A stretch of DNA of 64,000 nt. Origin: Geopseudomonas sagittaria (GTDB lineage Bacteria > Pseudomonadota > Gammaproteobacteria > Pseudomonadales > Pseudomonadaceae). The notes beneath the pieces were generated by a model. That model searched no databases. It saw only the letters and a program-made list of their open reading frames with translations, and was not told the origin of the DNA. A program made the position numbers and the translations under genes. Numbering within the stretch: the first letter of the stretch is position 1; the number at the start of each line of letters is the position of its first letter. The stretch spans positions 1-64,000 of the forward strand of contig NZ_FOXM01000014.1 of assembly GCF_900115715.1 (NCBI RefSeq), read 5' to 3'. Of this stretch, positions 1-64,000 are shown piece by piece.

Positions 1-106
1 GTTTGGCGACAACCACCGTGCCCGCCCATGCAGGCATCTTCAAGCCCTATCCTTTTGATTCGTAAAGATTTTTTGTGGGGATTCCTCAGGGGCAGCCCCC
101 CTTTCC

Positions 107-137
107 GGCCCCGTTTTCCGCGAGAGAAACCGGGGCC
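107..137 (-). terminator. Candidate hairpin downstream of the endonuclease-like gene
   Basis: GGCCCCG at 107-113 pairs with CGGGGCC at 131-137. The hairpin lies just past the stop codon of the minus-strand gene ending at 151. There is no clear U-tract on the minus strand, so this is only a possible terminator. Confidence 0.35.
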
Positions 138-150
138 TTCCCCCTATTGC

Positions 151-1254
151 TCAAACAGCCTGATCGTACCTTTTGGCAGTTTCAGTTAGCTGTTCGATGA
201 AGCTGTAGATGTCATCAACCGCCTCAATCGGATGGCGTGTTTCAGCCTTCTCTTGGTCAAAAACGCCAATGTATTTCTGGCCACGATTGAAGTGAAGCCG
301 GCAGATCGGTTTTCGGTTGTTGTCGTCAAGCAAGACTCCGCAGTAGCTCTGCGTGTCACGCATGGTGATGCGCTTGACGTCAATGACGCTACGCACGATG
401 GCCTTCACGATGTGGAAGCCTTCCAGTTCTTCCTCGGTCGTCACCACCCGATCAGCAGCAGAGTCCTGCTCTGTGTCGTTCGCATCAGCCTCTGCAGGAG
501 GCGTGCCCGCTGTAGCCGAGACAGAAGCGGCCACAGCCGTGCCACTCATTGCCGACTTGAGCCTGTCGTTTACTTGATCGCTGAGAAACTGAGAGGCTGC
601 TTTCCGCGTAAGCTCCCCAAACTGCTCGCGCACTTTTTGGGTAATCACGCCGTCATAAACGCGGGTGGCGACAAGCTTGATGAAGTCGTCGTCCGGGTTA
701 CTGAGCTGGGCCGCCAGGATCTTTTTGATCTGGCTGACATACTTGAGTTCGCCTGCCGCACTGATGATCGACTCTACGTCGAACGCCGTTTTGGTGAGTT
801 TCACCAGCTCAGGCAAAACATGATCATCTATGTCGAGTAGATCCAGCTCCAGGAACGGCTTCTCGTCCATCTTGTTTGGCGCATCGAGGTCAGTGAAGAA
901 CTTGTAGACCTGCCCGTTCGTGAGGATCGCAATCCGCGCATTCGTGACGTGGAAGTAGCGGAACAGCTGCCCGGCATGATTGAGGCTGAGTGGCTCCCCG
1001 ATCTTCTTGCACTCAATGAGGATCTGCACGTCGCCAGCACTCAGGATGGCATAGTCGATCTTCTCCCCCTTCTTGGTGCCCACGTCACAGACGTATTCGG
1101 GAATAACTTCCGTTGGATCGAATACGTCATAGCCCAAAACAGAGTGAATGAACGGCATCACGAAGGCGTTCTTCGTGGCTTCCTCTGTCTGGATGGCTGT
1201 TCCCTGCTGACGGATCTTGGTGGCCAGACCGCTGAGTTTTTCGATGAACTCCAT
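151..1254 (-). CDS. Standalone type I restriction HsdR_N-like endonuclease domain protein
   Basis: A 367-residue protein resembling the N-terminal nuclease domain found in type I restriction R subunits and in orphan 'restriction endonuclease' proteins. The PD-(D/E)XK core is visible: D67 in KIDYAI, then E81 and K83 in LIECKK, followed by a helix with Q96 (GQLFRYF). Residues 225-265 are an Ala/Thr-rich linker, and a C-terminal domain follows (about 270-360). No helicase domain, methylase or specificity subunit is adjacent, so it is not part of a complete type I system within the window. Base composition is clearly less GC-rich than the flanking genes, suggesting horizontal acquisition. ATG at 1254 has an AAGGA-like site about 10 nt upstream. 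DNA cleavage is inferred from the fold only. Confidence 0.7.
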   Translation of the reverse strand: MEFIEKLSGLATKIRQQGTAIQTEEATKNAFVMPFIHSVLGYDVFDPTEVIPEYVCDVGTKKGEKIDYAILSAGDVQILIECKKIGEPLSLNHAGQLFRYFHVTNARIAILTNGQVYKFFTDLDAPNKMDEKPFLELDLLDIDDHVLPELVKLTKTAFDVESIISAAGELKYVSQIKKILAAQLSNPDDDFIKLVATRVYDGVITQKVREQFGELTRKAASQFLSDQVNDRLKSAMSGTAVAASVSATAGTPPAEADANDTEQDSAADRVVTTEEELEGFHIVKAIVRSVIDVKRITMRDTQSYCGVLLDDNNRKPICRLHFNRGQKYIGVFDQEKAETRHPIEAVDDIYSFIEQLTETAKRYDQAV

Positions 1255-1449
1255 GAAGCACTCGTCCTTGGGTGGGGGTGGAGTCTGGATCGTATCACTT
1301 CGGCAAGAGAGATCGATTAACGCCTCTGGTTTCGGAAAAAGGGGGGGCAGGCCACGTGTTCTACGGCATCTGGGAAAAAACGGGGGCGAGCAAGGCGGCT
1401 ACCCAACCTCGTCCCCTCCTCCAGCACCGCCCTCTGTTCGCCGCCGCGC

Positions 1450-1531
1450 ACCTCCAAGTTCGCGGGTCATCGACAGGCGCGGCACCCATGCCACGCCGAT
1501 ACCCTGCAGGGCCATGTTCTTCAGGCTCTCA
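1450..1531 (-). pseudogene. Fragment of a LysR-family regulator gene
   Basis: The minus strand encodes SLKNMALQGIGVAWVPRL followed by SMTREL. This closely matches the segment SLKSMALQGLGVAWVPRL, SVTSEL in the intact LysR gene at 5482-6402. The match covers about 65 nt and ends abruptly on both sides, and no HTH domain or remaining reading frame is present. It is therefore a relic of a regulator copy, lying between the endonuclease-like gene and codB. Confidence 0.7.
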
Positions 1532-1641
1532 CCCCGCTTCCCGAAATGGTGCAAAAAAGCCACCACCCCGCCCCACGGCGAAGCACCTTGTCGTAAATGA
1601 CCGGAAAACAGCGGATAAAATGCCGATAAACGGCCAATTCA

Positions 1642-1658
1642 TTGTGCAACCTGCACAA
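1642..1658. promoter_or_regulatory. Perfect palindromic operator upstream of codB
   Basis: TTGTGCA, spacer ACC, then TGCACAA forms a perfect 7-bp inverted repeat. It is centred about 95 bp upstream of the codB start and about 33 bp upstream of the -24/-12 element. That position suits an activator or repressor; the PucR-type regulator encoded in the same operon is the obvious candidate (inference). Confidence 0.55.
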
Positions 1659-1690
1659 AACCGCTGAGGCAAAACGCCAAATCCAAGACC

Positions 1691-1706
1691 TGGCACGGCC
1701 TTCGCA
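1691..1706 (+). promoter_or_regulatory. Candidate sigma-54 (-24/-12) promoter of the codB operon
   Basis: TGGCACGGCCTTCGCA has the invariant GG-N10-GC spacing. It differs at one core position from the sigma-54 consensus TGGCACG-N4-TTGC. It lies 38 bp upstream of the codB ATG. Sigma-54 control would fit nitrogen-limitation expression of pyrimidine use. Confidence 0.55.
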
Positions 1707-1744
1707 GAAGACTCCGTATCCCCACCCATTACGGAGCACCCGTC

Positions 1745-3013
1745 ATGACCCAGACAGACAGTGACTTCCCCCTCAGCGAAGTGCCCGCCGGCGCGCGCCA
1801 GGGTCTCTGGTCCACCACCCTCCTGCTGTTCGGCTTCACCTTCTTCACCGCCACCATGTTCGCCGGCGGCAAGATCGGCCTGGCCTTCGACTTCAAGACC
1901 ATGCTGTGGGCGGCGGTGCTGGGCAATTGCCTGCTCGGCCTGTATGCCGCGGTGCTCGGCCTGATCGCCTGCCGCAGCGGCCTGAACTCGGTGCTGATGG
2001 GCCGCTTCTGCTTCGGCGAGCTGGGCAGCAAGCTGTCCGATGCCCTGCTCGGCTTCACGCAGATCGGCTGGTACGCCTGGGGCACCGCGACCATCGCCAT
2101 CGTGCTGGTCAAGCTGCTCGGCCTGCCACAAGGCTGGACCATCCCGCTGATGGTGCTGTTCGGCTTCGGCTTCTGCCTGACCGCCTATGTCGGCTACAAG
2201 GGCATGGACCTCCTGTCGCGCTTCGCCGTGCCGGCGATGCTGATCCTGCTGGGCATTTCGCTGTGGATCGCCACCCGCGACATCGGCGGGCTGGACCGGC
2301 TGCTGGCCGTGCAGCCGAAGGAGAGCATGAGCCTGAACATGGCCATCACCATGGTCTTCGGCACCTTCGTCAGCGGCGCCATCCAGGCCACCAACTGGAC
2401 CCGCTTCGCCAGGAGCAGCCGGGTGGCGGTGCTCTCCAGCCTGTTCGGCTTCTTCATCGGCAACGGCCTGATGATCGTCACCGGCGCCTACGGGGCGATC
2501 ATCTACCAGCAGCCGGACGTCGTCGAAGTGCTGGTCCTGCAGGGGCTGTCGATGGCCGCCGTGGTGCTGCTGTTCCTGAACATCTGGACCACCCAGGACA
2601 ACACCATCTACAACTTCGCCGCCGCGGGCTGCAACCTGGTGCGCAGCGACCGCCGCAAGACCATCACCCTGTGCGGCGCCGCGATCGGCACCCTGCTGGC
2701 CATCGGCGGCATGTACGAGATGCTGATTCCCTTCCTGATCCTGCTCGGCTCGGTGATTCCGCCGCTGGGCGGGGTGATCATGGCCGACTACTTCCATGCC
2801 CATAAGGGCCGCTATCCGAAGCTCGCCGACGCCAGCCTGCCGAAGTTCAACCTGCTGGGGCTGACCGCCTACGCCATCGGCGTGGCCTGCGCCTACGTCT
2901 CGCCCTGGCTGGCGCCCATCGCCGGCATCGCCGCGGCCTTCTTCGGCTACATCGCCCTTTACGAGATCCGCCGCGCGGCCCTGGCCCAGCGCGTCGAGGC
3001 GCCCAGCGCATGA
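1745..3013 (+). CDS. codB: Cytosine permease, NCS1 family
   Basis: A 422-residue polytopic membrane protein of the nucleobase:cation symporter-1 family, with about 12 hydrophobic segments. CodB imports cytosine with a cation, supplying the deaminase encoded two genes downstream. Its length is close to E. coli CodB. ATG at 1745 is preceded by GGAG at about 1733. The stop overlaps the start of the PucR-type gene (ATGA at 3010-3013), so the two are translationally coupled. Neighbouring codA makes cytosine a much better guess than allantoin or hydantoin, which other NCS1 members carry. Confidence 0.9.
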   Translation: MTQTDSDFPLSEVPAGARQGLWSTTLLLFGFTFFTATMFAGGKIGLAFDFKTMLWAAVLGNCLLGLYAAVLGLIACRSGLNSVLMGRFCFGELGSKLSDALLGFTQIGWYAWGTATIAIVLVKLLGLPQGWTIPLMVLFGFGFCLTAYVGYKGMDLLSRFAVPAMLILLGISLWIATRDIGGLDRLLAVQPKESMSLNMAITMVFGTFVSGAIQATNWTRFARSSRVAVLSSLFGFFIGNGLMIVTGAYGAIIYQQPDVVEVLVLQGLSMAAVVLLFLNIWTTQDNTIYNFAAAGCNLVRSDRRKTITLCGAAIGTLLAIGGMYEMLIPFLILLGSVIPPLGGVIMADYFHAHKGRYPKLADASLPKFNLLGLTAYAIGVACAYVSPWLAPIAGIAAAFFGYIALYEIRRAALAQRVEAPSA

Positions 3014-4251
3014 GCCTCTGCGTCGCCGACGTGCTCGCCCTGCCCGGCCTGGAGAGCCTGACCCTGCGGGCCGGGCAGGCCCGCCTGCACAACCAGATCA
3101 GCTGGCCCTACGTGGCGGAAAACGAATCCATCGCCGAGTGGGTACTGGGCGGCGAGCTGGTGTTCGTCACCGGCATCAACCACCCGCGCGACGAGGCCAG
3201 CCTGCTGCGCCTGGTGCAGGAAGCCCACGACAGCCTGTGCGCCGGCCTGGTGATCCTCACCGGCGGGGACTACATCCACGCCATCCCCGAGTCGGTGAGC
3301 GCCGCCGCCGAGCGCCTCGGCCTGCCGCTGCTGGAGCAGCCCTACGCGCTGAAACTGGTGCTGGTCACCCACAGCATCGGCACGGCGCTGGTGCAGGCGC
3401 AGATGCTCGGCCGCTCGCGCCAGCATGTGCTGGAGCAGCTGCTCGAGGGCGACTACCACTCCCTCGACCTGCTGCACCAGCGTGCCGACGCCGTGCAGCT
3501 GTCGCTGAGCGCGCCGCAGCAGATTGCGCTGTTCAAGCTGGAAGGCAGCGAGGCGCTGTTCGCCGCGCAGTCCGCCAGCGAGGCCGAGCAGAAGCTGCAG
3601 GCCCATCGCCAGCGCGTGCAGGTCAGCCTGCAGCAGGCGCTGAGCGAGCTGGGCGCATCGCTGCCGCTGGTGCCCCAGGGCGAGCACTGGATCGCCCTGC
3701 TGCCCTGTGCCGACAGCCAGGCCGCGGCGCGCAACCGCCAGTGGCTGGCGGACTTCCTGGCCACCCTCAAGGCGGACCTGGCGCCGCTGCGCCTGTTCCT
3801 CGGCCTCAGCACCGGCGAGCATCGCCCGGAGCGCTATGCCGCGGGGCTGCGCGAAGCGCGTCAGGCGCTGCAGGCAGCGCAGAGCTTTCCCGAGCGGCTC
3901 GGCCTGTGCAGCTTCAACGAACTGGGCGTGCTGCGCCTGCTCGGCGCGATCGGCGATCGCCATCTGCTCGACCGGTTCGTCGCCGAGGTGCTCGGCGCGG
4001 CGCTCGGCGACGACCTGCGCCACGAACCGGTGCTGCTGCCGACCCTGGAAGCCTGGACCCACGAAAACGGCAACCTGGCCCTGGCCGCCCAGCGCCTGGG
4101 CGTACACCGCAACACCCTGAGCTACCGCCTGCAGCGTTTCGAGACGCTCACCGGGCGCAGCCTCGACGCTCCCCACGTGCGTCTCGACATCGCCGTCGCG
4201 CTGATGATCCGCCGTCTGTTTTCCACCCAACTGCCCCGGAGTACTTCATGA
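3010..4251 (+). CDS. PucR-family transcriptional regulator
   Basis: A 413-residue protein with an N-terminal PucR-type sensory domain (about residues 5-125). The C-terminal helix-turn-helix of the PucR/CdaR class includes LGVHRNTLSYRLQRF (about 362-376). Members regulate purine, pyrimidine, allantoin or hydantoin use. It overlaps codB (ATGA at 3010) and codA (ATGA at 4248), so the regulator is embedded between permease and enzyme and made in step with them. It probably responds to cytosine or a breakdown product and acts at the codB promoter; this is inference from context. Confidence 0.88.
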   Translation: MSLCVADVLALPGLESLTLRAGQARLHNQISWPYVAENESIAEWVLGGELVFVTGINHPRDEASLLRLVQEAHDSLCAGLVILTGGDYIHAIPESVSAAAERLGLPLLEQPYALKLVLVTHSIGTALVQAQMLGRSRQHVLEQLLEGDYHSLDLLHQRADAVQLSLSAPQQIALFKLEGSEALFAAQSASEAEQKLQAHRQRVQVSLQQALSELGASLPLVPQGEHWIALLPCADSQAAARNRQWLADFLATLKADLAPLRLFLGLSTGEHRPERYAAGLREARQALQAAQSFPERLGLCSFNELGVLRLLGAIGDRHLLDRFVAEVLGAALGDDLRHEPVLLPTLEAWTHENGNLALAAQRLGVHRNTLSYRLQRFETLTGRSLDAPHVRLDIAVALMIRRLFSTQLPRSTS

Positions 4252-5492
4252 ACATCCTCAACGCCCGCCTGCGTGGCCGTGACGGCCTGTTCCGCATCGA
4301 ACTGCACGACCAGCGTATCGCCGCCATCGTGGCGCAGCCGGGCCTGGTCGCTCCGCTCGCCGCCGGCGACCTGGACGCCGCGGGCAACCTGGTCACCGCC
4401 CCCTTCGTCGAACCGCACATCCACCTGGACGCCGCGCTCACCGCCGGCGAGCCGCACTGGAACATGAGCGGTACCCTGTTCGAGGGCATCGAGCGCTGGG
4501 CCGAGCGCAAGGCACTGGTCACCCACGAGGACACCAAGAGCCGCGCCAGGCGCACCATCGACATGCTGGTCGACCACGGCATCCAGCACGTGCGCACCCA
4601 TGTCGACGTCACCGACCCGTCGCTGGCCGCGCTCAAGGCCATGCTCGAGGTGCGCGAGGAGACCCGCCATCTGGTCGACCTGCAGATCGTCGCCTTCCCC
4701 CAGGAAGGCATCGAGTCGTTCAGCAACGGCCGCGAACTGATGACCGAGGCGGTGGCCATGGGCGCCGACGTGGTCGGCGGCATTCCGCACTTCGAATACA
4801 CCCGCGACCAGGGCGTCAGCTCGGTGAAGTTCCTCATGGACCTGGCCGAACGCAGCGGCTGCCTGGTCGACGTGCACTGCGACGAGATCGACGACCCACA
4901 GTCGCGCTTCCTCGAGGTGCTGGCCGAGGAGGCCCGCGTGCGCGACATGGGCGAGCGGGTCACCGCCAGCCACACCTGCGCCATGGGCTCCTACGACAAC
5001 GCCTACTGCTACAAGCTGTTCCGCCTGCTCAAGCGCTCGAAGATCAACTTCATCTCCTGCCCGACCGAGAGCATCCACCTGCAGGGGCGCATGGACAGCT
5101 ACCCGAAGCGCCGCGGCCTGACCCGCGTCGCCGAGCTCGACCGCGCCGGGATGAACATCTGCTTCGCCCAGGACTCGATCGTCGATCCCTGGTACCCGCT
5201 GGGCAACGGCAACATCCTGCGCGTGCTGGAAGCCGGCCTGCACATCTGCCACATGCTCGGCTACGAGGACCTGCAGCGTGCCCTCGACCTGGTCACCGAC
5301 AATGGCGCGAAGACCCTGCAGCTGGGCGAGCGCTACGGTATCGAGGTCGGCCGCCCGGCCAACCTGCTGATCCTCTCCGCACCGAGCGACTACGAGCTGC
5401 TGCGCAGCCAGGGTCAGGTGCTGACCTCCATCCGCCACGGCGAGGTGCTGCTGCAGCGCACGCCGGCACAGGTGCAGCGCTTCAGTGGCTGA
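4248..5492 (+). CDS. codA: Cytosine deaminase
   Basis: A 414-residue amidohydrolase converting cytosine to uracil and ammonia. Metal and catalytic residues are all present: H57 and H59 (PHIHLD), H210 and E213 (DVHCDEIDD), H242 (SHTCAMG) and D309 (FAQDSIVDPW). Each sits four positions before the E. coli CodA equivalent, so assignment is firm. The ATG at 4248 overlaps the preceding stop (ATGA). An upstream in-frame extension exists but is only the shadow of the regulator gene. The 3' end overlaps the convergent LysR gene by 11 bp. Confidence 0.95.
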   Translation: MNILNARLRGRDGLFRIELHDQRIAAIVAQPGLVAPLAAGDLDAAGNLVTAPFVEPHIHLDAALTAGEPHWNMSGTLFEGIERWAERKALVTHEDTKSRARRTIDMLVDHGIQHVRTHVDVTDPSLAALKAMLEVREETRHLVDLQIVAFPQEGIESFSNGRELMTEAVAMGADVVGGIPHFEYTRDQGVSSVKFLMDLAERSGCLVDVHCDEIDDPQSRFLEVLAEEARVRDMGERVTASHTCAMGSYDNAYCYKLFRLLKRSKINFISCPTESIHLQGRMDSYPKRRGLTRVAELDRAGMNICFAQDSIVDPWYPLGNGNILRVLEAGLHICHMLGYEDLQRALDLVTDNGAKTLQLGERYGIEVGRPANLLILSAPSDYELLRSQGQVLTSIRHGEVLLQRTPAQVQRFSG

Positions 5493-6402
5493 GCGGCGCC
5501 TCGCTGGCCTCGCCGGACTCCAGCACCTTCCACAACCGCCTTACCGCCGGCTTGTGCAGCAGCGCGCAGCGGTACAGGCGGATTTCCAGCGGCACCTGCC
5601 AGTGCTCGGCGCCGCACACCACCAGTTCGCCGCGGGCCAGTTCGCTGGTCACCGACAGGCGCGGCACCCAGGCCACGCCGAGGCCCTGCAGGGCCATGCT
5701 TTTCAGGCTGTCAGCCATCGCCGTCTCGTATACCGTGGTGGAGCGCAGGGCGCGCTGGCGCAGCAGCAGGTTGACCGAGCGGCCGAGGAAGGCGCCGGCG
5801 GTGTAGGCCAAGAGCGGCACGCTCTGTCCGCTGTCGAGGTCGAACAGCGGGTGGCCGTCCGCGTCCACCGCGCACACCGGCAGCATGGCGGTGGCACCCA
5901 GGTGCAGCGAGGGGAACAGCTCGGGGTCGAGCTGCAGGGCGGCGTCCGGATCGTAGTAGGCGAGGATCAGGTCGCAGGTGCCGTCGCGCAGGGAGAGCAC
6001 CGCCTCGCCGACGTTGCTGGCCACCAGGCGGCTCTTCAGCGGCAGGCCGGCGCGGCGCAGGCCGGCGATCCACGCCGGGAAGAAGCCGAGGGTCAGCGAG
6101 TGGGCGGCGGAGATCTGCAGCACCTCGCCCTGGTCGCCTTCGAGGTCGTGCAGGTGGCGCACCGCCTCGCCGAGCTGGGTGACCACGCTGCGCGCGGTGA
6201 CCAGGAACAGCTGGCCGGCCTCGGTCAGCTCCACCGGGGTGCGCGCGCGGTTGACCAGGGTCAGGCCGAGGGCTTCCTCCAGGGTGCGGATGCGCCGACT
6301 GAACGCCGGCTGGGTGACGAAGCGCCGCTGCGCCGCCTGGGAAAAGCTGCGGGTGGCGGCCAGGGCGACGAAGTCCTCCAGCCACTTGGTTTCCAGGTTC
6401 AT
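5482..6402 (-). CDS. LysR-family regulator divergent from aspA
   Basis: A 306-residue LysR-type regulator. The winged HTH is at the N-terminus (FVALAATRSFSQAAQRRF), followed by a type 2 periplasmic-binding-like effector domain with SLKSMALQGLGVAWVPRL near residue 235. ATG at 6402 has GGGAGG just upstream, which is preferred over an ATG 39 bp further out. It is divergent from aspA with a 172-bp gap containing a palindrome. It therefore probably controls aspA and itself; the same LysR-aspA pairing is recalled from P. aeruginosa. A relic of a close homologue lies at 1450-1531. Confidence 0.88.
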   Translation of the reverse strand: MNLETKWLEDFVALAATRSFSQAAQRRFVTQPAFSRRIRTLEEALGLTLVNRARTPVELTEAGQLFLVTARSVVTQLGEAVRHLHDLEGDQGEVLQISAAHSLTLGFFPAWIAGLRRAGLPLKSRLVASNVGEAVLSLRDGTCDLILAYYDPDAALQLDPELFPSLHLGATAMLPVCAVDADGHPLFDLDSGQSVPLLAYTAGAFLGRSVNLLLRQRALRSTTVYETAMADSLKSMALQGLGVAWVPRLSVTSELARGELVVCGAEHWQVPLEIRLYRCALLHKPAVRRLWKVLESGEASEAPLSH

Positions 6403-6461
6403 CGCGCCTCCCTCGGCCACAGCCGGACACCCCGGCGTCAATTTGTCGTTACGGCCTCATT

Positions 6462-6476
6462 ATGCCGATTCGGCAT
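6462..6476. promoter_or_regulatory. LysR-type operator in the aspA divergent promoter region
   Basis: ATGCCGA, T, TCGGCAT is a perfect 15-bp palindrome with the T-N11-A pattern typical of LysR sites. It lies 60 bp from the regulator start and about 99 bp from the aspA start. Confidence 0.55.
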
Positions 6477-6574
6477 GACCCAGCAAGCAACAGCATTGGC
6501 CGTCGCTCCGCCACAGCCCCTAATCTATGGGCGTCGCGGTGCTTACCGCCATCCTTTCGGAACCTGACGCCATC

Positions 6575-7999
<1,425 letters not shown>

Positions 8000-8060
8000 T
8001 TTCCCGAACCGCACCGCGTGGCGCAGCGCCTGTGCTGCACCGCGTGGTGCCACCCCGTTC

Positions 8061-8114
8061 CAGGCGCCGTCGGCCTGCTTATTGTCGGCAAACATGACCA
8101 GCCGACGGCGCCTG
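8061..8114. other. Large perfect inverted repeat between aspA and the XRE gene
   Basis: CAGGCGCCGTCGGC (8061-8074) is exactly reverse-complementary to 8101-8114, with a 26-nt loop. It lies between two convergent genes and could end transcription from either side. There is no U-tract. Confidence 0.5.
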
Positions 8115-8122
8115 ACACTCTC

Positions 8123-8947
8123 CTACTCGATCTCGAACAGACCGTCGCGCAGGTGCGCCGCGCCCAGGCAGCGCCGTACCTCGGCATCGATGCGCGGGTC
8201 GTCCGGCCGGTAGAGCATCAACTGGCGATAGGCATTGATCCGGTTGATCTCGGTACCGAGAAATTCCCACACCACCCGGGTGCAGGCCGGCATGCGCCGG
8301 TCGCCGCTGGAGACGCCGGTCTTCAGGCCGTTGAGGCGGGTGATGCGGCTCTTGAAGCTGGGGATGAGGATGGTCTGGCTCATCTCGTTGCCGGTCAGCG
8401 ACTCGTAGTCGATCAGGAACAGGCGGTCCTGCAGGTAGAAGGCCGCGCCCAGGTAGCGACAGCGCGCCCACTCCTCGCCCTCGCCGCCCAGCGTCGTTGC
8501 GGGCGCCGGGGCCTGGCGCTCCTGGCGCTCGAACAGGTAGCTGCCGCGCTCGGCACGCAGGTGCACCAGCGACACCAGGATGTAGCCGGGCACCGACATG
8601 CAGTTGGCGTATTCGAAGTAGTAGCCGCAGTAGCGATCCAGGCTCGCACCCTGGTCGCGCAGCGGCTGCAGCAGGTCGAGCAGCGGATCGCTCGCCGGCT
8701 GCGGGTCCGCCGCCCCAGCGCGCACGCCGATCAGGCGGGCGAACTGTTCGGCCGGCAGGCCCAGCTCGTACTCCTCGACCCCGAAGAAGTCGCAGATGCG
8801 CTTGAGGTTGTAGGGAGTCGGGCGGCTCTGGCCGCCGAGGTACTTGTTGAACTGGGCGCGGTTGATGCCCAGCTTGCGGCAGACCTCGGCGATCGAGCGG
8901 TAGTGGCTGCAGAGCAGCTTGAGGTTGTGGCCGAGATGCTCGGACAT
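8123..8947 (-). CDS. XRE-type helix-turn-helix transcriptional regulator
   Basis: A 274-residue protein. Residues about 8-60 form an XRE/Cro-like helix-turn-helix (VCRKLGINRAQFNKYLGG) and the remaining 200 residues are an uncharacterised, probably ligand-sensing domain. It is divergent from the AGCS symporter gene, and the shared 171-bp gap holds GGCGCTA/TAGCGCC repeats that are likely its operators. ATG at 8947 is followed at once by a conserved-looking start. An effector cannot be named from sequence; an amino acid carried by the symporter is a reasonable guess. Confidence 0.82.
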   Translation of the reverse strand: MSEHLGHNLKLLCSHYRSIAEVCRKLGINRAQFNKYLGGQSRPTPYNLKRICDFFGVEEYELGLPAEQFARLIGVRAGAADPQPASDPLLDLLQPLRDQGASLDRYCGYYFEYANCMSVPGYILVSLVHLRAERGSYLFERQERQAPAPATTLGGEGEEWARCRYLGAAFYLQDRLFLIDYESLTGNEMSQTILIPSFKSRITRLNGLKTGVSSGDRRMPACTRVVWEFLGTEINRINAYRQLMLYRPDDPRIDAEVRRCLGAAHLRDGLFEIE

Positions 8948-8960
8948 GGCGCTGCTCCTG

Positions 8961-9000
8961 TGGCGCTAGTGACGCGATTATAGCGCCAACTAGCGCCAAC
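8961..9000. promoter_or_regulatory. Operator cluster for the XRE regulator and AGCS symporter
   Basis: TGGCGCTA at 8961-8968 is inverted relative to TAGCGCCA at 8981-8988. The unit TAGCGCCAAC is then repeated directly at 8981-8990 and 8991-9000. Three half-sites within 40 bp immediately upstream of the regulator start indicate autoregulation and control of the divergent symporter. Confidence 0.65.
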
Positions 9001-9118
9001 TCGCCGTCACCCGCGAAATTGTCTGACCGGTGGACTTGGCCAACCATTGCCGCTTCCACGACGGGCATCTGCAACACCCGGCAACACCCCCACTAAAACA
9101 ACAAGAGAGGCACCCCAC

Positions 9119-10564
9119 ATGCTCGATCTTCTCAACGACCTGCTCTGGAGCAAGGTCCTCATCGTCGCCCTGGTCGGTATCGGCCTGTTCCTCACCCTGC
9201 GTTCGTCGGTGGTGCAGCTGCGCTACTTCGGCGACATGTTCAAGATCTTCGCCAGCGCCACCCAGCGCAAGGAAGGCCAGCTCAGCTCGTTCCAGGCGCT
9301 GATGCTCAGCGTCGCCGGCCGCGTCGGCGCCGGCAACATCGCCGGGGTGGCGGTGGCGATCATGCTCGGCGGACCCGGCGCGATCTTCTGGATGTGGGTG
9401 GTCGCCCTGCTCGGCATGGCCACCAGCTACTTCGAGTGCTCGCTGGCGCAGCTGTACAAGCGCCGCAGCGCCGACGGCACCTATCGCGGCGGCCCGGCCT
9501 TCTACATCCTCCACGGCCTCGGCCAGCGCTGGATGGCGGTGCTGTTCTCGGTACTGCTGCTGGTGACCTTCGGCTTCGGCTTCAACGCCCTGCAGTCCTT
9601 CACCGTGGCCAGTTCGATGCACGACGCCTTCGGCGTGCCGACCATCGTCAGCGGCGCGGTCCTCGCCGCGGTCATGGCACTGATCATCTTCGGCGGCATC
9701 AAGCGCATCGCCAGCATGGCCGACGTGCTGGTGCCGATCATGGCGGTGTCCTACATCGGCATGGCGCTGTTCGTGGTCGGCAGCAACATCAGTGAAGTGC
9801 CGGCGACCCTGGCGCTGATCGTCAAGAGCGCCTTCGGCCTCGAGGAAGCCTTCGCCGGCAGCGTCGGCGCGGCGATCCTGATGGGCGTCAAGCGTGGTCT
9901 TTTCTCCAACGAGGCGGGCCTGGGCAGCGCGCCCAACGTCGCCGCGGTGGCCGAGGTGCCGCACCCGGCCTCCCAGGGCATCGTCCAGGCGCTCAGCGTG
10001 TTCATCGACACCATCCTGGTGTGCACCAGCACCGCGCTGATCATCCTGCTCTCCGGCGTCTACCAGCCGGGCACCGAGATGGCCGGCGTGGTACTGACCC
10101 AGACCGCCCTGGCCGCCCTGGTCGGCGAGTGGGGACGGATCTTCGTCAGCACCGCACTGCTGCTGTTCGTGTTCACCACCCTGGTCTACAACTACTACCT
10201 CGGCGAGAACGCGCTGGGCTTCTTCAGCCAGAAGCCGGCGCTGGTCAAGGCTTACCGCGCCCTGGTGATCGCCCTGGTGCTGTGGGGCTCGGTGCAGGAC
10301 CTGTCCACCGTGTTCGCCTTCGCCGACGTGACCATGGGCCTGCTGGCGCTGGTCAACCTGGTGGCCCTGGCACTGCTGTACAAGACCGGCCTGCGCCTGA
10401 TGCGCGACTACGACGCGCAGGTCAAGGCCGGCGTCGAGCAGCCGGTGTTCGACCGTCGCCAGTTCGCCGACCTCGACCTCGACCAGGCCGCCTGGCCGCT
10501 GCCCACGGCCAGCGCGCCGACCGCCAGCGCCGCTCCGGCCAACGCCGCCGCCCAGCGGAGCTGA
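9119..10564 (+). CDS. Sodium:alanine symporter family (AGCS) amino-acid transporter
   Basis: A 481-residue inner-membrane protein with about ten or more hydrophobic helices. It has the AGCS signatures GRVGAGNIAGVAVAI and KRGLFSNEAGLGSAPN. Family members import alanine or glycine, and sometimes glutamine, with sodium. The C-terminus ends in an Ala/Pro/Thr-rich tail. ATG at 9119 follows AGAGAGG, and an in-frame upstream ATG at 9047 lacks a ribosome-binding site. It is divergent from an XRE regulator and followed by a strong terminator. The nearby asparaginase, glutaminase and aspartase suggest an amide or small neutral amino acid as substrate, but this is inference. Confidence 0.9.
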   Translation: MLDLLNDLLWSKVLIVALVGIGLFLTLRSSVVQLRYFGDMFKIFASATQRKEGQLSSFQALMLSVAGRVGAGNIAGVAVAIMLGGPGAIFWMWVVALLGMATSYFECSLAQLYKRRSADGTYRGGPAFYILHGLGQRWMAVLFSVLLLVTFGFGFNALQSFTVASSMHDAFGVPTIVSGAVLAAVMALIIFGGIKRIASMADVLVPIMAVSYIGMALFVVGSNISEVPATLALIVKSAFGLEEAFAGSVGAAILMGVKRGLFSNEAGLGSAPNVAAVAEVPHPASQGIVQALSVFIDTILVCTSTALIILLSGVYQPGTEMAGVVLTQTALAALVGEWGRIFVSTALLLFVFTTLVYNYYLGENALGFFSQKPALVKAYRALVIALVLWGSVQDLSTVFAFADVTMGLLALVNLVALALLYKTGLRLMRDYDAQVKAGVEQPVFDRRQFADLDLDQAAWPLPTASAPTASAAPANAAAQRS

Positions 10565-10569
10565 GTCAT

Positions 10570-10593
10570 CCGGCCGGCAGCCGCTGCCGGCCG
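10570..10593 (+). terminator. GC-rich hairpin just after the symporter gene
   Basis: CGGCCGGCAG at 10571-10580 pairs with CTGCCGGCCG at 10584-10593, followed by TCCTTT. It is the first of two hairpins downstream of the gene. Confidence 0.5.
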
Positions 10594-10606
10594 TCCTTTA
10601 CGGGTC

Positions 10607-10658
10607 CCCGCTGGCCACCTTGTTGTCGGCAGCCTTAGCGGCCAGCGGGCCTTTTTTA
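10607..10658 (+). terminator. Rho-independent terminator after the AGCS symporter gene
   Basis: CCCGCTGGCC (10607-10616) pairs with GGCCAGCGGG (10641-10650) and is followed by CCTTTTTT. It ends the symporter transcript ahead of the binding-protein gene at 10681. Confidence 0.8.
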
Positions 10659-10680
10659 CACTCTCTGCGAAGAACTCACC

Positions 10681-11442
10681 ATGCCGAAGACCTTAGGCCG
10701 GCTCCTGCTGCTCGCCCTGTTGCTGGGCACCAGCGCCGCCAGCGCCGAACTCCCCGCCGGTTACCGCATCAACCTGCTGACCGAGAACTTCCCGCCCTTC
10801 AACATGGCCGCCAACGGGCGCAACTTCGCCCGCGACGCCAAGATCGAGGGCCTGTCCACCGCGCTGGTGCGCGAGATGTTCCGCCGCGCCGACCTCGACT
10901 ACAGCCTGACCCTGCACTTCCCCTGGGATCGCATCTACCGCCAGGCCCTGGAGACTCCCGGCTACGGGCTGTTCTCCACCTCCCGCCTGGCCGAGCGCGA
11001 GGCACTGTTCCAGTGGGTCGGGCCGATCGCCGAGTACGACAGCGTGCTGGTCGCCGCCCCCGGCCGCCGCTTCGAGCTGAACAGCCTCGAGCAGGCCCGC
11101 GCCTACCGCATCGGCGCCTACAAGAACGCCGCGGTCAGCCAGCACCTGCAAAGCCGCAACATCAGCGCCATCGACACGCTGAGCGACCAGGGCAACATCG
11201 ACAAGCTGCTGCGCGGGCAGATCGACCTGTGGGCCACCTCCGCCCCGGTCTGGCAGCATCACGCCCGCGCCGCCGCCGCCGAGGGCCTGCACGAGGTGCT
11301 CAAGTTCCACAGCGACCCGCTGTACCTGGCCCTGCACAAGGACACCCCCGACGAGGTGGTGCAGCGCCTGCAGCGCGCGCTCGACGAACTGCGCCGCGAC
11401 GGCTGGAGTGCCTGCACCGCTCAGCCGCAGCTGTGCCAGTAA
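10681..11442 (+). CDS. Periplasmic amino-acid-binding-like protein (SBP family 3)
   Basis: A 253-residue protein with an N-terminal signal peptide (hydrophobic to about residue 21, cleavage near ASA-E). It has a solute-binding family 3 fold: LLTENFPPFNM near the start of the mature protein, then an interdomain region and a YKNAAVSQHL segment. No ABC permease or ATPase is adjacent, so it is an orphan periplasmic sensor or binding protein. The ligand is unknown. It lies immediately downstream of the symporter terminator and upstream of the asparaginase gene. Confidence 0.78.
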   Translation: MPKTLGRLLLLALLLGTSAASAELPAGYRINLLTENFPPFNMAANGRNFARDAKIEGLSTALVREMFRRADLDYSLTLHFPWDRIYRQALETPGYGLFSTSRLAEREALFQWVGPIAEYDSVLVAAPGRRFELNSLEQARAYRIGAYKNAAVSQHLQSRNISAIDTLSDQGNIDKLLRGQIDLWATSAPVWQHHARAAAAEGLHEVLKFHSDPLYLALHKDTPDEVVQRLQRALDELRRDGWSACTAQPQLCQ

Positions 11443-11560
11443 ACCTGGGCCAGTAAATCCGACGCGGGGCAGCACAGCCTGCTAACGGCTAGCTGCCGCC
11501 TCGCCGCTCATGCTGCGACAATCCCGATCTTTCGTTGACGCGCGCCCAGGAGTCGATGCC

Positions 11561-12553
11561 ATGAACGCCCCCCACAAGCTGCTGGTGCTCTACACCGGCG
11601 GCACCATCGGCATGCAGATGAGCGCGGACGGCCTGGTGCCGGCCGCCGGCTTCGAGGCGCGCCTGCGCGCCGAGCAGGCGGCCCACCCCGAGCGCCCGGC
11701 GCCGGCCTGGGTGTTCCGCGAGCTCGCGCCGCCGATCGACAGCGCCAACATGAACCAGGGCCACTGGCTGGCGATGCGCGACGCCATCGTCGCCGCGGTC
11801 GAGGAGGACGGCTGCGACGCCGTGCTGCTGCTGCACGGCACCGACACCCTGGCCTACAGCGCGGCGGCGCTGTCGTTCCTGCTGCTCGGCCTGAACCTGC
11901 CGGTGCTGCTCACCGGCTCGATGCAGCCGGCCGGGGTGCCCGGCAGCGACGCCTGGGCCAACCTGTTCGGCGCCCTCGCCGCACTGGCGCGTGGCGTCGC
12001 CCCCGGCGTGCACCTGTACTTCGCCGGCCGCCTGTTGCACGGCGCGCGCGCCAGCAAGCTGCGCAGCGAAGCCTTCGACGCCTTCGCCGAGGTCGCCCGC
12101 CCGCGCCACGGCGAGGCCGCCGGCGCCCTGCCCGCCGCCCTCACCTGGCGCCAGCGCCGGCAGCCGGCGAATGTCGCCGTGCTGCCGGTGTTCCCCGGCC
12201 TGCAGGCCGCCCACCTGCAGGCGCTGCTCGCCAGCGGCGTGCAGGCCCTGCTGCTGGAGTGCTACGGCAGCGGCACCGGCCCGTCCGACGACGAGGCGCT
12301 GCTCGCCGCGCTGCGCGAGGCGCATGCGCGCGGCGTGGTGCTGGCGGCGATCAGCCAGTGCGCCGAGGGCCACGTCGAGTTCGGCGTCTACGCCGCCGGC
12401 AGCCGCCTGGCCGCCTGCGGCCTGGTCAGCGGCGGCGGCATGAGCCGCGAGGCGGCGCTGGCCAAGCTGTTCGCCCTGCTCGGCGCAGGCCTGAGTCAGG
12501 CTGAGGTGGAGCGCTGGTTCGCCCGCGATCTGTGCGGCGAGCTGCGCGACTGA
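11561..12553 (+). CDS. ansA: Type I (cytosolic) L-asparaginase
   Basis: A 330-residue enzyme hydrolysing asparagine to aspartate and ammonia. Both catalytic threonine motifs are visible: TGGTIG at residues 12-17 and HGTDTL at 92-97. There is no signal peptide, which fits the cytosolic type I class and not the periplasmic type II. The ATG at 11561 has AGGAG at 11549; an in-frame ATG at 11510 has none. Its product aspartate is the substrate of AspA at 6.6 kb. The gene is convergent with glutaminase. Confidence 0.9.
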   Translation: MNAPHKLLVLYTGGTIGMQMSADGLVPAAGFEARLRAEQAAHPERPAPAWVFRELAPPIDSANMNQGHWLAMRDAIVAAVEEDGCDAVLLLHGTDTLAYSAAALSFLLLGLNLPVLLTGSMQPAGVPGSDAWANLFGALAALARGVAPGVHLYFAGRLLHGARASKLRSEAFDAFAEVARPRHGEAAGALPAALTWRQRRQPANVAVLPVFPGLQAAHLQALLASGVQALLLECYGSGTGPSDDEALLAALREAHARGVVLAAISQCAEGHVEFGVYAAGSRLAACGLVSGGGMSREAALAKLFALLGAGLSQAEVERWFARDLCGELRD

Positions 12554-12566
12554 TCCCCCTCGATGA

Positions 12567-12586
12567 GGGCGGCGCGACCGCCGCCC
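12567..12586. terminator. Hairpin between convergent ansA and glutaminase genes
   Basis: GGGCGGCG (12567-12574), loop CGAC, then CGCCGCCC (12579-12586). It lies in the 41-bp gap between two convergent genes. Only CCCTTT follows, so efficiency is uncertain. Confidence 0.45.
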
Positions 12587-12594
12587 CACGCCCT

Positions 12595-13503
12595 TTAGAA
12601 CACCGACCAGCCGATCCGCTCACTAAGCTTCTCCAGCGCCGCCATGCCGGCCAGCGAGTTGCCCGAGGCGTTCAGTTCCGGCGACCACACGCACACCACA
12701 AAGCGCCCCGGCACCACCGCGACCAGGCCGCCGCCGACGCCGCTCTTGCCCGGCAGGCCGACCCGGTAGGCGAAGCTGCCGGCCTCGTCGTACAGCCCGC
12801 TGGTGGCCATCACCGCGTTGACCTGGCGGGTCTGCTGCGCCGTCAGCACCTGCTCGCCGCCGTGCGGGCAGACGCCCTGGTTGGCGAGGAAGCCGCAGGC
12901 GCGGGCCAGATCCACGCAGCTCATCGCCAGCGCGCAGTTGTGGAAGTAGCTGCGCAGCACCGCCTCCACCTCGTTGTCGAAGTTGCCGAACGACTGCATC
13001 AGGTAGGCCATCGCCGCGTTGCGCGCGCGGTGCTGGTATTCGGAGTCGGCCACCTTGGCGTCGGAGACGACGTGCGGGTTGCCGGACAGGCGGCGGACGA
13101 AGTCGCGCATCGACAGCGCCGGCGCGGCGAAGCGCGACTGGTTGAGGTCGCTGATCACCAGGGCGCCGGCGTTGATGAACGGGTTGCGCGGCTTGCCACG
13201 CTCCAGCTCCAGCTGCACCAGCGAGTTGAACGGCTGGCCGGACGGCTCGTGGCCGAGGCGCTGCCAGATCGCCTCGCCGGAATGCTGGATGGCCTGGACC
13301 AGGGCGAACACCTTGGAAATGCTCTGGATGGAAAACGCCGTATCGGCAGCGCCGGCGCTGTACAGCTGGCCGTCCACGCCGTACACGGCGATGCCCAGCT
13401 GGTTGCCCGGCACGCTGGCCAGTGCGGGGATGTAGTCGGCTACCTTGCCCTGCCCGAGCAGCGGGCGGACCTCGTCGAGAATCTCGTTCAACAGCTGTTG
13501 CAT
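12595..13503 (-). CDS. glsA: Glutaminase (serine-type GlsA/GlsB family)
   Basis: A 302-residue glutaminase converting glutamine to glutamate and ammonia. It belongs to the beta-lactamase-fold family; the SxxK catalytic pair is S61 and K64 in SIQSISKVF, and [10 protein letters not shown] and [16 protein letters not shown] motifs match. Length is typical (about 300-310). It is convergent with ansA, and together with aspA and codA it forms an ammonia-releasing neighbourhood. Whether the enzyme is the GlsA1 or GlsA2/GlsB paralogue cannot be said from sequence alone. Confidence 0.93.
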
Positions 13504-13690
13504 GACCGGCGCACACTCGTGCAGTGGGGAGGAAAATAGACGTCCTCATCTACCCGCAAGAGCACGGCCGGCGAGCCCTTTCCGGTAAAAAAACCTGGCC
13601 GCCAGTCGGTCGGCAACCCCCCCTCGCCGCAGCCCCGCCGACAATGCGCTATGGTCCTGTACAGGCCCTGCGCACTTGCCGGAGAACGTC

Positions 13691-14116
13691 ATGCGCCGTC
13701 CATTGCACTTCCTGCCACTCCTGTCCCTTCTCCTCCTGCTCGGCGCCTGCGCCAACCGCCTGCCGCCGCACGACCCGCAGCAGGCGTGGATCGACCTGCA
13801 CGGCGCCCCGGGCAGCCAGGTCGGTGCCGACAGCCTGAACGACCGGCACTGGCCCGACCGCCGCTACTTCCAGGTCAGTCCCGGCGAGCACCGCCTGCAG
13901 ACGCGGGTGGGTTTCGAGGTGTCGAGCAGCAACCTCGGCCGCACCGACGCGGAGGTCTGGCGCACCTGCATTGTGCAGGTCGACTACGACGGCTTCGCCG
14001 CCGGCCAGCGCTACCAGCTGGAAGCCCGCCCGTACGGCTTTCGCGCCATGGCCCGGCTGCGCGACAGCAGCGGCCAGGTGGTGGCCCGTGGCCGGCTGGT
14101 GCGTTGCGGGATCTAG
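13691..14116 (+). CDS. Small lipoprotein, paralogue of the gene at 15594
   Basis: A 141-residue predicted lipoprotein. The signal sequence ends in the lipobox LLGAC with C20, and the mature part carries DPQQAWIDL, RRYFQVSPGEHRLQ and DYDGFAAGQRYQLEA. The same blocks recur in the protein encoded at 15594-16007, so the two are paralogues. ATG at 13691 is chosen because GGAG is placed 6 nt upstream, ahead of an in-frame ATG at 13676. The beta-rich pattern resembles small envelope proteins of unknown role. Function not recognised. Confidence 0.75.
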   Translation: MRRPLHFLPLLSLLLLLGACANRLPPHDPQQAWIDLHGAPGSQVGADSLNDRHWPDRRYFQVSPGEHRLQTRVGFEVSSSNLGRTDAEVWRTCIVQVDYDGFAAGQRYQLEARPYGFRAMARLRDSSGQVVARGRLVRCGI

Positions 14117-14169
14117 TGCGTGATTCAGGAACCGGCGGGAGCGGTTGACCGCGCCCCCGCCGCGCCGGC

Positions 14170-14385
14170 TCAGCTGCCGACGATGCGGAAACCGACCTTG
14201 ATGCTCACCTGGTAGTGGCCGACCTTGCCGTTGGTGATATGGCCGCGGGTTTCCACCACCTCGAACCAGTCCATGTTGTGTACGGTCTTGGCCGCTTCGG
14301 CCAAGGCGTTGTTGATCGCGTCCTCGATGCTGACGCGCGACGAACCGACCAGCTCGATCTTCTTGTAGACGTGGTTATCCGACAT
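14170..14385 (-). CDS. Dodecin, flavin-binding protein
   Basis: A 71-residue protein matching dodecins, small proteins that form hollow dodecamers storing or buffering flavins. Typical features are VYKKIELVGSS at the N-terminus and W40 in NMDWFEVVETRG, the tryptophan that stacks on the isoalloxazine ring. The C-terminal strand GHYQVSIKVGFRI also fits. ATG at 14385 has AGGAG about 10 nt upstream. A longer in-frame start exists but would add over 50 residues not found in the family. Confidence 0.92.
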   Translation of the reverse strand: MSDNHVYKKIELVGSSRVSIEDAINNALAEAAKTVHNMDWFEVVETRGHITNGKVGHYQVSIKVGFRIVGS

Positions 14386-14419
14386 GACGGCGCTCCTTTG
14401 CGCAGGGGTCTCCTCAACG

Positions 14420-15478
14420 CTAGTCAAGCCTGGGCGGTCCGGCAAATCCGGTGCCCGCCTGCAGTGCGACCAAGGCGCGCCGGCGCTCTTCCTCCGCCAG
14501 ACCGGCCAGCTCGCCGACCCGGGCGTAGAAGCGCCGCCAGTCGCCGCCACTCTCGCGAAACAGCGCGGCGAAGGCCGGCACCCACTGCTCGTAGAGGCCG
14601 AACGGCAGCAGGCGGGCGTTGTTCAGCGGGCGGGCGAACCAGCCATCGAAGCGCCCGTCGCCCTGCCAGGAGCCATCGCGCAGGACGGCATAGTCGCGGC
14701 GCAGGCGCTGGAACTCGGCCTGCTTGGCCTCACGCAGCACCTCCACCGCCAGCGGCTGGGCATAGAGCTGTTGCAGACGCGCGCGACTGGCCAGCACCAG
14801 TTCGACGAACTGCTCGCGCTGGCGCGCCAGGTGCGGCGCCGGCGGCGGCAGACCGTGGCGGCGGCGCCACTGGCGCAGGCCCTCCTCCTCGACGAAGCGG
14901 GCGAAGGACTCGTTGAAGGCGGTGTCGCCCGGCAGGTACAGGCGCTGGTGAGCCAGCTCGTGGAAGATCAGCCCGGCCAGGCGCTCGTCGCTCCAGGCCA
15001 GCATGCCGCCCAGCAGCGGGTCGTCGAACCAGCCGAGGGTGGAATAGGCCGCGACCCCGGCCACCTCGGTGTCCAGCCCCTGCACCCGCAGCAGCGCGGC
15101 GGCGCCGCGGGCGCGCTGTTCGTCGAAGTAGCCGCGATAGGCCACGCAGCCGGCGATGGGGAAGCAGTGGGTCAGCGGCTCCAGCGAGAACTCCGGCGTG
15201 GCGAACAGATTCCACACCACGTAGGGCCGCCCGAGGTCGGCGTACAGGCGGTAGCTGCGGTTGTCCGGCAGGGCCAGCCGGGTGCTGGCGAAGTCGCGGG
15301 CCGCCTGGGTGTGCTGCAGGCGCTGGCGCAGCTCGACCGGCTGCCGGGGATCGGCGAGCAGCGCGGCGACCGGCTGGCGGGCCTGCAGCAGCTGCCACTG
15401 GCCCCCGGCCAGCTGGGCGTAGTAGCCGAGGCTGGAACAGCCGGTGAGAAGGACGAGCAGGGGTAGCAGGCGCAGCAT
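14420..15478 (-). CDS. Putative metallo-aminopeptidase lipoprotein
   Basis: A 352-residue protein. The first 14 residues form a lipoprotein signal (LLVLLTGC, C14), placing it at the outer or inner membrane facing the periplasm. The zinc-binding HELAH motif is at 173-177 (LIFHELAHQRLYL), with FNESFARFVEEEG as the likely third-ligand segment. This pattern matches the 'predicted aminopeptidase' family (Pfam Aminopep, DUF2265-like) of proteobacteria. Activity is inferred from the motif only. The start at 15478 has a weak ribosome-binding site. It lies 34 bp upstream of dodecin on the same strand. Confidence 0.75.
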   Translation of the reverse strand: MLRLLPLLVLLTGCSSLGYYAQLAGGQWQLLQARQPVAALLADPRQPVELRQRLQHTQAARDFASTRLALPDNRSYRLYADLGRPYVVWNLFATPEFSLEPLTHCFPIAGCVAYRGYFDEQRARGAAALLRVQGLDTEVAGVAAYSTLGWFDDPLLGGMLAWSDERLAGLIFHELAHQRLYLPGDTAFNESFARFVEEEGLRQWRRRHGLPPPAPHLARQREQFVELVLASRARLQQLYAQPLAVEVLREAKQAEFQRLRRDYAVLRDGSWQGDGRFDGWFARPLNNARLLPFGLYEQWVPAFAALFRESGGDWRRFYARVGELAGLAEEERRRALVALQAGTGFAGPPRLD

Positions 15479-15593
15479 CGACAGGGAGCCCAGGCGAAAG
15501 TCGTTTCCCGGCAAGCTAACCGATAGCCCCACCTGCCGCCAGCCGCGCCGTGGCGCTATGCTGAACATTCACTCCCCCATTGCGGAGCCCGCC

Positions 15594-16007
15594 ATGCGCT
15601 CCCTCATCCTGCTGGCCGCCCTGGCGCTGCTCGGCGCCTGCGCCGGCCCCCTGCCCGCTCCCGACCCGCAGCAGGCGTGGATCGAGCTGCGCACCCAGCC
15701 CGGCGAACTGCTGATGGCCGAGAAGCTCGATGGCAAGCGCCTGGACGACGGCCGCTACTTCCAGGTCAGCCCCGGTGCCCACCGCCTGCAGGCCAGCTAC
15801 CGCTTCGAGGAGTACATCGGCTCGATGTTCGCCCGCGACCCGGTGTACATGCTCTGCTACCTGCGCCTGGACTACGCCGGCTTCGCCGCCGGCCAGCGCT
15901 ACCGCCTCGAAGCCCGCCACCAGCTGCTGCGCACCGAGTCCTGGCTCAGCGACGCCAGCGGCAAGCGCCTGGCCGAAGGCCAGGAGTGGCACTGCATCAG
16001 CCAGTGA
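15594..16007 (+). CDS. Small lipoprotein, paralogue of the gene at 13691
   Basis: A 137-residue predicted lipoprotein with lipobox LLGAC (C16). It shares DPQQAWIEL, GRYFQVSPGAHRLQ and DYAGFAAGQRYRLEA with the 13691-14116 product. The central part differs (EYIGSMFARDP against SSNLGRTDAEV). ATG at 15594 follows GGAG by 10 nt. The two paralogues are separated by dodecin and the aminopeptidase-like gene on the opposite strand. Function not recognised. Confidence 0.75.
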   Translation: MRSLILLAALALLGACAGPLPAPDPQQAWIELRTQPGELLMAEKLDGKRLDDGRYFQVSPGAHRLQASYRFEEYIGSMFARDPVYMLCYLRLDYAGFAAGQRYRLEARHQLLRTESWLSDASGKRLAEGQEWHCISQ

Positions 16008-16101
16008 GCCGCAGCGCCCCTCCCGCCTGCGGGAGACGACTGCCGGGACGCAGGAGGTAGGGCGACGCAGGATGCTCAAGCCGAGTGACCGGGGGTGAGG
16101 G

Positions 16102-16995
16102 CTAAACCGCCAGCTCCGCGCGCAGCCACTCGGCCAGCTCGACCGCGCGGCGGTCAGCGCCGCGCGCCGGCACCCACAGCGCCAGGCGCGCCGGGGTTTC
16201 GACGAAGCCCCAGGGCGCCTCCAGCCGCCCGGCGGCCAGGTCGTCGGCCACCAAGAGCTGCGGCGCGATGGCCACGCCGAGGCCGGCCACCGCCGCTTCC
16301 AGCAGGTAGTAGAGATGCTCGAAGCCCTGGCCGAGGACCAGCCCGGCCGGATCGAGCTGCTGCCCCCGCGCCCACTGCGGCCAGGCCTGCGGCCGCGACA
16401 CCGTGTGCAGCAGCGGCTCGCCGAGCAGCGCGCCGGCCGGCGCCTCGCGCAGCGCGGCGTAGCGCGCATGGCGGGCGGACAGCACCGGGCCGATGCGCTC
16501 CACCGCCAGCTCGAACACCTGCATGTCCGCCGGCCACGGCGGCGCGGCGAACCACAGGGTGGCGTCCAGCCCCGGCCGGCGCGGATCCAGCTCGCCCTCG
16601 CTGGCGGAGAGCTGCAGGCGCAGCTGCGGCAGGTCGCGCTGCAGGCGGTCGAGGCGCGGGATGAACCAGCGCGCCAGCAGGCTGCCCGGGCAGCCGAGCA
16701 CGAACGGCGCCTGCGCGCGGCCCTCGCGCAGCTCGGCGCACACGCTGCGCAGTTCGTCGAAGGCCGCCGCGGCGACCGCGCTCAGGCGCTGGCCGGCATC
16801 GGTGAGTTTCAGGCCGCGTCCGTCCTTGGCCAGCAGGGCCACGCCGAGGTGTTCCTCCAGCGCCCGCAGCTGGCGGCTCACCGCGCCGTGGGTGACGTGC
16901 AGTTCCTCGGCCGCACGGCTGACACTGCCCAGCCGCGCGGTGGCTTCGAAGGCGCGCAGGGCGTTCAGCGGCGGCAGATCGCGGGGCTGGCTCAT
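16102..16995 (-). CDS. trpI: LysR-family activator of trpBA
   Basis: A 297-residue LysR regulator; P. aeruginosa TrpI, recalled at 295 residues, is divergent from trpBA in the same way. The HTH lies in [29 protein letters not shown] (about residues 22-50, quoted in part: [12 protein letters not shown]), a GcvA/TrpI-like signature. TrpI activates trpBA when indoleglycerol phosphate accumulates. ATG at 16995 is preceded by AGGAAA; an upstream in-frame start would give an unsupported extension. The intergenic gap to trpB is 135 bp. Confidence 0.92.
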
Positions 16996-17020
16996 CTGTG
17001 AGTTTTCCTGACAGGTTGCG

Positions 17021-17033
17021 GCGATCTTATCGC
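17021..17033. promoter_or_regulatory. Short palindrome in the trpI-trpB gap
   Basis: GCGAT, CTT, ATCGC is a perfect inverted repeat 26 bp from the trpI start and about 98 bp from trpB. It is a possible TrpI contact site; no further evidence. Confidence 0.35.
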
Positions 17034-17130
17034 TTTTCCGCCGACGCGCCATTGGTTAGTTTGTCGCCATCGGCAAGACTTGCCCGCAGCCGCCCCAGGC
17101 GCCTGCCCTCGCCCCCTACAGGAGCACCGC

Positions 17131-18360
17131 ATGACCCAGACCTATTCCCACGGCCCCGACCAGCGCGGGCTGTTCGGCCCGTTCGGCGGCCAGTTCGTCG
17201 CCGAAACCCTGATGCCGCTGATCAACGACCTGGCCGCCGAGTACGAGAAGGCCAAGAAGGACCCGGCGTTCCTCGCGGAGCTGGCCTACTTCCAGCGCGA
17301 CTACATCGGCCGCCCGAGCCCGCTGTACTTCGCCGAGCGCCTCACCGAGCACTGCGGCGGCGCGAAGATCTACCTCAAGCGCGAGGAGCTGAACCACACC
17401 GGCGCGCACAAGATCAACAACTGCATCGGCCAGATCCTGCTGGCCCGACGCATGGGCAAGAAGCGCATCATCGCCGAGACCGGCGCCGGCATGCACGGCG
17501 TGGCCAGCGCCACCGTGGCCGCGCGCTTCGGCCTCGAGTGCGTGGTGTACATGGGCACCACCGACATCGACCGCCAGCAGGCCAACGTCTTCCGCATGAA
17601 GCTGCTCGGCGCCAAGGTGATCCCGGTCACCGCCGGCACCGGCACCCTCAAGGACGCCATGAACGAGGCGCTGCGCGACTGGGTGACCAACGTCCACGAC
17701 ACCTTCTACCTGATCGGCACCGCCGCCGGCCCGCACCCCTACCCGGCCATGGTCCGCGACTTCCAGTCGGTGATCGGCCGCGAGACCCGCGCGCAGATGC
17801 TCGAGCACGAAGGCCGCCTGCCCGACTCGCTGGTCGCCTGCATCGGCGGCGGCTCCAACGCCATCGGCCTGTTCCACGAATTCCTCGACGAGCCGAGCGT
17901 GCAGATCGTTGGCGTCGAGGCCGCCGGCCACGGCATCGACACCGGCAAGCACGCCGCCAGCATGGCCGGCGGCGCGCCGGGCGTGCTGCACGGCAACCGC
18001 ACCTACCTGCTGCAGGACGCCGACGGCCAGATCACCGACGCCCACTCGATCTCCGCCGGCCTCGACTACCCCGGCGTCGGCCCCGAGCACGCCTGGCTGC
18101 ACAAGGTCGGCCGCGTCGAGTACGTGCCGATCACCGACGACGAAGCCATGCAGGCGTTCCAGCAGTGCTGCCGCCTGGAAGGCATCATCCCGGCGCTGGA
18201 GTCGTCCCACGCCCTGGCCGAAGCCTTCAAGCGCGCGCCGAGCCTGCCCAAGGACCACCTGATGGTGGTCAACCTGTCCGGCCGCGGCGACAAGGACATG
18301 CAGACCGTCATGCACTACCTGAACCTGGATGAACAAGCCGCCGAGGAGACCCGCGCATGA
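17131..18360 (+). CDS. trpB: Tryptophan synthase beta subunit
   Basis: A 409-residue PLP enzyme condensing indole with serine to give tryptophan, acting in the alpha2-beta2 complex. The PLP lysine is K94 in [11 protein letters not shown] and the phosphate-binding loop GGGSNAIG is present. Length is typical. ATG at 17131 follows AGGAG. Its stop overlaps trpA (ATGA at 18357). Divergent trpI indicates indoleglycerol-phosphate-responsive activation, the known pseudomonad arrangement. Confidence 0.98.
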
Positions 18361-19166
18361 GCCGCCTGCAGAGCCGCTTCGCCGCCCTGAAGCAAGAGAA
18401 CCGCGCCGCCCTGGTCACCTTCGTCACCGCCGGCGACCCGGACTACGCCACCTCGCTGGAAATCCTCAAGGGCCTGCCGGACGCCGGCGCCGACGTGATC
18501 GAGCTGGGCATGCCGTTCACCGACCCGATGGCCGACGGCCCGGCGATCCAGCTGGCCAACATCCGCGCCCTCGGCAACGGCCAGAACATGGCGAAAACCC
18601 TGCAGATGGTCCGCGAGTTCCGCACCGGCAACCAGGACACCCCGCTGGTGCTGATGGGCTACTACAACCCGATCTTCTGCTACGGCGTGGCACGCTTCGT
18701 CGCCGACGCCAAGGCAGCCGGCGTCGACGGCCTGATCGTGGTCGACCTGCCGCCGGAGCACAACGACGAACTGTGCGACCCGGCCCAGGCCGCCGGCATC
18801 GACTTCATCCGCCTGACGACGCCCACGACGGACGACGCCCGCCTGCCCACCGTGCTCAACGGCAGCTCCGGCTTCGTCTACTACGTCTCGGTGGCCGGCG
18901 TCACCGGCGCCGGCGCGGCGAGCATGGACCAGGTGGAAGAAGCCGTCGCCCGCCTGCGCCGCCACACCGACCTGCCGCTGTGCATCGGCTTCGGCATCCG
19001 CACCCCCGAACACGCCGCCGAAATCGCCAAGCGCGCCGATGGCGCGGTGGTGGGGTCGGCGTTGATCGACAGGATTGCCAAGGCTTCGTCGAAGGAGCAG
19101 GCCGTCAGCGATGTGCTGGGGTTGTGCAGGGAGCTGGCCGAGGGCGTGCGCGGGGCGCAGCAATAA
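18357..19166 (+). CDS. trpA: Tryptophan synthase alpha subunit
   Basis: A 269-residue TIM-barrel subunit that splits indole-3-glycerol phosphate into indole and glyceraldehyde-3-phosphate. Catalytic E49 and D60 lie in [16 protein letters not shown], at the same numbers as in E. coli TrpA. It is translationally coupled to trpB by a 4-bp overlap and followed by a strong terminator, so trpBA is a two-gene operon. Confidence 0.98.
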
Positions 19167-19195
19167 GCGCTTGCGTTACCTGAGCCAGAGGTGAG

Positions 19196-19235
19196 AAAAA
19201 GCCGCTGCTTCCTGGAGGAGGCAGCGGCTTTCTTC
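19196..19235 (+). terminator. Rho-independent terminator of trpBA
   Basis: AAAAAGCCGCTGC pairs with GCAGCGGCTTTCTT (19221-19234) around a 12-nt loop. It separates trpBA from the AT-rich cassette that starts 38 bp later. Confidence 0.85.
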
Positions 19236-19272
19236 GCAAATGGATCGTATCAATTAATCAAGGAGCTCATAG

Positions 19273-19674
19273 ATGTCCTTCACGCCTGATATGGCATCAG
19301 CCTCTCACCGCCATTTGCAAGCGGCTGACGTGTTGGAGGGGGGGAACGGTCGAGCCGTTGCCGGTTATCTCTATGGGTTGGCCGCAGAATGCGCAGTGAA
19401 AGCAATGATGCTTGAGGCAGGCATTAGACAGTTGTCGCAGAACGAAAAGAGCGATGACCCATACTATGCGCATTTTCCACATCTAAGAGTAATGCTGCGT
19501 GAGAGTTTGGAAGGGCGTTCAGCGACAGTTCTTAGACGATTTATTGAGGACGACAATTTTTTCTCTTACTGGGACATCAAAATACGCTATTGCAGGAGAG
19601 ACCAAGTTCTTGAAAGATGGATAGACACATGGAGAGATCAGGCCCGCCAAGTTGTTTCAGCAATAGGCACTTGA
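19273..19674 (+). CDS. HEPN-like small protein, first gene of an AT-rich cassette
   Basis: A 133-residue all-helical protein. GRAVAGYLYGLAAECAVKAM (residues about 26-45) resembles helix 2 of HEPN-superfamily proteins (for example those paired with nucleotidyltransferases). The C-terminal part has DIKIRYCRRDQVLERW. A canonical RNase RX4-6H motif is not evident, so it may be a non-catalytic or divergent HEPN. AAGGAG precedes ATG 19273. Codon usage is far more AT-rich than in trpA. The next gene starts 12 bp after the stop, and the third gene overlaps the second, so this is one operon. HEPN assignment is by pattern, not by search. Confidence 0.6.
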   Translation: MSFTPDMASASHRHLQAADVLEGGNGRAVAGYLYGLAAECAVKAMMLEAGIRQLSQNEKSDDPYYAHFPHLRVMLRESLEGRSATVLRRFIEDDNFFSYWDIKIRYCRRDQVLERWIDTWRDQARQVVSAIGT

Positions 19675-19686
19675 GGAGAAAAAATC

Positions 19687-21051
19687 ATGGTTAGATTTGA
19701 CGACAGTCTGCAAGTGCTTGTAAGAAAAGTTGCCGAACTCCTTGGGCGGGACCTCCTCTCCACTGGGACGGTCCTGCGGGATGCAACAGGCAGGCTTTCT
19801 TTCTTTTGCTCTGCAGAGCTAGATGAAACCATGCACTCCAACTTGACAGAGGCATTAAGAATAGAGCTAGGGCCTTATGCCGGAAAAGATCGAGTCGTGG
19901 TTAGCTCCTCCGAGTACGGTGCATCCCGAGTTCTCCAGGACAACAAGGCGATTAAAATAAAAGTTGGCGACTTCCTTATCAGACTGATTGATAGACGCAT
20001 TGTTGGGGCCGACTGGCTCCGTGCACCTGTTAGGCTGGCGCCACCACCCCCTCGATTTGTCTTCTCTAGCATTAAGGGTGGGGTTGGTCGATCAACTGCA
20101 CTGGCAGTGGCTGCATCGGCCTTATCGAGGCAAGGTCTTCGAGTGCTGGCAATCGATTTAGACATTGAGGCGCCTGGGCTTGGGCCAATTCTGCTTAACA
20201 ATGACACCTTGCCCGAGTTCGGATTGATTGATGCCCTTGTTGAAAATGGAATATCCTCACTGGATAGACAGTTCCTTGCCGATCTAATAGGGCCATCTGA
20301 CCTCTCGAATGGACGCGGACGTATTGATGTTATTCCAGTGCTTGGCAAGAGATCATTGAATAATCCTGGGGATGTCTTGTCAAAAATTGCACGCGCATAT
20401 ATGGAAGACATTAGGGAGGATGGAAGTGTTGCAACAATTTTGGACCAAATAAGCGAACTGATTGACTATTTCTCCGACTCAAGACAGTACGATGCAATAT
20501 TAGTTGACGCTCGTGCGGGGCTGCATGAGACGACTGCGTCTGCCATACTAGGAATGGGAGCAGAAGTTCTTCTTTTTGGACTTGATGAGCCCCAGACATT
20601 TCAGGGATTCAAAATTCTTCTCTCTCATATGGCGAGATTTGGTGATGAGGGAGCGGTTCCAGAGTGGCTTTCGAGATTTACAATCGTCCAAGGCAAGGCA
20701 CCCAGCGAGCTAGAAAGCCGACAGCGTTTTGCAGATCAATGCCGAAGCCTGTTTGCTGACCTCGGCTTGGTTGAAAAGCCCGACATTTGTAATCCTGAAT
20801 CCTTCTCACAAGAGATTGGATTTGGGGACATTGAATGGAACGACGAAGCTTCAGATGAAGACATCCTTCCAAAAGAAGACTATCAATACCTAGAGCCTTT
20901 AGCGATCTTGGATGATCCTAAATTTAAAGGATTCAACCCTCAGGCACATACTGACCTTCTGGAAAGTGGAGTCTATGTCGCAGCTTATGAGCAGCTACTG
21001 GCAAAAATTCGCGCCACTATCCCTGATAGTTTGGAGGGTATAAATCCATGA
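19687..21051 (+). CDS. ParA/MinD-like ATPase with variant KGGVGRS P-loop
   Basis: A 454-residue protein. Residues 1-120 form an unrecognised N-terminal alpha/beta domain. The SIMIBI-class NTPase domain starts with the deviant Walker A SSIKGGVGRSTA (K130-S136): the signature lysine K130 is kept but the usual GK(T/S) lysine is R135. AIDLDIEAPGLG (155-166) is switch I-like and YDAILVDARAGLHE (268-281) is the Walker B region. Chromosome-partitioning and cell-division ATPases share this fold, but the flanking genes and composition argue for an accessory role. TTGAGGAGAA precedes ATG 19687. Its 3' end overlaps the next gene (ATGATGA at 21048). Confidence 0.75.
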   Translation: MVRFDDSLQVLVRKVAELLGRDLLSTGTVLRDATGRLSFFCSAELDETMHSNLTEALRIELGPYAGKDRVVVSSSEYGASRVLQDNKAIKIKVGDFLIRLIDRRIVGADWLRAPVRLAPPPPRFVFSSIKGGVGRSTALAVAASALSRQGLRVLAIDLDIEAPGLGPILLNNDTLPEFGLIDALVENGISSLDRQFLADLIGPSDLSNGRGRIDVIPVLGKRSLNNPGDVLSKIARAYMEDIREDGSVATILDQISELIDYFSDSRQYDAILVDARAGLHETTASAILGMGAEVLLFGLDEPQTFQGFKILLSHMARFGDEGAVPEWLSRFTIVQGKAPSELESRQRFADQCRSLFADLGLVEKPDICNPESFSQEIGFGDIEWNDEASDEDILPKEDYQYLEPLAILDDPKFKGFNPQAHTDLLESGVYVAAYEQLLAKIRATIPDSLEGINP

Positions 21052-22511
21052 TGAACCAAGCCGACTACCTTGCTATACGCCTTGCTATTTCTTCCATCCC
21101 TGGCGATGTTTCCAATGATGCTGTCGGAGCGCATGTCGCGAGAATAGAGGAATTATTTGCGCCAGACTCACATGCTGTTGCCCTTAACCCAACTACTCCA
21201 GTGGTCGTAGGGGCAAGAGGTAGTGGAAAAAGCTTCTGGTCAGGCGCATTAGGCCAAGAAAGCACTTTAAAGGCAGCGGCGAAAGCCTACCCTAAGTTGG
21301 GCCTGGAGCGCCTTGACGTTCGATTTGGCTATACTGGAATCCCTGGACCTGGAGGAGTTTCCTCAGATGCTGTTGACTCCTTGGTTCCCTCAGACGCCTC
21401 GCTTGAGCAGGCCAAGATATTTTGGTGGGGAACAGTAATTCATGCCATACAGCGAAACCGAGGAACTGACAAGAAGTTATCTGACTGCATGGCATTAGGT
21501 GCTAGCTGGGAGGACAGAGAAAACATCATCCTAAAATGCGAGAATGAACTGTCGCCCCAAGGAAGGATGCTTCTCATTGTATATGATGCTGTTGATACAG
21601 TAGCGAGAACCTGGCCTCGCAGGCGCCTTTTGACAGAGGCGCTGTTTGAGGTTGTTTGGGCGATGAGGGCTTATCGGAACATTCGAGTTAAAATTTTTAT
21701 CAGACCTGACCAGATAGATGATGATTCTCTTCGGTTTGTTGAGCTTCCCAAGCTGCGAGCAGGTTCGGTTCGCTTAACTTGGCAATGGACAGATCTTTAT
21801 GGCCTTTTGTTTTCCAGGATGGCATTAAATTCCTCATCGGACGCAAAGAAGGCTTTCGAAAAACTCCTTATTTCGTGTGGTTTGCCAGCGGCTGATCAAG
21901 AATCCGTGCTAACCAGGCGTTGGTCATTGGTCACAGACGAAGCGGACCAGAAGAAACTGATGAGCGCCATCTCTGGACCTTATATGGGATCAGGAGTTCA
22001 TGCCTATAAAAAAGGGATAACATACGACTGGCCTTTAAAACACTCTGCTGACGCTTTTTCTGAAGTAACTCCACGAAGTTTTTTAGGCCTAATGGTTGCG
22101 GCCGCCAAGCACGGAATGGCACCTGTCGACAAAGTGGTGAGCCCAGATGGGATTAGGCATGGCCTGAGGGAAGCGTCGAAAACGCGTGTGGATCAGCTAC
22201 ATCAAGAGTTCCCCTGGATTAAAGGTGTATTGGCGCCAATGGCGGGCCTTCTTTTACCTCAGGAAGAACAGACTGTATTTGAAGTCTGGACTCGGGCTAA
22301 CACGGTAGCAAAGCTAATCTCTGATGCTTCCGAACAAAAATATTTGCTTCCATTCAAAAGCAACGAAGACCGTTCAGAATTCGGCCTTTTTAGTGTTCTG
22401 GAGGAAATAGGGGTTATGTTCAGAAGGAAAGATGGCCGACTAGACATGCCAGATCTATTCAGGGTAGCAGCTAGACTATTGAAGAAGGGTGGGATCACCC
22501 CCAATGGTTAG
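21048..22511 (+). CDS. P-loop ATPase, third gene of the cassette
   Basis: A 487-residue protein with Walker A GARGSGKS at residues 55-62 and a Walker B-like strand MLLIVYDAVDTV at 174-185. VKIFIRPDQID (about 214-224) follows as a possible sensor strand, suggesting an AAA+/STAND-type ATPase. The C-terminus (about 445-480, FSVLEEIGVMFRRKDGRLD) looks like a winged-helix domain. No nuclease or toxin motif is visible. GGAGGG precedes two tandem ATGs; 21048 overlaps the upstream stop and is preferred. Function unknown; with its neighbours it is a candidate defence or stress-response module. Confidence 0.7.
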   Translation: MMNQADYLAIRLAISSIPGDVSNDAVGAHVARIEELFAPDSHAVALNPTTPVVVGARGSGKSFWSGALGQESTLKAAAKAYPKLGLERLDVRFGYTGIPGPGGVSSDAVDSLVPSDASLEQAKIFWWGTVIHAIQRNRGTDKKLSDCMALGASWEDRENIILKCENELSPQGRMLLIVYDAVDTVARTWPRRRLLTEALFEVVWAMRAYRNIRVKIFIRPDQIDDDSLRFVELPKLRAGSVRLTWQWTDLYGLLFSRMALNSSSDAKKAFEKLLISCGLPAADQESVLTRRWSLVTDEADQKKLMSAISGPYMGSGVHAYKKGITYDWPLKHSADAFSEVTPRSFLGLMVAAAKHGMAPVDKVVSPDGIRHGLREASKTRVDQLHQEFPWIKGVLAPMAGLLLPQEEQTVFEVWTRANTVAKLISDASEQKYLLPFKSNEDRSEFGLFSVLEEIGVMFRRKDGRLDMPDLFRVAARLLKKGGITPNG

Positions 22512-22518
22512 TTAATCA

Positions 22519-22626
22519 TTTTGATCGTGCCACGCTCCTGCGAGAGTACTTCGCCCGGACCGTTCTTGGGACGGGAGGCGGAGCGTCCTTGGTCCGGCTA
22601 CCACACAGAAGCGCGGTAGCCATCAG
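22519..22626. repeat. REP-like repeat, family A copy 1 (diverged)
   Basis: Begins TTTTGATCGTGCCACGCTCC, has GGAGCGTCC in the middle and ends GTAGCCATCAG. The same ordered blocks occur at 22745-22833 and 24537-24630. Starts 8 bp after the cassette ends. Confidence 0.55.
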
Positions 22627-22629
22627 CAT

Positions 22630-22711
22630 GTAGGGAGGACAACGGCGCAGCCTTGTCCACCAATCCACATCGGCAGAGGCGGACAATCGCTACGCGAGTT
22701 GCCCACCCTAC
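22630..22711. repeat. REPIN-like inverted repeat, family B
   Basis: GTAGGGAGGACAAC at 22630 is inverted relative to GTTGCCCACCCTAC ending at 22711, differing at two positions. The inner part contains CCTTGTCCACC and GGCGGACAATCGC. The layout matches REP doublets common in Pseudomonas genomes. Confidence 0.6.
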
Positions 22712-22744
22712 GAATACCGAACGCCTCAGGACGCCGCTCTCCCA

Positions 22745-22833
22745 TTTGATCGTGCCCACACTCCCGCGTGGGAACGCGGCTCAAGCCGCTCCTGCGGCTG
22801 AACACGGAGCGTCCAGAGGTCAGGAGCCATCAG
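22745..22833. repeat. REP-like repeat, family A copy 2
   Basis: TTTGATCGTGCCCACACTCC, then CACGGAGCGTCCAGAGGTCA and GGAGCCATCAG. Contains internal hairpins (CCCGCGTGGGAACGCGG region; AGCCGCTCCTGCGGCT). Confidence 0.65.
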
Positions 22834-22886
22834 AAAAAACCATGGGCTGTGGAAAAGTGGTTATCCACAGCCATGCGGAGGGCCGC

Positions 22887-23207
22887 TCAGGGCAGCGGCC
22901 TGACCTCCGCCAGCTCAAGCTCCACCGAAAGCAGATCGACCAGCGCGGCCAGGCTCATGCTTTCGTAGTTGTCGAAGGCGTCCTCGTCGAGTTGCTCGAC
23001 ATACACCCTGTAATGCTCCGGTGGCTGGCCCAGGGTGTTCAGCCAGATCCGCAGATGCGAATCGCTGGAGTGCAGGAGATAGACCGCCCTCGCGTCCTGC
23101 TGGCTCCCGGTATCCACCACGAAGGCATCCGGCCCCAGTTGCTCGGTCAGCAGTAGCAACACGTGCCGGATGTCCTGATGTTTATCCAGCGCCCAGATGT
23201 TCACCAT
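22887..23207 (-). CDS. Hypothetical protein, 106 aa
   Basis: Not recognised. The protein starts MVNIWALDKHQDIRHVLL and is acidic and alternating in beta and alpha character. It has no signal peptide, membrane segment or catalytic motif that I can see. ATG at 23207 has GGAG nine nt upstream; a TTG five codons further out is possible but has no ribosome-binding site. It lies between REP repeats and the divergent yjbQ gene in a region of acquired modules. Coding is likely from the consistent reading frame and codon bias. Confidence 0.6.
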   Translation of the reverse strand: MVNIWALDKHQDIRHVLLLLTEQLGPDAFVVDTGSQQDARAVYLLHSSDSHLRIWLNTLGQPPEHYRVYVEQLDEDAFDNYESMSLAALVDLLSVELELAEVRPLP

Positions 23208-23453
23208 GTCTAGCTTCTCCAAGCTTCACTGCGCCAGCCGCGCCCACCGGACGGCACAGCAGCAGCCCCAAATACCGTTCTACCCGTACCACAAGCAAGA
23301 AATCGACCGCCTCTACCGGAGATCTGGCTGGAGACAGCTGCTGCGTGGGGTACAGCGGCTTTTCTGCGGCTGGCGGAAGGAAGTTATCCACCGTAGCCAG
23401 GGGCCGAGACGGATAAAATCTGTCCACTTTCGGACAAGGGAAGACCGTGTACC

Positions 23454-23873
23454 ATGTGGCACCAATACCGCTTCCAGCTCAAACCCCGCCGCCGCGGCTT
23501 CCACCTGGTGACGGACGAGATCCTCGCCCACTGCCCGGCGATCCGCGAGATGCGCGTCGGGCTGATGCATGTGTTCATCCAGCACACCTCCGCCTCGCTG
23601 ACCCTCAACGAGAACGCCGACCCCACGGTACGCAGCGACTTCGAGGCCTGGTTCAACCGCGCCGTGCCCGAGGACGAGCCCTACTACCAGCACACCCTGG
23701 AAGGCAGCGACGACCTGCCGGCGCATATCAAGAGCAGTCTGCTGGGCAACAGCTTGAGCCTGCCGATCACCAATGGCAGGCCGAATCTGGGTACCTGGCA
23801 GGGGATCTACCTCTGCGAACACCGCGAGCACGGCGGGGCGCGGACACTGGTGGTGACCTTGCACGGGGAATGA
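23454..23873 (+). CDS. yjbQ: YjbQ family protein (UPF0047)
   Basis: A 139-residue protein of the YjbQ/UPF0047 family. The conserved MHVFIQHTSASLTLNENAD and LPAHIKSSLLGNSLSLPI segments and the C-terminal GTWQGIYLCEHR are all present. Family members form trimers and have been reported to show weak thiamine-phosphate synthase activity, but the physiological role is unsettled. ATG at 23454 gives the usual family length. It stands alone between a hypothetical gene and a toxin-antitoxin pair. Confidence 0.92.
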   Translation: MWHQYRFQLKPRRRGFHLVTDEILAHCPAIREMRVGLMHVFIQHTSASLTLNENADPTVRSDFEAWFNRAVPEDEPYYQHTLEGSDDLPAHIKSSLLGNSLSLPITNGRPNLGTWQGIYLCEHREHGGARTLVVTLHGE

Positions 23874-23916
23874 GCCGCTCGAAGTCGAGCCTGCAGCCGG
23901 CGGGCGCTTGCGCATC

Positions 23917-23932
23917 GTATCCAATTGGATAC
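23917..23932. promoter_or_regulatory. Palindromic operator of the toxin-antitoxin operon
   Basis: GTATCCAATTGGATAC is a perfect 16-bp palindrome ending 9 bp before the proposed toxin start. A possible -35 (TTGCGC, 23909-23914) and -10 (TACACT, 23930-23935) overlap it. This is the usual place for antitoxin-mediated repression. Confidence 0.65.
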
Positions 23933-23941
23933 ACTCGATGC

Positions 23942-24238
23942 CTGAACTACCTCATCCAGCAAACCGACACCTTCGCCAACTGGCATACCGCGTTGCGCGA
24001 CCTGCGCGCCAGGATCGCCATCGCCCGGCGCATCGACCGTGCTGCGGCCGGCAATCTGGGCGACGTGAAGCCGGTAGGCGAGGGAGTGTCGGAGATGCGT
24101 GTGGATGTTGGACCGGGTTACCGGCTGTACTTCACGCGGCGGGGCGAGATGCTGATTCTGCTGTTGTGCGGCGGGGACAAGTCCTCGCAGTCGCGTGACA
24201 TTGCGCTGGCCAAGAGGCTGGCTGGAGAGATCGAATGA
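23942..24238 (+). CDS. Toxin of HI1419/RelE-ParE type addiction module
   Basis: About 98 residues if started at CTG 23942. The core DTFANWHTALRDLRARIAIARRI, quoted in part as FANWHTALRDLRARI, and GPGYRLYFTRRG plus LLLCGGDKSSQSRDI match the phage-derived Gp49-like/HI1419 branch of RelE/ParE toxins. Such toxins usually inhibit translation; here that is inferred. No in-frame ATG exists near the N-terminus: the nearby ATG at 23938 is in another frame. The start is thus a rare codon or the 5' end carries a frameshift. The stop overlaps the antitoxin ATG (24235). Confidence 0.75.
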   Translation: MNYLIQQTDTFANWHTALRDLRARIAIARRIDRAAAGNLGDVKPVGEGVSEMRVDVGPGYRLYFTRRGEMLILLLCGGDKSSQSRDIALAKRLAGEIE

Positions 24239-24525
24239 AACCCGTGATTACCGAGTTCGACCTGGCGGCGCTGCTCGACAGCGAAGAAGCAATCAGCGAA
24301 TACCTGTCCCAGGTGCTGGCCGAGGGCGATATCGACGAACTGATTCGCGCCGTCGGCCATGTCGCCAAGGCGCGCGGCATGGCGCAGATCGCAAGGGATT
24401 CCGGTCTGGGCCGTGCCAGCCTTTACAAGGCCTTCGCCCCCGGCGCCAAGCCTCGCTTCGATACCGTGGTGAAGGTGATGCGCGCAATGGGAGTCGAGCT
24501 GGCGGCGCATCCGCTGCGCGCCTGA
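24235..24525 (+). CDS. Antitoxin of HI1420 type addiction module
   Basis: A 96-residue antitoxin with a central helix-turn-helix (MAQIARDSGLGRASLYKAF, about residues 48-66), the HI1420-like 'probable addiction module antidote' pattern. The toxin-first order with a 4-bp ATGA overlap is normal for this family. It should neutralise the upstream toxin and, with it, repress the operon at the 23917-23932 palindrome. Confidence 0.88.
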   Translation: MKPVITEFDLAALLDSEEAISEYLSQVLAEGDIDELIRAVGHVAKARGMAQIARDSGLGRASLYKAFAPGAKPRFDTVVKVMRAMGVELAAHPLRA

Positions 24526-24536
24526 TCCACCACGCT

Positions 24537-24630
24537 GTTTTGATCGTGCCCACGCTCCCCAGGCCACTCCCGCGGCTGGACGCGGAGCGTCCGGAGGTCA
24601 GGCTCCCACGCAGGAGCGTGGGAGCCATCG
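24537..24630. repeat. REP-like repeat, family A copy 3
   Basis: Starts TTTTGATCGTGCCCACGCTC, contains CGCGGAGCGTCCGGAGGTCA and ends GGAGCCATCG. GGCTCCCACG at 24601 is inverted relative to CGTGGGAGCC at 24618-24627, a strong hairpin. It directly follows the antitoxin gene. Confidence 0.65.
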
Positions 24631-24651
24631 GTTACGCCCCAGCGGCTCACC

Positions 24652-25179
24652 TCAATACGGCGCCCGCCCCAGATAATTGCCCTTCGGCTCGTAGTGACAG
24701 ACCACGATCATCTTGTCGCCGCATTCGCTGACGCCGCAGCCGAGGCGGCGGGTGTCGCGCCAGACCATTTGGGTGTAGTGGCCGCTCGGTGCCCAGTTGT
24801 GCGGGCGCAGCGGACCGCCGCGGTAGAGGCGTTTCTCCCGCGCCCAGGCGCGGGCGGCGTCGGGCACCTCATAGTAGTCGGCGGTGGCCCGGTACAGGTT
24901 CTCTCCGTAGCCCGAGCCACGGCTGTGCTGCATGCGGCAACTGCTGTCGGCGAGGTGGTCCGCCCAGCGCTGGGCGCTGCGGGCGACCTGGGGCGACCAT
25001 TGCAGGGGCCGCACGCCGACATCGGCGCGCGCCCGGTTGTGTTCGCGCAGCAGGTCTTTCACCTCGTCCGGGTAGAGTCGCGAGCCGTTCGCGGCGGAGG
25101 CGGCGGGGGTGCCGGTGCAGGCGAACAGCAGTAGGGTGGCGACACACAACGACAGGCAGCGGGCAGGGCGGATAGGCAT
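24652..25179 (-). CDS. CAP-domain (SCP/PR-1-like) lipoprotein
   Basis: A 175-residue protein with a lipoprotein-type signal (LLLFAC, C21), then a CAP domain. LREHNRARADVGVRPLQW, HYTQMVWRDTRRLGCGVSEC and CHYEPKGNYLGRAPY are the classic CRISP signatures, with the cavity histidines in HYTQMVW and CHYEP. Bacterial CAP proteins are exported and of unsettled function. ATG at 25179 fits the signal peptide; the frame continues upstream without support. It is divergent from the methyltransferase gene. Confidence 0.88.
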   Translation of the reverse strand: MPIRPARCLSLCVATLLLFACTGTPAASAANGSRLYPDEVKDLLREHNRARADVGVRPLQWSPQVARSAQRWADHLADSSCRMQHSRGSGYGENLYRATADYYEVPDAARAWAREKRLYRGGPLRPHNWAPSGHYTQMVWRDTRRLGCGVSECGDKMIVVCHYEPKGNYLGRAPY

Positions 25180-25447
25180 GGGGAACGCTTCGCGTGGGCA
25201 GGTGGATGGAATGCACCGAGCGCAGACCACACGCCGCCCGCCGCGTTCCCTATGCCGCCCCTGCCGCGCCAAATTCCCGCCCGACGACTGCGGCGCCGGT
25301 CGCCTGCCCGCCGAGGGCGTCCACGCCGCGTGCCGGCCCGCGCGCGTTGCGCCGGCGCTGAGGAAAAGCCGCTTTGCTGGTCGGCAGCGCCCCGCCGGCC
25401 GCCGGCTGCGCTTAAAATAGCCGGCAACACCTGCCCGATACCGAGCC

Positions 25448-26413
25448 ATGCACCCACAAGCCATCGCCACCCTGCACGAGCAATTGATCAACGCCCTGAG
25501 TTCCCTGCCCGACGAAACCCGTCGCCTGTTCCACGGCCGCGGCCGGCGCTGGGCGGGGCTCGAGCATGTCACCGCCGACTGGCTGCAGGGCGTGCTGCTG
25601 GTGGCGCTGTTCCGCGAGCCGGGCGAGGCCGAGCTGGCCGCGCTGAAGCAGATGCTGCTGGCGCTGACCGAGTCTCCGGCCTGGCAGGCCAGCCAGGCGC
25701 ACACCCTGCTGCTGCAGCACCGCTACCTGCCGGAGAGCACTACCGAATTCCTCCGCGGCGAGCCCATCGACGAATGGCTGATCAGCGAGAATGGCCTGCG
25801 CTTCAAGCTGGACATCGGCAGGAAGCAGAACAACGGCCTGTTCCTCGACATGCGCTACGGCCGCCGCTGGGTGCAGGAGCAGGCGCAGGGCAAGCGGGTG
25901 CTCAACCTGTTCGCCTACACCTGCGGCTTCTCGGTGGCGGCGCTGGCCGGCGGCGCCGAGCAGGTGGTGAACCTGGACATGGCCAAGGCGGCGCTGAACC
26001 GCGGGCGCGACAATCACCGCCTGAACGGCCAGGATCTCGACCGGGTGAGCTTTCTCGGCCACGACCTGTTCAAGTCGTGGGGCAAGCTGAAGAAGTACGG
26101 CCCCTACGACCTGATCATCATCGACCCGCCGTCTTTCCAGAAGGGCAGCTTTGCGCTGACCAAGGACTACCAGAAGATCCTCCGCCGCCTGCCCGACCTG
26201 CTGACCGCCGACGGCACGGTACTGGCCTGCGTGAACGATCCGGCCATCGGCGTCGACTTCCTGATCGACGGCATGGCCAGCGAGGCGCCCAGCCTGCGCT
26301 TCGCCGAGCGCCTGGAAAACCCGCCCGAGTTCGCCGACATCCACCCCGACAGCGGCCTGAAGGCCCTGGTGTTCATCCAGAACAGTCCCAGCGCCGCCGC
26401 TCACCCCGCGTAA
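25448..26413 (+). CDS. Class I SAM-dependent methyltransferase (RlmI/RlmK-like)
   Basis: A 321-residue methyltransferase. SAM-binding motif I is NLFAYTCGFSVAALAGGA (about residues 157-174), followed by VVNLDMAKAAL and the catalytic-site strand LIIIDPPSFQ. These resemble the RlmI and RlmK domains that modify 23S rRNA. An N-terminal region with YLPESTTEFLRG precedes the domain, but no clear PUA domain is seen. The exact RNA target cannot be given. ATG 25448 gives MHPQAIATL. Confidence 0.8.
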   Translation: MHPQAIATLHEQLINALSSLPDETRRLFHGRGRRWAGLEHVTADWLQGVLLVALFREPGEAELAALKQMLLALTESPAWQASQAHTLLLQHRYLPESTTEFLRGEPIDEWLISENGLRFKLDIGRKQNNGLFLDMRYGRRWVQEQAQGKRVLNLFAYTCGFSVAALAGGAEQVVNLDMAKAALNRGRDNHRLNGQDLDRVSFLGHDLFKSWGKLKKYGPYDLIIIDPPSFQKGSFALTKDYQKILRRLPDLLTADGTVLACVNDPAIGVDFLIDGMASEAPSLRFAERLENPPEFADIHPDSGLKALVFIQNSPSAAAHPA

Positions 26414-26487
26414 ACGACCCGGGAGCGCGCGCCCACAGGCCCGCGCTGCTCGCTCCCGGTGCAGTACAGCCAACAGGTTTTTCGCTC

Positions 26488-27246
26488 ATGAACAAGGCAA
26501 CGCAACCCCGCTGGACGTCCGGCCGAGTCCGCGACGGCATCGAGGAGATCCACATCCGCAAGTGGAACTTCTTCATCGACTACGTGCAGGAAACCTTCTC
26601 GCCCGGCTGCGGCTGGATCTATCGCGGCCATCGCAAGGACTACTACAAGCTCGAGTCGACCATCGACCGGCGGATCGCCGACAAGTCGAAGACCGCCAAG
26701 CTGCGCCAGGAGCAGCTCAATCGCTTCAAGATGGCCATCCGCGGCAAGCGGGGCGCCAATCCGCCGCAGTACGACGAGCCGCTGGAGTGGTGGGCACTGG
26801 GCCAGCACTTCGAGCTGCTGACGCCGCTGGTCGACTGGACCCACTCGCCCTACACCGCGGCGTTCTTCGCCTTCGCCAACACCGACAAGGACGACACCCG
26901 CAAGCGCATCATCGTGTCGCTGAACAAGCACGAGGTCGAAGGGCGGCCCAATCTGGCCCGGATGGTGCGCTTCTACACGCCGAACTCCGACGAGAATGCG
27001 CGGGTGCTCGGCCAGAACGGGCTGTTCTCCTATTCGGAGACCGGCGAGGAGCTGGAAGCGCTGATCGCCAGCGAGTTTGCCGGCTCCAACCAGGCGATCA
27101 TCCGCAAGATCCACCTGCCCAACGCGGAAAGGATCGACGTGCTGCGCGGCCTCGAGCAGATGAACATCAACCACCTGACGCTGTTCCCCGATCTCAGTGG
27201 CGCGAGCAACTACGCCAACATGCAGTTCGAGCTTTACTCCAGATAG
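26488..27246 (+). CDS. FRG-domain protein
   Basis: A 252-residue protein. The FRG signature is complete: WIYRGH at 43-48, then GQHFELLTPLVDWTHSPYTA with H107, D116, S120 and A124, followed by aliphatic strand FFAFAN. FRG domains occur in phage-defence and toxin contexts and have been suggested to be related to ADP-ribosyl-transfer or nucleic-acid-processing folds. No activity can be assigned here. It lies 74 bp after a methyltransferase gene and 74 bp before a FUSC-family gene, on the same strand. Base composition is similar to neighbours. Confidence 0.8.
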   Translation: MNKATQPRWTSGRVRDGIEEIHIRKWNFFIDYVQETFSPGCGWIYRGHRKDYYKLESTIDRRIADKSKTAKLRQEQLNRFKMAIRGKRGANPPQYDEPLEWWALGQHFELLTPLVDWTHSPYTAAFFAFANTDKDDTRKRIIVSLNKHEVEGRPNLARMVRFYTPNSDENARVLGQNGLFSYSETGEELEALIASEFAGSNQAIIRKIHLPNAERIDVLRGLEQMNINHLTLFPDLSGASNYANMQFELYSR

Positions 27247-27320
27247 CCTGCGCCGCGCGTGCACCGGCAAGCGCTGGGCTGAGCAGGATGCGGTGGCGCG
27301 GTTCAGGAAGGAGAGGCGTG

Positions 27321-28409
27321 ATGCACGGCAAATGGGCTGAACTGCAACGACTGCTGCAGGCGCAGTGGCGCCAGCTGCTGACCATCAACCCCAGCGACCG
27401 GCCCTGGCAGAAGCCCTTCGCCGCGGCGCTGGCCAGTGGTCTGCCGCTGCTGATCGGCGCGCTGCTGGACCGGATGGATTTCGGGCTGGTTTCCGCGCTG
27501 GGCGGGCTGGTGTTTCTCTACACACCGCGCACGCCGCTGTACCACCGCATGCTGACGGTGATGGCCAGCGCCTTCGCGATGATCGCCTGCTACACGCTGG
27601 GCCTGATGAGCCACTTCCTGCCGCTGTTGATGATGCCGACGCTGGTGTTCGTCACCATCCTGGTGACCATGGCCTGCCGCTTCTACGGTCTGGGGGTGCC
27701 CGGCAGCCTGTTCTTCGTCATGGCCGCGTCGATCGGCGCCTACACGCCGCTGGAATGGGAGCAGGTGCCGCAGATGGTCGGCCTGCTCGCCATGGGGGCC
27801 CTGCTGGCCTGCCTGATCGCCTTCTTCTACAGCGCCCACATCCTGCGCCAGCGCGAGCCGGATCCTGTACCGCCGCTGCCGGTGCCGACCTTCGACTTCG
27901 TGGTGTTCGACTCGGTGCTGATCGGCGTGTTCGTCGGCCTGGCGCTGGCCCTCGCCCAAGCCCTGCAGCTGGAGAAGGCCTACTGGGTGCCGGTCAGCTG
28001 CCTGGCGGTGATCCAGGGCGCCTCGCTGCAGGCGGTGTGGAACCGGCAGCTGCACCGTCTGCTCGGCACCGGCATCGGCCTGCTGCTGGCCTGGGGGCTG
28101 CTCCTGCTGCCGCTCGACCGCTGGAGCATCACCCTGGCGATGATGCTGCTGGCCTTCGTGGTCGAGACGGCGGTGGTGCGCCACTACGGTTTCGCCGTCA
28201 TCTTCATCACGCCGATGACCATCCTGCTCGCCGAGGCCGCCACCCTCGGCCAGGGGCCGGTCGCCGCGCTGATCGAGGCGCGCTTCTACGACACCGTGCT
28301 GGGTTGTCTGGTCGGCCTGGCCGGCGGCATCTGCATCCACAACGCGCGCTTTCGCGCCGTGGTGGGGCGGCAGATGCGCCGGCTGGTGCCGGCGCGCTTC
28401 GGCGGCTGA
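27321..28409 (+). CDS. FUSC-family inner-membrane protein
   Basis: A 362-residue protein with about ten predicted transmembrane segments in two groups: residues 33-150 and 187-340. The first group, beginning KPFAAALASGLPLLIG, resembles the FUSC/aromatic-acid-exporter membrane domain (YccS/AaeB-like). It lacks their long cytosolic regions. AAGGAGAGG precedes ATG 27321. It may be an efflux component; the substrate is unknown. Confidence 0.78.
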   Translation: MHGKWAELQRLLQAQWRQLLTINPSDRPWQKPFAAALASGLPLLIGALLDRMDFGLVSALGGLVFLYTPRTPLYHRMLTVMASAFAMIACYTLGLMSHFLPLLMMPTLVFVTILVTMACRFYGLGVPGSLFFVMAASIGAYTPLEWEQVPQMVGLLAMGALLACLIAFFYSAHILRQREPDPVPPLPVPTFDFVVFDSVLIGVFVGLALALAQALQLEKAYWVPVSCLAVIQGASLQAVWNRQLHRLLGTGIGLLLAWGLLLLPLDRWSITLAMMLLAFVVETAVVRHYGFAVIFITPMTILLAEAATLGQGPVAALIEARFYDTVLGCLVGLAGGICIHNARFRAVVGRQMRRLVPARFGG

Positions 28410-28417
28410 GGCGCCTG

Positions 28418-29290
28418 TCAGGCGGGGCTGGGAGCGCTCCAGCGCCGCCGTCCCAGCCGGCACAGCCACAGCGAGGCGAGGATCACCGCGCCGCCGGCGG
28501 CCAGGCGCGGCAGGTCGGCGTCGCGGTTCCAGATCAGCAGGTTGACCACCAGGCCGGCCGGCACGTGCAGCTCGTTGAGCACCGCCAGGGTGCCGGCATT
28601 CACCCGCGTGCTGCCCTTGACCCACCAGAACATGCCCAGCGCGGTGGCGAACAGGCCCATCCACAGCAGCACGCCCCACTGCACGGCGGTGTGCGGCAGC
28701 TTGGCCGGGTTGCCGAACAGCAGGAAGGAGGGCAGGGCGAGGACCAGTGCACCGAGGAAGAAGTGGCCGAAGTAGCGATGCAGCGGCTGCTCGACCGGAT
28801 AGCGCGCCAGCAGCTGGCGGCACAGCACCTGGCCGGCGGCGAAGGTGGCGTTGGCGACCTGCAGGAGCAGGAAGCCGAGCAGGTAGTCGCCCTCCAGCGG
28901 CTTGAAGCGGATGATCGCCCCGCCGCCCACCGCCACCACGGCGGCGACCAGCGCCCAGGGGTTGAAGCGCCGCGCCAGGGCGTCGTCGAGCAGGGTCACG
29001 TAGATCGGCGTGAGCACGGTGAACAGCAGCACCTCGGGCACCGTCAGCACGGTGAAGCTGCGGTACAGGCACAGGTAGGTGACGCCGAACTGCAGCGCGC
29101 CGGCCAGCCAGAAGCCGGCCACCAGCCGCCCCGGCAGGCCGCGCCAGACGGTGAGCGGCAGGAACACCAGGGCGGCGATCACCACCCGCGCCAGCACGGC
29201 GAAGTCGCTGTCCACCTGGCCGGCCAGGTACTCGCCGATCAGGCTGAAGGAGAAGGCCCAGAGCAGGGTGACGGTGAGCAGGTAGGGCAT
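28418..29290 (-). CDS. EamA/DMT-superfamily transporter
   Basis: A 290-residue protein with ten hydrophobic helices arranged as two EamA repeats, of the carboxylate/amino-acid/amine transporter type. Motifs such as EVLLFTVLTPIYVTLLDD and the second-repeat FATALGMFWWVKG support this. It is convergent with the FUSC-family gene 8 bp away. The substrate, likely a metabolite for efflux, cannot be read from sequence. ATG 29290 gives MPYLLTVTLLWAFSF, typical of the family. Confidence 0.87.
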   Translation of the reverse strand: MPYLLTVTLLWAFSFSLIGEYLAGQVDSDFAVLARVVIAALVFLPLTVWRGLPGRLVAGFWLAGALQFGVTYLCLYRSFTVLTVPEVLLFTVLTPIYVTLLDDALARRFNPWALVAAVVAVGGGAIIRFKPLEGDYLLGFLLLQVANATFAAGQVLCRQLLARYPVEQPLHRYFGHFFLGALVLALPSFLLFGNPAKLPHTAVQWGVLLWMGLFATALGMFWWVKGSTRVNAGTLAVLNELHVPAGLVVNLLIWNRDADLPRLAAGGAVILASLWLCRLGRRRWSAPSPA

Positions 29291-29430
29291 GGCTGGCGTG
29301 GCTCGCGACGGACGGGGCGCGGATCATAGGCCGCGGCGGCGGGGAACGTCGAGGCGCCGCCGGCCGCCGAGGCGCCGCCGGCCGCGGGACGCACTGAGGA
29401 CGGAGACCCGCGCAGCGTGCGTCGCTGGCC

Positions 29431-30225
29431 TCAGTCCGCCGTATGCCGCAGCAGCTTGAGGCAGGTCTTCGAAGCGGCCAGCTCCACCGCGCGCAGGTCG
29501 TCGAAGTTGCGCAGCTGCGGGTCGGCGCCGGCGGCGAGCAGCAGTTCGAGCAGCTGCGGGCGGTCGCTGGAGGCGGTGTACATCAGCGCGGTGGAGCCGG
29601 CGTCGTTGCGGTTGTCCAGCTCGATGCCGGCCTCGATCAGGTCCTGCACCAGGCCGGCGTCGCGCGACACGCAGCCCAGCCACAGGGCGGTGTTGCCGTC
29701 GTCGTTGCGCGCGTGCAGGTCGACGCCGAGGGCCAGCAGTTCCTCGACGATCGCCCGATCGCCCTGCAGCGCGGCGCGCATCAGCGGGGTCAGGCCGTGC
29801 CGGCCGCGGGCGTTCAGGTCGCCGGCCGGGTACTCCCAGTCGGCGAGGAAGGCGGCGAGGATGGGGCTGAGCGCATCGCTCGGCGCCTCCTCGGCGGCGG
29901 GCGCGGCCAGGGCGTTGGCCAGCGGCCGGAAGCCGCCGTCGACGCTGTAGACGCGGGCGAAGCGGAAGTCGCTGAACATCTGCGCGAAGGTCTTGCTGGC
30001 GTTGCCGTGGTAGCAGTAGACCAGCACCGGCGCCTCCCTAGGCAGGCGGCCGAGCCACAGCGGCACGCGCTCCTCGCTGAGGTGCATGGCGCCTTCGAGG
30101 TGCTCCTGCTGGTAGCTCTGCAGGTCGCGCACGTCGAACAGGCGGATCTCCGGCTCGCTGCGGATCAGCGCCGCGGCTTCGTCGGCAGCGAGGCATTGGA
30201 AGGGCACGCGTTCGGCGCTGGTCAT
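29431..30225 (-). CDS. Rhodanese-ankyrin fusion protein
   Basis: A 264-residue protein. Residues about 10-105 are a rhodanese domain with active-site C71 in VLVYCYHGNAS and the CDC25-like FDVRDLQSYQQEHLEGA loop. Residues about 130-260 are ankyrin repeats (HGLTPLMRAALQGDRAIVEE and following). It should carry sulfane sulfur on C71 and bind a partner through the repeats. The upstream SagB-like gene ends 20 nt earlier on the same strand, so the two form an operon. GGAGA precedes ATG 30225. Confidence 0.88.
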   Translation of the reverse strand: MTSAERVPFQCLAADEAAALIRSEPEIRLFDVRDLQSYQQEHLEGAMHLSEERVPLWLGRLPREAPVLVYCYHGNASKTFAQMFSDFRFARVYSVDGGFRPLANALAAPAAEEAPSDALSPILAAFLADWEYPAGDLNARGRHGLTPLMRAALQGDRAIVEELLALGVDLHARNDDGNTALWLGCVSRDAGLVQDLIEAGIELDNRNDAGSTALMYTASSDRPQLLELLLAAGADPQLRNFDDLRAVELAASKTCLKLLRHTAD

Positions 30226-30245
30226 GGGAAATCTCCGCAGGAAAG

Positions 30246-31901
30246 TCAGTCGGCGTAGGCCGGCGCGGTTTCGATGCGCGCATCGTCCAGCGCCCGGCCG
30301 ACGGTGAAGTGGTAGAGGCTCTGCCAGGCCGTGCCGGACAGGCCGAGCAGTTCGTGCACCGGGTCGTCGAAGAAGCAGCCGATGCCGGTGCCGCGCAGGC
30401 CGTGGACCTCGGCTTCCAGGTAGAGCGCCTGGCCGATCAGCCCGCACTCGCGCTGCAGCGCGCGATAGGCGGCCGGGCCGGCGGCCAGCGCGGCGTCGAA
30501 CTCGCAGAGCATGCCGACGGCGAAGCAGGCGCTGGACGCCAGCTCCTGGTGGCAGTGCAGGGCGCGGGCGGTGCGCGCCAGGGCGAGCGGCTCCAGCGCG
30601 CTGAGCTGCAGCAGCGATTCGATACCGGGGATCGGCCAGAGACGGAAGCGCTCGGCCAGCAGCGGGCGCAGGGCGGCCAGCTGCGCCTCGCTGCGCGGCA
30701 GCAGGTAGAGGCCGGGCACCAGGCCCTCGACGTGGGAAACGAACAGCAGCAGCGCCGCGCGCGGGTTGCCGGCGAACACGTCCCAGGGCGCGCCGGCGGC
30801 GGGCTGCAGGCGGGCGAGCAGGGCGGTGAACTGGGCGAGCGGTATGTGGTGCCGGTGGTCGAAGCGCTGGGCGCTGCGCCGGCCAAGGATGAGCGGCTGC
30901 AGCGGCTGGGCGGCTTCGCCCGGCGCGCGCGGGAGGGGCGGCGCCAGCGCGGTGGCGGGCGGCACCGCGCCATCCTCGCTGCGGCTGGCGACAGCGACTG
31001 CGCCGATCAGCGGCCAGCTGCACAGCGGCTGGCGGTCGATGGGCGAGGCGACGCCGTGCCACTGCGCGCTGGCGGCCAGCGCCTGCAACTCGGCGACCGC
31101 CAACGGCGCCGGCGGCGCGCCGCTCAGGCCGACGGCGAGGAGGATCTCGGCTTCCTCCACTTCGCTTTCGGCGCGCTTGCCGGCGGAAAACTCGCTCAAC
31201 CGGTCGCTGCCGGCGAGCAGAGCCAGCGTGGCGCTGCCAACCTGGCTCTGCTCGGTGAGCGCCCAGCCCAGCGCGGCGGCGGCGTAGCGCAGGGCGCCGG
31301 CGGCGTGGCCGCTATCGAGCTGGCAGTAGCGGAAGGCGCGCTCGCCGTACTTCCAGGCCTCGCGCCACATCACCGAGGTGAGCAGCACGGCGAGGCGCGG
31401 GCCGCCGCCAGTGGTCGCGTGGCTAGCGCGCAGCTCCAGCGCGTGGCTTTCCGGGCGGTAGTGGTAGAGGCCGTCGGCCAGGCCGGCGATGCCGCCGACC
31501 AGCAGGTAGGCCTCGCTGGGGTGCAGGTTGCCGCTGGAGGGGTTGGCGCGCACCGCCCAGCGGTCCGGGCCGTAGCGCTTCCAGGCGCTGAGGCCGAGCG
31601 ACAGCTGCAGCAGAGCGCCGATGCTGGCCAGGTCCGCCGGCTGCGGCGGCTGGGGTTCGTCCAGCGCGGCGAACGGGCGTTGCAGCGCCGCGTGCAGGGC
31701 GCTGCCGGGCGCCAGCGCGGCCAGGCGCGGCAGGGCGATCTGCGCGGCACCGTCGAAATGGCGGAACGGCGCCGGCTGCGCATCCCAGTCGAGGGTGCCC
31801 GGGCCGTGGGCGTAGGCGCTGAAGCGGTGCTTGGTGCGCTGGTGATAGTCGCGCACCACGGCGAGGGCAGCTGCGGGGTCGGGCAGGGTCTGGGTCGACA
31901 T
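30246..31901 (-). CDS. SagB/ThcOx-type nitroreductase-fold oxidoreductase
   Basis: A 551-residue protein containing two nitroreductase-like halves. The first has KHRFSAYAHGPG and RANPSSGNLHPSEAYLLV (FMN-binding Arg and Ser), and the second starts LILGRRSAQRFDHRHHIPL near residue 335. SagB/ThcOx enzymes oxidise azolines in peptide natural products, but no precursor peptide, cyclodehydratase or docking protein is next to this gene. A role in such a pathway is therefore unlikely. ATG 31901 follows AGGAG by 11 nt. It forms an operon with the rhodanese-ankyrin gene. Confidence 0.82.
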   Translation of the reverse strand: MSTQTLPDPAAALAVVRDYHQRTKHRFSAYAHGPGTLDWDAQPAPFRHFDGAAQIALPRLAALAPGSALHAALQRPFAALDEPQPPQPADLASIGALLQLSLGLSAWKRYGPDRWAVRANPSSGNLHPSEAYLLVGGIAGLADGLYHYRPESHALELRASHATTGGGPRLAVLLTSVMWREAWKYGERAFRYCQLDSGHAAGALRYAAAALGWALTEQSQVGSATLALLAGSDRLSEFSAGKRAESEVEEAEILLAVGLSGAPPAPLAVAELQALAASAQWHGVASPIDRQPLCSWPLIGAVAVASRSEDGAVPPATALAPPLPRAPGEAAQPLQPLILGRRSAQRFDHRHHIPLAQFTALLARLQPAAGAPWDVFAGNPRAALLLFVSHVEGLVPGLYLLPRSEAQLAALRPLLAERFRLWPIPGIESLLQLSALEPLALARTARALHCHQELASSACFAVGMLCEFDAALAAGPAAYRALQRECGLIGQALYLEAEVHGLRGTGIGCFFDDPVHELLGLSGTAWQSLYHFTVGRALDDARIETAPAYAD

Positions 31902-32095
31902 GGGACGGGCACGCTCCTGTAGGCCTGGGGAAGACCTTTGCAAGAGCAATACCAGAATGGCGCCCGGTCTGCAGGCCAGTCGCTACGGGCGGTTGGTCGG
32001 CCAGCCGGCGGGGCGGCCTGTCGGCTTTGCGACATTCGACGGGGGCGACGCCACAGCAGCGTCGCTTCAGCCGGTGGCGCCGCGGCCGAGGCGCG

Positions 32096-32500
32096 TCAGG
32101 CGCCTTCCAGCCAGACCTCGTCGATCCAGTGCCAGACCGAGTCCCAGCTCTGGTCCTCGTCGATCTCGCCGTCCCAGAGCAGCACCTGGCCTTCCGGGTC
32201 GACGGCGTAGTAGCGACCGCGGTCCTCGCACAGCGGCACCAGGTAGCGCGGCAGGCCCTCGTGCCAGGCGCGGGAGGCGACGTCCGGCAGGTAGGTGTGC
32301 GAGTGCGGGTCGCTGGCGGTCACCGGCTCCAGGTGGCCGTAGACCACGTCGCTGGCCTTGAGCAGGTACTCGCGCAGCTCGAAGGGCAGGTGGATGAGGA
32401 TCTGCTCCTGGATTTCCACCAGCATGTCCTCGTCCGGCAGTTCCAGCGGCACCGGCACCGGCTCGTTCAGCTCGCGCAGTCGGTCGATCACTTCTTCCAC
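32096..32500 (-). CDS. SMI1/KNR4-family protein
   Basis: A 134-residue protein with the SUKH/SMI1-KNR4 pattern: LRELNEPVPVPLELPDED, LPFELREYLLKASD and the C-terminal SVWHWIDEVWLEG. Start chosen at GTG 32500 (VEEVIDRL) because AAGAGGG lies 9 nt upstream, ahead of an in-frame ATG at 32536. Some SUKH proteins are immunity proteins, but here no toxin is adjacent. The gene sits in the conserved block with Tim44 and uvrD, so a housekeeping role is more likely. Confidence 0.82.
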   Translation of the reverse strand: MEEVIDRLRELNEPVPVPLELPDEDMLVEIQEQILIHLPFELREYLLKASDVVYGHLEPVTASDPHSHTYLPDVASRAWHEGLPRYLVPLCEDRGRYYAVDPEGQVLLWDGEIDEDQSWDSVWHWIDEVWLEGA

Positions 32501-32651
32501 GGCAACAGCCCTCTTGATGGGTAATGGGAACGGCAAAGCGGGGTGCTTTATAGCCTAACCGCGCGCCACTCGCGAATGGCCGGAACGACAAGACCCGGGC
32601 CAGGCCCGGGTCTTGTCGTGATTGCCGATGGTTTGGGTCGTGCGCTGCGGA

Positions 32652-33542
32652 TCAGCCGTTCTGGCGGATGCCGGCGACCAGCCACGGCTGGTTGTCGCCG
32701 TCGGCACGCTCCATGCGCCAGCTTTCGCTGAAGGCTTCGCCCTGGTCGAAACGCGAGGTCTTGGCCACGCCGTCGAAGGTCAGGGTGGCGATGGTCTTGC
32801 CGCCCTGCTGCTCGATGCCGTCCAGGTTGACCTGCAGGTTGTCGACGTAGGTGGACTGGAAGCCGTCGCCCAGGCTGGCGCGCTCTTGCTTGAGGAACTC
32901 GAGCATCTGCGGGGTGACGAACTCGGCGATCTTGTCCATCTCCGCGGCGTCCCAGTGCTGCTGCAGGTTGAGGAAGTGCTCGCGGGCCACGCCGACGAAG
33001 CGCTGCTCGTCGAACCAGGCCGGGGCGTTGAAGGTGCGCGCCGGCTGCGCGGCACCGCCACCGAACACGGTATTGGCGGCCGGGGCCGGGGCAGCGTGCT
33101 GCGGCTGGGCCTGGTAGGCCTGGGTGTTGCCCATGCCGGCGTAGGCCGGGGTGGCACCCTGGGCCTGCAGCTTGCGGCGGGCGAAGGCACGGAAGGCCAT
33201 GAAGGCGAGCAGGGCCAGGCCGCCGAACATCAGGAAGTCGAAGATCTGCAGGCCGTCGAAGCCGTCGCCCATGAACATGGAGGCGAGCAGGCCGCCGGCA
33301 GCGATGCCGGCCAGCGGACCGAGCCAGCGCGAGGCGCCGCTGGCCGGCTTGGCGGCCGCGGCGGCACCGGCGGTCGGCGCGGTGGCAGTCGGCGCCGCCG
33401 GCTGGGTCTGGCGCTGCTGGGTCTGGTGCGTCGGCGTGGAGCCGAACGACTTGCCGCCGCCGAAGCGCTTGGCGGCGAAGGCATCAATGCTGAGAGTCAG
33501 GCTGAGGCACAGGGCCATGGCCAGGCTGAGAAATCGTTGCAT
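32652..33542 (-). CDS. Tim44-like domain membrane protein
   Basis: A 296-residue protein. It has an N-terminal signal sequence (MQRFLSLAMALCLSLTLSI), a Gly/Ser then Ala/Pro/Gln-rich linker with QTQQRQTQPAAP, and a transmembrane segment at about 95-125 (FDFLMFGGLALLAFMAF). A C-terminal Tim44-like domain follows (about 165-290). Bacterial Tim44 proteins are envelope proteins of unclear role. ATG 33542 has a weak ribosome-binding site but defines the signal peptide. The neighbourhood with uvrD is recalled as conserved in Pseudomonas. Confidence 0.88.
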   Translation of the reverse strand: MQRFLSLAMALCLSLTLSIDAFAAKRFGGGKSFGSTPTHQTQQRQTQPAAPTATAPTAGAAAAAKPASGASRWLGPLAGIAAGGLLASMFMGDGFDGLQIFDFLMFGGLALLAFMAFRAFARRKLQAQGATPAYAGMGNTQAYQAQPQHAAPAPAANTVFGGGAAQPARTFNAPAWFDEQRFVGVAREHFLNLQQHWDAAEMDKIAEFVTPQMLEFLKQERASLGDGFQSTYVDNLQVNLDGIEQQGGKTIATLTFDGVAKTSRFDQGEAFSESWRMERADGDNQPWLVAGIRQNG

Positions 33543-33642
33543 GTGAGAAGGCTCTCGGTTGTGAAATTCACGCAGGCCATCTTTGCCCAGTGGCGGGCAG
33601 GCGACCAGTTGCAGATTGTTTCGGGCTGTTGCACGGGCAGCC

Positions 33643-33690
33643 CTTGCCCCCCTCCTCACCCCAACCCTCTCCCCGAGGGGAGAGAGAGGG
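33643..33690. repeat. Pyrimidine/purine hairpin repeat (CCCTCTCCCC...GGGGAGAG)
   Basis: CTCACCCCAACCCTCTCCCC is followed by GAGGGGAGAGAGAGGG, a hairpin. A related hairpin, CCCTCTCCTCTC with GGGAGAGGGG, occurs at about 56399-56416. These belong to a dispersed intergenic repeat type seen in many proteobacteria. Confidence 0.5.
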
Positions 33691-33699
33691 ACAGCAGGC

Positions 33700-34803
33700 T
33701 CAACGCCAGTTGTGCAGTTCCTTCTCGGAAACCTTGCTCATCTCGACGGCCTGCTCGCGGAAGGCCTTCATCGACGACCAGATGCGGCCGTTCAGCTCGT
33801 TCTGGGCGGCCAGCTGGTCGAGCACCTGCTCGGACTCGTGGCGCATGGCGGCCAGCACCTCGTCGGGGAAGCGCTTGAGCTGCACGCCCTGGTTCTTCAG
33901 CTCGGCCAGCGCCCTAGCGTTGTTCCAGGAGTACTCCTCGAGCATGACCTGCACCGAACCGCGCGAAGCCTCCTCGACGATCGCCTTGAGGTCGGCCGGC
34001 AGACTGTCCCAGGCCTTCTGGTTGATCAGCAGCTCGATGACCGCCTGCGGCTCCTGCCAGCCCGGGGCGTAGTAGTACTTGGCGGCCTTGTGGATGCCGA
34101 AGGCCAGGTCGTTGTACGGGCTGACCCAGTCGGTGGCGTCGATGGCGCCGGTCTGCATGGCGGTGAACACTTCGCCGCCGGGCAGGTTGACGGTGGTGGC
34201 GCCCAGGCGATTGTAGACCTCGGCGCCGAGGCCCGGGGTACGGATCTTCAAGCCCTTGAGGTCTTCCAGGCTGTTGATTTCCTTGTTGAACCAGCCGCCC
34301 ATCTGCATGCCGGAGTTGCCCGCGGCCAGCGGCTTGATGCCGAACGGCGCGTAGGCCTCCTGCCACAGGGCCATGCCGCCGCCGTGACTCAGCCAGGCGT
34401 GCATTTCCATGGTCGACAGGCCGAACGGCACGGCGGTGAAGAACTGCGCCGCCGGGGTCTTGCCCTTCCAGTAGTAGGGCGTGGTGTGGGCCAGCTCGGC
34501 GGTGCCCTGGGACACGGCGTCGAACGCCTCCAGCGGCGGCACCAGCTCGCCGCCGGCGTACACCTTGATGGTCAGGCGGCCGCCGCTCATGGCGTTGACG
34601 CGCTGGGCGAAGCCCTCGGCGCCGGTGCCCAGGCCCGGGTAGTTCTTCGGCCAGGAGGTGACCATCTTCCAGGTGAAGGTCTGCGCCGGCGCGGCAGCCG
34701 GCTGCGCCGCGCTCTGCTGGGCGACGGGTTCATCCTTGCAGCCGGCCAGGCCCATGGCGGCCAGCAGCGCTGCGGCAGCGCCGAACAGTTGGCGACGATT
34801 CAT
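33700..34803 (-). CDS. TRAP transporter substrate-binding protein, DctP-like lipoprotein
   Basis: A 367-residue protein with a twin-arginine-like NRRQLFG start and lipobox LAGC (C22). The mature part is a DctP/TAXI-type TRAP binding protein: YPGLGTGAEGFAQRV, the ligand-region LKIRTPGLGAEVYNRLG, and AIDATDWVSPYNDLAFGIHK, which is typical of 2-oxo or monocarboxylate binders. No DctQ or DctM membrane gene is adjacent, so it is an orphan or its transporter lies elsewhere. ATG 34803 has GGAGA 8 nt upstream. Confidence 0.88.
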   Translation of the reverse strand: MNRRQLFGAAAALLAAMGLAGCKDEPVAQQSAAQPAAAPAQTFTWKMVTSWPKNYPGLGTGAEGFAQRVNAMSGGRLTIKVYAGGELVPPLEAFDAVSQGTAELAHTTPYYWKGKTPAAQFFTAVPFGLSTMEMHAWLSHGGGMALWQEAYAPFGIKPLAAGNSGMQMGGWFNKEINSLEDLKGLKIRTPGLGAEVYNRLGATTVNLPGGEVFTAMQTGAIDATDWVSPYNDLAFGIHKAAKYYYAPGWQEPQAVIELLINQKAWDSLPADLKAIVEEASRGSVQVMLEEYSWNNARALAELKNQGVQLKRFPDEVLAAMRHESEQVLDQLAAQNELNGRIWSSMKAFREQAVEMSKVSEKELHNWR

Positions 34804-34883
34804 CGGGGTATTCTCCATTGCTCGATGGGGCCGCAATCGGCCGTTTCTTGTTGTAGGGAACGCGTAACCGGCGACGCGGCCGG

Positions 34884-37061
34884 CTACAGGGCTTGCAGCT
34901 TGGCATAGGACAGCATCAACCACTTGCTGCCCTCGCCGTCGAAATTGACCTGCACCCGCGCCTGGGCGCCGGAGCCTTCGTAGTTGAGGATCACCCCTTC
35001 GCCGAACAGGCTGTGCTGCACGCGCTGGCCGAGGGCGAAGGCGGTTTCCGGCACGCTGGCGCCAGCGAACGGACTGGCCACGCTGCGGTTGCCGGTATAC
35101 GGGCGGCTGACCGCGTTGGCCAGACGCACCTCGTGGATCAGCCCCGGCGGTATCTCGCGGACGAAGCGCGACACCTTGTTGTAGGTCTCGCTGCCGTACA
35201 GGCGGCGGGTCTCGGCGTAGGTCAGCACCAGGCGCTGCATGGCGCGGGTCAGGCCGACGTAGGCGAGACGACGCTCCTCCTCGAGACGGCCGGGCTCCTC
35301 CAGGCTCATCTTGTGCGGGAACAGGCCTTCCTCCATGCCGACCAGGAACACCAGCGGGAACTCGAGGCCCTTGGCGCTGTGCAGGGTCATCAGCTGCACG
35401 CTGTCCTGGTCGACGTCGGCCTGGGTGTCGCCGGCTTCCAGCGCGGCGTGGTCGATGAACGCGGCCAGCGGCGACAGCTCGTCCTCGCCGGTCTCGAACG
35501 CGCGCGCGGCGCTGACCAGCTCCTCGAGGTTGTCGATGCGCGTCTGGCCCTTCTCGCCCTTTTCGGCGAGGTGGAAGGGGATCAGCCCGGACTGCTCGAT
35601 CACCGTCTGGGTCTGCAGGTGCAGCGGCATCGCCTCGACGCGCAGGGCGAGGCTGTCGATCAGCTCGACGAAGGCGTTCAGCGCGCCGGCGGCGCGGCCA
35701 GGAACGAGCTTGTTGCCGACCGCCTGGTGCAGCGCGCGCCACAGCGACAGGTTCTCGCCGCGGGCGATCTCGCGCAGGGTCTCCACGGTCTTCTCGCCGA
35801 TGCCGCGCGGCGGCAGGTTGAGCACCCGCTCCAGCGCGGCGTCGTCCTCGCGCTCGCGCACCAGGCGCAGGTAGGCCATGGCGTTCTTGATCTCGGCGCG
35901 CTCGAAGAAGCGCTGGCCGCCGTAGATGCGGTAGGGCACCTTCTCGCGCAGCAGCGCCTCCTCGAGCACCCGCGACTGGGCGTTGGAGCGGTAGAGGATG
36001 GCGATCTCGCTGCGCTTGAGGCCGTCCTTGCGCACCGCCTCCATGATGCTCTCGACCACGTAGCGCGCCTCGTCGTACTCGTTGAAGGCGGCGTACAGGT
36101 TGAGCGGGTCGCCCTCGTGGCCCTCGGTCCACAGTTCCTTGCCGAGGCGGCCCTGGTTGTTGGCGATCAGCGCGTTGGCGGCCTTGAGGATGCGCGCGGT
36201 GGAGCGGTAGTTCTGCTCCAGGCGGATGGTCTGGGCGTCGGCGAAGTCGCGGCCGAACTGCTGGATGTTCTCGATCCGCGCGCCGCGCCAGCCGTAGATC
36301 GACTGGTCGTCGTCGCCGACCACCATCAGGCTGGCGCCGCCCTGGCCGAGCAGGCGCAGCCAGGCGTACTGCACGGCGTTGGTGTCCTGGAACTCGTCGA
36401 CCAGGATGTGGCGGAAGCGCCGCTGGTAGTGTTCGAGCAGGCCGGGGTGGTCGCGCCACAGGTCCAGCGCGCGCAGCAGCAGCTCGGCGAAGTCGATCGC
36501 GCCGGCGCGCCGGCAGGCGGCCTCGTAGGCGCTGTAGATGTTGAGCATGGTGGCCAGGTAGTGGTCGCCGGCCGCCTGGATGTGCTGCGGGCGGATGCCC
36601 TCGTCCTTCTGGCCGTTGATGAACCACTGCGCCTGGCGCGCCGGCCACTTGGTGTCGTCGAGGCCCAGCTCGCGGATCACCCGCTTGACCAGGCGCTGCT
36701 GGTCGTCGGAGTCGAGGATCTGGAAGTTTTCCGCCAGCCCCGCCTCCTGCCAGTGGGCGCGCAGCAGGCGGTGGGCCAGGCCGTGGAAGGTGCCCACCCA
36801 CATGCCGGCCGGGCTGACGCCGAGCAGCTGCTCGATGCGCACGCGCATCTCGGCGGCGGCCTTGTTGGTGAAGGTGACCGAGAGGATCGAATGCGCCGGG
36901 GCATTCTCCACCTCGATCAGCCAGGCGATGCGATGCACCAGCACGCGGGTCTTGCCCGAGCCGGCGCCGGCCAGCACCAGCTGGCGGCCGAGCGGAGCGG
37001 CGACGGCCTGGCGTTGGGCATCGTTGAGAGTACTAAGCAGAAAGGATAGGTCTTCGCGCAT
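34884..37061 (-). CDS. uvrD: DNA helicase II
   Basis: A 725-residue SF1 helicase unwinding DNA 3'-5' in nucleotide excision and mismatch repair. Walker A AGAGSGKT is near residue 32, followed by TFTNKAAAEMR (motif Ia), DEFQDTN (motif II), GDDDQSIYGWRGA (motif III), LEQNYRS (IV) and HSAKGLEFPLVFLVG (V). Length is close to that of E. coli UvrD (720). ATG 37061 is preferred over the GTG one codon upstream. It is divergent from a GGDEF-EAL gene, as recalled for P. aeruginosa. Confidence 0.97.
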   Translation of the reverse strand: MREDLSFLLSTLNDAQRQAVAAPLGRQLVLAGAGSGKTRVLVHRIAWLIEVENAPAHSILSVTFTNKAAAEMRVRIEQLLGVSPAGMWVGTFHGLAHRLLRAHWQEAGLAENFQILDSDDQQRLVKRVIRELGLDDTKWPARQAQWFINGQKDEGIRPQHIQAAGDHYLATMLNIYSAYEAACRRAGAIDFAELLLRALDLWRDHPGLLEHYQRRFRHILVDEFQDTNAVQYAWLRLLGQGGASLMVVGDDDQSIYGWRGARIENIQQFGRDFADAQTIRLEQNYRSTARILKAANALIANNQGRLGKELWTEGHEGDPLNLYAAFNEYDEARYVVESIMEAVRKDGLKRSEIAILYRSNAQSRVLEEALLREKVPYRIYGGQRFFERAEIKNAMAYLRLVREREDDAALERVLNLPPRGIGEKTVETLREIARGENLSLWRALHQAVGNKLVPGRAAGALNAFVELIDSLALRVEAMPLHLQTQTVIEQSGLIPFHLAEKGEKGQTRIDNLEELVSAARAFETGEDELSPLAAFIDHAALEAGDTQADVDQDSVQLMTLHSAKGLEFPLVFLVGMEEGLFPHKMSLEEPGRLEEERRLAYVGLTRAMQRLVLTYAETRRLYGSETYNKVSRFVREIPPGLIHEVRLANAVSRPYTGNRSVASPFAGASVPETAFALGQRVQHSLFGEGVILNYEGSGAQARVQVNFDGEGSKWLMLSYAKLQAL

Positions 37062-37194
37062 CACGGCATTCTAGCGGTCGGCGCGAAGACGGGGCAAACT
37101 CTGCGCTGGCCGGGAGTGCCGGCTGCTCGCCACGGAGAGTCAGCCGCGCCATGTCCAGGACGACCATAAAACAACAACAACACAAGTTGCACTC

Positions 37195-39336
37195 ATGACT
37201 TTCCTGTTTTCGTCTGACGTCGCGCCGCCGGTGATCGAGCCGGATGACGTCCGTCAGCACTATGCCGCAGAGATCGAGGCGGCACTGACCCGCCAGCTGT
37301 ATCGCGGCTCGCGCCTGCCCACCCTGCTCATGCTGCTCGGCGGCCTGAGCTGCGTCGCCCTGCTGTGGGGCCAGCACAGCACCAGCCTGCTCGGCGGCCT
37401 GCTGGCCTGGCTGAGCCTGCTGGCCGGTCTGCGCCTGTGGCAGACCCGCGCCTTCCAGCGCGCCTCCGCCGAGCAGCAGGCCGAGGCGGCCTGGCGGCAG
37501 ACCTTCCTGCTCGGCGCCGCCGCCTCGGGCATCACCCTGGCGCTGGTCGGCGTGCTGCTCATGCCGCTGGCGGCGCCGCAGCAGCAGGCGCTGATCTACG
37601 GCATCCTGGTGGCGGCGATCATTTCCGCCAGCGTCGTCTATGCCGCCTGCCTGCGCGCCTTCCTGGCCTTCGCCGTGCCCGGCCTGCTGCCCTCCAGCCT
37701 GTATCTGCTCGGGCGTGGCGATGCCCAGCTGCAGGGCTGGGGAGTGTTCGGCCTGATCCTGCTGGCGGCGCTGCTGGTCAGCGCCTGGCAGATCAACCGC
37801 GCGGCCCTGCACAACCTGCTGCAGCGCTTCCAGAACCAGTCGCTGATGGCCTTCGAGGAACGCGCCCGCCGCGCCAGCGACCAGCTCAACCGCGAGCTGG
37901 CCAGCGAAGTGCACCAGCGCCAGCGGGTCGAGGAAGAGCTGCGCGCCGCCCAGCGCGCCCTCGAGCAGCGGGTCAGCGAGCGCACCCAGGCGCTGAGCGC
38001 CAGCGAGCAGGCGCGCCGCGAGGAGGAAGCGCAGCGCCGCTTCCTCGCCAACCACGACGCCCTGACCGGGCTGGCCAATCGCAGCCTGCTGCTGCAGCGG
38101 GTCGCCGAGGCGGCGCGCCGGGTGCGCCCGAATGGGCACGAGCTGGCCCTGCTGCACATCGATCTCGACCGTTTCAAGCTGCTCAACGAGAGCCTCGGCC
38201 TGCAGGTGGCCGACGACATCCTCTGCGAGATCGCCCGCCGCCTGACCCGCAGCGTGGGCCGCGCCGACACCATCGCGCGGCTCGCGGTGGACGAATTCGC
38301 CATCCTCCTCGACGGCCAGCTAACCGCCGAGGAGCTGGAACCCATGGCGCGCCGGCTGCTCGGCGAACTGCGCCGCAGCCTGCAGTGCGGCGGCCACGAG
38401 CTGGTGGTCAGCGCCTCGCTGGGCATCGGCCTGCTGTCCGCCGCCGGCGATCCGGCCGAGCTGCTCAGTCAGGCGAGCATGGCCATGCGCCACGCCAAGC
38501 AGCTCGGCGGCAACACCGTGCAGTTCTACCGCGACAGCCTGCAGAGCAGCAGCCGCGAGCGCCTGCTGCTCGAGGCGCAGCTGGACAAGGCGCTGGACAA
38601 GGGCCAGCTGGAGGTGTTCTACCAGCCCAAGCTGACCCTGGGCGCGAACCGCCTGCTCAGCGCCGAGGCGCTGGTGCGCTGGCGCCATCCGGAGTTCGGC
38701 CTGGTGGCGCCGGCCAGCTTCATCGGCATGGCCGAGGAAACCGGCCAGATCAATGCCATCGGCGCGTTCGTCCTCCAGCAGGCCTGCCAGCAGGCGCGCG
38801 CCTGGCAGCTGGCCGGCCTGGCCGAGCTGCGCGTGTCGGTGAACATCTCCATGCACCAGCTGCGCCAGGCGGACTTCGTCGCCCAGGTCGCCGCGGTGCT
38901 GGCGCAAACCGGCCTGCCGGGGTCGCTGCTGGAGCTGGAGCTGACCGAGAGCCAGCTGTCGGACAACGTCGAGGCGCTGGTCGGCGTGTTCCGCGAGCTG
39001 CGCGTGCTCGGCGTGCGCCTGGCGATCGACGATTTCGGCACCGGCTACTCCTCGCTCGGCTACCTCAAGCACCTGCCGGTGGACGTGGTGAAGATCGACC
39101 AGACCTTCATCCGCGAGCTGGATGGCAGCGGCCAGGGCGGCGATGCGGCGATCACCCGGGCGATCATCGTCATGGCCCACAGCCTGGGCCTCGAGGTGGT
39201 CGCCGAGGGCGTCGAGCAGCCGGCGCAGCTGGCCTTCCTGCGCGCCCACCACTGCGACGAAATCCAGGGCTACCTGATCAGCCAGCCGGTGGAAGCCCAG
39301 GCGATGACCGAGCTGCTGCGCGCCCAGGCGGCCTGA
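37195..39336 (+). CDS. Membrane GGDEF-EAL protein, probable c-di-GMP phosphodiesterase
   Basis: A 713-residue protein. Residues about 35-205 have five or six hydrophobic helices, 215-280 are a coiled coil, and 285-440 are a GGDEF domain. The signature of that domain is degraded to RLAVDEF (about 361-367), so cyclase activity is unlikely. The EAL domain (about 455-705) is intact: AEALVRWRHPEFG, and DDFGTGYSSLGYLKHLPVD near residue 612. It should hydrolyse c-di-GMP at the membrane, possibly with the GGDEF part binding GTP as an activator. ATG 37195 is 133 bp from divergent uvrD. Confidence 0.9.
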   Translation: MTFLFSSDVAPPVIEPDDVRQHYAAEIEAALTRQLYRGSRLPTLLMLLGGLSCVALLWGQHSTSLLGGLLAWLSLLAGLRLWQTRAFQRASAEQQAEAAWRQTFLLGAAASGITLALVGVLLMPLAAPQQQALIYGILVAAIISASVVYAACLRAFLAFAVPGLLPSSLYLLGRGDAQLQGWGVFGLILLAALLVSAWQINRAALHNLLQRFQNQSLMAFEERARRASDQLNRELASEVHQRQRVEEELRAAQRALEQRVSERTQALSASEQARREEEAQRRFLANHDALTGLANRSLLLQRVAEAARRVRPNGHELALLHIDLDRFKLLNESLGLQVADDILCEIARRLTRSVGRADTIARLAVDEFAILLDGQLTAEELEPMARRLLGELRRSLQCGGHELVVSASLGIGLLSAAGDPAELLSQASMAMRHAKQLGGNTVQFYRDSLQSSSRERLLLEAQLDKALDKGQLEVFYQPKLTLGANRLLSAEALVRWRHPEFGLVAPASFIGMAEETGQINAIGAFVLQQACQQARAWQLAGLAELRVSVNISMHQLRQADFVAQVAAVLAQTGLPGSLLELELTESQLSDNVEALVGVFRELRVLGVRLAIDDFGTGYSSLGYLKHLPVDVVKIDQTFIRELDGSGQGGDAAITRAIIVMAHSLGLEVVAEGVEQPAQLAFLRAHHCDEIQGYLISQPVEAQAMTELLRAQAA

Positions 39337-39364
39337 GGGCGGCTGCGGCCGCCCCACTCATCCT

Positions 39365-39448
39365 TGTGGGAGGCGCGCCCTCGCGGCGAAGCGGGCCACC
39401 GGCCCGCCAACGGATCAAGAGCATCGCCCCGGGGTCGGGCCTCCCACA
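39365..39448. repeat. REPIN-like inverted repeat, family C
   Basis: TGTGGGAGGC at 39365-39374 is inverted relative to GCCTCCCACA at 39439-39448, with CGGGCCACCGGCCCG in the middle. It lies between two convergent genes and resembles REP doublets of Pseudomonas. Confidence 0.65.
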
Positions 39449-39468
39449 GGAACAGGCGCCGCGCGCCC

Positions 39469-40857
39469 TCAGCCGCGGGTGCTGCCGCCGTCGAGATGGC
39501 GCATCAGCAGCGCCAGGTTGAGGTCGACCTCTTCCGGCACCGGAAGGTAGACGATGTGCCCGTCGCCCGGCGCCACCTGGCTGGCCTCGCCCTTCTTGTT
39601 GAGCATGTGCTCGAGGCGGAAATTGAGGTTGCCCTGCGGGGTCATCAGCTCGAGCAGGTCGCCGACCTGGAAGCGGTTCTTCACCGCCACCTCGGCCAGG
39701 CCGTCCTGGCGCACCCCGGTGAACTCGCCGACGAACTGCTGGCGCTCGGACAGCGAGTAGCCGTGCTGGTAGTTCTGGTATTCGTCGTGCACGTGGCGGC
39801 GCAGGAAGCCCTCGGTGTAGCCGCGGTGGGCCAGCGATTCGAGGGTATCCATCAGCGACATGTCGAACGGCCGCCCGGCCACCGCGTCATCGATCGCCTT
39901 GCGATACACCTGGGCGGTGCGCGCCACGTAGTAGTGGCTCTTGGTGCGCCCCTCGATCTTCAGCGAGTGCACGCCCATCTGGGTCAGGCGCTCGACGTGC
40001 TGCACGGCGCGCAGGTCCTTGGAGTTCATGATGTAGGTGCCGTGCTCGTCCTCGAACGCCTCCATGTACTCGCCGGGACGGTTGCTCTCCTCGAGCAGCA
40101 CCACCTGGTCGGTGGGCGCGCCAATGCCCAGCGTCGGCTCGACGGCGCCCGACGCGACGGCGCCCGGATCGATCTGCTTGACCGGAATCGGCTCGTGGAC
40201 GTGGACCACGTTGCCCAGCTCGTCCTCCTTGCCCTCGTGCACCTTGTACTCCCAGCGGCAGGAGTTGGTGCAGGTGCCCTGGTTGGGGTCGCGCTTGTTG
40301 ATGTAGCCGGACAGCAGGCAGCGCCCGGAGTAGGCCATGCACAGCGCGCCGTGGACGAACACCTCCAGCTCGATGCCCGGCACCTGCGCGCGGATCTCGC
40401 CGATCTCCTCCAGCGACAGCTCGCGGGACAGGATGATGCGGCCGACGCCGATGCGCCGCCAGAACTCCACCGACGCCCAGTTGACCGCGTTGGCCTGCAC
40501 CGACAGGTGGATGACCTGCTCCGGGAAGTGGTCGCGCACCAGCATGATCAGCCCCGGGTCGGACATGATCAGCGCATCCGGGGCCATCGCCACCACCGGC
40601 TCGAGGTCCTTGAGGAAGGTCTTCAGCTTGGCGTTGTGCGGGGCGATGTTGACCACCACGTAGAACTTCTTGCCCTGCGCGTGAGCCTCGTCGATGCCCA
40701 GCTTGAGGGTGGCGTGGTCGAACTCGTTGTTGCGCACCCGCAGGCTGTAGCGCGGCTGGCCGGCGTACACCGCGTCGGCGCCGTAGGCGAAGGCGTAGCG
40801 CATGCTTTTCAGCGTGCCGGCGGGGGAGAGCAGTTCGGGGCGGAAGGCGGTGGTCAT
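39469..40857 (-). CDS. trhP: U32-family tRNA hydroxylation protein
   Basis: A 462-residue member of peptidase family U32, closest to E. coli YegQ (TrhP), which with iron-sulfur chemistry hydroxylates uridine 34 of tRNA using prephenate. Visible motifs: ELLSPAGTLKSMRYAFAYGADAVY, quoted in part as LLSPAGTLKSM, and VFVHGALCMAYSGRC with TCTNSCRWEY cysteines, then MNSKDLRAV. ATG 40857 gives MTTAFRPELLSPAG. The gene neighbourhood with GGDEF-EAL and uvrD is recalled as conserved in Pseudomonas. RlhA (23S rRNA) is the close relative that cannot be fully excluded. Confidence 0.85.
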   Translation of the reverse strand: MTTAFRPELLSPAGTLKSMRYAFAYGADAVYAGQPRYSLRVRNNEFDHATLKLGIDEAHAQGKKFYVVVNIAPHNAKLKTFLKDLEPVVAMAPDALIMSDPGLIMLVRDHFPEQVIHLSVQANAVNWASVEFWRRIGVGRIILSRELSLEEIGEIRAQVPGIELEVFVHGALCMAYSGRCLLSGYINKRDPNQGTCTNSCRWEYKVHEGKEDELGNVVHVHEPIPVKQIDPGAVASGAVEPTLGIGAPTDQVVLLEESNRPGEYMEAFEDEHGTYIMNSKDLRAVQHVERLTQMGVHSLKIEGRTKSHYYVARTAQVYRKAIDDAVAGRPFDMSLMDTLESLAHRGYTEGFLRRHVHDEYQNYQHGYSLSERQQFVGEFTGVRQDGLAEVAVKNRFQVGDLLELMTPQGNLNFRLEHMLNKKGEASQVAPGDGHIVYLPVPEEVDLNLALLMRHLDGGSTRG

Positions 40858-41020
40858 GGCGCGGCGACTCGCAAGGCGTACACAAAGTGCGTGATTTTAC
40901 TGCGGATTGGTGACGAATGCGCGGCTCGCGGCCGGGTGGCATGGCGCCGCGCCAGCCTTGCCTTGGCGCTGCCCCGCGCATAGAGTGCCGCCCCCTTGAT
41001 GGACTACAGGGAACGCCTCA

Positions 41021-41839
41021 ATGAGCAACTCGGCTGCCAAGAAGCTGCTGGCGATGATTTCGCTGCTGGTCTCGGCCCTTCTCGCCGTCGTCTTCAGCGA
41101 CATCCAGCCGCCCGCCACCTTCCAGGCCGCCAAGAAGGTCGCCTGGGACATCCACGCCGACAACCCGCGTACCTTCTACTGCGGCTGCCGCTACCAGGGC
41201 AATCGCGTCGATCTGGCCAGCTGCGGCTACCAGCCGCGCAAGAACCGCCAGCGCGCCAGCCGCGTCGAGTGGGAGCACGTGGTGCCGGCCTGGGTCATCG
41301 GCCATCAGCGCCAGTGCTGGAAGAAGGGCGGCCGCGACTACTGCAGCGCCAACGACCCGCTGTTCGCCCGCGCCGAGGCCGACCTGCACAACCTGGTGCC
41401 GGCGATCGGCGAGGTCAACGGCGACCGCAGCAACTACCCGTTCGCCATGCTGAACGCCAAGCCCCACCAGTACGGCCAGTGCGAGGTGGTGGTCGACTTC
41501 GCCAGGCGCCAGGTCATGCCCCGCGAGGAAGTCCGCGGCGCCATCGCGCGCACCTACCTGTACATGCACGAGCGCTACCAGTTGCGCATGTCCAACCAGG
41601 ACCGGCAGCTGTATGGCGCCTGGAACCGCATGTACCCGGTCACCGAACAGGAACGCAGGCGCAACCAGGCCGTCGCCTGCCAGATGGGCTGGGGCAATCC
41701 GCACGTCGGCGAGGTCGACCTGTGGCAGTGCGGCCTGCTCAGCCGCGTGGGCGAGGTGGCCGGCAGCGCGCTGGGCATCGCCAGGGGGCTGCCGCTGGAG
41801 GAACTGGGCGCTGCCGCGCTGAGCCTGCTCAGGCGCTGA
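41021..41839 (+). CDS. Endonuclease I family nuclease
   Basis: A 272-residue protein of the EndA/NucM/Vvn family, metal-dependent nucleases that are usually exported. A hydrophobic stretch at residues 8-27 is a signal anchor. The catalytic region is VEWEHVVPAWVIG (general-base H in EHVVP) with DLHNLVPAIGEVNGDRSN supplying the metal-binding Asn/His. Several cysteines fit the disulfides of periplasmic members. ATG 41021; it is 163 bp from divergent trhP. The role, likely nutrient DNA degradation, is inferred. Confidence 0.9.
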   Translation: MSNSAAKKLLAMISLLVSALLAVVFSDIQPPATFQAAKKVAWDIHADNPRTFYCGCRYQGNRVDLASCGYQPRKNRQRASRVEWEHVVPAWVIGHQRQCWKKGGRDYCSANDPLFARAEADLHNLVPAIGEVNGDRSNYPFAMLNAKPHQYGQCEVVVDFARRQVMPREEVRGAIARTYLYMHERYQLRMSNQDRQLYGAWNRMYPVTEQERRRNQAVACQMGWGNPHVGEVDLWQCGLLSRVGEVAGSALGIARGLPLEELGAAALSLLRR

Positions 41840-41947
41840 CCCGGCGCTGCAGCAACGCTTGCGCGGCAAGGGATTGCATCGGATGACGCGCCAGGGAGCG
41901 GGCAAGCAACTCCCCGCCAGGCGACGGGGAGGCCGGTGGGCGTACCG

Positions 41948-42166
41948 TCAGGCCGCGTCAGCGTCCTTGAGGATCACGTACAGCTGGTCTTTCAGGACAA
42001 GCTTCTCCTTCTTCAGGGTCTCGATTTCCTCATCGGTGGCCAGCTCGATGCGGGCCTCCAAGTTCTTGATGCGCTGGTCCAGTTCGTTGTGCTCGTCGAA
42101 CAGGCGGGTGAAGTGCGCGTCTTCGGTCTTCAGGCGGGTAATCAGGTCGCGGTATTCGGGAAACAT
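41948..42166 (-). CDS. YdcH-like (DUF465) small protein
   Basis: A 72-residue coiled-coil protein: MFPEYRDLITRLKTEDAHF and LDQRIKNLEARIELATD match the YdcH/DUF465 family, small abundant cytosolic proteins of unknown function. AGGAG precedes ATG 42166. An in-frame upstream start would add about 38 unsupported residues. Confidence 0.9.
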   Translation of the reverse strand: MFPEYRDLITRLKTEDAHFTRLFDEHNELDQRIKNLEARIELATDEEIETLKKEKLVLKDQLYVILKDADAA

Positions 42167-42501
42167 GGAGTACTCCTGGTTCGGGGATATCGATCTGCGG
42201 GCACGCGCGTCGTCTTCGACCACACGCCGCGGCAACACTGGCTTGATGTCATCCTGACACCCCGGCGCGGGGTGCGGCATTGATCGGCGTCATCCCGCGC
42301 ACGCCTGCGCGGCACAATCGCATCGCCGAACCATTCGGCAGCGGAGCATCCAGGCCCCGGGAGCGGCTGGCGGCACAGCGGACGAGCCATCCGCGACTTT
42401 GGGCGGTTGCCGGGCGGTTTGGCCGGGAAAGCTGGCATGCTTGGCCGCTACGCTTCGATAGTCCCGAACCCGCAGACCAGAAACCCTCCAGGAGAGCCTC
42501 C
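42167..42501. other. 335-bp intergenic region upstream of the alcohol-dehydrogenase gene
   Basis: Shared by two divergent genes. A short hairpin CACCCC-GGCGC-GGGGTG is at 42258-42274. Beyond that I see no repeat or RNA gene and no recognisable promoter box. Confidence 0.5.
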
Positions 42502-43512
42502 ATGCACAGCAAAGCCATCTTCGTTCAGCCCGGCGGCGGTTACGCCAACGTCGTCGTCGGCAGCAGCGCAGCGGCCGCCCCCGGACCGGGCGAGATCACC
42601 GTGCGCCTGCACGCCAACTCGCTCAACTACCACGACTTCGCGGTGGTCAGCGGCATGTGGGGACCGAGCGAGCCGCGCATCCCGATGGCCGACGGCGCCG
42701 GCGAAGTGATCGCCGTGGGTGCCGGGGTCGACGAACTCACCGTCGGCGACCACGTGGTCAGCACCTTCTTCCCCGACTGGCTGGATGGCGAGCCGCTGGT
42801 CGAGGGCTTCGCCAGCGTGCCGGGCGACGGCATCGACGGCTATGCGCGCGAAGCGGTGACCGCCCGCGCCACCTCGTTCACCCGCGCGCCGCAAGGCTGG
42901 AGCCACGCCGAGGCGGCCACCCTGACCACCGCCGGCCTCACCGCCTGGCGCGCGCTGATGGCCGACGGCGCCCTCAAGCCGGGCGACAGCGTGCTGGTGC
43001 AGGGCACCGGCGGCGTGTCGATCTTCGCCCTGCAGTTCGCCAAGCTGGCCGGCGCCACGGTGATCGCCACCTCGTCCAGCGACGCCAAGCTCGAGCGCCT
43101 CAAGGCCATGGGCGCCGACCACGTGATCAACTACCGCACGGATCCGGCCTGGGGCGAGACCGCGCGCCGCCTGACTGGCGGGCGCGGCGTCGACCACGTC
43201 ATCGAGGTCGGCGGCCCGGCGACCCTCGCCCAGTCGATGGCCGCCGCGCGGGTCGGCGGGCACATCGCGGTGATCGGCATCCTCAGCGGCGTGGCCGGCG
43301 AGCTGCCGCTGGTGCCGGCGCTGCTCAAGCAGCTGCGCCTGCAGGGCGTGCTGGTCGGCAGCCGCGCCCAGCAGCAGGCGATGATCCGCGCCATCGACGC
43401 CAACGGCCTGCGCCCGGTAATCGACCGCCGCTTCGCCCTCGAGGAGATAGTCGCGGCGTTCCGCTACCAGGAAAGCAACCAGCACTTCGGCAAGATCTGC
43501 CTGGAGTTCTAA
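42502..43512 (+). CDS. Zinc-independent alcohol dehydrogenase/quinone oxidoreductase family protein
   Basis: A 336-residue medium-chain dehydrogenase/reductase. The GroES-like N-terminus has LHANSLNYHDFAVVSGMW, with no zinc ligand set. The Rossmann domain starts with VQGTGGVSIFALQFAKLAG (about residues 168-186), followed by VIATSSSDAKLERLKAMGAD. It is likely an NADPH-dependent oxidoreductase of unknown substrate. AGGAG at 42490 and ATG 42502; an in-frame run continues 222 bp upstream without a ribosome-binding site. Confidence 0.88.
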   Translation: MHSKAIFVQPGGGYANVVVGSSAAAAPGPGEITVRLHANSLNYHDFAVVSGMWGPSEPRIPMADGAGEVIAVGAGVDELTVGDHVVSTFFPDWLDGEPLVEGFASVPGDGIDGYAREAVTARATSFTRAPQGWSHAEAATLTTAGLTAWRALMADGALKPGDSVLVQGTGGVSIFALQFAKLAGATVIATSSSDAKLERLKAMGADHVINYRTDPAWGETARRLTGGRGVDHVIEVGGPATLAQSMAAARVGGHIAVIGILSGVAGELPLVPALLKQLRLQGVLVGSRAQQQAMIRAIDANGLRPVIDRRFALEEIVAAFRYQESNQHFGKICLEF

Positions 43513-43557
43513 GCACTGGGCTGCAAAGCCTGCGGCGCCCCGTCTGCGGAGCGCCGT

Positions 43558-44490
43558 TCAGGTCCACCCATAGCGCAACACATGAAAGAAGATCGGCGCG
43601 GCGAAGCACACCGAATCCAGCCGATCGAGCATGCCGCCGTGGCCTTCGATCATGTGGCCCCAGTCCTTCACCCCGCGGTCGCGCTTGATCGCCGACATCA
43701 CCAGGCCGCCGAAGAAGCCGAGCAGGGTGACCACCAGGGCGACCAGCGCAGCCTGCCAGAAGCCGAACGGGGTGATCCAGAACAGGCTGGCGCCGACCAG
43801 GGTGGCCAACGCCACGCCACCGGCGAAGCCTTCCACGGTCTTCGACGGCGACAGCTGCGGGGCGATCTTGCGCTTGCCGAAGAGCTTGCCGCACACGTAC
43901 TGCAGCACGTCGGAGATCTGCACCACCAGCACCAGCCAGGCGATCAGCAGCAGGTTGCGGCCTTCGAAGCCGGGGATGTCGAGGGTCAGCAGCGCCGGCA
44001 CGTGGGAGATGCAGAACACCGCGATCATCATCCCCCACTGCACCTTGGCGGCGCGCTCGAGGAAGCCGGTGGTGTCGCCGCCCAGCGAGGCGAGGATCGG
44101 CAGCAGCAGGAACACGTAGACCGGGATGAAGATGGCGAACAGCCCGTACCAGTCGTAGGCGATCAGCAGGTACTGCGCGGGCAGCACGAAGTAGAACGCC
44201 GCGACCAGCGCCGGGTAGTCGCCGCCGCGGGTCGGCGCCAGGGTGATGAACTCGCGCAGGGCGAAGAAGGAGATCGCGGCGAACAAGCCGATCACCGCGC
44301 CGTGACCGAGCCAGAAGGCGCCGCCGAGCACGCCGACCATCACCCACCAGGCGTTGATCCGCGCGTTGAGGTTGTCGATCACCGGGCTGGCGGCGCCGCG
44401 GCTGCGCCACTTGAGGACGAAGCCGACCAGCGAGGCCAGCGCCAGCAGGGCGCCGATGCCGGCGAACAGGAAGAGGGTGTCGCGGTCCAT
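43558..44490 (-). CDS. CdsA-like phosphatidate cytidylyltransferase
   Basis: A 310-residue integral membrane protein with eight or more helices. The CDP-diacylglycerol synthase signature is visible as SAIKRDRGVKDWGHMIEGHG followed by GMLDRLDS; KTVEGFAGG is the other CdsA block. It would make a CDP-activated lipid from phosphatidate and CTP. It ends a three-gene set with an acyltransferase (1 bp away) and a CDP-alcohol transferase. This layout resembles E. coli ynbA-ynbB, so it is probably an accessory, not the main, CdsA. Confidence 0.9.
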   Translation of the reverse strand: MDRDTLFLFAGIGALLALASLVGFVLKWRSRGAASPVIDNLNARINAWWVMVGVLGGAFWLGHGAVIGLFAAISFFALREFITLAPTRGGDYPALVAAFYFVLPAQYLLIAYDWYGLFAIFIPVYVFLLLPILASLGGDTTGFLERAAKVQWGMMIAVFCISHVPALLTLDIPGFEGRNLLLIAWLVLVVQISDVLQYVCGKLFGKRKIAPQLSPSKTVEGFAGGVALATLVGASLFWITPFGFWQAALVALVVTLLGFFGGLVMSAIKRDRGVKDWGHMIEGHGGMLDRLDSVCFAAPIFFHVLRYGWT

Positions 44491-44491
44491 G

Positions 44492-45187
44492 TCAGTCGGC
44501 CTCCGCAGCCAGTTCGAGCAGGGCGTCGCGGGCGCGGGCGAGGAAGGCCTCCTTGCCCTCGTCGGCGGCGAGGCCCAGCGGCGCGCCGAAGGTCACCGTG
44601 CACAGCAGCGGCAGCGGCAGCACGCGGCCCTTGGGCATCACCCGGTTGAGGTTGGCGATCCACACCGGCACCAGCTCGACCTGCGGGCAGGCCCGGGCCA
44701 GGCGATACAGGCCGCTCTTGAACGGCAGCAGCTGGTCGGTCAGGTTGCGCGTGCCCTCGGGAAACAGGATCAGCGAGTCGCCGGCATGCAGGGCGTCGAG
44801 CAGCGGCTGCAGCGGGTTGTGCTGCGCGTCCTGGCGCTCGCGGTCGACCAGCACGCCGTGGAACACCCGGTGGATGAGGAAGCGCCGCGCGGTGTCGCGC
44901 AGCCAGTAGTCGGCGCCGGCCACCGGGCGGGTGCGCGCGCGCAGGGCCGGCGGCAGCGACGACCACAGCAGCACGAAGTCGGCGTGGCTGCTGTGGTTGG
45001 CGAAGTAGATGCGCTGGCGCTGCTCCGGCGCACAGCCGCGCCACAGGCTGCGCGCGCCGGTGAGCAGGCGGGCGAAGCCGATGATCAGCCGGGCCAGCAG
45101 GCGCTGCGCCAGGCCGCCGTTGGGGCGCGCCGGCGCGGCGGCGGGCGGCAGGTCCTCGCCGGGCGGCGGGATCGGGGTGTCGTTCAT
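44492..45187 (-). CDS. 1-acylglycerol-3-phosphate acyltransferase-like protein (PlsC family)
   Basis: A 231-residue acyltransferase with NHSSHADFVLLW (the HX4D catalytic motif is H-S-S-H-A-D) and FPEGTRN (glycerophosphate binding). It acylates lysophosphatidate to phosphatidate or a related lipid at the inner membrane. AAGGAG precedes ATG 45187. It is followed by the CdsA-like gene after 1 bp and preceded by the CDP-alcohol transferase gene, so a short phospholipid pathway is encoded together. Confidence 0.88.
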   Translation of the reverse strand: MNDTPIPPPGEDLPPAAAPARPNGGLAQRLLARLIIGFARLLTGARSLWRGCAPEQRQRIYFANHSSHADFVLLWSSLPPALRARTRPVAGADYWLRDTARRFLIHRVFHGVLVDRERQDAQHNPLQPLLDALHAGDSLILFPEGTRNLTDQLLPFKSGLYRLARACPQVELVPVWIANLNRVMPKGRVLPLPLLCTVTFGAPLGLAADEGKEAFLARARDALLELAAEAD

Positions 45188-45219
45188 CGGCGTGCTCCTT
45201 GCTGCGATGCTGATAGGGA

Positions 45220-45843
45220 TCAGGCGGGCGGTGACTGACGCGCGGCCTCGGCGATGCCCTGGCGCACGCGATTGCTCAGCGTCCACACCAGCAGCGCGGC
45301 GATCAGCATGAACAGGGTGTCGAGCCAGTCGAGCGGCAGCAGCCCCGTGGCCACGCCGGCGCCGAGCACGCCGAAGACGAAGGCGCGGTCGCTCTTGCCC
45401 AGCGGTCCGTCGTAGCGGCGCCCGGCACCGACCAGCGGGCCCATCACCCCGGCGTATTCGACCAGCAGCGCCAGCAGGGTCGCCAGCACCACCCACAGCG
45501 GCGACACCTCCGCCAGCATGGCGAAGGGCAGGATCAGCGCGCTGTCGGCGATCACGTCGCACAGCTCGTTGAGGTAGGCGCCGAGGGTCGACTGCTGGGC
45601 GAACTCGCGGGCGAGCATGCCGTCGATGGCGTTGAGCGCCATGCGCAGCAGCATCCACAGCGGGATCAGGGCGAACAGCCAGAGGTAGCCGGCGAAGGCG
45701 GCGATCAGCGCGCCGAGCAGCACGGAGACGCCGGCGGCGGCGAGGGTCACCTGGTTGGCGGTGACGCCGCGCGCGTGCAGGCGCTGCACCAGCGGGCGCA
45801 GCAGGTTCTGGAAGCGGGGCTTGAGCTGGTAGATGGAGGGCAT
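45220..45843 (-). CDS. CDP-alcohol phosphatidyltransferase family protein
   Basis: A 207-residue protein with about six membrane helices. The family motif DG-x2-AR-x8-G-x3-D-x3-D appears here as DGMLAREF...GAYLNELCDVIAD: the third Asp position is Asn (N after GAYL), which is seen in YnbA-like members. It would condense a CDP-lipid, made by the CdsA-like gene, with an alcohol. The alcohol is unknown. ATG 45843 is the first gene of the three-gene phospholipid set. Confidence 0.87.
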   Translation of the reverse strand: MPSIYQLKPRFQNLLRPLVQRLHARGVTANQVTLAAAGVSVLLGALIAAFAGYLWLFALIPLWMLLRMALNAIDGMLAREFAQQSTLGAYLNELCDVIADSALILPFAMLAEVSPLWVVLATLLALLVEYAGVMGPLVGAGRRYDGPLGKSDRAFVFGVLGAGVATGLLPLDWLDTLFMLIAALLVWTLSNRVRQGIAEAARQSPPA

Positions 45844-45956
45844 GGCTGATTCCGGTGCCGAAGTCGTCCTTGAGGGTAGGCGCAAGATAGCCGGCCTGCC
45901 GGGGCGGCGTCCATGGCGCCATGCTCGCGACAGACCAAAACCGCGCAGAGCCTGTT

Positions 45957-46078
45957 CACGACTCTGCGAGCTAAGGTCAGGCAAGGCGCAATCGGCTGAG
46001 GACGCGGAGTTTACGAGGTGTAAATGAGCAGTCCGAAGCCGATTGCAACGCCGCATGGCCGACGCGCAGCTAGTCGTG
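45957..46078. repeat. Palindromic MITE-like element
   Basis: CACGACT at 45957-45963 is inverted relative to AGTCGTG at 46072-46078. Inside, GGCGCAATCGGCTGAGGAC mirrors GTCCGAAGCCGATTGCAACG at about 46031-46050. GTTTACGAGGTGTAAAT lies in the centre. It is an imperfect ~120-bp palindrome of a type that looks dispersed in Pseudomonas. Confidence 0.55.
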
Positions 46079-46087
46079 GACTGGCTC

Positions 46088-46969
46088 TCAGATCACCAGC
46101 ACGTCGCCCCTGGCCTGACTGAGGATGTGGGTGGTCACGCTGCCCAGCAGCAGCTCCTCGAGCGGGCCCTGGCCGCGCTTGCCGATGACGATCAGCTCGC
46201 AGCCCTGCAGCTGCTGCTGGTCAAGGATGCGCACGCTGGCGTCGCCGTGCACCACCACGGACTGCACCGCGGCGGCCGGCAGACCAGCGGCGGCGATCAG
46301 CTCGGCCATCTGCGCGCCGGCTTCGCGCTTGGCGTTGGCCAGCAGGCCGGCCAGCTCGGCGTCGCTGACCCCGGCATGGCGCAGGCGACCCTCGAAGGGC
46401 ACCTCGAAGGCGTGCAGCAGGACGATCTCGGCCTGCGGCGCCAGCATCCGGGCCATGGCGATGGCCTTCAGCGAGCGCGCCGAGAAGTCCACCGGGATCA
46501 GCACCCGGCGGTAGTCGTGCCGCGCGTCGCCACGCACCACCAGCAGCGGGCGGCCGGTCTTGCGCAGCACGCGCTCGGTGGTCGAGCCGACGGCCAGGTC
46601 GCGCACCAGGCTGGCGCCGCGCGCGCCGAGCACCAGCAGATCGGCATCCAGGGCGTCGGCGTGGCTGGTGATTTCCGCCAGTGCGCTGCCGGCGCTGAGG
46701 TGGATATCCGCCGAAGCCACATGGGGCGCGCACAGCTCGGCGGCCAGTTCGTGGACCTCGTCGCGCGCCTCGTCGAGCAGGCGCTGGCGCAGGTCGCCGG
46801 GTTGCGCCGCGAACAGCTGGCGCAGGGCATCCAGCGCGCCGAGGCTGACCACATGCTGCAGGGCCAGCCGGGCGCCGGTGTGGCGGGCAATCGACGCGGC
46901 GCGCAGTACCGCATGGCGCGCCGGCGCGGACAGGTCGGTGGCCGCCAGTACGGTGCGGATCGGGGTCAT
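46088..46969 (-). CDS. Tandem universal stress protein (two UspA domains)
   Basis: A 293-residue protein with two UspA domains, about 1-148 and 152-293. Both carry the ATP-binding motif GX2GX9G(S/T): LGARGASLVRDLAVGSTT and IGKRGQGPLEELLLGSVT. It should bind nucleotide in the cytosol. The ATG (46969) overlaps the stop of the antiporter gene (ATGA), so the two are co-translated. A regulatory partnership with the antiporter is plausible, as tandem Usp proteins often pair with transporters. Confidence 0.92.
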   Translation of the reverse strand: MTPIRTVLAATDLSAPARHAVLRAASIARHTGARLALQHVVSLGALDALRQLFAAQPGDLRQRLLDEARDEVHELAAELCAPHVASADIHLSAGSALAEITSHADALDADLLVLGARGASLVRDLAVGSTTERVLRKTGRPLLVVRGDARHDYRRVLIPVDFSARSLKAIAMARMLAPQAEIVLLHAFEVPFEGRLRHAGVSDAELAGLLANAKREAGAQMAELIAAAGLPAAAVQSVVVHGDASVRILDQQQLQGCELIVIGKRGQGPLEELLLGSVTTHILSQARGDVLVI

Positions 46970-48636
46970 TGGGCAGTCTCCTGGTTGCCGGTGATCTCGG
47001 CAGCGAAGCTGCGCGCGGCAAAGTCCGCGGCGTCGCTGAAGGGGTTGAGCACGCGCGCCACACCGGCGGCGTTGAGCGCGGCACCATGCTGGTCGTCGCG
47101 CACCACGCCGGCGACCTGGCCCTGGAAGCCGGCCTGCTGCAGGGCGTGCAGGAAGGCGCGGTTGGACTCCCACTGCGGGAAGGTGGTGACCACCCAGGTG
47201 GCGTAGCGCAGCGGCAGCGACTCGAGGAACTCGGGATCCTCGCCGTCGCCGAAGCGTACCGGCAGGTGGTGGCGGCTGAGGGTGCGGATGGTTTCCGGAT
47301 CGAAGTCGACGCCGAGCACCTCGATGCCGGCGTGGCGCAGCTGCAGCATCAGCCGCCCGCCGTAGCGGCCGAGGCCGAAGACGATGATGGCCGGCTGGCC
47401 GACGGTGCGTCCGGGCTGCTCGACCTCCAGCTCGCGAAACGGCCGCTTGCGCTCGAACGCCCGCAGCCAGGGCTCCAGGCGCTCGTAGAGCGGCTGCGAG
47501 AACAGGATCATGTAGGTCGACACCATGATGGTGACCAGGCCGACCAGGGTGGTCAGGCCGAGGGCCTCGACACCGACGTGGCCGAGACTGATACCCATGG
47601 CGACGAAGACGATGGAGAACTCGCTGATCTGCGCCACGGTCAGCCCGGCGAGGAAGCCGGTGCGCCGCCGGTAGCCCATGTAGCCCATGATCGCCATGAC
47701 GATCAGCGGGTTGCCGATCAGCACGAACAGCGACAGCACCACCGCCGGCAGGATCTCGGCGCCGAGGGTGGAGAAGTCCAGCTTGGCGCCCAGGTCGATG
47801 AAGAAGAACAGCAGCAGGAAGTCGCGGATGCCGGTCAGCCGCGCGTTCATCGCCTCGCGATAGGCGGTGGAGGCCAGCGAGAAGCCGGCGATGAACGCGC
47901 CGGCCTCCTTGCTGAAGCCGGCCCACTCGCCGAGCGCCGCCAGCCCGGTGCCCCAGGCGATGGCGAAGATCAGCAGCAGCTCCTGGGAGCGCGCCATCGA
48001 CTCGACCAGCAGCGGCAGCAGGTAGCGCATCAGCAGGAACAGCAGCAGCGCGGCGCCGGCCAGACGCAGCAGCAGCGAGCCGGCGACCTCGAGCAACTGC
48101 GCCTCGCCGGCACCGCGCAGGGCGCTCATGGTCATCATCGCCAGCACCACGGCGAGATCCTGGACGATCAGGAAGCCCACCGCGATGCGCCCGTGCAGCG
48201 AGTCCAGCTCGCGCTTGTCGGAGAGCAGCTTGACGATGATGATGGTGCTGGAGAAGGTCAGCGCCACCGCGACGTAGAGCGCCTCCATCGGGCCCTTGCC
48301 GAGCAGCAGGACCAGCCCGAAGCCGACCACGATGGTGAAGGCCAGCTGGCCGAGGCCGGTGGCCAGCGCCACCGGGCCGATGTGGCGGATATGGTGCAGA
48401 TCGAGCTTGAGGCCGACCACGAACAGCAGCACGGTGACGCCGATCTCGGCGAGCAGGGCGACCTGGTCGTGGGCCTTGACCACGCCGAACACCGCCGGGC
48501 CGACCAGGATGCCGACCACGATGTAGGCAATCAGCACCGGCTGGCGCAGGCGCACGGCAATGGCGCCGACCACCGCCGAGACGATCAGCAGCAGGGCGAA
48601 TTCGGCGTAGGGTCCGTGCTGGACAAGCGACTCCAT
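46966..48636 (-). CDS. CPA2-family cation:proton antiporter with RCK domain
   Basis: A 556-residue protein. Residues 1-395 form a KefB/YbaL-like antiporter domain with about 12 or 13 helices. The C-terminal part begins PAIIVFGLGRYGGRL (about 415-429), a TrkA-N/RCK Rossmann fold that would sense NAD(H). The ion, probably K+ or Na+, is not fixed by sequence. ATG 48636 gives MESLVQHGPY. It lies 118 bp downstream of the ectoine operon on the same strand and is followed by the tandem Usp gene with a 4-bp overlap; both suit osmotic adaptation. Confidence 0.9.
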   Translation of the reverse strand: MESLVQHGPYAEFALLLIVSAVVGAIAVRLRQPVLIAYIVVGILVGPAVFGVVKAHDQVALLAEIGVTVLLFVVGLKLDLHHIRHIGPVALATGLGQLAFTIVVGFGLVLLLGKGPMEALYVAVALTFSSTIIIVKLLSDKRELDSLHGRIAVGFLIVQDLAVVLAMMTMSALRGAGEAQLLEVAGSLLLRLAGAALLLFLLMRYLLPLLVESMARSQELLLIFAIAWGTGLAALGEWAGFSKEAGAFIAGFSLASTAYREAMNARLTGIRDFLLLFFFIDLGAKLDFSTLGAEILPAVVLSLFVLIGNPLIVMAIMGYMGYRRRTGFLAGLTVAQISEFSIVFVAMGISLGHVGVEALGLTTLVGLVTIMVSTYMILFSQPLYERLEPWLRAFERKRPFRELEVEQPGRTVGQPAIIVFGLGRYGGRLMLQLRHAGIEVLGVDFDPETIRTLSRHHLPVRFGDGEDPEFLESLPLRYATWVVTTFPQWESNRAFLHALQQAGFQGQVAGVVRDDQHGAALNAAGVARVLNPFSDAADFAARSFAAEITGNQETAQ

Positions 48637-48658
48637 CGACGCGCTCCGTGTGGCGAGG

Positions 48659-48690
48659 GATGACCGGGAGAGCAGGCTCTCCCGGTCATC
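48659..48690 (-). terminator. Perfect 14-bp stem hairpin downstream of ask
   Basis: GATGACCGGGAGAG (48659-48672), loop CAGG, CTCTCCCGGTCATC (48677-48690). It lies between ask and the antiporter gene and likely ends the ectABCD-ask transcript. No U-run follows on the minus strand. Confidence 0.65.
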
Positions 48691-48754
48691 CTGACCGCCG
48701 ATCACGCCGCGCGCAACCCGTGGCCAGCCGCGCACGCCGAAGGCGTGCGCTGGA

Positions 48755-50185
48755 TCAGGCCGCGGCGATCACGTCGCCGTGGTTCTCCGGCTCGATCAGC
48801 GCGCGGTGCAGCGCGGCGATGGCGGCGGCGTAGTCTTCCTCGTTGACCACGCACTGCATCTCCACCTGGCGGATCGACTGGTGCAGCGCCTGGATGCTGA
48901 TGCCGGCCTCGGCCAGCGCCGTGGCGGTGCGCGCGAGGATGCCCTTGACCTTGAGGTTGGAGCCGATCGCCGAGACGATGGCGACGTTGTGCACGGTCAC
49001 CTCGGCGGCCGGGAAGCGCTCCTCGACCAGCTTGGCGGCGCGGTTGATCAGCTTGCGCGAACCGCTGACGTAGTAGGTGATGCTGTTGGCGTCGGAGTCC
49101 TTGTTGACCACGTAGAGCTTGAGCTGCTTGAGCAGCTTGCTGATCTCGATGTCGTGGTCGGGGTCGCCGAGCATCTCCTGGTCGAACACCTCGAGGCCGA
49201 AGACGTCCTTGCGCCCGGCGATGATCTCCACGCAGGGCCTGGCGCTGCAGTAGTCCTGGCTGATCAGGGTGCCGGCGTGCTGCGGCTCGAAGGCGTTCTT
49301 GATGCGCAGCTCGATGCCGGCGCGGCGCAGGGTGCGCGCGGCGCGCGGGTGGATCGCTTCCATGCCAAGGTTGGACAGCTGGTCGGCGACGTCGTAGTTG
49401 GTGCGGCCGATGGTCACCACCTTGTCGGCGCCGACAAGGTTCGGGTCGGCGCTGGAGAGGTGGAACTCCTTGTGGATGATCGCCTCGCGGGCGCCGGTGG
49501 CGGCGGCGATCTGCGCGAAGGTGATCTCGCTGTAGCCGCGGTCGAAGGTGTTCATCAGGCCTTCGGCGCAGTGCGCGTAGCCGGTGGCGATGACCAGCTC
49601 GCGGGACAGGTCGATGCCCGCGAAGTTTTCGCGGATCATCGCCTCGAAGGGCAGCGGCGATTCCATCTGCCAGCCGCTGAGATCGACCAGCCGCGCATTG
49701 ATGTCGCGCTGCTGGAGCGCCAGCACGCTGTTGAAGGCGCTGTGCGCCTCGCCCAGCGAGGCGAGCATCTCGCGCACCTTCATCAGGTTCTCGCTGAGCT
49801 GGAAGTGACCGTAGCTGCACAGCTTCTGCAGGCTGTCCATGCAGTCGCGGGCATCGTCGATGCGCGAGTTGATGAACTGGTCGGCGACCGCCAGCTCGGG
49901 CGTGCCGGCGAACAGCTCGGCGTTCTTGGCCAGCATGCGCGCGCGCACGTCTTCCAGCGCCTCGCGCCAGGCTTCCTCGTTGTGGGCATCGGCGAAGCGC
50001 TGGTAGACGCCCGGCTCGCCGGTCTTCTTGTGCTCCAGCAGCAGGTTGGTCATGCCGCTGTAGGCCGAGACGACGAACACCCGCTGGTACAGCGCGGTGC
50101 CCTGTCGCGGGCCGATGAAGATGTTGTCGAGGAGTTCCTCGAAGCGGCTCATGGAGGTGCCGCCGATCTTTTCTACGGTATGCAT
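48755..50185 (-). CDS. ask: Specialised aspartate kinase of the ectoine operon
   Basis: A 476-residue aspartokinase of the Ask_Ect type. The N-terminus is VEKIGGTSMSRFEELLDNI, a variant of the KFGGTS start. RTNYDVADQLSNLGMEAIHP and a tandem ACT region (about 335-470, with VAIVSAIGSN) follow. It phosphorylates aspartate to feed L-2,4-diaminobutyrate supply; family members in ect clusters are less sensitive to lysine/threonine feedback (literature knowledge). It is the last gene of ectABCD-ask, 93 bp after ectD, with a strong hairpin in between. Confidence 0.94.
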   Translation of the reverse strand: MHTVEKIGGTSMSRFEELLDNIFIGPRQGTALYQRVFVVSAYSGMTNLLLEHKKTGEPGVYQRFADAHNEEAWREALEDVRARMLAKNAELFAGTPELAVADQFINSRIDDARDCMDSLQKLCSYGHFQLSENLMKVREMLASLGEAHSAFNSVLALQQRDINARLVDLSGWQMESPLPFEAMIRENFAGIDLSRELVIATGYAHCAEGLMNTFDRGYSEITFAQIAAATGAREAIIHKEFHLSSADPNLVGADKVVTIGRTNYDVADQLSNLGMEAIHPRAARTLRRAGIELRIKNAFEPQHAGTLISQDYCSARPCVEIIAGRKDVFGLEVFDQEMLGDPDHDIEISKLLKQLKLYVVNKDSDANSITYYVSGSRKLINRAAKLVEERFPAAEVTVHNVAIVSAIGSNLKVKGILARTATALAEAGISIQALHQSIRQVEMQCVVNEEDYAAAIAALHRALIEPENHGDVIAAA

Positions 50186-50242
50186 CGTTTCTTCAGCGTT
50201 CGGTCGTCGGTGGGAGGCGGGCCGGCAGCTGCCGACACAGGA

Positions 50243-50270
50243 CGCCGGCCCCGGGTCGACGGGGCCGGCG
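50243..50270 (-). terminator. Strong hairpin between ectD and ask
   Basis: CGCCGGCCCCG (50243-50253), loop GGTCGA, CGGGGCCGGCG (50260-50270). No U-tract follows on the minus strand. It could attenuate ask or protect the ectABCD mRNA end. Confidence 0.5.
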
Positions 50271-50278
50271 GTGTGACG

Positions 50279-51196
50279 TCAACTATACCGCTGCGGCTGG
50301 ATGTCCAGCGCGCGGAAGTCCCGCCGCTCGGCCACGAAGGGCGGGCGGGGGGCCTGCTCGCAGAAGGGCGCCTGTACGGCATTGCCGACGTGATTGTAGA
50401 CGTAGAACAGGTTGCTGCGCGCGTCCGGCGTGATGTTGCCGTTGGAGCCGTGCATGACGTTGCAGTCGAACAGCACCACGCTGCCGGCCGGCGCCGTGGC
50501 GCTGACGATGCCGTGGCGCCCGGCCAGCTCGCTCAGGCTGGCCTGGTCGGGCACGCCGACCTCCTGGCGGCGCAGCGACTGCGCGTAGTGGTTGTCCGGC
50601 GTCGCGCCGACGCAGTGGATGAAGTGGCGGTGCGAGCCGGGCAGCAGCAGCAGCGGGCCGTTGTGCGGCAGGTTGTCGGTGAGCAGGATCGAGCAGCTCA
50701 GCGCGCGCATGCGCGGCATGCCGTCCTCGACGTGCCAGGTCTCGAAGTCGGAGTGCCAATAGAACTCCTGGCCGGCGAAGCCCGGCTTGAAGTTGAGCCG
50801 CGACTGGTGCACGTAGAGGTCGCCACCGAGGATGAAGCGGGCGATGCCGGCGATGCGTTCGTCGCAGGCGACCCGGGCGAACAGCGGGTTGTCGCGGTGG
50901 ATGTCGAACACCGAGCGTACCGCGCCGCTGTCCGGCTCCTGGATGGTCTTGCCGGAGGCGACGACGGCCGCGTCGGCGAGCATGCGCTCGAGCTCGCGGC
51001 GAAACACCGCCACCTCCGCGGCGCTGAACACGTTCGGCAGGACCAGATAGCCGTCACGCTCGAAGCGTTCGAGCAGCTCGGCGGCGATCGGCGCGTTGTC
51101 CAGGTCGTGGCGGTGGAGCACCGGGTCCAGGCGTTCCTGCCAGCGTGGCGCGCTGGCCTGGCGCGAAGGATAAAGGTCGGCTTGCACAGGGTTCAC
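50279..51196 (-). CDS. ectD: Ectoine 5-hydroxylase
   Basis: A 305-residue Fe(II)/2-oxoglutarate dioxygenase making 5-hydroxyectoine. The EctD signature is present: QSRLNFKPGFAGQEFYWHSD and TWHVEDGMPRMRA, with iron ligands H and D in WHSD and the distal H in MHGSNGNITPD. Start set at GTG 51196 (VNPVQADLYPSRQ) because GGAGG lies 8 nt upstream; an ATG at 51211 overlaps that site. Third in order after ectA, ectB and ectC, 26 bp downstream of ectC by this start. Confidence 0.95.
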   Translation of the reverse strand: MNPVQADLYPSRQASAPRWQERLDPVLHRHDLDNAPIAAELLERFERDGYLVLPNVFSAAEVAVFRRELERMLADAAVVASGKTIQEPDSGAVRSVFDIHRDNPLFARVACDERIAGIARFILGGDLYVHQSRLNFKPGFAGQEFYWHSDFETWHVEDGMPRMRALSCSILLTDNLPHNGPLLLLPGSHRHFIHCVGATPDNHYAQSLRRQEVGVPDQASLSELAGRHGIVSATAPAGSVVLFDCNVMHGSNGNITPDARSNLFYVYNHVGNAVQAPFCEQAPRPPFVAERRDFRALDIQPQRYS

Positions 51197-51222
51197 ACTC
51201 GCTTCCTCCATATCGGTCGTGC

Positions 51223-51618
51223 TCAGGCGATGGCTTCGGCTTCCAGGGGGTAGACGCCGTCCTCGTTGTGGACTTCCTTGCCGTTGAGCGGCGGATTGAA
51301 CACGCAGGCCATCTTCATCTCGCTGAAGCCGCGCAGCAGGTGCTCGTCGTGGCGGTCGAGGATGTACAGGGTGCCGGGGCTGATCGGGTAGACCTTGCCG
51401 TCGGCGAGGGTCTCGATCTCGCCCTCGCCGCTGATGCAGTACACCGACTCCAGATGGTTCTGGTAGTGGATGTGCGTCTCGCTGTCGGCATAGATGGTGG
51501 TGATGTGGAACGAGAAGCCCATGTTGTCGTCCTTGAGCAGCATGCGGGTGCTGTCCCAGGTCTGGGTGACGATCTTGCGCTCGGACTGCTCGCAGTCGGC
51601 CAGGGTGCGTACGATCAT
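51223..51618 (-). CDS. ectC: L-ectoine synthase
   Basis: A 131-residue cupin enzyme cyclising N-gamma-acetyl-diaminobutyrate to ectoine. [20 protein letters not shown] at the start, [18 protein letters not shown] and the metal-site region [12 protein letters not shown] match EctC, and length is typical. GAGGAGA precedes ATG 51618. It follows ectB by 11 bp. Confidence 0.97.
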
Positions 51619-51629
51619 TGGGAATCTCC

Positions 51630-52907
51630 TCAGGAAGCTTGGCTGGCGGTCTGTGCGGACAGCACCGCGGCGAAGGCGGCGTCGAGGATGTCCATGGCGC
51701 GGTCGATCTGCGCGTCCTCGATGACCAGCGGGCACAGGCACTTGACCACCTCGCCGTGGGCGCCGCTGGTCTCGATCACCAGGCCGTGCGCGAAGGCGTG
51801 GCGGCAGATGGCGGCGGCGATGTCGCCGTCCGCGCAGGCGATGCCGAGCATCATCCCGCGGCCCTTGAGCTGCAGGGAGGCGGGGCCGTGGCGGCGGACG
51901 ATGCGCTGCATGCGCTCGGCGATGCGCTGGCCCTTGGCGCGCACGCTGGCGGCGAAGCTGTCGTCCTGCCAGAACTCCTCCAGCGCCGCGGCGGCGGTGA
52001 CGAAGGCGTGGTTGTTGCCGCGGAAGGTGCCGTTGTGCTCGCCCGGCTGCCACTGGTCGAGCTGCTTGCGCAGCAGCAGCATGGCGAAGGGCAGACCGTA
52101 GCCGCTGAGCGACTTGGACAGGGTGATCAGGTCCGGCTGGATGCCCATCTGCTCGAAGCTGAAGAAGCTGCCGGTGCGCCCGCAGCCGGCCTGGATGTCG
52201 TCGACGATCAGCAGCATGGCGTGCTTGCGGCACAGGCGCTCGAGCTTGCGCATCCACTCGGCGGAGGCGACGTTGAGGCCGCCCTCGCCCTGCACCACCT
52301 CGACGATCACCGCGGCCGGCTTGTCGATGCCGCTGCTCGGGTCGTCGAGCAGCTTGTCGATCATCGCGATGGTGTTGACCTGGTCGCCGAAGTAGTTGGC
52401 GTAGGGCATGCGGCTGACGTCGCTCAGCCCGGTGCCGGCGGCGCCGCGGTGATGCTGGTTGCCGGTGGCGGCCAGGGCGCCGATGCTGCAGCCGTGGAAA
52501 CCGTTGGTGAAGCTGATCACGTTGCTGCGCCCGGTGACCTTGCGCGCCAGCTTGAGCGCGGCTTCCACCGCGTTGGTGCCGGTCGGCCCGGTGAACTGCA
52601 TCAGGTAGTCGGACATGCCGCGCGGCTTGAGGATCAGCCGGTGGAAGGTCTCGAGGAAGGTTTCCTTGGCCGCCGAGTACATGTCCAGGCCATGGGTCAG
52701 GCCGTCGGCGGCGATGTAGTCGAGCAGCGCCTGCTTGAGCAGCGGATGGTTGTGGCCGTAGTTGAGCGTGCCGGCACCGGCGAGGAAGTCGATGTAGCGC
52801 TGGCCGTCGCGGGCGATCAGTTCGGCGCCGCGCGCCTGCTGAAATACCACCGGGAACGAGCGGCAGTAGCTGCGGACGGACGATTCGTGCTGTTCGAAGG
52901 CGTTCAT
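51630..52907 (-). CDS. ectB: Diaminobutyrate--2-oxoglutarate transaminase
   Basis: A 425-residue class III PLP aminotransferase that forms L-2,4-diaminobutyrate from aspartate semialdehyde. [49 protein letters not shown] and the PLP lysine in [11 protein letters not shown] are visible. The ATG 52907 overlaps the ectA stop (ATGA), indicating coupled translation. Confidence 0.97.
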
Positions 52908-53437
52908 GCGGTCTCCTTGAGTTGTTCTTCGAGTACGGGGGCAGCGAACGGGCCGGCGCGGTAGAGCACTTCGTCCGCGTGCCGGCCGGCGAAGTGCTCG
53001 GCCCGCGAGAACAGGGTGCGGGTGCTGTAGTCGGCGCCGAGGCGGGCGAAGGCGCGGCGGAACAGCGCCTGCGAGGCGGCGTTGTCCGGCGAGATGGTGG
53101 TCTCCAGGTAGCGCACGCCGCGCTCGGCGGCGACTCTGGCGGTCAGGACCAGCAGCATGCGCAGGGCCAGGCCCTGGCCGCGCATCGAGGCATCTACGGC
53201 GACCTGCCAGACGAACAGGGTGTCCGGACGCGAGGGCGGACAGTACCCGGAGATGAAACCGACCAGCTGGCCCGAGGCATCCTCGGCGGCGATGGCGGTA
53301 TCGGCAAAATCGGCACATTGCAGCAGATTGCAGTACACCGAATTGGTATCCAGCGGCGGGCAATTGGCCACCAGCTGATGGAGGTTGTATCCGTCGCTGT
53401 CGGTTGGACGACGGAGCGTGACGGGGGAACTTGGCAA
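52904..53437 (-). CDS. ectA: L-2,4-diaminobutyric acid acetyltransferase
   Basis: A 177-residue GNAT acetyltransferase that acetylates diaminobutyrate. [20 protein letters not shown] at the start, [20 protein letters not shown] (acetyl-CoA motif R-G-Q-G-L-A) and the [15 protein letters not shown] segment are typical. Start: TTG 53437 with AAGGA 7 nt upstream; there is no suitable in-frame ATG. This is the first gene of ectABCD-ask and follows a 490-bp AT-rich leader. Confidence 0.95.
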
Positions 53438-53928
53438 AACGGAATCCTTGGGGTTTGTTGTCGAAATCCTTATTCAGGCAAACACATGAAGTTGCAGGGC
53501 GCAACCCGCAATCGCCCCGAGCGGGCGCAATATCGCGGCATATGCCGGTCTCCTGCGGCGCTGCGAGATGGCGCGAGTGAACTTCGCCTTCAAAAATCAA
53601 GTCATTGATTTAAAAGGGATAAATTTGCAAATTGAGCCGCGGCGCCAGGCACCATGATGGCGCCGCGAAGCCTTTGAAATATTTTGTTACTTATCCGCAG
53701 GCATACACGACAATTCCGCCGCCGATAGCGGCGGCAATTAGTGCGAGGAATTCCAAGATTGCTCGCCGATAATTAGCCGATATATGTGCGCCGGCAATAA
53801 GCCGGTCCGGCCAACAGCGGCGGATATATTCAGGCGGTGTGTGGCGAGTTTATTGGCATGACCAAAACATGAACTTCGTCATATACCCGCGACAGGGCTG
53901 CAGGCCCCTGTCGCGGTGCCTGGCGGGT
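53438..53928. other. 491-bp AT-rich region upstream of ectA
   Basis: It holds the ectA promoter region and the 3' flank of zwf. Features: GCCGATA repeated directly at 53721, 53765 and 53776; a hairpin with CCGCCGCCGATAGCGGCGG at about 53717-53735; and GCCGGCAATAAGCCGGTCCGGC at about 53790-53811. Base composition is strikingly lower in GC than flanking genes. No gene is seen. Confidence 0.55.
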
Positions 53929-55392
53929 TCAGCCGTGCCAGTGACGGCCCTGCAGTTCGAGCAGGCTGCGGGCCTGCTCCGGTCCCGCCGAGCCGGCCGG
54001 ATAGGGGCGCGGTTTCTGGTAGTACTCGTGCCAGCCCTCGAGGATCGGGCTGACCCAGCGCCAGGCGGCTTCCACCTCGTCCTTGCGCATGAACAGGGTC
54101 GGGTCGCCCTCGATCACGTCGAGCAGCAGGCGCTCGTAGGCCTCCCAGCGGCGCTGGCGGGAGAAGGCGGTGGCCAGGTTGAGGTCCAGCTCGACCGGCT
54201 CCAGGGTCATGCCCTTGCCCGGAGTCTTGGCCATCAGCTGCAGGCTGATGCGCTCCTCGGGCTGCAGGCGGATCAGCAGGCGGTTGGCGTGCTCCGGGGC
54301 GCCGGGGAACAGGCTGTGCGGCACCGGCTTGAACTGGATGACGATCTCCGAGCACTTGCGCTGCAGGCGCTTGCCGGTGCGCAGGTAGAACGGCACGCCG
54401 GCCCAGCGCCAGTTGTCGATCTCTGCCTGCACGGCGACGAAGGTCTCGGTGTCGCTGTCGTTGTCGACGTTCTTCTCGAAGTAGTAGGCGGGCACTTCCT
54501 GGCCGCCGATGTGCCCGCTGCTGTACTGGCCGCGCACGGTCTTGTCGCGCACGTCGAGGCCGACCAGCGGCTTGAGCGCCTGGAGGATCTTCACCTTCTC
54601 GTTGCGCACCGCCTCGGCGTCGAAGCGCACCGGCGCCTCCATGGCCACCAGGCAGAGCAGCTGCAGCAGGTGGTTCTGCAGCATGTCGCGCATCGCCCCG
54701 GCCTGGTCGTAGTAGCCGCCGCGGTTCTCCACGCCGAGGGTCTCGAGCACGCTGATCTGCACGTGGTCGATGTGCCCGGCGCGCCACACCGGCTCGAACA
54801 GGGCGTTGGCGAAGCGCAGCGCCATCAGGTTCTGCACGGTCTCCTTGCCCAGGTAGTGGTCGATGCGGAACACCTGCGACTCGTCGAACACCTTGCCGAT
54901 CGCCGCGGTGATTGCCAGCGCCGACTGCAGCGAGTGGCCGATCGGCTTCTCCAGCACGATGCGCGTGTCGGCCCCGGCCAGGCCGGCGATGGCCAGGTTG
55001 GCGGCGATCGGCGCGAACAGCTGCGGCGCGGTGGCCAGGTAGTAGATGCGCCCGCGCCCGCAGGCGCCGCCCAGGCGCTGGGCCAGGCGGCCGAATTCGG
55101 CGCTCTGCGCGGCATCCATGGCGAAGTAGTCGAGGCGCGCGGCGAAGCTCTGCCAGGTGTCGGCGACGAAGTCGGCGCGGGCGACCTGCGCCCGGCAGTG
55201 GCGCTCGGCCAGCGCCTGGTAGGCCTCGCGGCTCAGCGCCGTGCGGGCCAGGGCGAGGATGCGCAGATCGGCGGGCAACCGTCGCTCGCGGTGCAGGTGG
55301 TAGAGTGCCGGCAGCAGCTTGTGCAGGGCCAGATCGCCGGTGCCGCCGAACACCAGCATGTCGCAGGGAAGAACGGGTGAAAGGGACGGCAC
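53929..55392 (-). CDS. zwf: Glucose-6-phosphate 1-dehydrogenase
   Basis: A 487-residue NAD(P)-dependent enzyme producing 6-phosphogluconolactone for the Entner-Doudoroff and pentose phosphate routes. Coenzyme site FGGTGDLALHKLLPAL, active-site RIDHYLGKE and the C-terminal DEVEAAWRWVSPILEGW confirm it. The start is GTG 55392 with GGAGA 7 nt upstream. It is divergent from hexR with a perfect HexR-type box in the shared gap. Neither pgl nor eda follows, unlike the usual zwf-pgl-eda operon; the next element downstream is the ectoine region. Confidence 0.95.
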   Translation of the reverse strand: MPSLSPVLPCDMLVFGGTGDLALHKLLPALYHLHRERRLPADLRILALARTALSREAYQALAERHCRAQVARADFVADTWQSFAARLDYFAMDAAQSAEFGRLAQRLGGACGRGRIYYLATAPQLFAPIAANLAIAGLAGADTRIVLEKPIGHSLQSALAITAAIGKVFDESQVFRIDHYLGKETVQNLMALRFANALFEPVWRAGHIDHVQISVLETLGVENRGGYYDQAGAMRDMLQNHLLQLLCLVAMEAPVRFDAEAVRNEKVKILQALKPLVGLDVRDKTVRGQYSSGHIGGQEVPAYYFEKNVDNDSDTETFVAVQAEIDNWRWAGVPFYLRTGKRLQRKCSEIVIQFKPVPHSLFPGAPEHANRLLIRLQPEERISLQLMAKTPGKGMTLEPVELDLNLATAFSRQRRWEAYERLLLDVIEGDPTLFMRKDEVEAAWRWVSPILEGWHEYYQKPRPYPAGSAGPEQARSLLELQGRHWHG

Positions 55393-55433
55393 AGGGTGTC
55401 TCCGACGCGGTTTGCCTGGGCGCTGGCGCAGCT

Positions 55434-55452
55434 TTTGTAGTATAACTACAAA
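55434..55452. promoter_or_regulatory. HexR-type operator between zwf and hexR
   Basis: TTTGTAGTATAACTACAAA: TTGTAGT, spacer ATA, ACTACAA, a perfect 7-bp inverted repeat extended by one pair. It matches the TTGT-N-ACAA form reported for HexR. It lies 44 bp upstream of hexR and 42 bp from zwf. Confidence 0.85.
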
Positions 55453-55495
55453 GTTACTACCTCCGGCTTTTGCCGATCATAACCGAGTCCGCGCC

Positions 55496-56377
55496 GTGAA
55501 TCTGTTGCAACACATTGCCCAATCCCGCGCCCTGCTGCGCAAGTCGGAGCTCAAGGTCGCCGACTACGTGCTGCAGGACCCGGCGGCCGTCATGCATAGC
55601 TCGATGGCCGACCTCGCCCACCAGGTCGGCATCAGCGAGCCGACCATCGTGCGCTTCTGCCGCGCCATCGGCTGCTCGGGGTTCCAGGACCTCAAGCTCA
55701 AGCTGGCGCAGAGTCTGGCCGCCGGCGCCAGCTTCGGCCAGTTCGCCATCCACGAGGAAGACTCGCTGGCCGACTTCAGCCTGAAGATCTTCGACACCAC
55801 CCTGCACACCCTGATCGAGGTGCGCGAGCACCTCAACATGCAGGCCCTGGAGCGGGCGATCAACGCCATCGCCAACGCCCAGCGCGTCGAGTTCTACGGC
55901 TTCGGCGCCTCCGGCGCGGTGGCCGCCGACGCCCAGCACAAGTTCTTCCGCCTGCTGCTGACCGCCGCTGCCTATTCCGACCCGCACATGCAGGCGATGA
56001 GCGCGGTGACCTTGAAGCCCGGCGACGTGGCGATCTGCATCTCGCAGTCCGGGCGCTCCAAGGACCTGCTGACCACCGCCAACCTGGTGCGCGAAAGCGG
56101 TGCGACGCTGATCACCCTGTGCCCCAGCCAGACCCCGCTGGCCGACCTGGCCACCGTCAACCTGGCCATCGACGTGCAGGAGGACACCGAGATCTACACC
56201 CCGCTGACCTCGCGGATCGCCCACCTGGTGGTGATCGACGTGCTGGCGATGGGCGTGGCCATGGCCCGCGGCCCGGACCTGGTCAACCACCTGAAGAGCG
56301 TCAAGCGCAGCCTGCGCAGCCTGCGCCTGTCGCCGAAGACCGCCAAGCCCAGCGAGGACGGCCCGGCCGGCGCCTGA
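55496..56377 (+). CDS. hexR: HexR, RpiR-family repressor
   Basis: A 293-residue RpiR-family regulator. The N-terminal HTH (about residues 1-77) includes HQVGISEPTIVRFCRAIGCSG, and the C-terminal SIS sugar-phosphate domain (about 110-260) includes FYGFGASGAVAADAQHK and ICISQSGRSKDLL. HexR represses glucose-catabolism genes and is released by 2-keto-3-deoxy-6-phosphogluconate (known for Pseudomonas). GTG 55496 is the only start giving the family N-terminus; its ribosome-binding site is weak. The operator lies just upstream. Confidence 0.93.
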   Translation: MNLLQHIAQSRALLRKSELKVADYVLQDPAAVMHSSMADLAHQVGISEPTIVRFCRAIGCSGFQDLKLKLAQSLAAGASFGQFAIHEEDSLADFSLKIFDTTLHTLIEVREHLNMQALERAINAIANAQRVEFYGFGASGAVAADAQHKFFRLLLTAAAYSDPHMQAMSAVTLKPGDVAICISQSGRSKDLLTTANLVRESGATLITLCPSQTPLADLATVNLAIDVQEDTEIYTPLTSRIAHLVVIDVLAMGVAMARGPDLVNHLKSVKRSLRSLRLSPKTAKPSEDGPAGA

Positions 56378-56530
56378 GCCGCCGCTGCCCGCCGCCCACC
56401 CTCTCCTCTCAGCGGGAGAGGGGCTCTCCCCACGCCACTGTCACGCCGGCGTCACCGCTTCGCCGTCAAGCCGTCACCTGGCACGCGTCATGCTGCAACT
56501 CCCGGAATCACTCGAGATGGGAGAGACGCC

Positions 56531-56755
56531 ATGCCCCGCCACCATGCTGTCAACGTCGCCACCGATTTCCCCCGCCTGGACGCCAAGACCCGCCGCAAGC
56601 TGGAAGACCAGCGGCGCATGGCCTTCCGCCGGGCCATCGAGCAGCACAACGAAGAACGCCGCCTCAACCAGGCGATCGACGACTATCCCGAGCTGATCGC
56701 CATCAACTACGTGCGCGCGCTGCGCGCCGAAACGCGCCGCCAGCCCGGCGCATAA
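56531..56755 (+). CDS. Small charged protein (PA3496-like)
   Basis: A 74-residue, Arg- and Glu-rich helical protein: KTRRKLEDQRRMAFRRAIEQ followed by EERRLNQAIDDYPELI. The pattern recalls the PA3496-like small 'putative envelope integrity' proteins of pseudomonads, but this is from memory. GGGAGAG precedes ATG 56531. It stands alone between hexR and pycR on the plus strand. Confidence 0.75.
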   Translation: MPRHHAVNVATDFPRLDAKTRRKLEDQRRMAFRRAIEQHNEERRLNQAIDDYPELIAINYVRALRAETRRQPGA

Positions 56756-56780
56756 GCGCGGGCGACAGCGCCGGGCGCGG

Positions 56781-57710
56781 TCAGATCGCCAGGCTGAGCG
56801 CGTTGATCTGCGCCCGGCTGCTGCGGATGAACTCGAGGAAGGCCAGCGCCACCGGGCTCAGCCGCCGGTCGCGCGGATGCACCACGCACCAGCTGTGCTG
56901 CAGCGGCAGCTCGGCCACCGGCAGCTCGCACAGGCGGCCGCTGGCCAGCTCCAGGCTCACCGCATGGCGCGGCAGCAGGGCCAGGCCGAGACCGGCCAGC
57001 ACGCCGGCGCGCTGCGCTTCCTGGGAGCCGAGCTGCTGGGTATCGGCGAAGTGCGCCCGCTTGTCGTGGCAGAACGCCTCGCAGGCCTGGCGGGTGCCGG
57101 AACCCGGCTCGCGGACCAGCAGCGGCCAGGCGGTCAGCTCCTGCAGGCTGAGCCGCTCGCGCTGGCACAGCGGATGCCCGGCCGGCGCCACGGCGACGAT
57201 CTGGTTGGTGAGAAACGGCATGAACTCCAGGTTCATGCCGGTGGGCACCTGGGAGAGGATCATCAGCTCGTCGCGGCTGACGCTCATCCGCCGCAGTGCG
57301 TGGGCATGACTGGCGACGGTGAGCTGCAGGCCGACCTGCGGATGCTGCTCGCGGAAGGCGGCGAACAGGTGCGGCACCACGTACTCGGCACTGGACTCCA
57401 CGGTCAGGCTGAGCTGGCCCTGCAGCGAGCCCTCCAGGTCGGAGAGCTGCATGTCGAGGCTCTCGAGGCGGCCGAAGATGTCGGCGCCGGCACGGCGCAG
57501 CGCCTCGGCGGCGTCGGTGAGGTAGAGCTTCTTGCCGACGTACTCGAACAGCGGCTGGCCGACCAGCTCCTCGAGCTGGCGGACCTGCAGGCTGACCGCC
57601 GGCTGGGTGAGGGCCATCTCCTCGGCGGCGCGACTGTAGGAGCGGGTCTCGCACACCGCACGGAACACCTGCAGCTGGCGCAGGGTGAGACGCATCAGGG
57701 ACTTGCGCAT
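56781..57710 (-). CDS. pycR: LysR-family regulator of pyruvate carboxylase
   Basis: A 309-residue LysR regulator with the HTH in RSYSRAAEEMALTQPAVSLQ and an effector domain with AGVLAGLGLALLPRHAV. Its position directly divergent from pycA corresponds to the P. aeruginosa regulator called PycR, which affects virulence traits. GAGG is close to ATG 57710; an alternative MRLTLRQ start lies 15 nt in. The 266-bp gap to pycA contains the palindrome TTATGCATAA. Confidence 0.88.
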   Translation of the reverse strand: MRKSLMRLTLRQLQVFRAVCETRSYSRAAEEMALTQPAVSLQVRQLEELVGQPLFEYVGKKLYLTDAAEALRRAGADIFGRLESLDMQLSDLEGSLQGQLSLTVESSAEYVVPHLFAAFREQHPQVGLQLTVASHAHALRRMSVSRDELMILSQVPTGMNLEFMPFLTNQIVAVAPAGHPLCQRERLSLQELTAWPLLVREPGSGTRQACEAFCHDKRAHFADTQQLGSQEAQRAGVLAGLGLALLPRHAVSLELASGRLCELPVAELPLQHSWCVVHPRDRRLSPVALAFLEFIRSSRAQINALSLAI

Positions 57711-57863
57711 GGGGACCTCGGCAATGGCTGAACGAAGGCCGGCAGCGGTGTGCAACCGGCCTGTAACCGGGTTGCAACATGTAGCGACGTTCGCCGCGTC
57801 ACATCCGACTGATTGGCTGCAGCCCAGGAAATCCGGGACTTCCGCCAATGTATAAGCTGTAGT

Positions 57864-57873
57864 TTATGCATAA
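57864..57873. promoter_or_regulatory. Palindrome in the pycR-pycA intergenic region
   Basis: TTATGCATAA, a perfect 10-bp palindrome within an AT-rich stretch (about 57850-57900), 104 bp upstream of pycA and about 154 bp from pycR. Plausible LysR-type site. Confidence 0.5.
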
Positions 57874-57976
57874 CCTAACAAATATTCATTTTTCTTAATC
57901 CACCCCTCGGCGCTAGGGTATTTGCACCTGCCGCCTGACCGGCCGGGTCAGCCAGCCCAGACCGAGGGAGACCTCC

Positions 57977-59392
<1,416 letters not shown>

Positions 59393-59401
59393 GGAATTGA
59401 G

Positions 59402-61210
59402 ATGAACAAGAAGATCACCGTCACCGATACCATCCTGCGTGATGCGCACCAGTCGCTGCTGGCCACCCGCATGCGCCTCGAGGACATGCTGCCGATCTGC
59501 GCCAAGCTCGACCAGGTCGGCTACTGGTCGCTGGAAGTCTGGGGCGGCGCCACCTTCGACGCCTGCGTGCGCTTCCTCAAGGAAGATCCGTGGGAGCGCC
59601 TGCGCCAGCTGCGCGCCGCGCTGCCCAACACCCGCCTGCAGATGCTCCTGCGCGGCCAGAACCTGCTCGGCTACCGCCACTACAGCGACGACGTGGTCAA
59701 GGCCTTCGTCGCCAAGGCGGCGGTCAACGGCATCGACGTGTTCCGCATCTTCGATGCGATGAACGACGTGCGCAACCTGCGCACCGCCATCGAGGCGGTC
59801 AAGGCCGCCGGCAAGCACGCCCAGGGCACCATCGCCTACACCACCAGCCCGGTGCACACCGTCGCGTCGTTCGTCGAGCTGGGCAAGCGCATGCAGGAGA
59901 AGGGCGTCGACTCTATCGCCATCAAGGACATGGCCGGCCTCTTGACCCCCTACGCCACCGCCGAACTGGTGCAGGCGCTGAAGGCCGAGATCGACCTGCC
60001 GATCTTCATCCACTCCCACGACACCGCCGGCATGGGCAGCATGTGCCAGCTCAAGGCCATCGAGGCCGGTGCCGACCACATCGACACCGCCATCTCCAGC
60101 TTCGCCTGGGGCACCAGCCACCCGGGCACCGAGTCGATGGTCGCCGCGCTGCGCGGCACCCCGTTCGACACCGGCCTGGACCTCGAGCTGCTGCAGGAGA
60201 TCGGCCTGTACTTCTACGGCGTGCGCAAGAAGTACCACCAGTTCGAGAGCGAGTTCACCTCCGTGGACACCCGCGTGCAGGTCAACCAGGTGCCGGGCGG
60301 CATGATGTCCAACCTGGCCAACCAGCTGAAGGAGCAGGGCGCCCTGCACCGCATCAACGAGGTGTTCGCGGAGATCCCGCGGGTGCGCGAAGACCTCGGC
60401 TTCCCGCCGCTGGTCACCCCGACCTCGCAGATCGTCGGCACCCAGGCGGTGTTCAACGTGCTGGCCGGCGAGCGCTACAAGACCATCACCAACGAGGTGA
60501 AGCTGTACCTGCAGGGCCGCTACGGCAAGGCGCCGGCGCCGGTCAACGAGCACCTGCGCTTCCAGGCGATCGGCAGCGAGGACGTCATCGACGTGCGCCC
60601 GGCCGACCTGCTGCAGCCGGAAATGGCCCGCCTGCGCGAGGAGATAGGCCCGCTGGCCAAGTCCGAAGAGGACGTGCTGACCTTCGCCATGTTCCCCGAC
60701 ATCGGTCGCAAGTTCCTCGAGGAGCGCGCCGCCGGCACCCTTACTCCTGAAGCGTTGCTGCCGCAGCCCGACGCCGCCGCGCGCCCGGCCGCCCAGGAAG
60801 GCGTGCCGACCGAGTTCGTGGTCGACGTGCACGGCGAGAGCTACCGCATCGACATCACCGGGGTCAGCGTGAAGAACGACGGCAAGCGCCACTTCTACCT
60901 GGCCATCGACGGCATGCCGGAGGAGGTGGTGTTCGAGCCGCTCAACGCATTCGTCGGCGGCGCCGCCAGCGGCAAGCGCAAGCAGAGCGCCGCGCCGGGC
61001 GACGTCAGCACCACCATGCCGGGCAACATCGTCGACGTGCTGGTGAAGGAAGGTGATGTGGTCAAGGCCGGCCAGCCGGTGCTGATCACCGAAGCAATGA
61101 AGATGGAGACCGAGGTGCAGGCGCCGCTCGCCGGCACCGTGAAGGCCGTCCATGTGGTTAAGGGCGACAGGGTCAATCCCGGTGAAGTACTCATCGAGAT
61201 TGGAAATTAA
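59402..61210 (+). CDS. pycB: Pyruvate carboxylase subunit B (carboxyltransferase with biotinyl domain)
   Basis: A 602-residue protein with the carboxyltransferase domain first (TDTILRDAHQSLLATRM, then SIAIKDMAGLLTPYATAELV). A linker follows, and a C-terminal biotinyl domain has EAMKMETEV (biotinylated K567). It transfers the carboxyl group from biotin to pyruvate, giving oxaloacetate. Sequence alone cannot separate it from oxaloacetate decarboxylase alpha (oadA), but the adjacent biotin carboxylase and lack of oadB/oadG point to pyruvate carboxylase. GAGGAATTG precedes ATG 59402, 9 bp after pycA. Confidence 0.93.
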   Translation: MNKKITVTDTILRDAHQSLLATRMRLEDMLPICAKLDQVGYWSLEVWGGATFDACVRFLKEDPWERLRQLRAALPNTRLQMLLRGQNLLGYRHYSDDVVKAFVAKAAVNGIDVFRIFDAMNDVRNLRTAIEAVKAAGKHAQGTIAYTTSPVHTVASFVELGKRMQEKGVDSIAIKDMAGLLTPYATAELVQALKAEIDLPIFIHSHDTAGMGSMCQLKAIEAGADHIDTAISSFAWGTSHPGTESMVAALRGTPFDTGLDLELLQEIGLYFYGVRKKYHQFESEFTSVDTRVQVNQVPGGMMSNLANQLKEQGALHRINEVFAEIPRVREDLGFPPLVTPTSQIVGTQAVFNVLAGERYKTITNEVKLYLQGRYGKAPAPVNEHLRFQAIGSEDVIDVRPADLLQPEMARLREEIGPLAKSEEDVLTFAMFPDIGRKFLEERAAGTLTPEALLPQPDAAARPAAQEGVPTEFVVDVHGESYRIDITGVSVKNDGKRHFYLAIDGMPEEVVFEPLNAFVGGAASGKRKQSAAPGDVSTTMPGNIVDVLVKEGDVVKAGQPVLITEAMKMETEVQAPLAGTVKAVHVVKGDRVNPGEVLIEIGN

Positions 61211-61218
61211 GTCCCTTG

Positions 61219-61248
61219 AAAGGGGAGCCGAATGGCTCCCCTTTTTTT
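61219..61248 (+). terminator. Rho-independent terminator after pycB
   Basis: GGGGAGCC (61222-61229), loop GAAT, GGCTCCCC (61234-61241), then seven T. It ends the pycAB transcript 49 bp before sbtA. Confidence 0.9.
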
Positions 61249-61296
61249 CATCTCGACTATAAGAACAACGACTGCCTGCATGCCCGAGGAGGGCCG

Positions 61297-62238
61297 ATGA
61301 GTCTCGACCCCGTTGTACTGTTCTTCGTCTTCGGCCTGACCGCCGGCCTGCTGAAGAGCGAGCTGAAGCTGCCGCCGGCGCTGTACGAAACCCTGTCCAT
61401 CGTCCTGCTGCTGGCCATCGGCCTGCACGGCGGCGTCGAGCTGGCTGAGCAGGCCAGCCCGGCGCTGCTCGGCCAGTCGGCGCTGGTGCTGGGCCTGGGC
61501 ATCGTCCTGCCGCTGCTGGCCTTCGCCCTGCTGCGCGTCCTGCGCTTCGACCGCATCAACGCCGCCAGCGTGGCGGCGCACTACGGCTCGGTGAGCGCCG
61601 GTACCTTCGCCGTGGTGGTCGCCTACCTGGCCTCGCGGGAGATCTTCTTCGAGAGCTACATGCCGCTGTTCGTGGCGATCCTCGAGATCCCGGCGATCCT
61701 GGTCGGCATCCTGCTGGCCAAGGGTGTCTCCCGCGACACCCACTGGAAGGAACTGGGCCGCGAGATCTTCCTCGGCAAGAGCATCATGCTGCTGCTCGGC
61801 GGCCTGGTGATCGGCGCGCTGGCCGGCAAGGAAGCGATCAAGCCGCTGGAGCCGCTGTACACGGGCATGTTCAAACCGGTGCTGGCGTTCTTCCTCCTCG
61901 AGATGGGCCTGATCGCCTCAGGGCAGCTCGGCTCGCTGCGCCAGTACGGCATGCGCCTGGCCGCCTTCGCCCTGTGCATGCCGCTGCTCGGCGCGCTGAT
62001 CGGCGCCCTGCTGGCGCGGCTGATGGGTCTGTCGCTGGGCGGCACGGCGATGCTCGCCACCTTGGCCGCCAGCGCCTCCTACATCGCCGTGCCGGCGGCC
62101 ATGCGCCTGGCGCTGCCCGAGGCCAATCCCTCGCTGTCGCTGACCGCCGCACTGGGGATCACCTTTCCCTTCAACATCCTGATCGGCATCCCGCTGTACC
62201 TGATGCTGGCCGAGCAACTGATCGCCTGGGGACTCTGA
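61297..62238 (+). CDS. SbtA-like sodium-dependent bicarbonate transporter
   Basis: A 313-residue membrane protein with ten hydrophobic helices. It has the SbtA-family layout: FFVFGLTAGLLKSELKLP at the start, YETLSIVLLLAIGLHGG, HYGSVSAGTFAVV and LGGTAMLATLAASASYIAVP in the second half. SbtA in cyanobacteria imports bicarbonate with sodium. GAGGAGGG precedes ATG 61297, 48 bp after the pycAB terminator. It is followed after 1 bp by a PII-like gene, the usual SbtB partner. A role in supplying bicarbonate to pyruvate carboxylase is inferred from this position. Confidence 0.9.
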   Translation: MSLDPVVLFFVFGLTAGLLKSELKLPPALYETLSIVLLLAIGLHGGVELAEQASPALLGQSALVLGLGIVLPLLAFALLRVLRFDRINAASVAAHYGSVSAGTFAVVVAYLASREIFFESYMPLFVAILEIPAILVGILLAKGVSRDTHWKELGREIFLGKSIMLLLGGLVIGALAGKEAIKPLEPLYTGMFKPVLAFFLLEMGLIASGQLGSLRQYGMRLAAFALCMPLLGALIGALLARLMGLSLGGTAMLATLAASASYIAVPAAMRLALPEANPSLSLTAALGITFPFNILIGIPLYLMLAEQLIAWGL

Positions 62239-62239
62239 C

Positions 62240-62554
62240 ATGGCCCACACCACCCTGCTCACCGTGATCTGCGAAGCGGCGCTGGAGCACAAGCTGGTCG
62301 CCGACCTCGAACAGCTCGGCGCGCCCGGCTGGACCCTCTCCGACGTGCGCGGCCGCGGCTCCCACGGCCTGCGCCGCGCCGACTGGGACACCGCCGGCAA
62401 CATCCGCGCCGAGATCCTCTGCGCGCGCGAGCTGGCCGAACGCATCGCCCGCCACCTGCAGGAACGCTACTACGCCAACTTCGCGATGATCTGCTACCTG
62501 GCCGAGGTGGAAGTGCTGCGCGCGGAGAAGTTCGTCGCCAAGCCGGCCGGTTGA
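62240..62554 (+). CDS. SbtB-like PII-family regulator
   Basis: A 104-residue PII-like protein: TLLTVICEAALEHKLVADLEQ, the T-loop region LSDVRGRGSHGLRRADWDTA and strand IRAEILCARELAERIARHL. It is adjacent to sbtA, as in cyanobacterial sbtAB. Cyanobacterial SbtB binds adenine nucleotides including cAMP and controls SbtA. The C-terminus ends EKFVAKPAG and lacks the CGPxGC motif known from many SbtB proteins, so redox or R-loop control is probably absent. ATG 62240 is 1 bp after the sbtA stop. Confidence 0.85.
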   Translation: MAHTTLLTVICEAALEHKLVADLEQLGAPGWTLSDVRGRGSHGLRRADWDTAGNIRAEILCARELAERIARHLQERYYANFAMICYLAEVEVLRAEKFVAKPAG

Positions 62555-62578
62555 CTTTAAAGACAATCGGTCTAATAT
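62551..62578 (+). promoter_or_regulatory. Promoter with embedded TetR operator upstream of the acuR-like gene
   Basis: -35 TTGACT (62551-62556), -10 TAATAT (62573-62578), spacer 16 bp. AGACAATCGGTCT (62561-62573) in the spacer has AGAC/GTCT arms. The -10 ends 7 bp from ATG 62586, so the transcript may be leaderless. Confidence 0.7.
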
Positions 62579-62585
62579 TCACCCC

Positions 62586-63218
62586 ATGACAGCTCCCAGC
62601 CCCCAGCCGCGCCGCGGCCGCCCGCCCAAGGTCGACCGCGACAACCGTGAGACCCGCGAGGCGCTGCTGCATTGCGGCATGCGCCTGCTCACCGAGCAGG
62701 GCTTCCTGGTCACCGGCATCGACGCGGTGCTCAAGCAGGTCGGCGTGCCCAAGGGCTCCTTCTACCACTACTTCGCCAGCAAGGAGGCCTTCGGCCGCGC
62801 CGTGCTGGAGCGCTACGCCGACTACTTCGCCGCCAAACTGGATCGCTGGCTGCTCGATCCGAGCCGCCCGCCGCTGGCGCGCCTGCAGGACTTCGTCGCC
62901 GACGCCTGCGCCGGCATGGCCCGCCACGGCTACCGGCGCGGCTGCCTGGTCGGCAACCTCGGCCAGGAGGTGACCCAGCTGCCGGCAGGCTTTCGCGAGC
63001 AGCTGGAGGAAGTGCTGTGCGACTGGCAGACGCGCCTGGCTGCCTGCCTGCGCGCCGCCCAGCAAGACGGCAGCCTGGCGGCGACGGTGGACTGCGACGA
63101 GCTGGCGGCGTTCTTCTGGATCGGCTGGGAAGGCGCCGTGCTGCGCGCCCGCCTGGTGCAGAGCGATGTGCCGCTGCAGACCTTCATCCGCGGTTTTCTC
63201 GCCCTGCTGCCGCGCTGA
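62586..63218 (+). CDS. TetR/AcrR-family regulator, AcuR-like
   Basis: A 210-residue TetR regulator with an HTH at about 30-70 (EQGFLVTGIDAVLKQVGVPK, GSFYHYFASKEAFGRAVL) and a C-terminal ligand domain (LARLQDFVADACAGM, GCLVGNLGQEV). Its pairing with the acryloyl-CoA reductase gene matches AcuR-acuI, where AcuR responds to acrylate. ATG 62586 begins almost at the predicted transcription start. A near-identical operator precedes both this gene and acuI, supporting autoregulation and repression of acuI. Confidence 0.87.
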   Translation: MTAPSPQPRRGRPPKVDRDNRETREALLHCGMRLLTEQGFLVTGIDAVLKQVGVPKGSFYHYFASKEAFGRAVLERYADYFAAKLDRWLLDPSRPPLARLQDFVADACAGMARHGYRRGCLVGNLGQEVTQLPAGFREQLEEVLCDWQTRLAACLRAAQQDGSLAATVDCDELAAFFWIGWEGAVLRARLVQSDVPLQTFIRGFLALLPR

Positions 63219-63236
63219 TTTTTTTCGACCCTTTTC

Positions 63237-63251
63237 TAGACGATCGGTCCA
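63237..63251. promoter_or_regulatory. TetR operator upstream of acuI
   Basis: TAGACGATCGGTCCA (63237-63251) shares AGAC-N5-GTC with the 62561-62573 site, and AATA follows both. It lies 48 bp upstream of acuI. Confidence 0.7.
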
Positions 63252-63298
63252 ATAAGCCCGATCCCCTGACAACCGCCCCAAGACAACCGAGGTGATCC

Positions 63299-64000
63299 AT
63301 GTTCCGCGCCATCCTGATAGAGAAAGACGACCACGGTTACCGCGCCGGCGTGCAGGAGCTCGACGAGGCCCGCCTGCCCGAAGGCGACGTGCGGGTGCGC
63401 GTCAGCCACAGCACACTGAACTACAAAGACGCCCTGGCGATCACCGGCAAGGGCCCGGTGGTGCGCCAGTTCCCCATGGTGCCCGGCATCGACCTGGCCG
63501 GCATCGTCGAAGAGAGCAGCCATCCGGACTACCAGCCGGGCGATGCGGTACTGCTCAACGGCTGGGGCGTGGGCGAGAGTCACTGGGGCGGCCTGGCCCA
63601 GCAGGCGCGCCTCAACGGCGACTGGCTGATCCCGCTGCCACAGGGCTTTTCCGCCGCCGAGGCGATGGCCATCGGCACCGCCGGCTATACCGCGATGCTC
63701 TCGGTACTGGCCCTGGAGCGCAATGGCGTGACTCCCGAGCGGGGCGAGGTGCTGGTCACCGGCGCCAACGGCGGCGTCGGCAGCTTCGCCATCGCCCTGC
63801 TGGCGAAACTCGGCTACCGGGTGTTGGCCTCGACCGGCCGCCCCGAAGAAGCCGACTACCTGAAGAGTCTCGGCGCCACCGAGATCATCGATCGCGCCAC
63901 GCTGTCCGAGCCGGGCCGCCCGCTGGGCCGCGAGCGCTGGGCTGGGGCGATCGACTCGGTGGGCAGCCACACCCTGGCCAACGTCTGCGCGTCCACCCGC
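63299..64000 (+). CDS. acuI: Acryloyl-CoA reductase (NADPH), partial at window end
   Basis: The first 234 codons of an MDR-superfamily reductase, cut by the end of the window. [29 protein letters not shown] and NADPH-motif [19 protein letters not shown] match AcuI/YhdH proteins, which reduce acryloyl-CoA to propionyl-CoA and detoxify acrylate. GAGGTGATCC precedes ATG 63299. It is controlled with the AcuR-like gene through the operator at 63237-63251. The YhdH label and AcuI overlap; the TetR neighbour favours AcuI. Confidence 0.9.

Follow-up and report, generated by a model that had tools for sequence, protein, structure and literature searches.

A horizontally acquired HEPN-ATPase-ATPase cassette of Geopseudomonas sagittaria matches the candidate phage-defense system PDC-M28

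Introduction

What is the compact group of three genes that lies behind trpBA in Geopseudomonas sagittaria, and does it serve in phage defense? The genes stand in a 64,000-nucleotide stretch of DNA (contig NZ_FOXM01000014.1, positions 1 to 64,000), here called the window, and the original prediction described them as an accessory cassette, perhaps for defense, that encodes a HEPN-like protein, a ParA-like ATPase and a second P-loop ATPase. The analysis reported here supports this description of the cassette, which was horizontally acquired, corresponds to the candidate PDC-M28 and has a probable function in defense.

Results

The three genes of the cassette are complete, co-directional reading frames, each with a GGAG-type ribosome site upstream (Table 1). 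They are tightly linked, as had been noted, with a 12-bp gap between M28A and M28B and a 4-bp ATGA overlap between M28B and M28C; either 21048 or 21051 could be the start of M28C. All three proteins matched, over nearly the full length, the models of PDC-M28, a putative phage-defense candidate in PADLOC-DB 2.0.0 (library dated 2023), and the genes are adjacent in A-B-C order. M28A matched PDC-M28A (1.2e-30, covering 3-129 of 138), M28B matched PDC-M28B (1.3e-97, covering 1-433 of 438) and M28C matched PDC-M28C (2.9e-119, covering 1-478 of 480). These matches rule out the proposal that the system is undescribed in the strict sense. No paper naming or testing PDC-M28 was found in a literature search with few subscription journals and no bioRxiv in its scope, which took in the accessible parts of PMC13092281, PMC12988326 and PMC10853773 besides PMC12839542 and PMC3710099; with no experiment on PDC-M28 in that literature, the match is to a catalogued candidate and not to a characterized defense system.

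Table 1. Features of the cassette and its surroundings, in window coordinates
Feature	Position	Strand	Description
trpBA intrinsic terminator stem	19198..19231	+	inverted repeat 16+16 nt, 94% complementary; fold z = -5.0
Variable stretch, trpA to next conserved gene	19231..23450		differing content among 7 congeneric trpA flanks
M28A	19273..19674	+	HEPN-like protein, 133 aa; ATG start
M28B	19687..21051	+	454 aa, KGGVGR-variant SIMIBI (ParA/MinD-like) ATPase; ATG start
M28C	21048..22511	+	487 aa, ORC/Cdc6-STAND-type AAA+ ATPase (by predicted fold); ATG start
REP-like repeats, downstream bound of cassette	22520..22835		genome self-matches

The low GC content of the cassette was borne out (0.485 for 19273-22511 versus 0.675 for the whole window), and the 3.2-kb stretch from 19251 was the most AT-rich of all tested, falling short of the mean by over 4 sd (mean 0.678, sd 0.045). 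Third-position GC was 0.43-0.48 in the cassette genes versus 0.97 in trpB and 0.94 in trpA. A search of 19100-22900 for sigma-70-like promoters gave none, against 3.0 expected. The cassette does start after the trpBA terminator, its first ATG standing 41 bp past the stem and not 38 bp as originally given, and the REP-like repeats past it are real: positions 22620-22835 were partly matched at 27 other sites of the same genome, with partial matches of the repeat stretch in four of seven congeneric relatives. BLAST synteny with the congeneric genomes stops at 19230-19234 in four of the seven and at 19156-19170 in three, and the next conserved gene (23454-23873) is presumably YjbQ-like. The congeneric trpA flanks hold other content at the position of the cassette, with PADLOC HEC-01A/B present in one of them, and neither BLAST nor profile searches found M28 proteins at the trpA flank in any of the seven other genomes of the genus. 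Because the cassette stands at trpA in none of these, a set of conserved, trpA-linked housekeeping genes is ruled out. In this genus, the region past trpA emerges as a likely cargo site that deserves a search for other systems.

To define the cassette as a unit, 98 loci were collected, and nine were dropped as near-copies. In 80 of the remaining 89 the genes stand on one strand in the fixed order A-B-C, and by the start-codon rule of this analysis they most often join through a 4-bp overlap. The distances of A, B and C co-vary over 79 loci (Mantel r 0.79-0.88; 0 of 999 permutations as high). Among 398 genomes of the phylum, all 19 strong A places (E <= 1e-12, six weaker A places being set aside) and all 19 strong B places (E <= 1e-90) adjoin C, in 18 genomes. 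A loose PDC-M28B family search (E <= 0.001) gave matches in 396 of the 398 genomes and in 14 of 14 controls; since such a search finds ParA-type ATPases generally, the count of B was restricted to the 19 places at E <= 1e-90. B and C lie in one reading frame at two loci (L020 and L083), and weak relatives do likewise in 13 further places. C without A and B was seen at 2 of 21 strong C places in the phylum genomes, in 6 of the 18 plasmid copies read, all actinobacterial, and at L068 and L076. These C-only copies count against a strict three-gene dependence. The cassette is a real unit and recurs en bloc across bacteria.

M28A itself matched no Pfam model. With its AlphaFold model (pLDDT 92.4), the top 12 Foldseek structures were all HEPN or HepT, at a best E of 0.098, nothing at E <= 0.001 and TM of at most 0.57; 2hsb was the fifth match (TM 0.39-0.40), and 1ufb, also among the 12, is one that we take to be a HEPN or HepT structure. 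Among 50 M28A homologues, the only Pfam models matched (E <= 0.01) were PF05168 (10 homologues, weakly; best E 0.00068), AbiV (one homologue) and DUF6638. Pfam includes a MAE_18760-type model, which none of the 50 matched (E <= 0.01). Another of the 12 structures, 2q00, was assigned to HEPN/HepT through the accessible part of PMC3710099. The predicted fold and the profiles of some homologues, at these weak Foldseek E-values and with no Pfam match of its own, support a place for M28A in the HEPN helical class and so back the original label "HEPN-like". Solved-structure sequences, searched with profiles of A and C, yielded nothing informative: a single match at E 0.26 in one search, and in the other a ribosome recycling factor at 0.0023 with four more above 0.6, which we disbelieve.

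The canonical Rx4-6H motif occurs in 5 of 80 M28A rows and is absent from the window protein, so the canonical HEPN RNase motif is ruled out for this protein, and M28A could be a non-catalytic HEPN protein. Identity with the MAE_18760-ParA dyad is likewise ruled out, by the absence of Rx4-6H and of any MAE_18760-model match. Five positions of M28A are near-invariant, each in 79-80 of the 80 rows: E39 (80/80), K43, H67 (79/80), R105 (79/80) and Y106. (The nine near-copies and L084 were excluded from the residue counts, as were rows under 100 aa for A, 350 aa for B and 400 aa for C.) According to the accessible part of PMC3710099, HEPN proteins of the AbiV/AF0298 type have an alternative site, in which the arginine is kept, an invariant histidine lies between helices 2 and 3, and an acidic residue is found in helix 2. 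E39, H67 and R105 show this layout when placed on the helices of the predicted model, and conservation makes E39/K43/H67/R105-Y106 a probable alternative active site.

M28B was correctly called KGGVGRS ParA-like, as it matched NCBIfam NF047398, the KGGVGR-motif variant ATPase (1.1e-49; 169.4 bits, above the cut-off of 90); its N-terminal ~115 aa had no Pfam match. The deviant Walker A motif of ParA/MinD proteins is KGGxxGK[ST]. M28B does not carry it: KGG[VA]GR[ST] was found in 82/82 rows (KGGVGRS in 77, KGGVGRT in 4, KGGAGRT in 1), with arginine (R135) in place of the P-loop lysine in every row. M28C is a P-loop ATPase as predicted, with Walker A K61 and Walker B D180 kept in 86/86 rows. It scored 53.3 bits against NF047389 (Sll1717-family P-loop ATPase), below the cut-off of 75. 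The best Foldseek matches of its AlphaFold model (pLDDT 93.9) were Orc2, Cdc6 and STAND 2qen, with BrxC after these (E 0.001-0.004, TM 0.28-0.38), and by this modeled fold it is an ORC/Cdc6-STAND-type ATPase.

These folds bear on a reading in which the cassette serves a mobile element in its replication or partition, with C as an ORC/Cdc6-like initiator, B as its ParA-like partner and A as an accessory HEPN protein. The nearness of C to Orc2/Cdc6, the place of B in the ParA/MinD group and the genes near some copies (repC at L011, repA at L014, a ParB N-terminal-domain gene at the C-only L160 and L161) fit such a role; however, those plasmids require rep/par genes anyway, partition ParAs are not known for the arginine-for-lysine P-loop of M28B, and the fold relatives of C include BrxC as well. 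We regard this reading as highly improbable, and it leaves unexplained the links of C to immune domains: C is fused to a metallophosphoesterase-NACHT in five ORFs (Pfam was run on three of the five), and Abi_alpha (PF14337, 4.9e-32) adjoins C at another locus.

BREX-2 gene sets enclose 3 of the 18 plasmid copies read. This embedding, together with the BrxC-like fold of C, would fit a cassette that assists BREX-like or restriction systems and needs a partner system elsewhere in the cell in order to function. However, BREX queries were matched in just 3 of the 98 loci, those that had supplied the queries, and eight Pgl/BrxC-type queries had no match in the window (E <= 1e-4), where BREX type 2 is thus not recognized; an auxiliary role of this kind is very unlikely. 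The accessible part of PMC12839542 mentions HEPN genes that stand alone near BREX, but not this trio.

At 69 of 78 loci the cassette is lower in GC than its flanks. The tree of C places the window copy in a group with Pseudomonas R5, Accumulibacter, Chromatiaceae and Geothrix, far from the clade that holds the congeneric copy of G025. C is carried by 21 of 72,556 plasmids and by 14 IMG/VR loci, had no match in 50,697 phage records, and the cassette had no close DNA match in plasmids or E. coli genomes. In a tRNA scan of 50 loci, two (L026 and L129) had a tRNA upstream of the cassette at a distance of up to ~350 bp. A tyrosine recombinase adjoins 4 of the 18 plasmid loci read (two of the four are near-copies), and three integrase queries had no match in the window. 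Among 150 annotated genes (of 168, from the rough gene finder of this analysis) near the cassette at 48 loci of the window clade, Phage_integrase was found in two, and no defense family dominates: the commonest PADLOC families were mad2 (5 proteins) and DpdF (3), with one each for the others among the best 25 of 89 families. Overall, horizontal acquisition of the cassette is supported.

Carriage on plasmids, at times beside a recombinase, would also suit an addiction or maintenance module in which A is the toxin and B-C the antitoxin, and which stabilizes plasmids and islands with no antiviral role; a HEPN(MAE_18760)-ParA/Soj pair is predicted as a toxin-antitoxin in the accessible part of PMC3710099. 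The BREX-2 embedding and the occurrence of C fused to NACHT or beside Abi_alpha point to immunity, however, two large ATPases would be a costly outlay for addiction, and the window copy stands beside trpBA with no integrase match. We consider addiction unlikely.

Discussion

It is fairly probable that the cassette is a horizontally mobile three-component abortive-infection module, a toxin with an ATP-driven guard, of the candidate type PDC-M28. The computed support consists of the recurrent unit, its order and co-variation, the folds and conserved residues, the B-C fusions, the immune-domain links, the BREX-2 embedding and the signs of transfer. Counting against this reading are the missing Rx4-6H and the weak fold and profile matches of A, the C-only copies, and the negative results for a dominant defense family among the near neighbors, for C in the phage records and for a sigma-70-like promoter. 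In such a module, B and C would form one nucleotide-loaded complex that binds A and holds it silent. C or B would sense a sign of infection, which might be foreign DNA or a protein of the phage, upon which the nucleotide state of B-C would change and A would be released or dimerized. A, acting as an RNase, would then cut cellular RNA through its predicted alternative site, so that growth stops ahead of phage release and protection against phage results. A broader and rather doubtful proposal is that the B-C pair is a general NLR-like immune sensing engine that takes varied effectors, a nucleotide-locked guard in which the KGGVGR arginine would block ATP hydrolysis by B until triggered. The effectors meant are the putative alternative-site HEPN RNase, phosphoesterase-NACHT and Abi_alpha.

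PDC-M28 is one of many catalogued defense candidates, and with its probable active site and its exchangeable parts it now lends itself to testing. The hypothesis is now sharper, with named HEPN residues, an invariant P-loop variant and an ATPase core that is also found with other immune domains.

Compared with known systems, M28B shares the SIMIBI fold class and the signature lysine (K130) with the MinD/ParA/Soj ATPases, and differs from them by R135 and its extra N-terminal region. M28A resembles the AbiV/AF0298-like HEPN proteins (HEPN-T) through 2hsb and the AbiV match of one homologue, whereas its own strong matches all stand with B and C. The HEPN(MAE_18760)-ParA/Soj dyad, as far as the accessible part of PMC3710099 describes it, also places a HEPN gene beside a ParA/Soj-type SIMIBI ATPase, but its HEPN protein keeps the Rx4-6H that M28A lacks, and the cassette has a third gene. 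BREX BrxC, which makes up five of the Foldseek ranks 6-12 of M28C, shares with it the predicted ORC/Cdc6-STAND AAA+ fold; it has 1200-1300 residues and further domains (accessible part of PMC12839542) versus the 487 aa of M28C. To the PDC-M28 catalogue entry, which comes without them, the present analysis adds active-site, fusion and effector-exchange evidence.

Results

The cassette behind trpBA was found to consist of three intact open reading frames, encoding a HEPN-like protein (A), a KGGVGR-class ATPase (B) and an ORC/Cdc6-STAND-type ATPase (C), and the predicted extent, 12-bp gap and ATGA overlap were all confirmed, with the three genes on the + strand. GGAG-type ribosome sites precede all three genes. 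The GC content of the cassette is 48.5% compared to 67.5% for the window, third-position GC drops from 0.94-0.97 in trpA/trpB to 0.43-0.48, and no part of the window is as AT-rich as the 3.2-kb stretch from position 19251, whose GC content falls short of the mean by more than 4 standard deviations. The trpBA terminator stem lies 41 bp from the first ATG, a spacing that leaves little room for a promoter, and a consensus scan detected no sigma-70-like promoter for the cassette. Downstream, the cassette is bounded by repeats, portions of which recur at 27 other sites of the same genome.

Positions of the cassette genes and related features
Feature	Sequence	Positions	Strand	Remark
A gene	window	19273-19674	+	intact ORF
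B gene	window	19687-21051	+	intact ORF
C gene	window	21048-22511	+	intact ORF
Terminator-to-ATG spacing	window	19232-19272
FRG-domain protein	window	26488-27246	+	PF08867 1.3e-22; PADLOC single-gene candidate PDC-S15 8.2e-85
Extended C	L073	8568-13976	+
ATPase and partner behind trpA	L107	1955-3831	-	PADLOC HEC-01A/B (8.6e-194, 8.3e-95)
Two cassettes	L100	3529-11433
A gene with in-frame stop	L072	11813-12361

Since the three proteins matched PDC-M28A (E = 1.2e-30), PDC-M28B (1.3e-97) and PDC-M28C (2.9e-119) in PADLOC-DB 2.0.0 (2023), the module is a catalogued candidate. The original prediction of an undescribed system, perhaps for defence, is thus supported in part: this is probably a defence cassette, but of an already catalogued type. 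As described in an excerpt of PMC12988326, putative defence candidates of the PDC series came from 'guilt-by-embedding', most of them without experimental validation. Literature searches, with preprints (bioRxiv) and most subscription journals outside their reach, returned no paper for 'PDC-M28', none combining embedded, BREX, PADLOC and M28, and a single, unrelated paper with the letters KGGVGR.

We collected 98 C-bearing loci (12 plasmid, 14 viral-contig, 24 genome stretches and 48 species-genome contigs), of which 89 remained after removal of 9 near-copies, and A, B and C were arranged on the same strand in 80 of these. L100 was flagged outside the 80 because it holds two A-B-C cassettes; of the remaining eight, four are truncated where a contig ends (L033, L133, L155, L158), one is a fragment (L157), one is a remote homologue (L084), and two, L068 and L076, are true exceptions. 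A separate sample, 398 genomes of the phylum, gave 19 strong places for A (E <= 1e-12; six weaker places lie outside this count) and 19 for B (E <= 1e-90), every one of them accompanied by C and together found in 18 genomes; 2 of the 21 strong C places (19 genomes) were without A and B. Pairwise distances of the three proteins correlated at 0.79-0.88 over 79 loci, a level reached by 0 of 999 permutations. Six actinobacterial plasmid copies of C without A or B (Streptomyces, Kitasatospora; at around 6.8-8.4 kb of loci L159-L164) speak against a strict three-part rule.

As side observations, the two PDC-M28 cassettes of L100, a family member, are convergent and tail to tail on one contig, with both C proteins 31-32% identical to that of the window, and the in-frame stop in the A gene of L072 is accompanied by open B and C genes.

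The AlphaFold model of A (50 sequences) had a pLDDT of 92.4, and the top 12 Foldseek matches were all HEPN or HepT structures, with weak E values (0.098 for the best, and none reaching 0.001) and TM-scores between 0.3 and 0.57. Pfam HEPN (PF05168) was matched by 10 of 50 A homologues (best 0.00068) and AbiV by one. The classical Rx4-6H motif occurred in only 5 of 80 aligned homologues and is absent from the window protein. Near-invariant instead were E39 and K43 (80/80), located in helix 27-48 of the model, H67 (79/80), in the insert after this helix, and R105 and Y106 (79/80 each), R105 lying in helix 102-106; the single homologue without H67 and R105 comes from L020, a B-C fused form.

B is a SIMIBI ATPase, akin to MinD/ParA/ArsA structures around its P-loop, and its first ~115 residues gave no Pfam match. 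The signature lysine K130 is kept, and the P-loop lysine is replaced by arginine in 82 of 82 homologues, suggesting that hydrolysis may be altered. The AlphaFold model of C was confident (pLDDT 93.9) and showed an ORC/Cdc6-STAND AAA+ fold, with Walker A K61 and Walker B D180 present in 86 of 86 homologues. Foldseek ranked Orc2 (4.4e-5), Cdc6 and Pyrococcus STAND 2qen ahead of BrxC, and TM-scores on the query were 0.28-0.41. Such fold resemblance, together with replication or ParB-type genes close to a few plasmid copies, would suit replication or partition machinery, which we regard as an improbable function for the cassette. L020 and L083 carry B and C fused in a single reading frame. In the phylum sample, weak B-like and C-like matches, paired by contig and frame length, share one frame of 876-996 codons at 13 other places. 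These arrangements support the view that B and C act as one machine.

In one genus-level group, C is extended into ORFs of 1337-1803 codons (five, L073-L077), and the extension comprised a calcineurin-like phosphoesterase and a NACHT domain in all three ORFs tested; one of the five loci, L076, lacks A and B. The L073 ORF also shows short, degenerate repeats with many D, F, A and R residues near its C-terminus. At L068, C lies behind an Abi_alpha gene (PF14337, 4.9e-32), with A and B absent. Of the 21 plasmid copies found, 18 were read; among these, a tyrosine recombinase adjoins four (two of them near-copies), restriction-type genes stand beside two, and BREX-2 gene sets enclose C in three. 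A role as BREX helper would suit these last three; it does not fit the many loci that lack BREX matches, and appears unlikely. No dominant defence family was found among 150 neighbour proteins of the window's closest clade (mad2 in five, DpdF in three, others once each, among 25 of 89 families listed). C matched none of 50,697 phage records and was present in 14 IMG/VR loci.

In the tree of C, the window copy groups with Pseudomonas R5 (64% identity), Accumulibacter, Chromatiaceae and Geothrix (Acidobacteriota), and the copy of a congeneric genome (G025) falls in a distant clade; same-genus copies share 28-29% identity. The cassette is rare: of 398 genomes of the family, five have full-length C and seven have any match. 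All eight genus genomes examined carry trpA, and synteny with seven congeneric relatives stops at the trpBA terminator or just before. Housekeeping genes conserved beside trpA, the finding named as contrary to the prediction, were not what we saw: neither tblastn nor profile searches found an M28 protein in the seven flanks. Their content differs, over 1.5-4.1 kb in six and as a rearranged region in L108; L106 and L107 have 1.4 kb in common at 97%, and common stretches elsewhere are below 200 bp. The cargo includes the HEC-01 pair of L107 and, in one flank, weak matches to PDC-M63B (1.4e-11) and PD-T4-10. We suggest that the stretch behind trpA may be a cargo hotspot in the genus. Separately, DNA BLAST aligned the stretch of the window's FRG-domain gene in L104 and not in L105.

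Discussion

The reading we favour, with somewhat better than even confidence and in outline, is a guard model, in which a nucleotide-bound B-C complex would restrain the HEPN effector A and would free it on infection. An addiction module, with A as toxin and B-C as keeper, follows the same logic and does not share the immune-domain links; we consider it a less probable, secondary reading. That strong A matches are never solitary is expected of a toxin needing keepers, and is suggestive only. As far as our searches reach, the alternative HEPN site and its conservation count, the count of arginine in the B P-loop, the B-C fusions, the exchange of effectors seen with C and the variable region that follows trpA are new within the literature searched.

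Among known systems, BREX is represented by BrxC, a fold relative of C whose structures took five of ranks 6-12 (E 0.001-0.004). For A, the comparison is with AbiV and AF0298 (2hsb), which, according to portions of PMC3710099, retain the basic residue and have lost the motif His, and in which a second His is conserved within the insert that separates helices 2 and 3. The paper also describes, for HEPN proteins in general, an acidic residue of helix 2 close to the motif, and proposes an alternative RNase site. A has the same residue pattern, without Rx4-6H and with a conserved His in the insert, and from this pattern and its positions on the model we infer that A would cut RNA.
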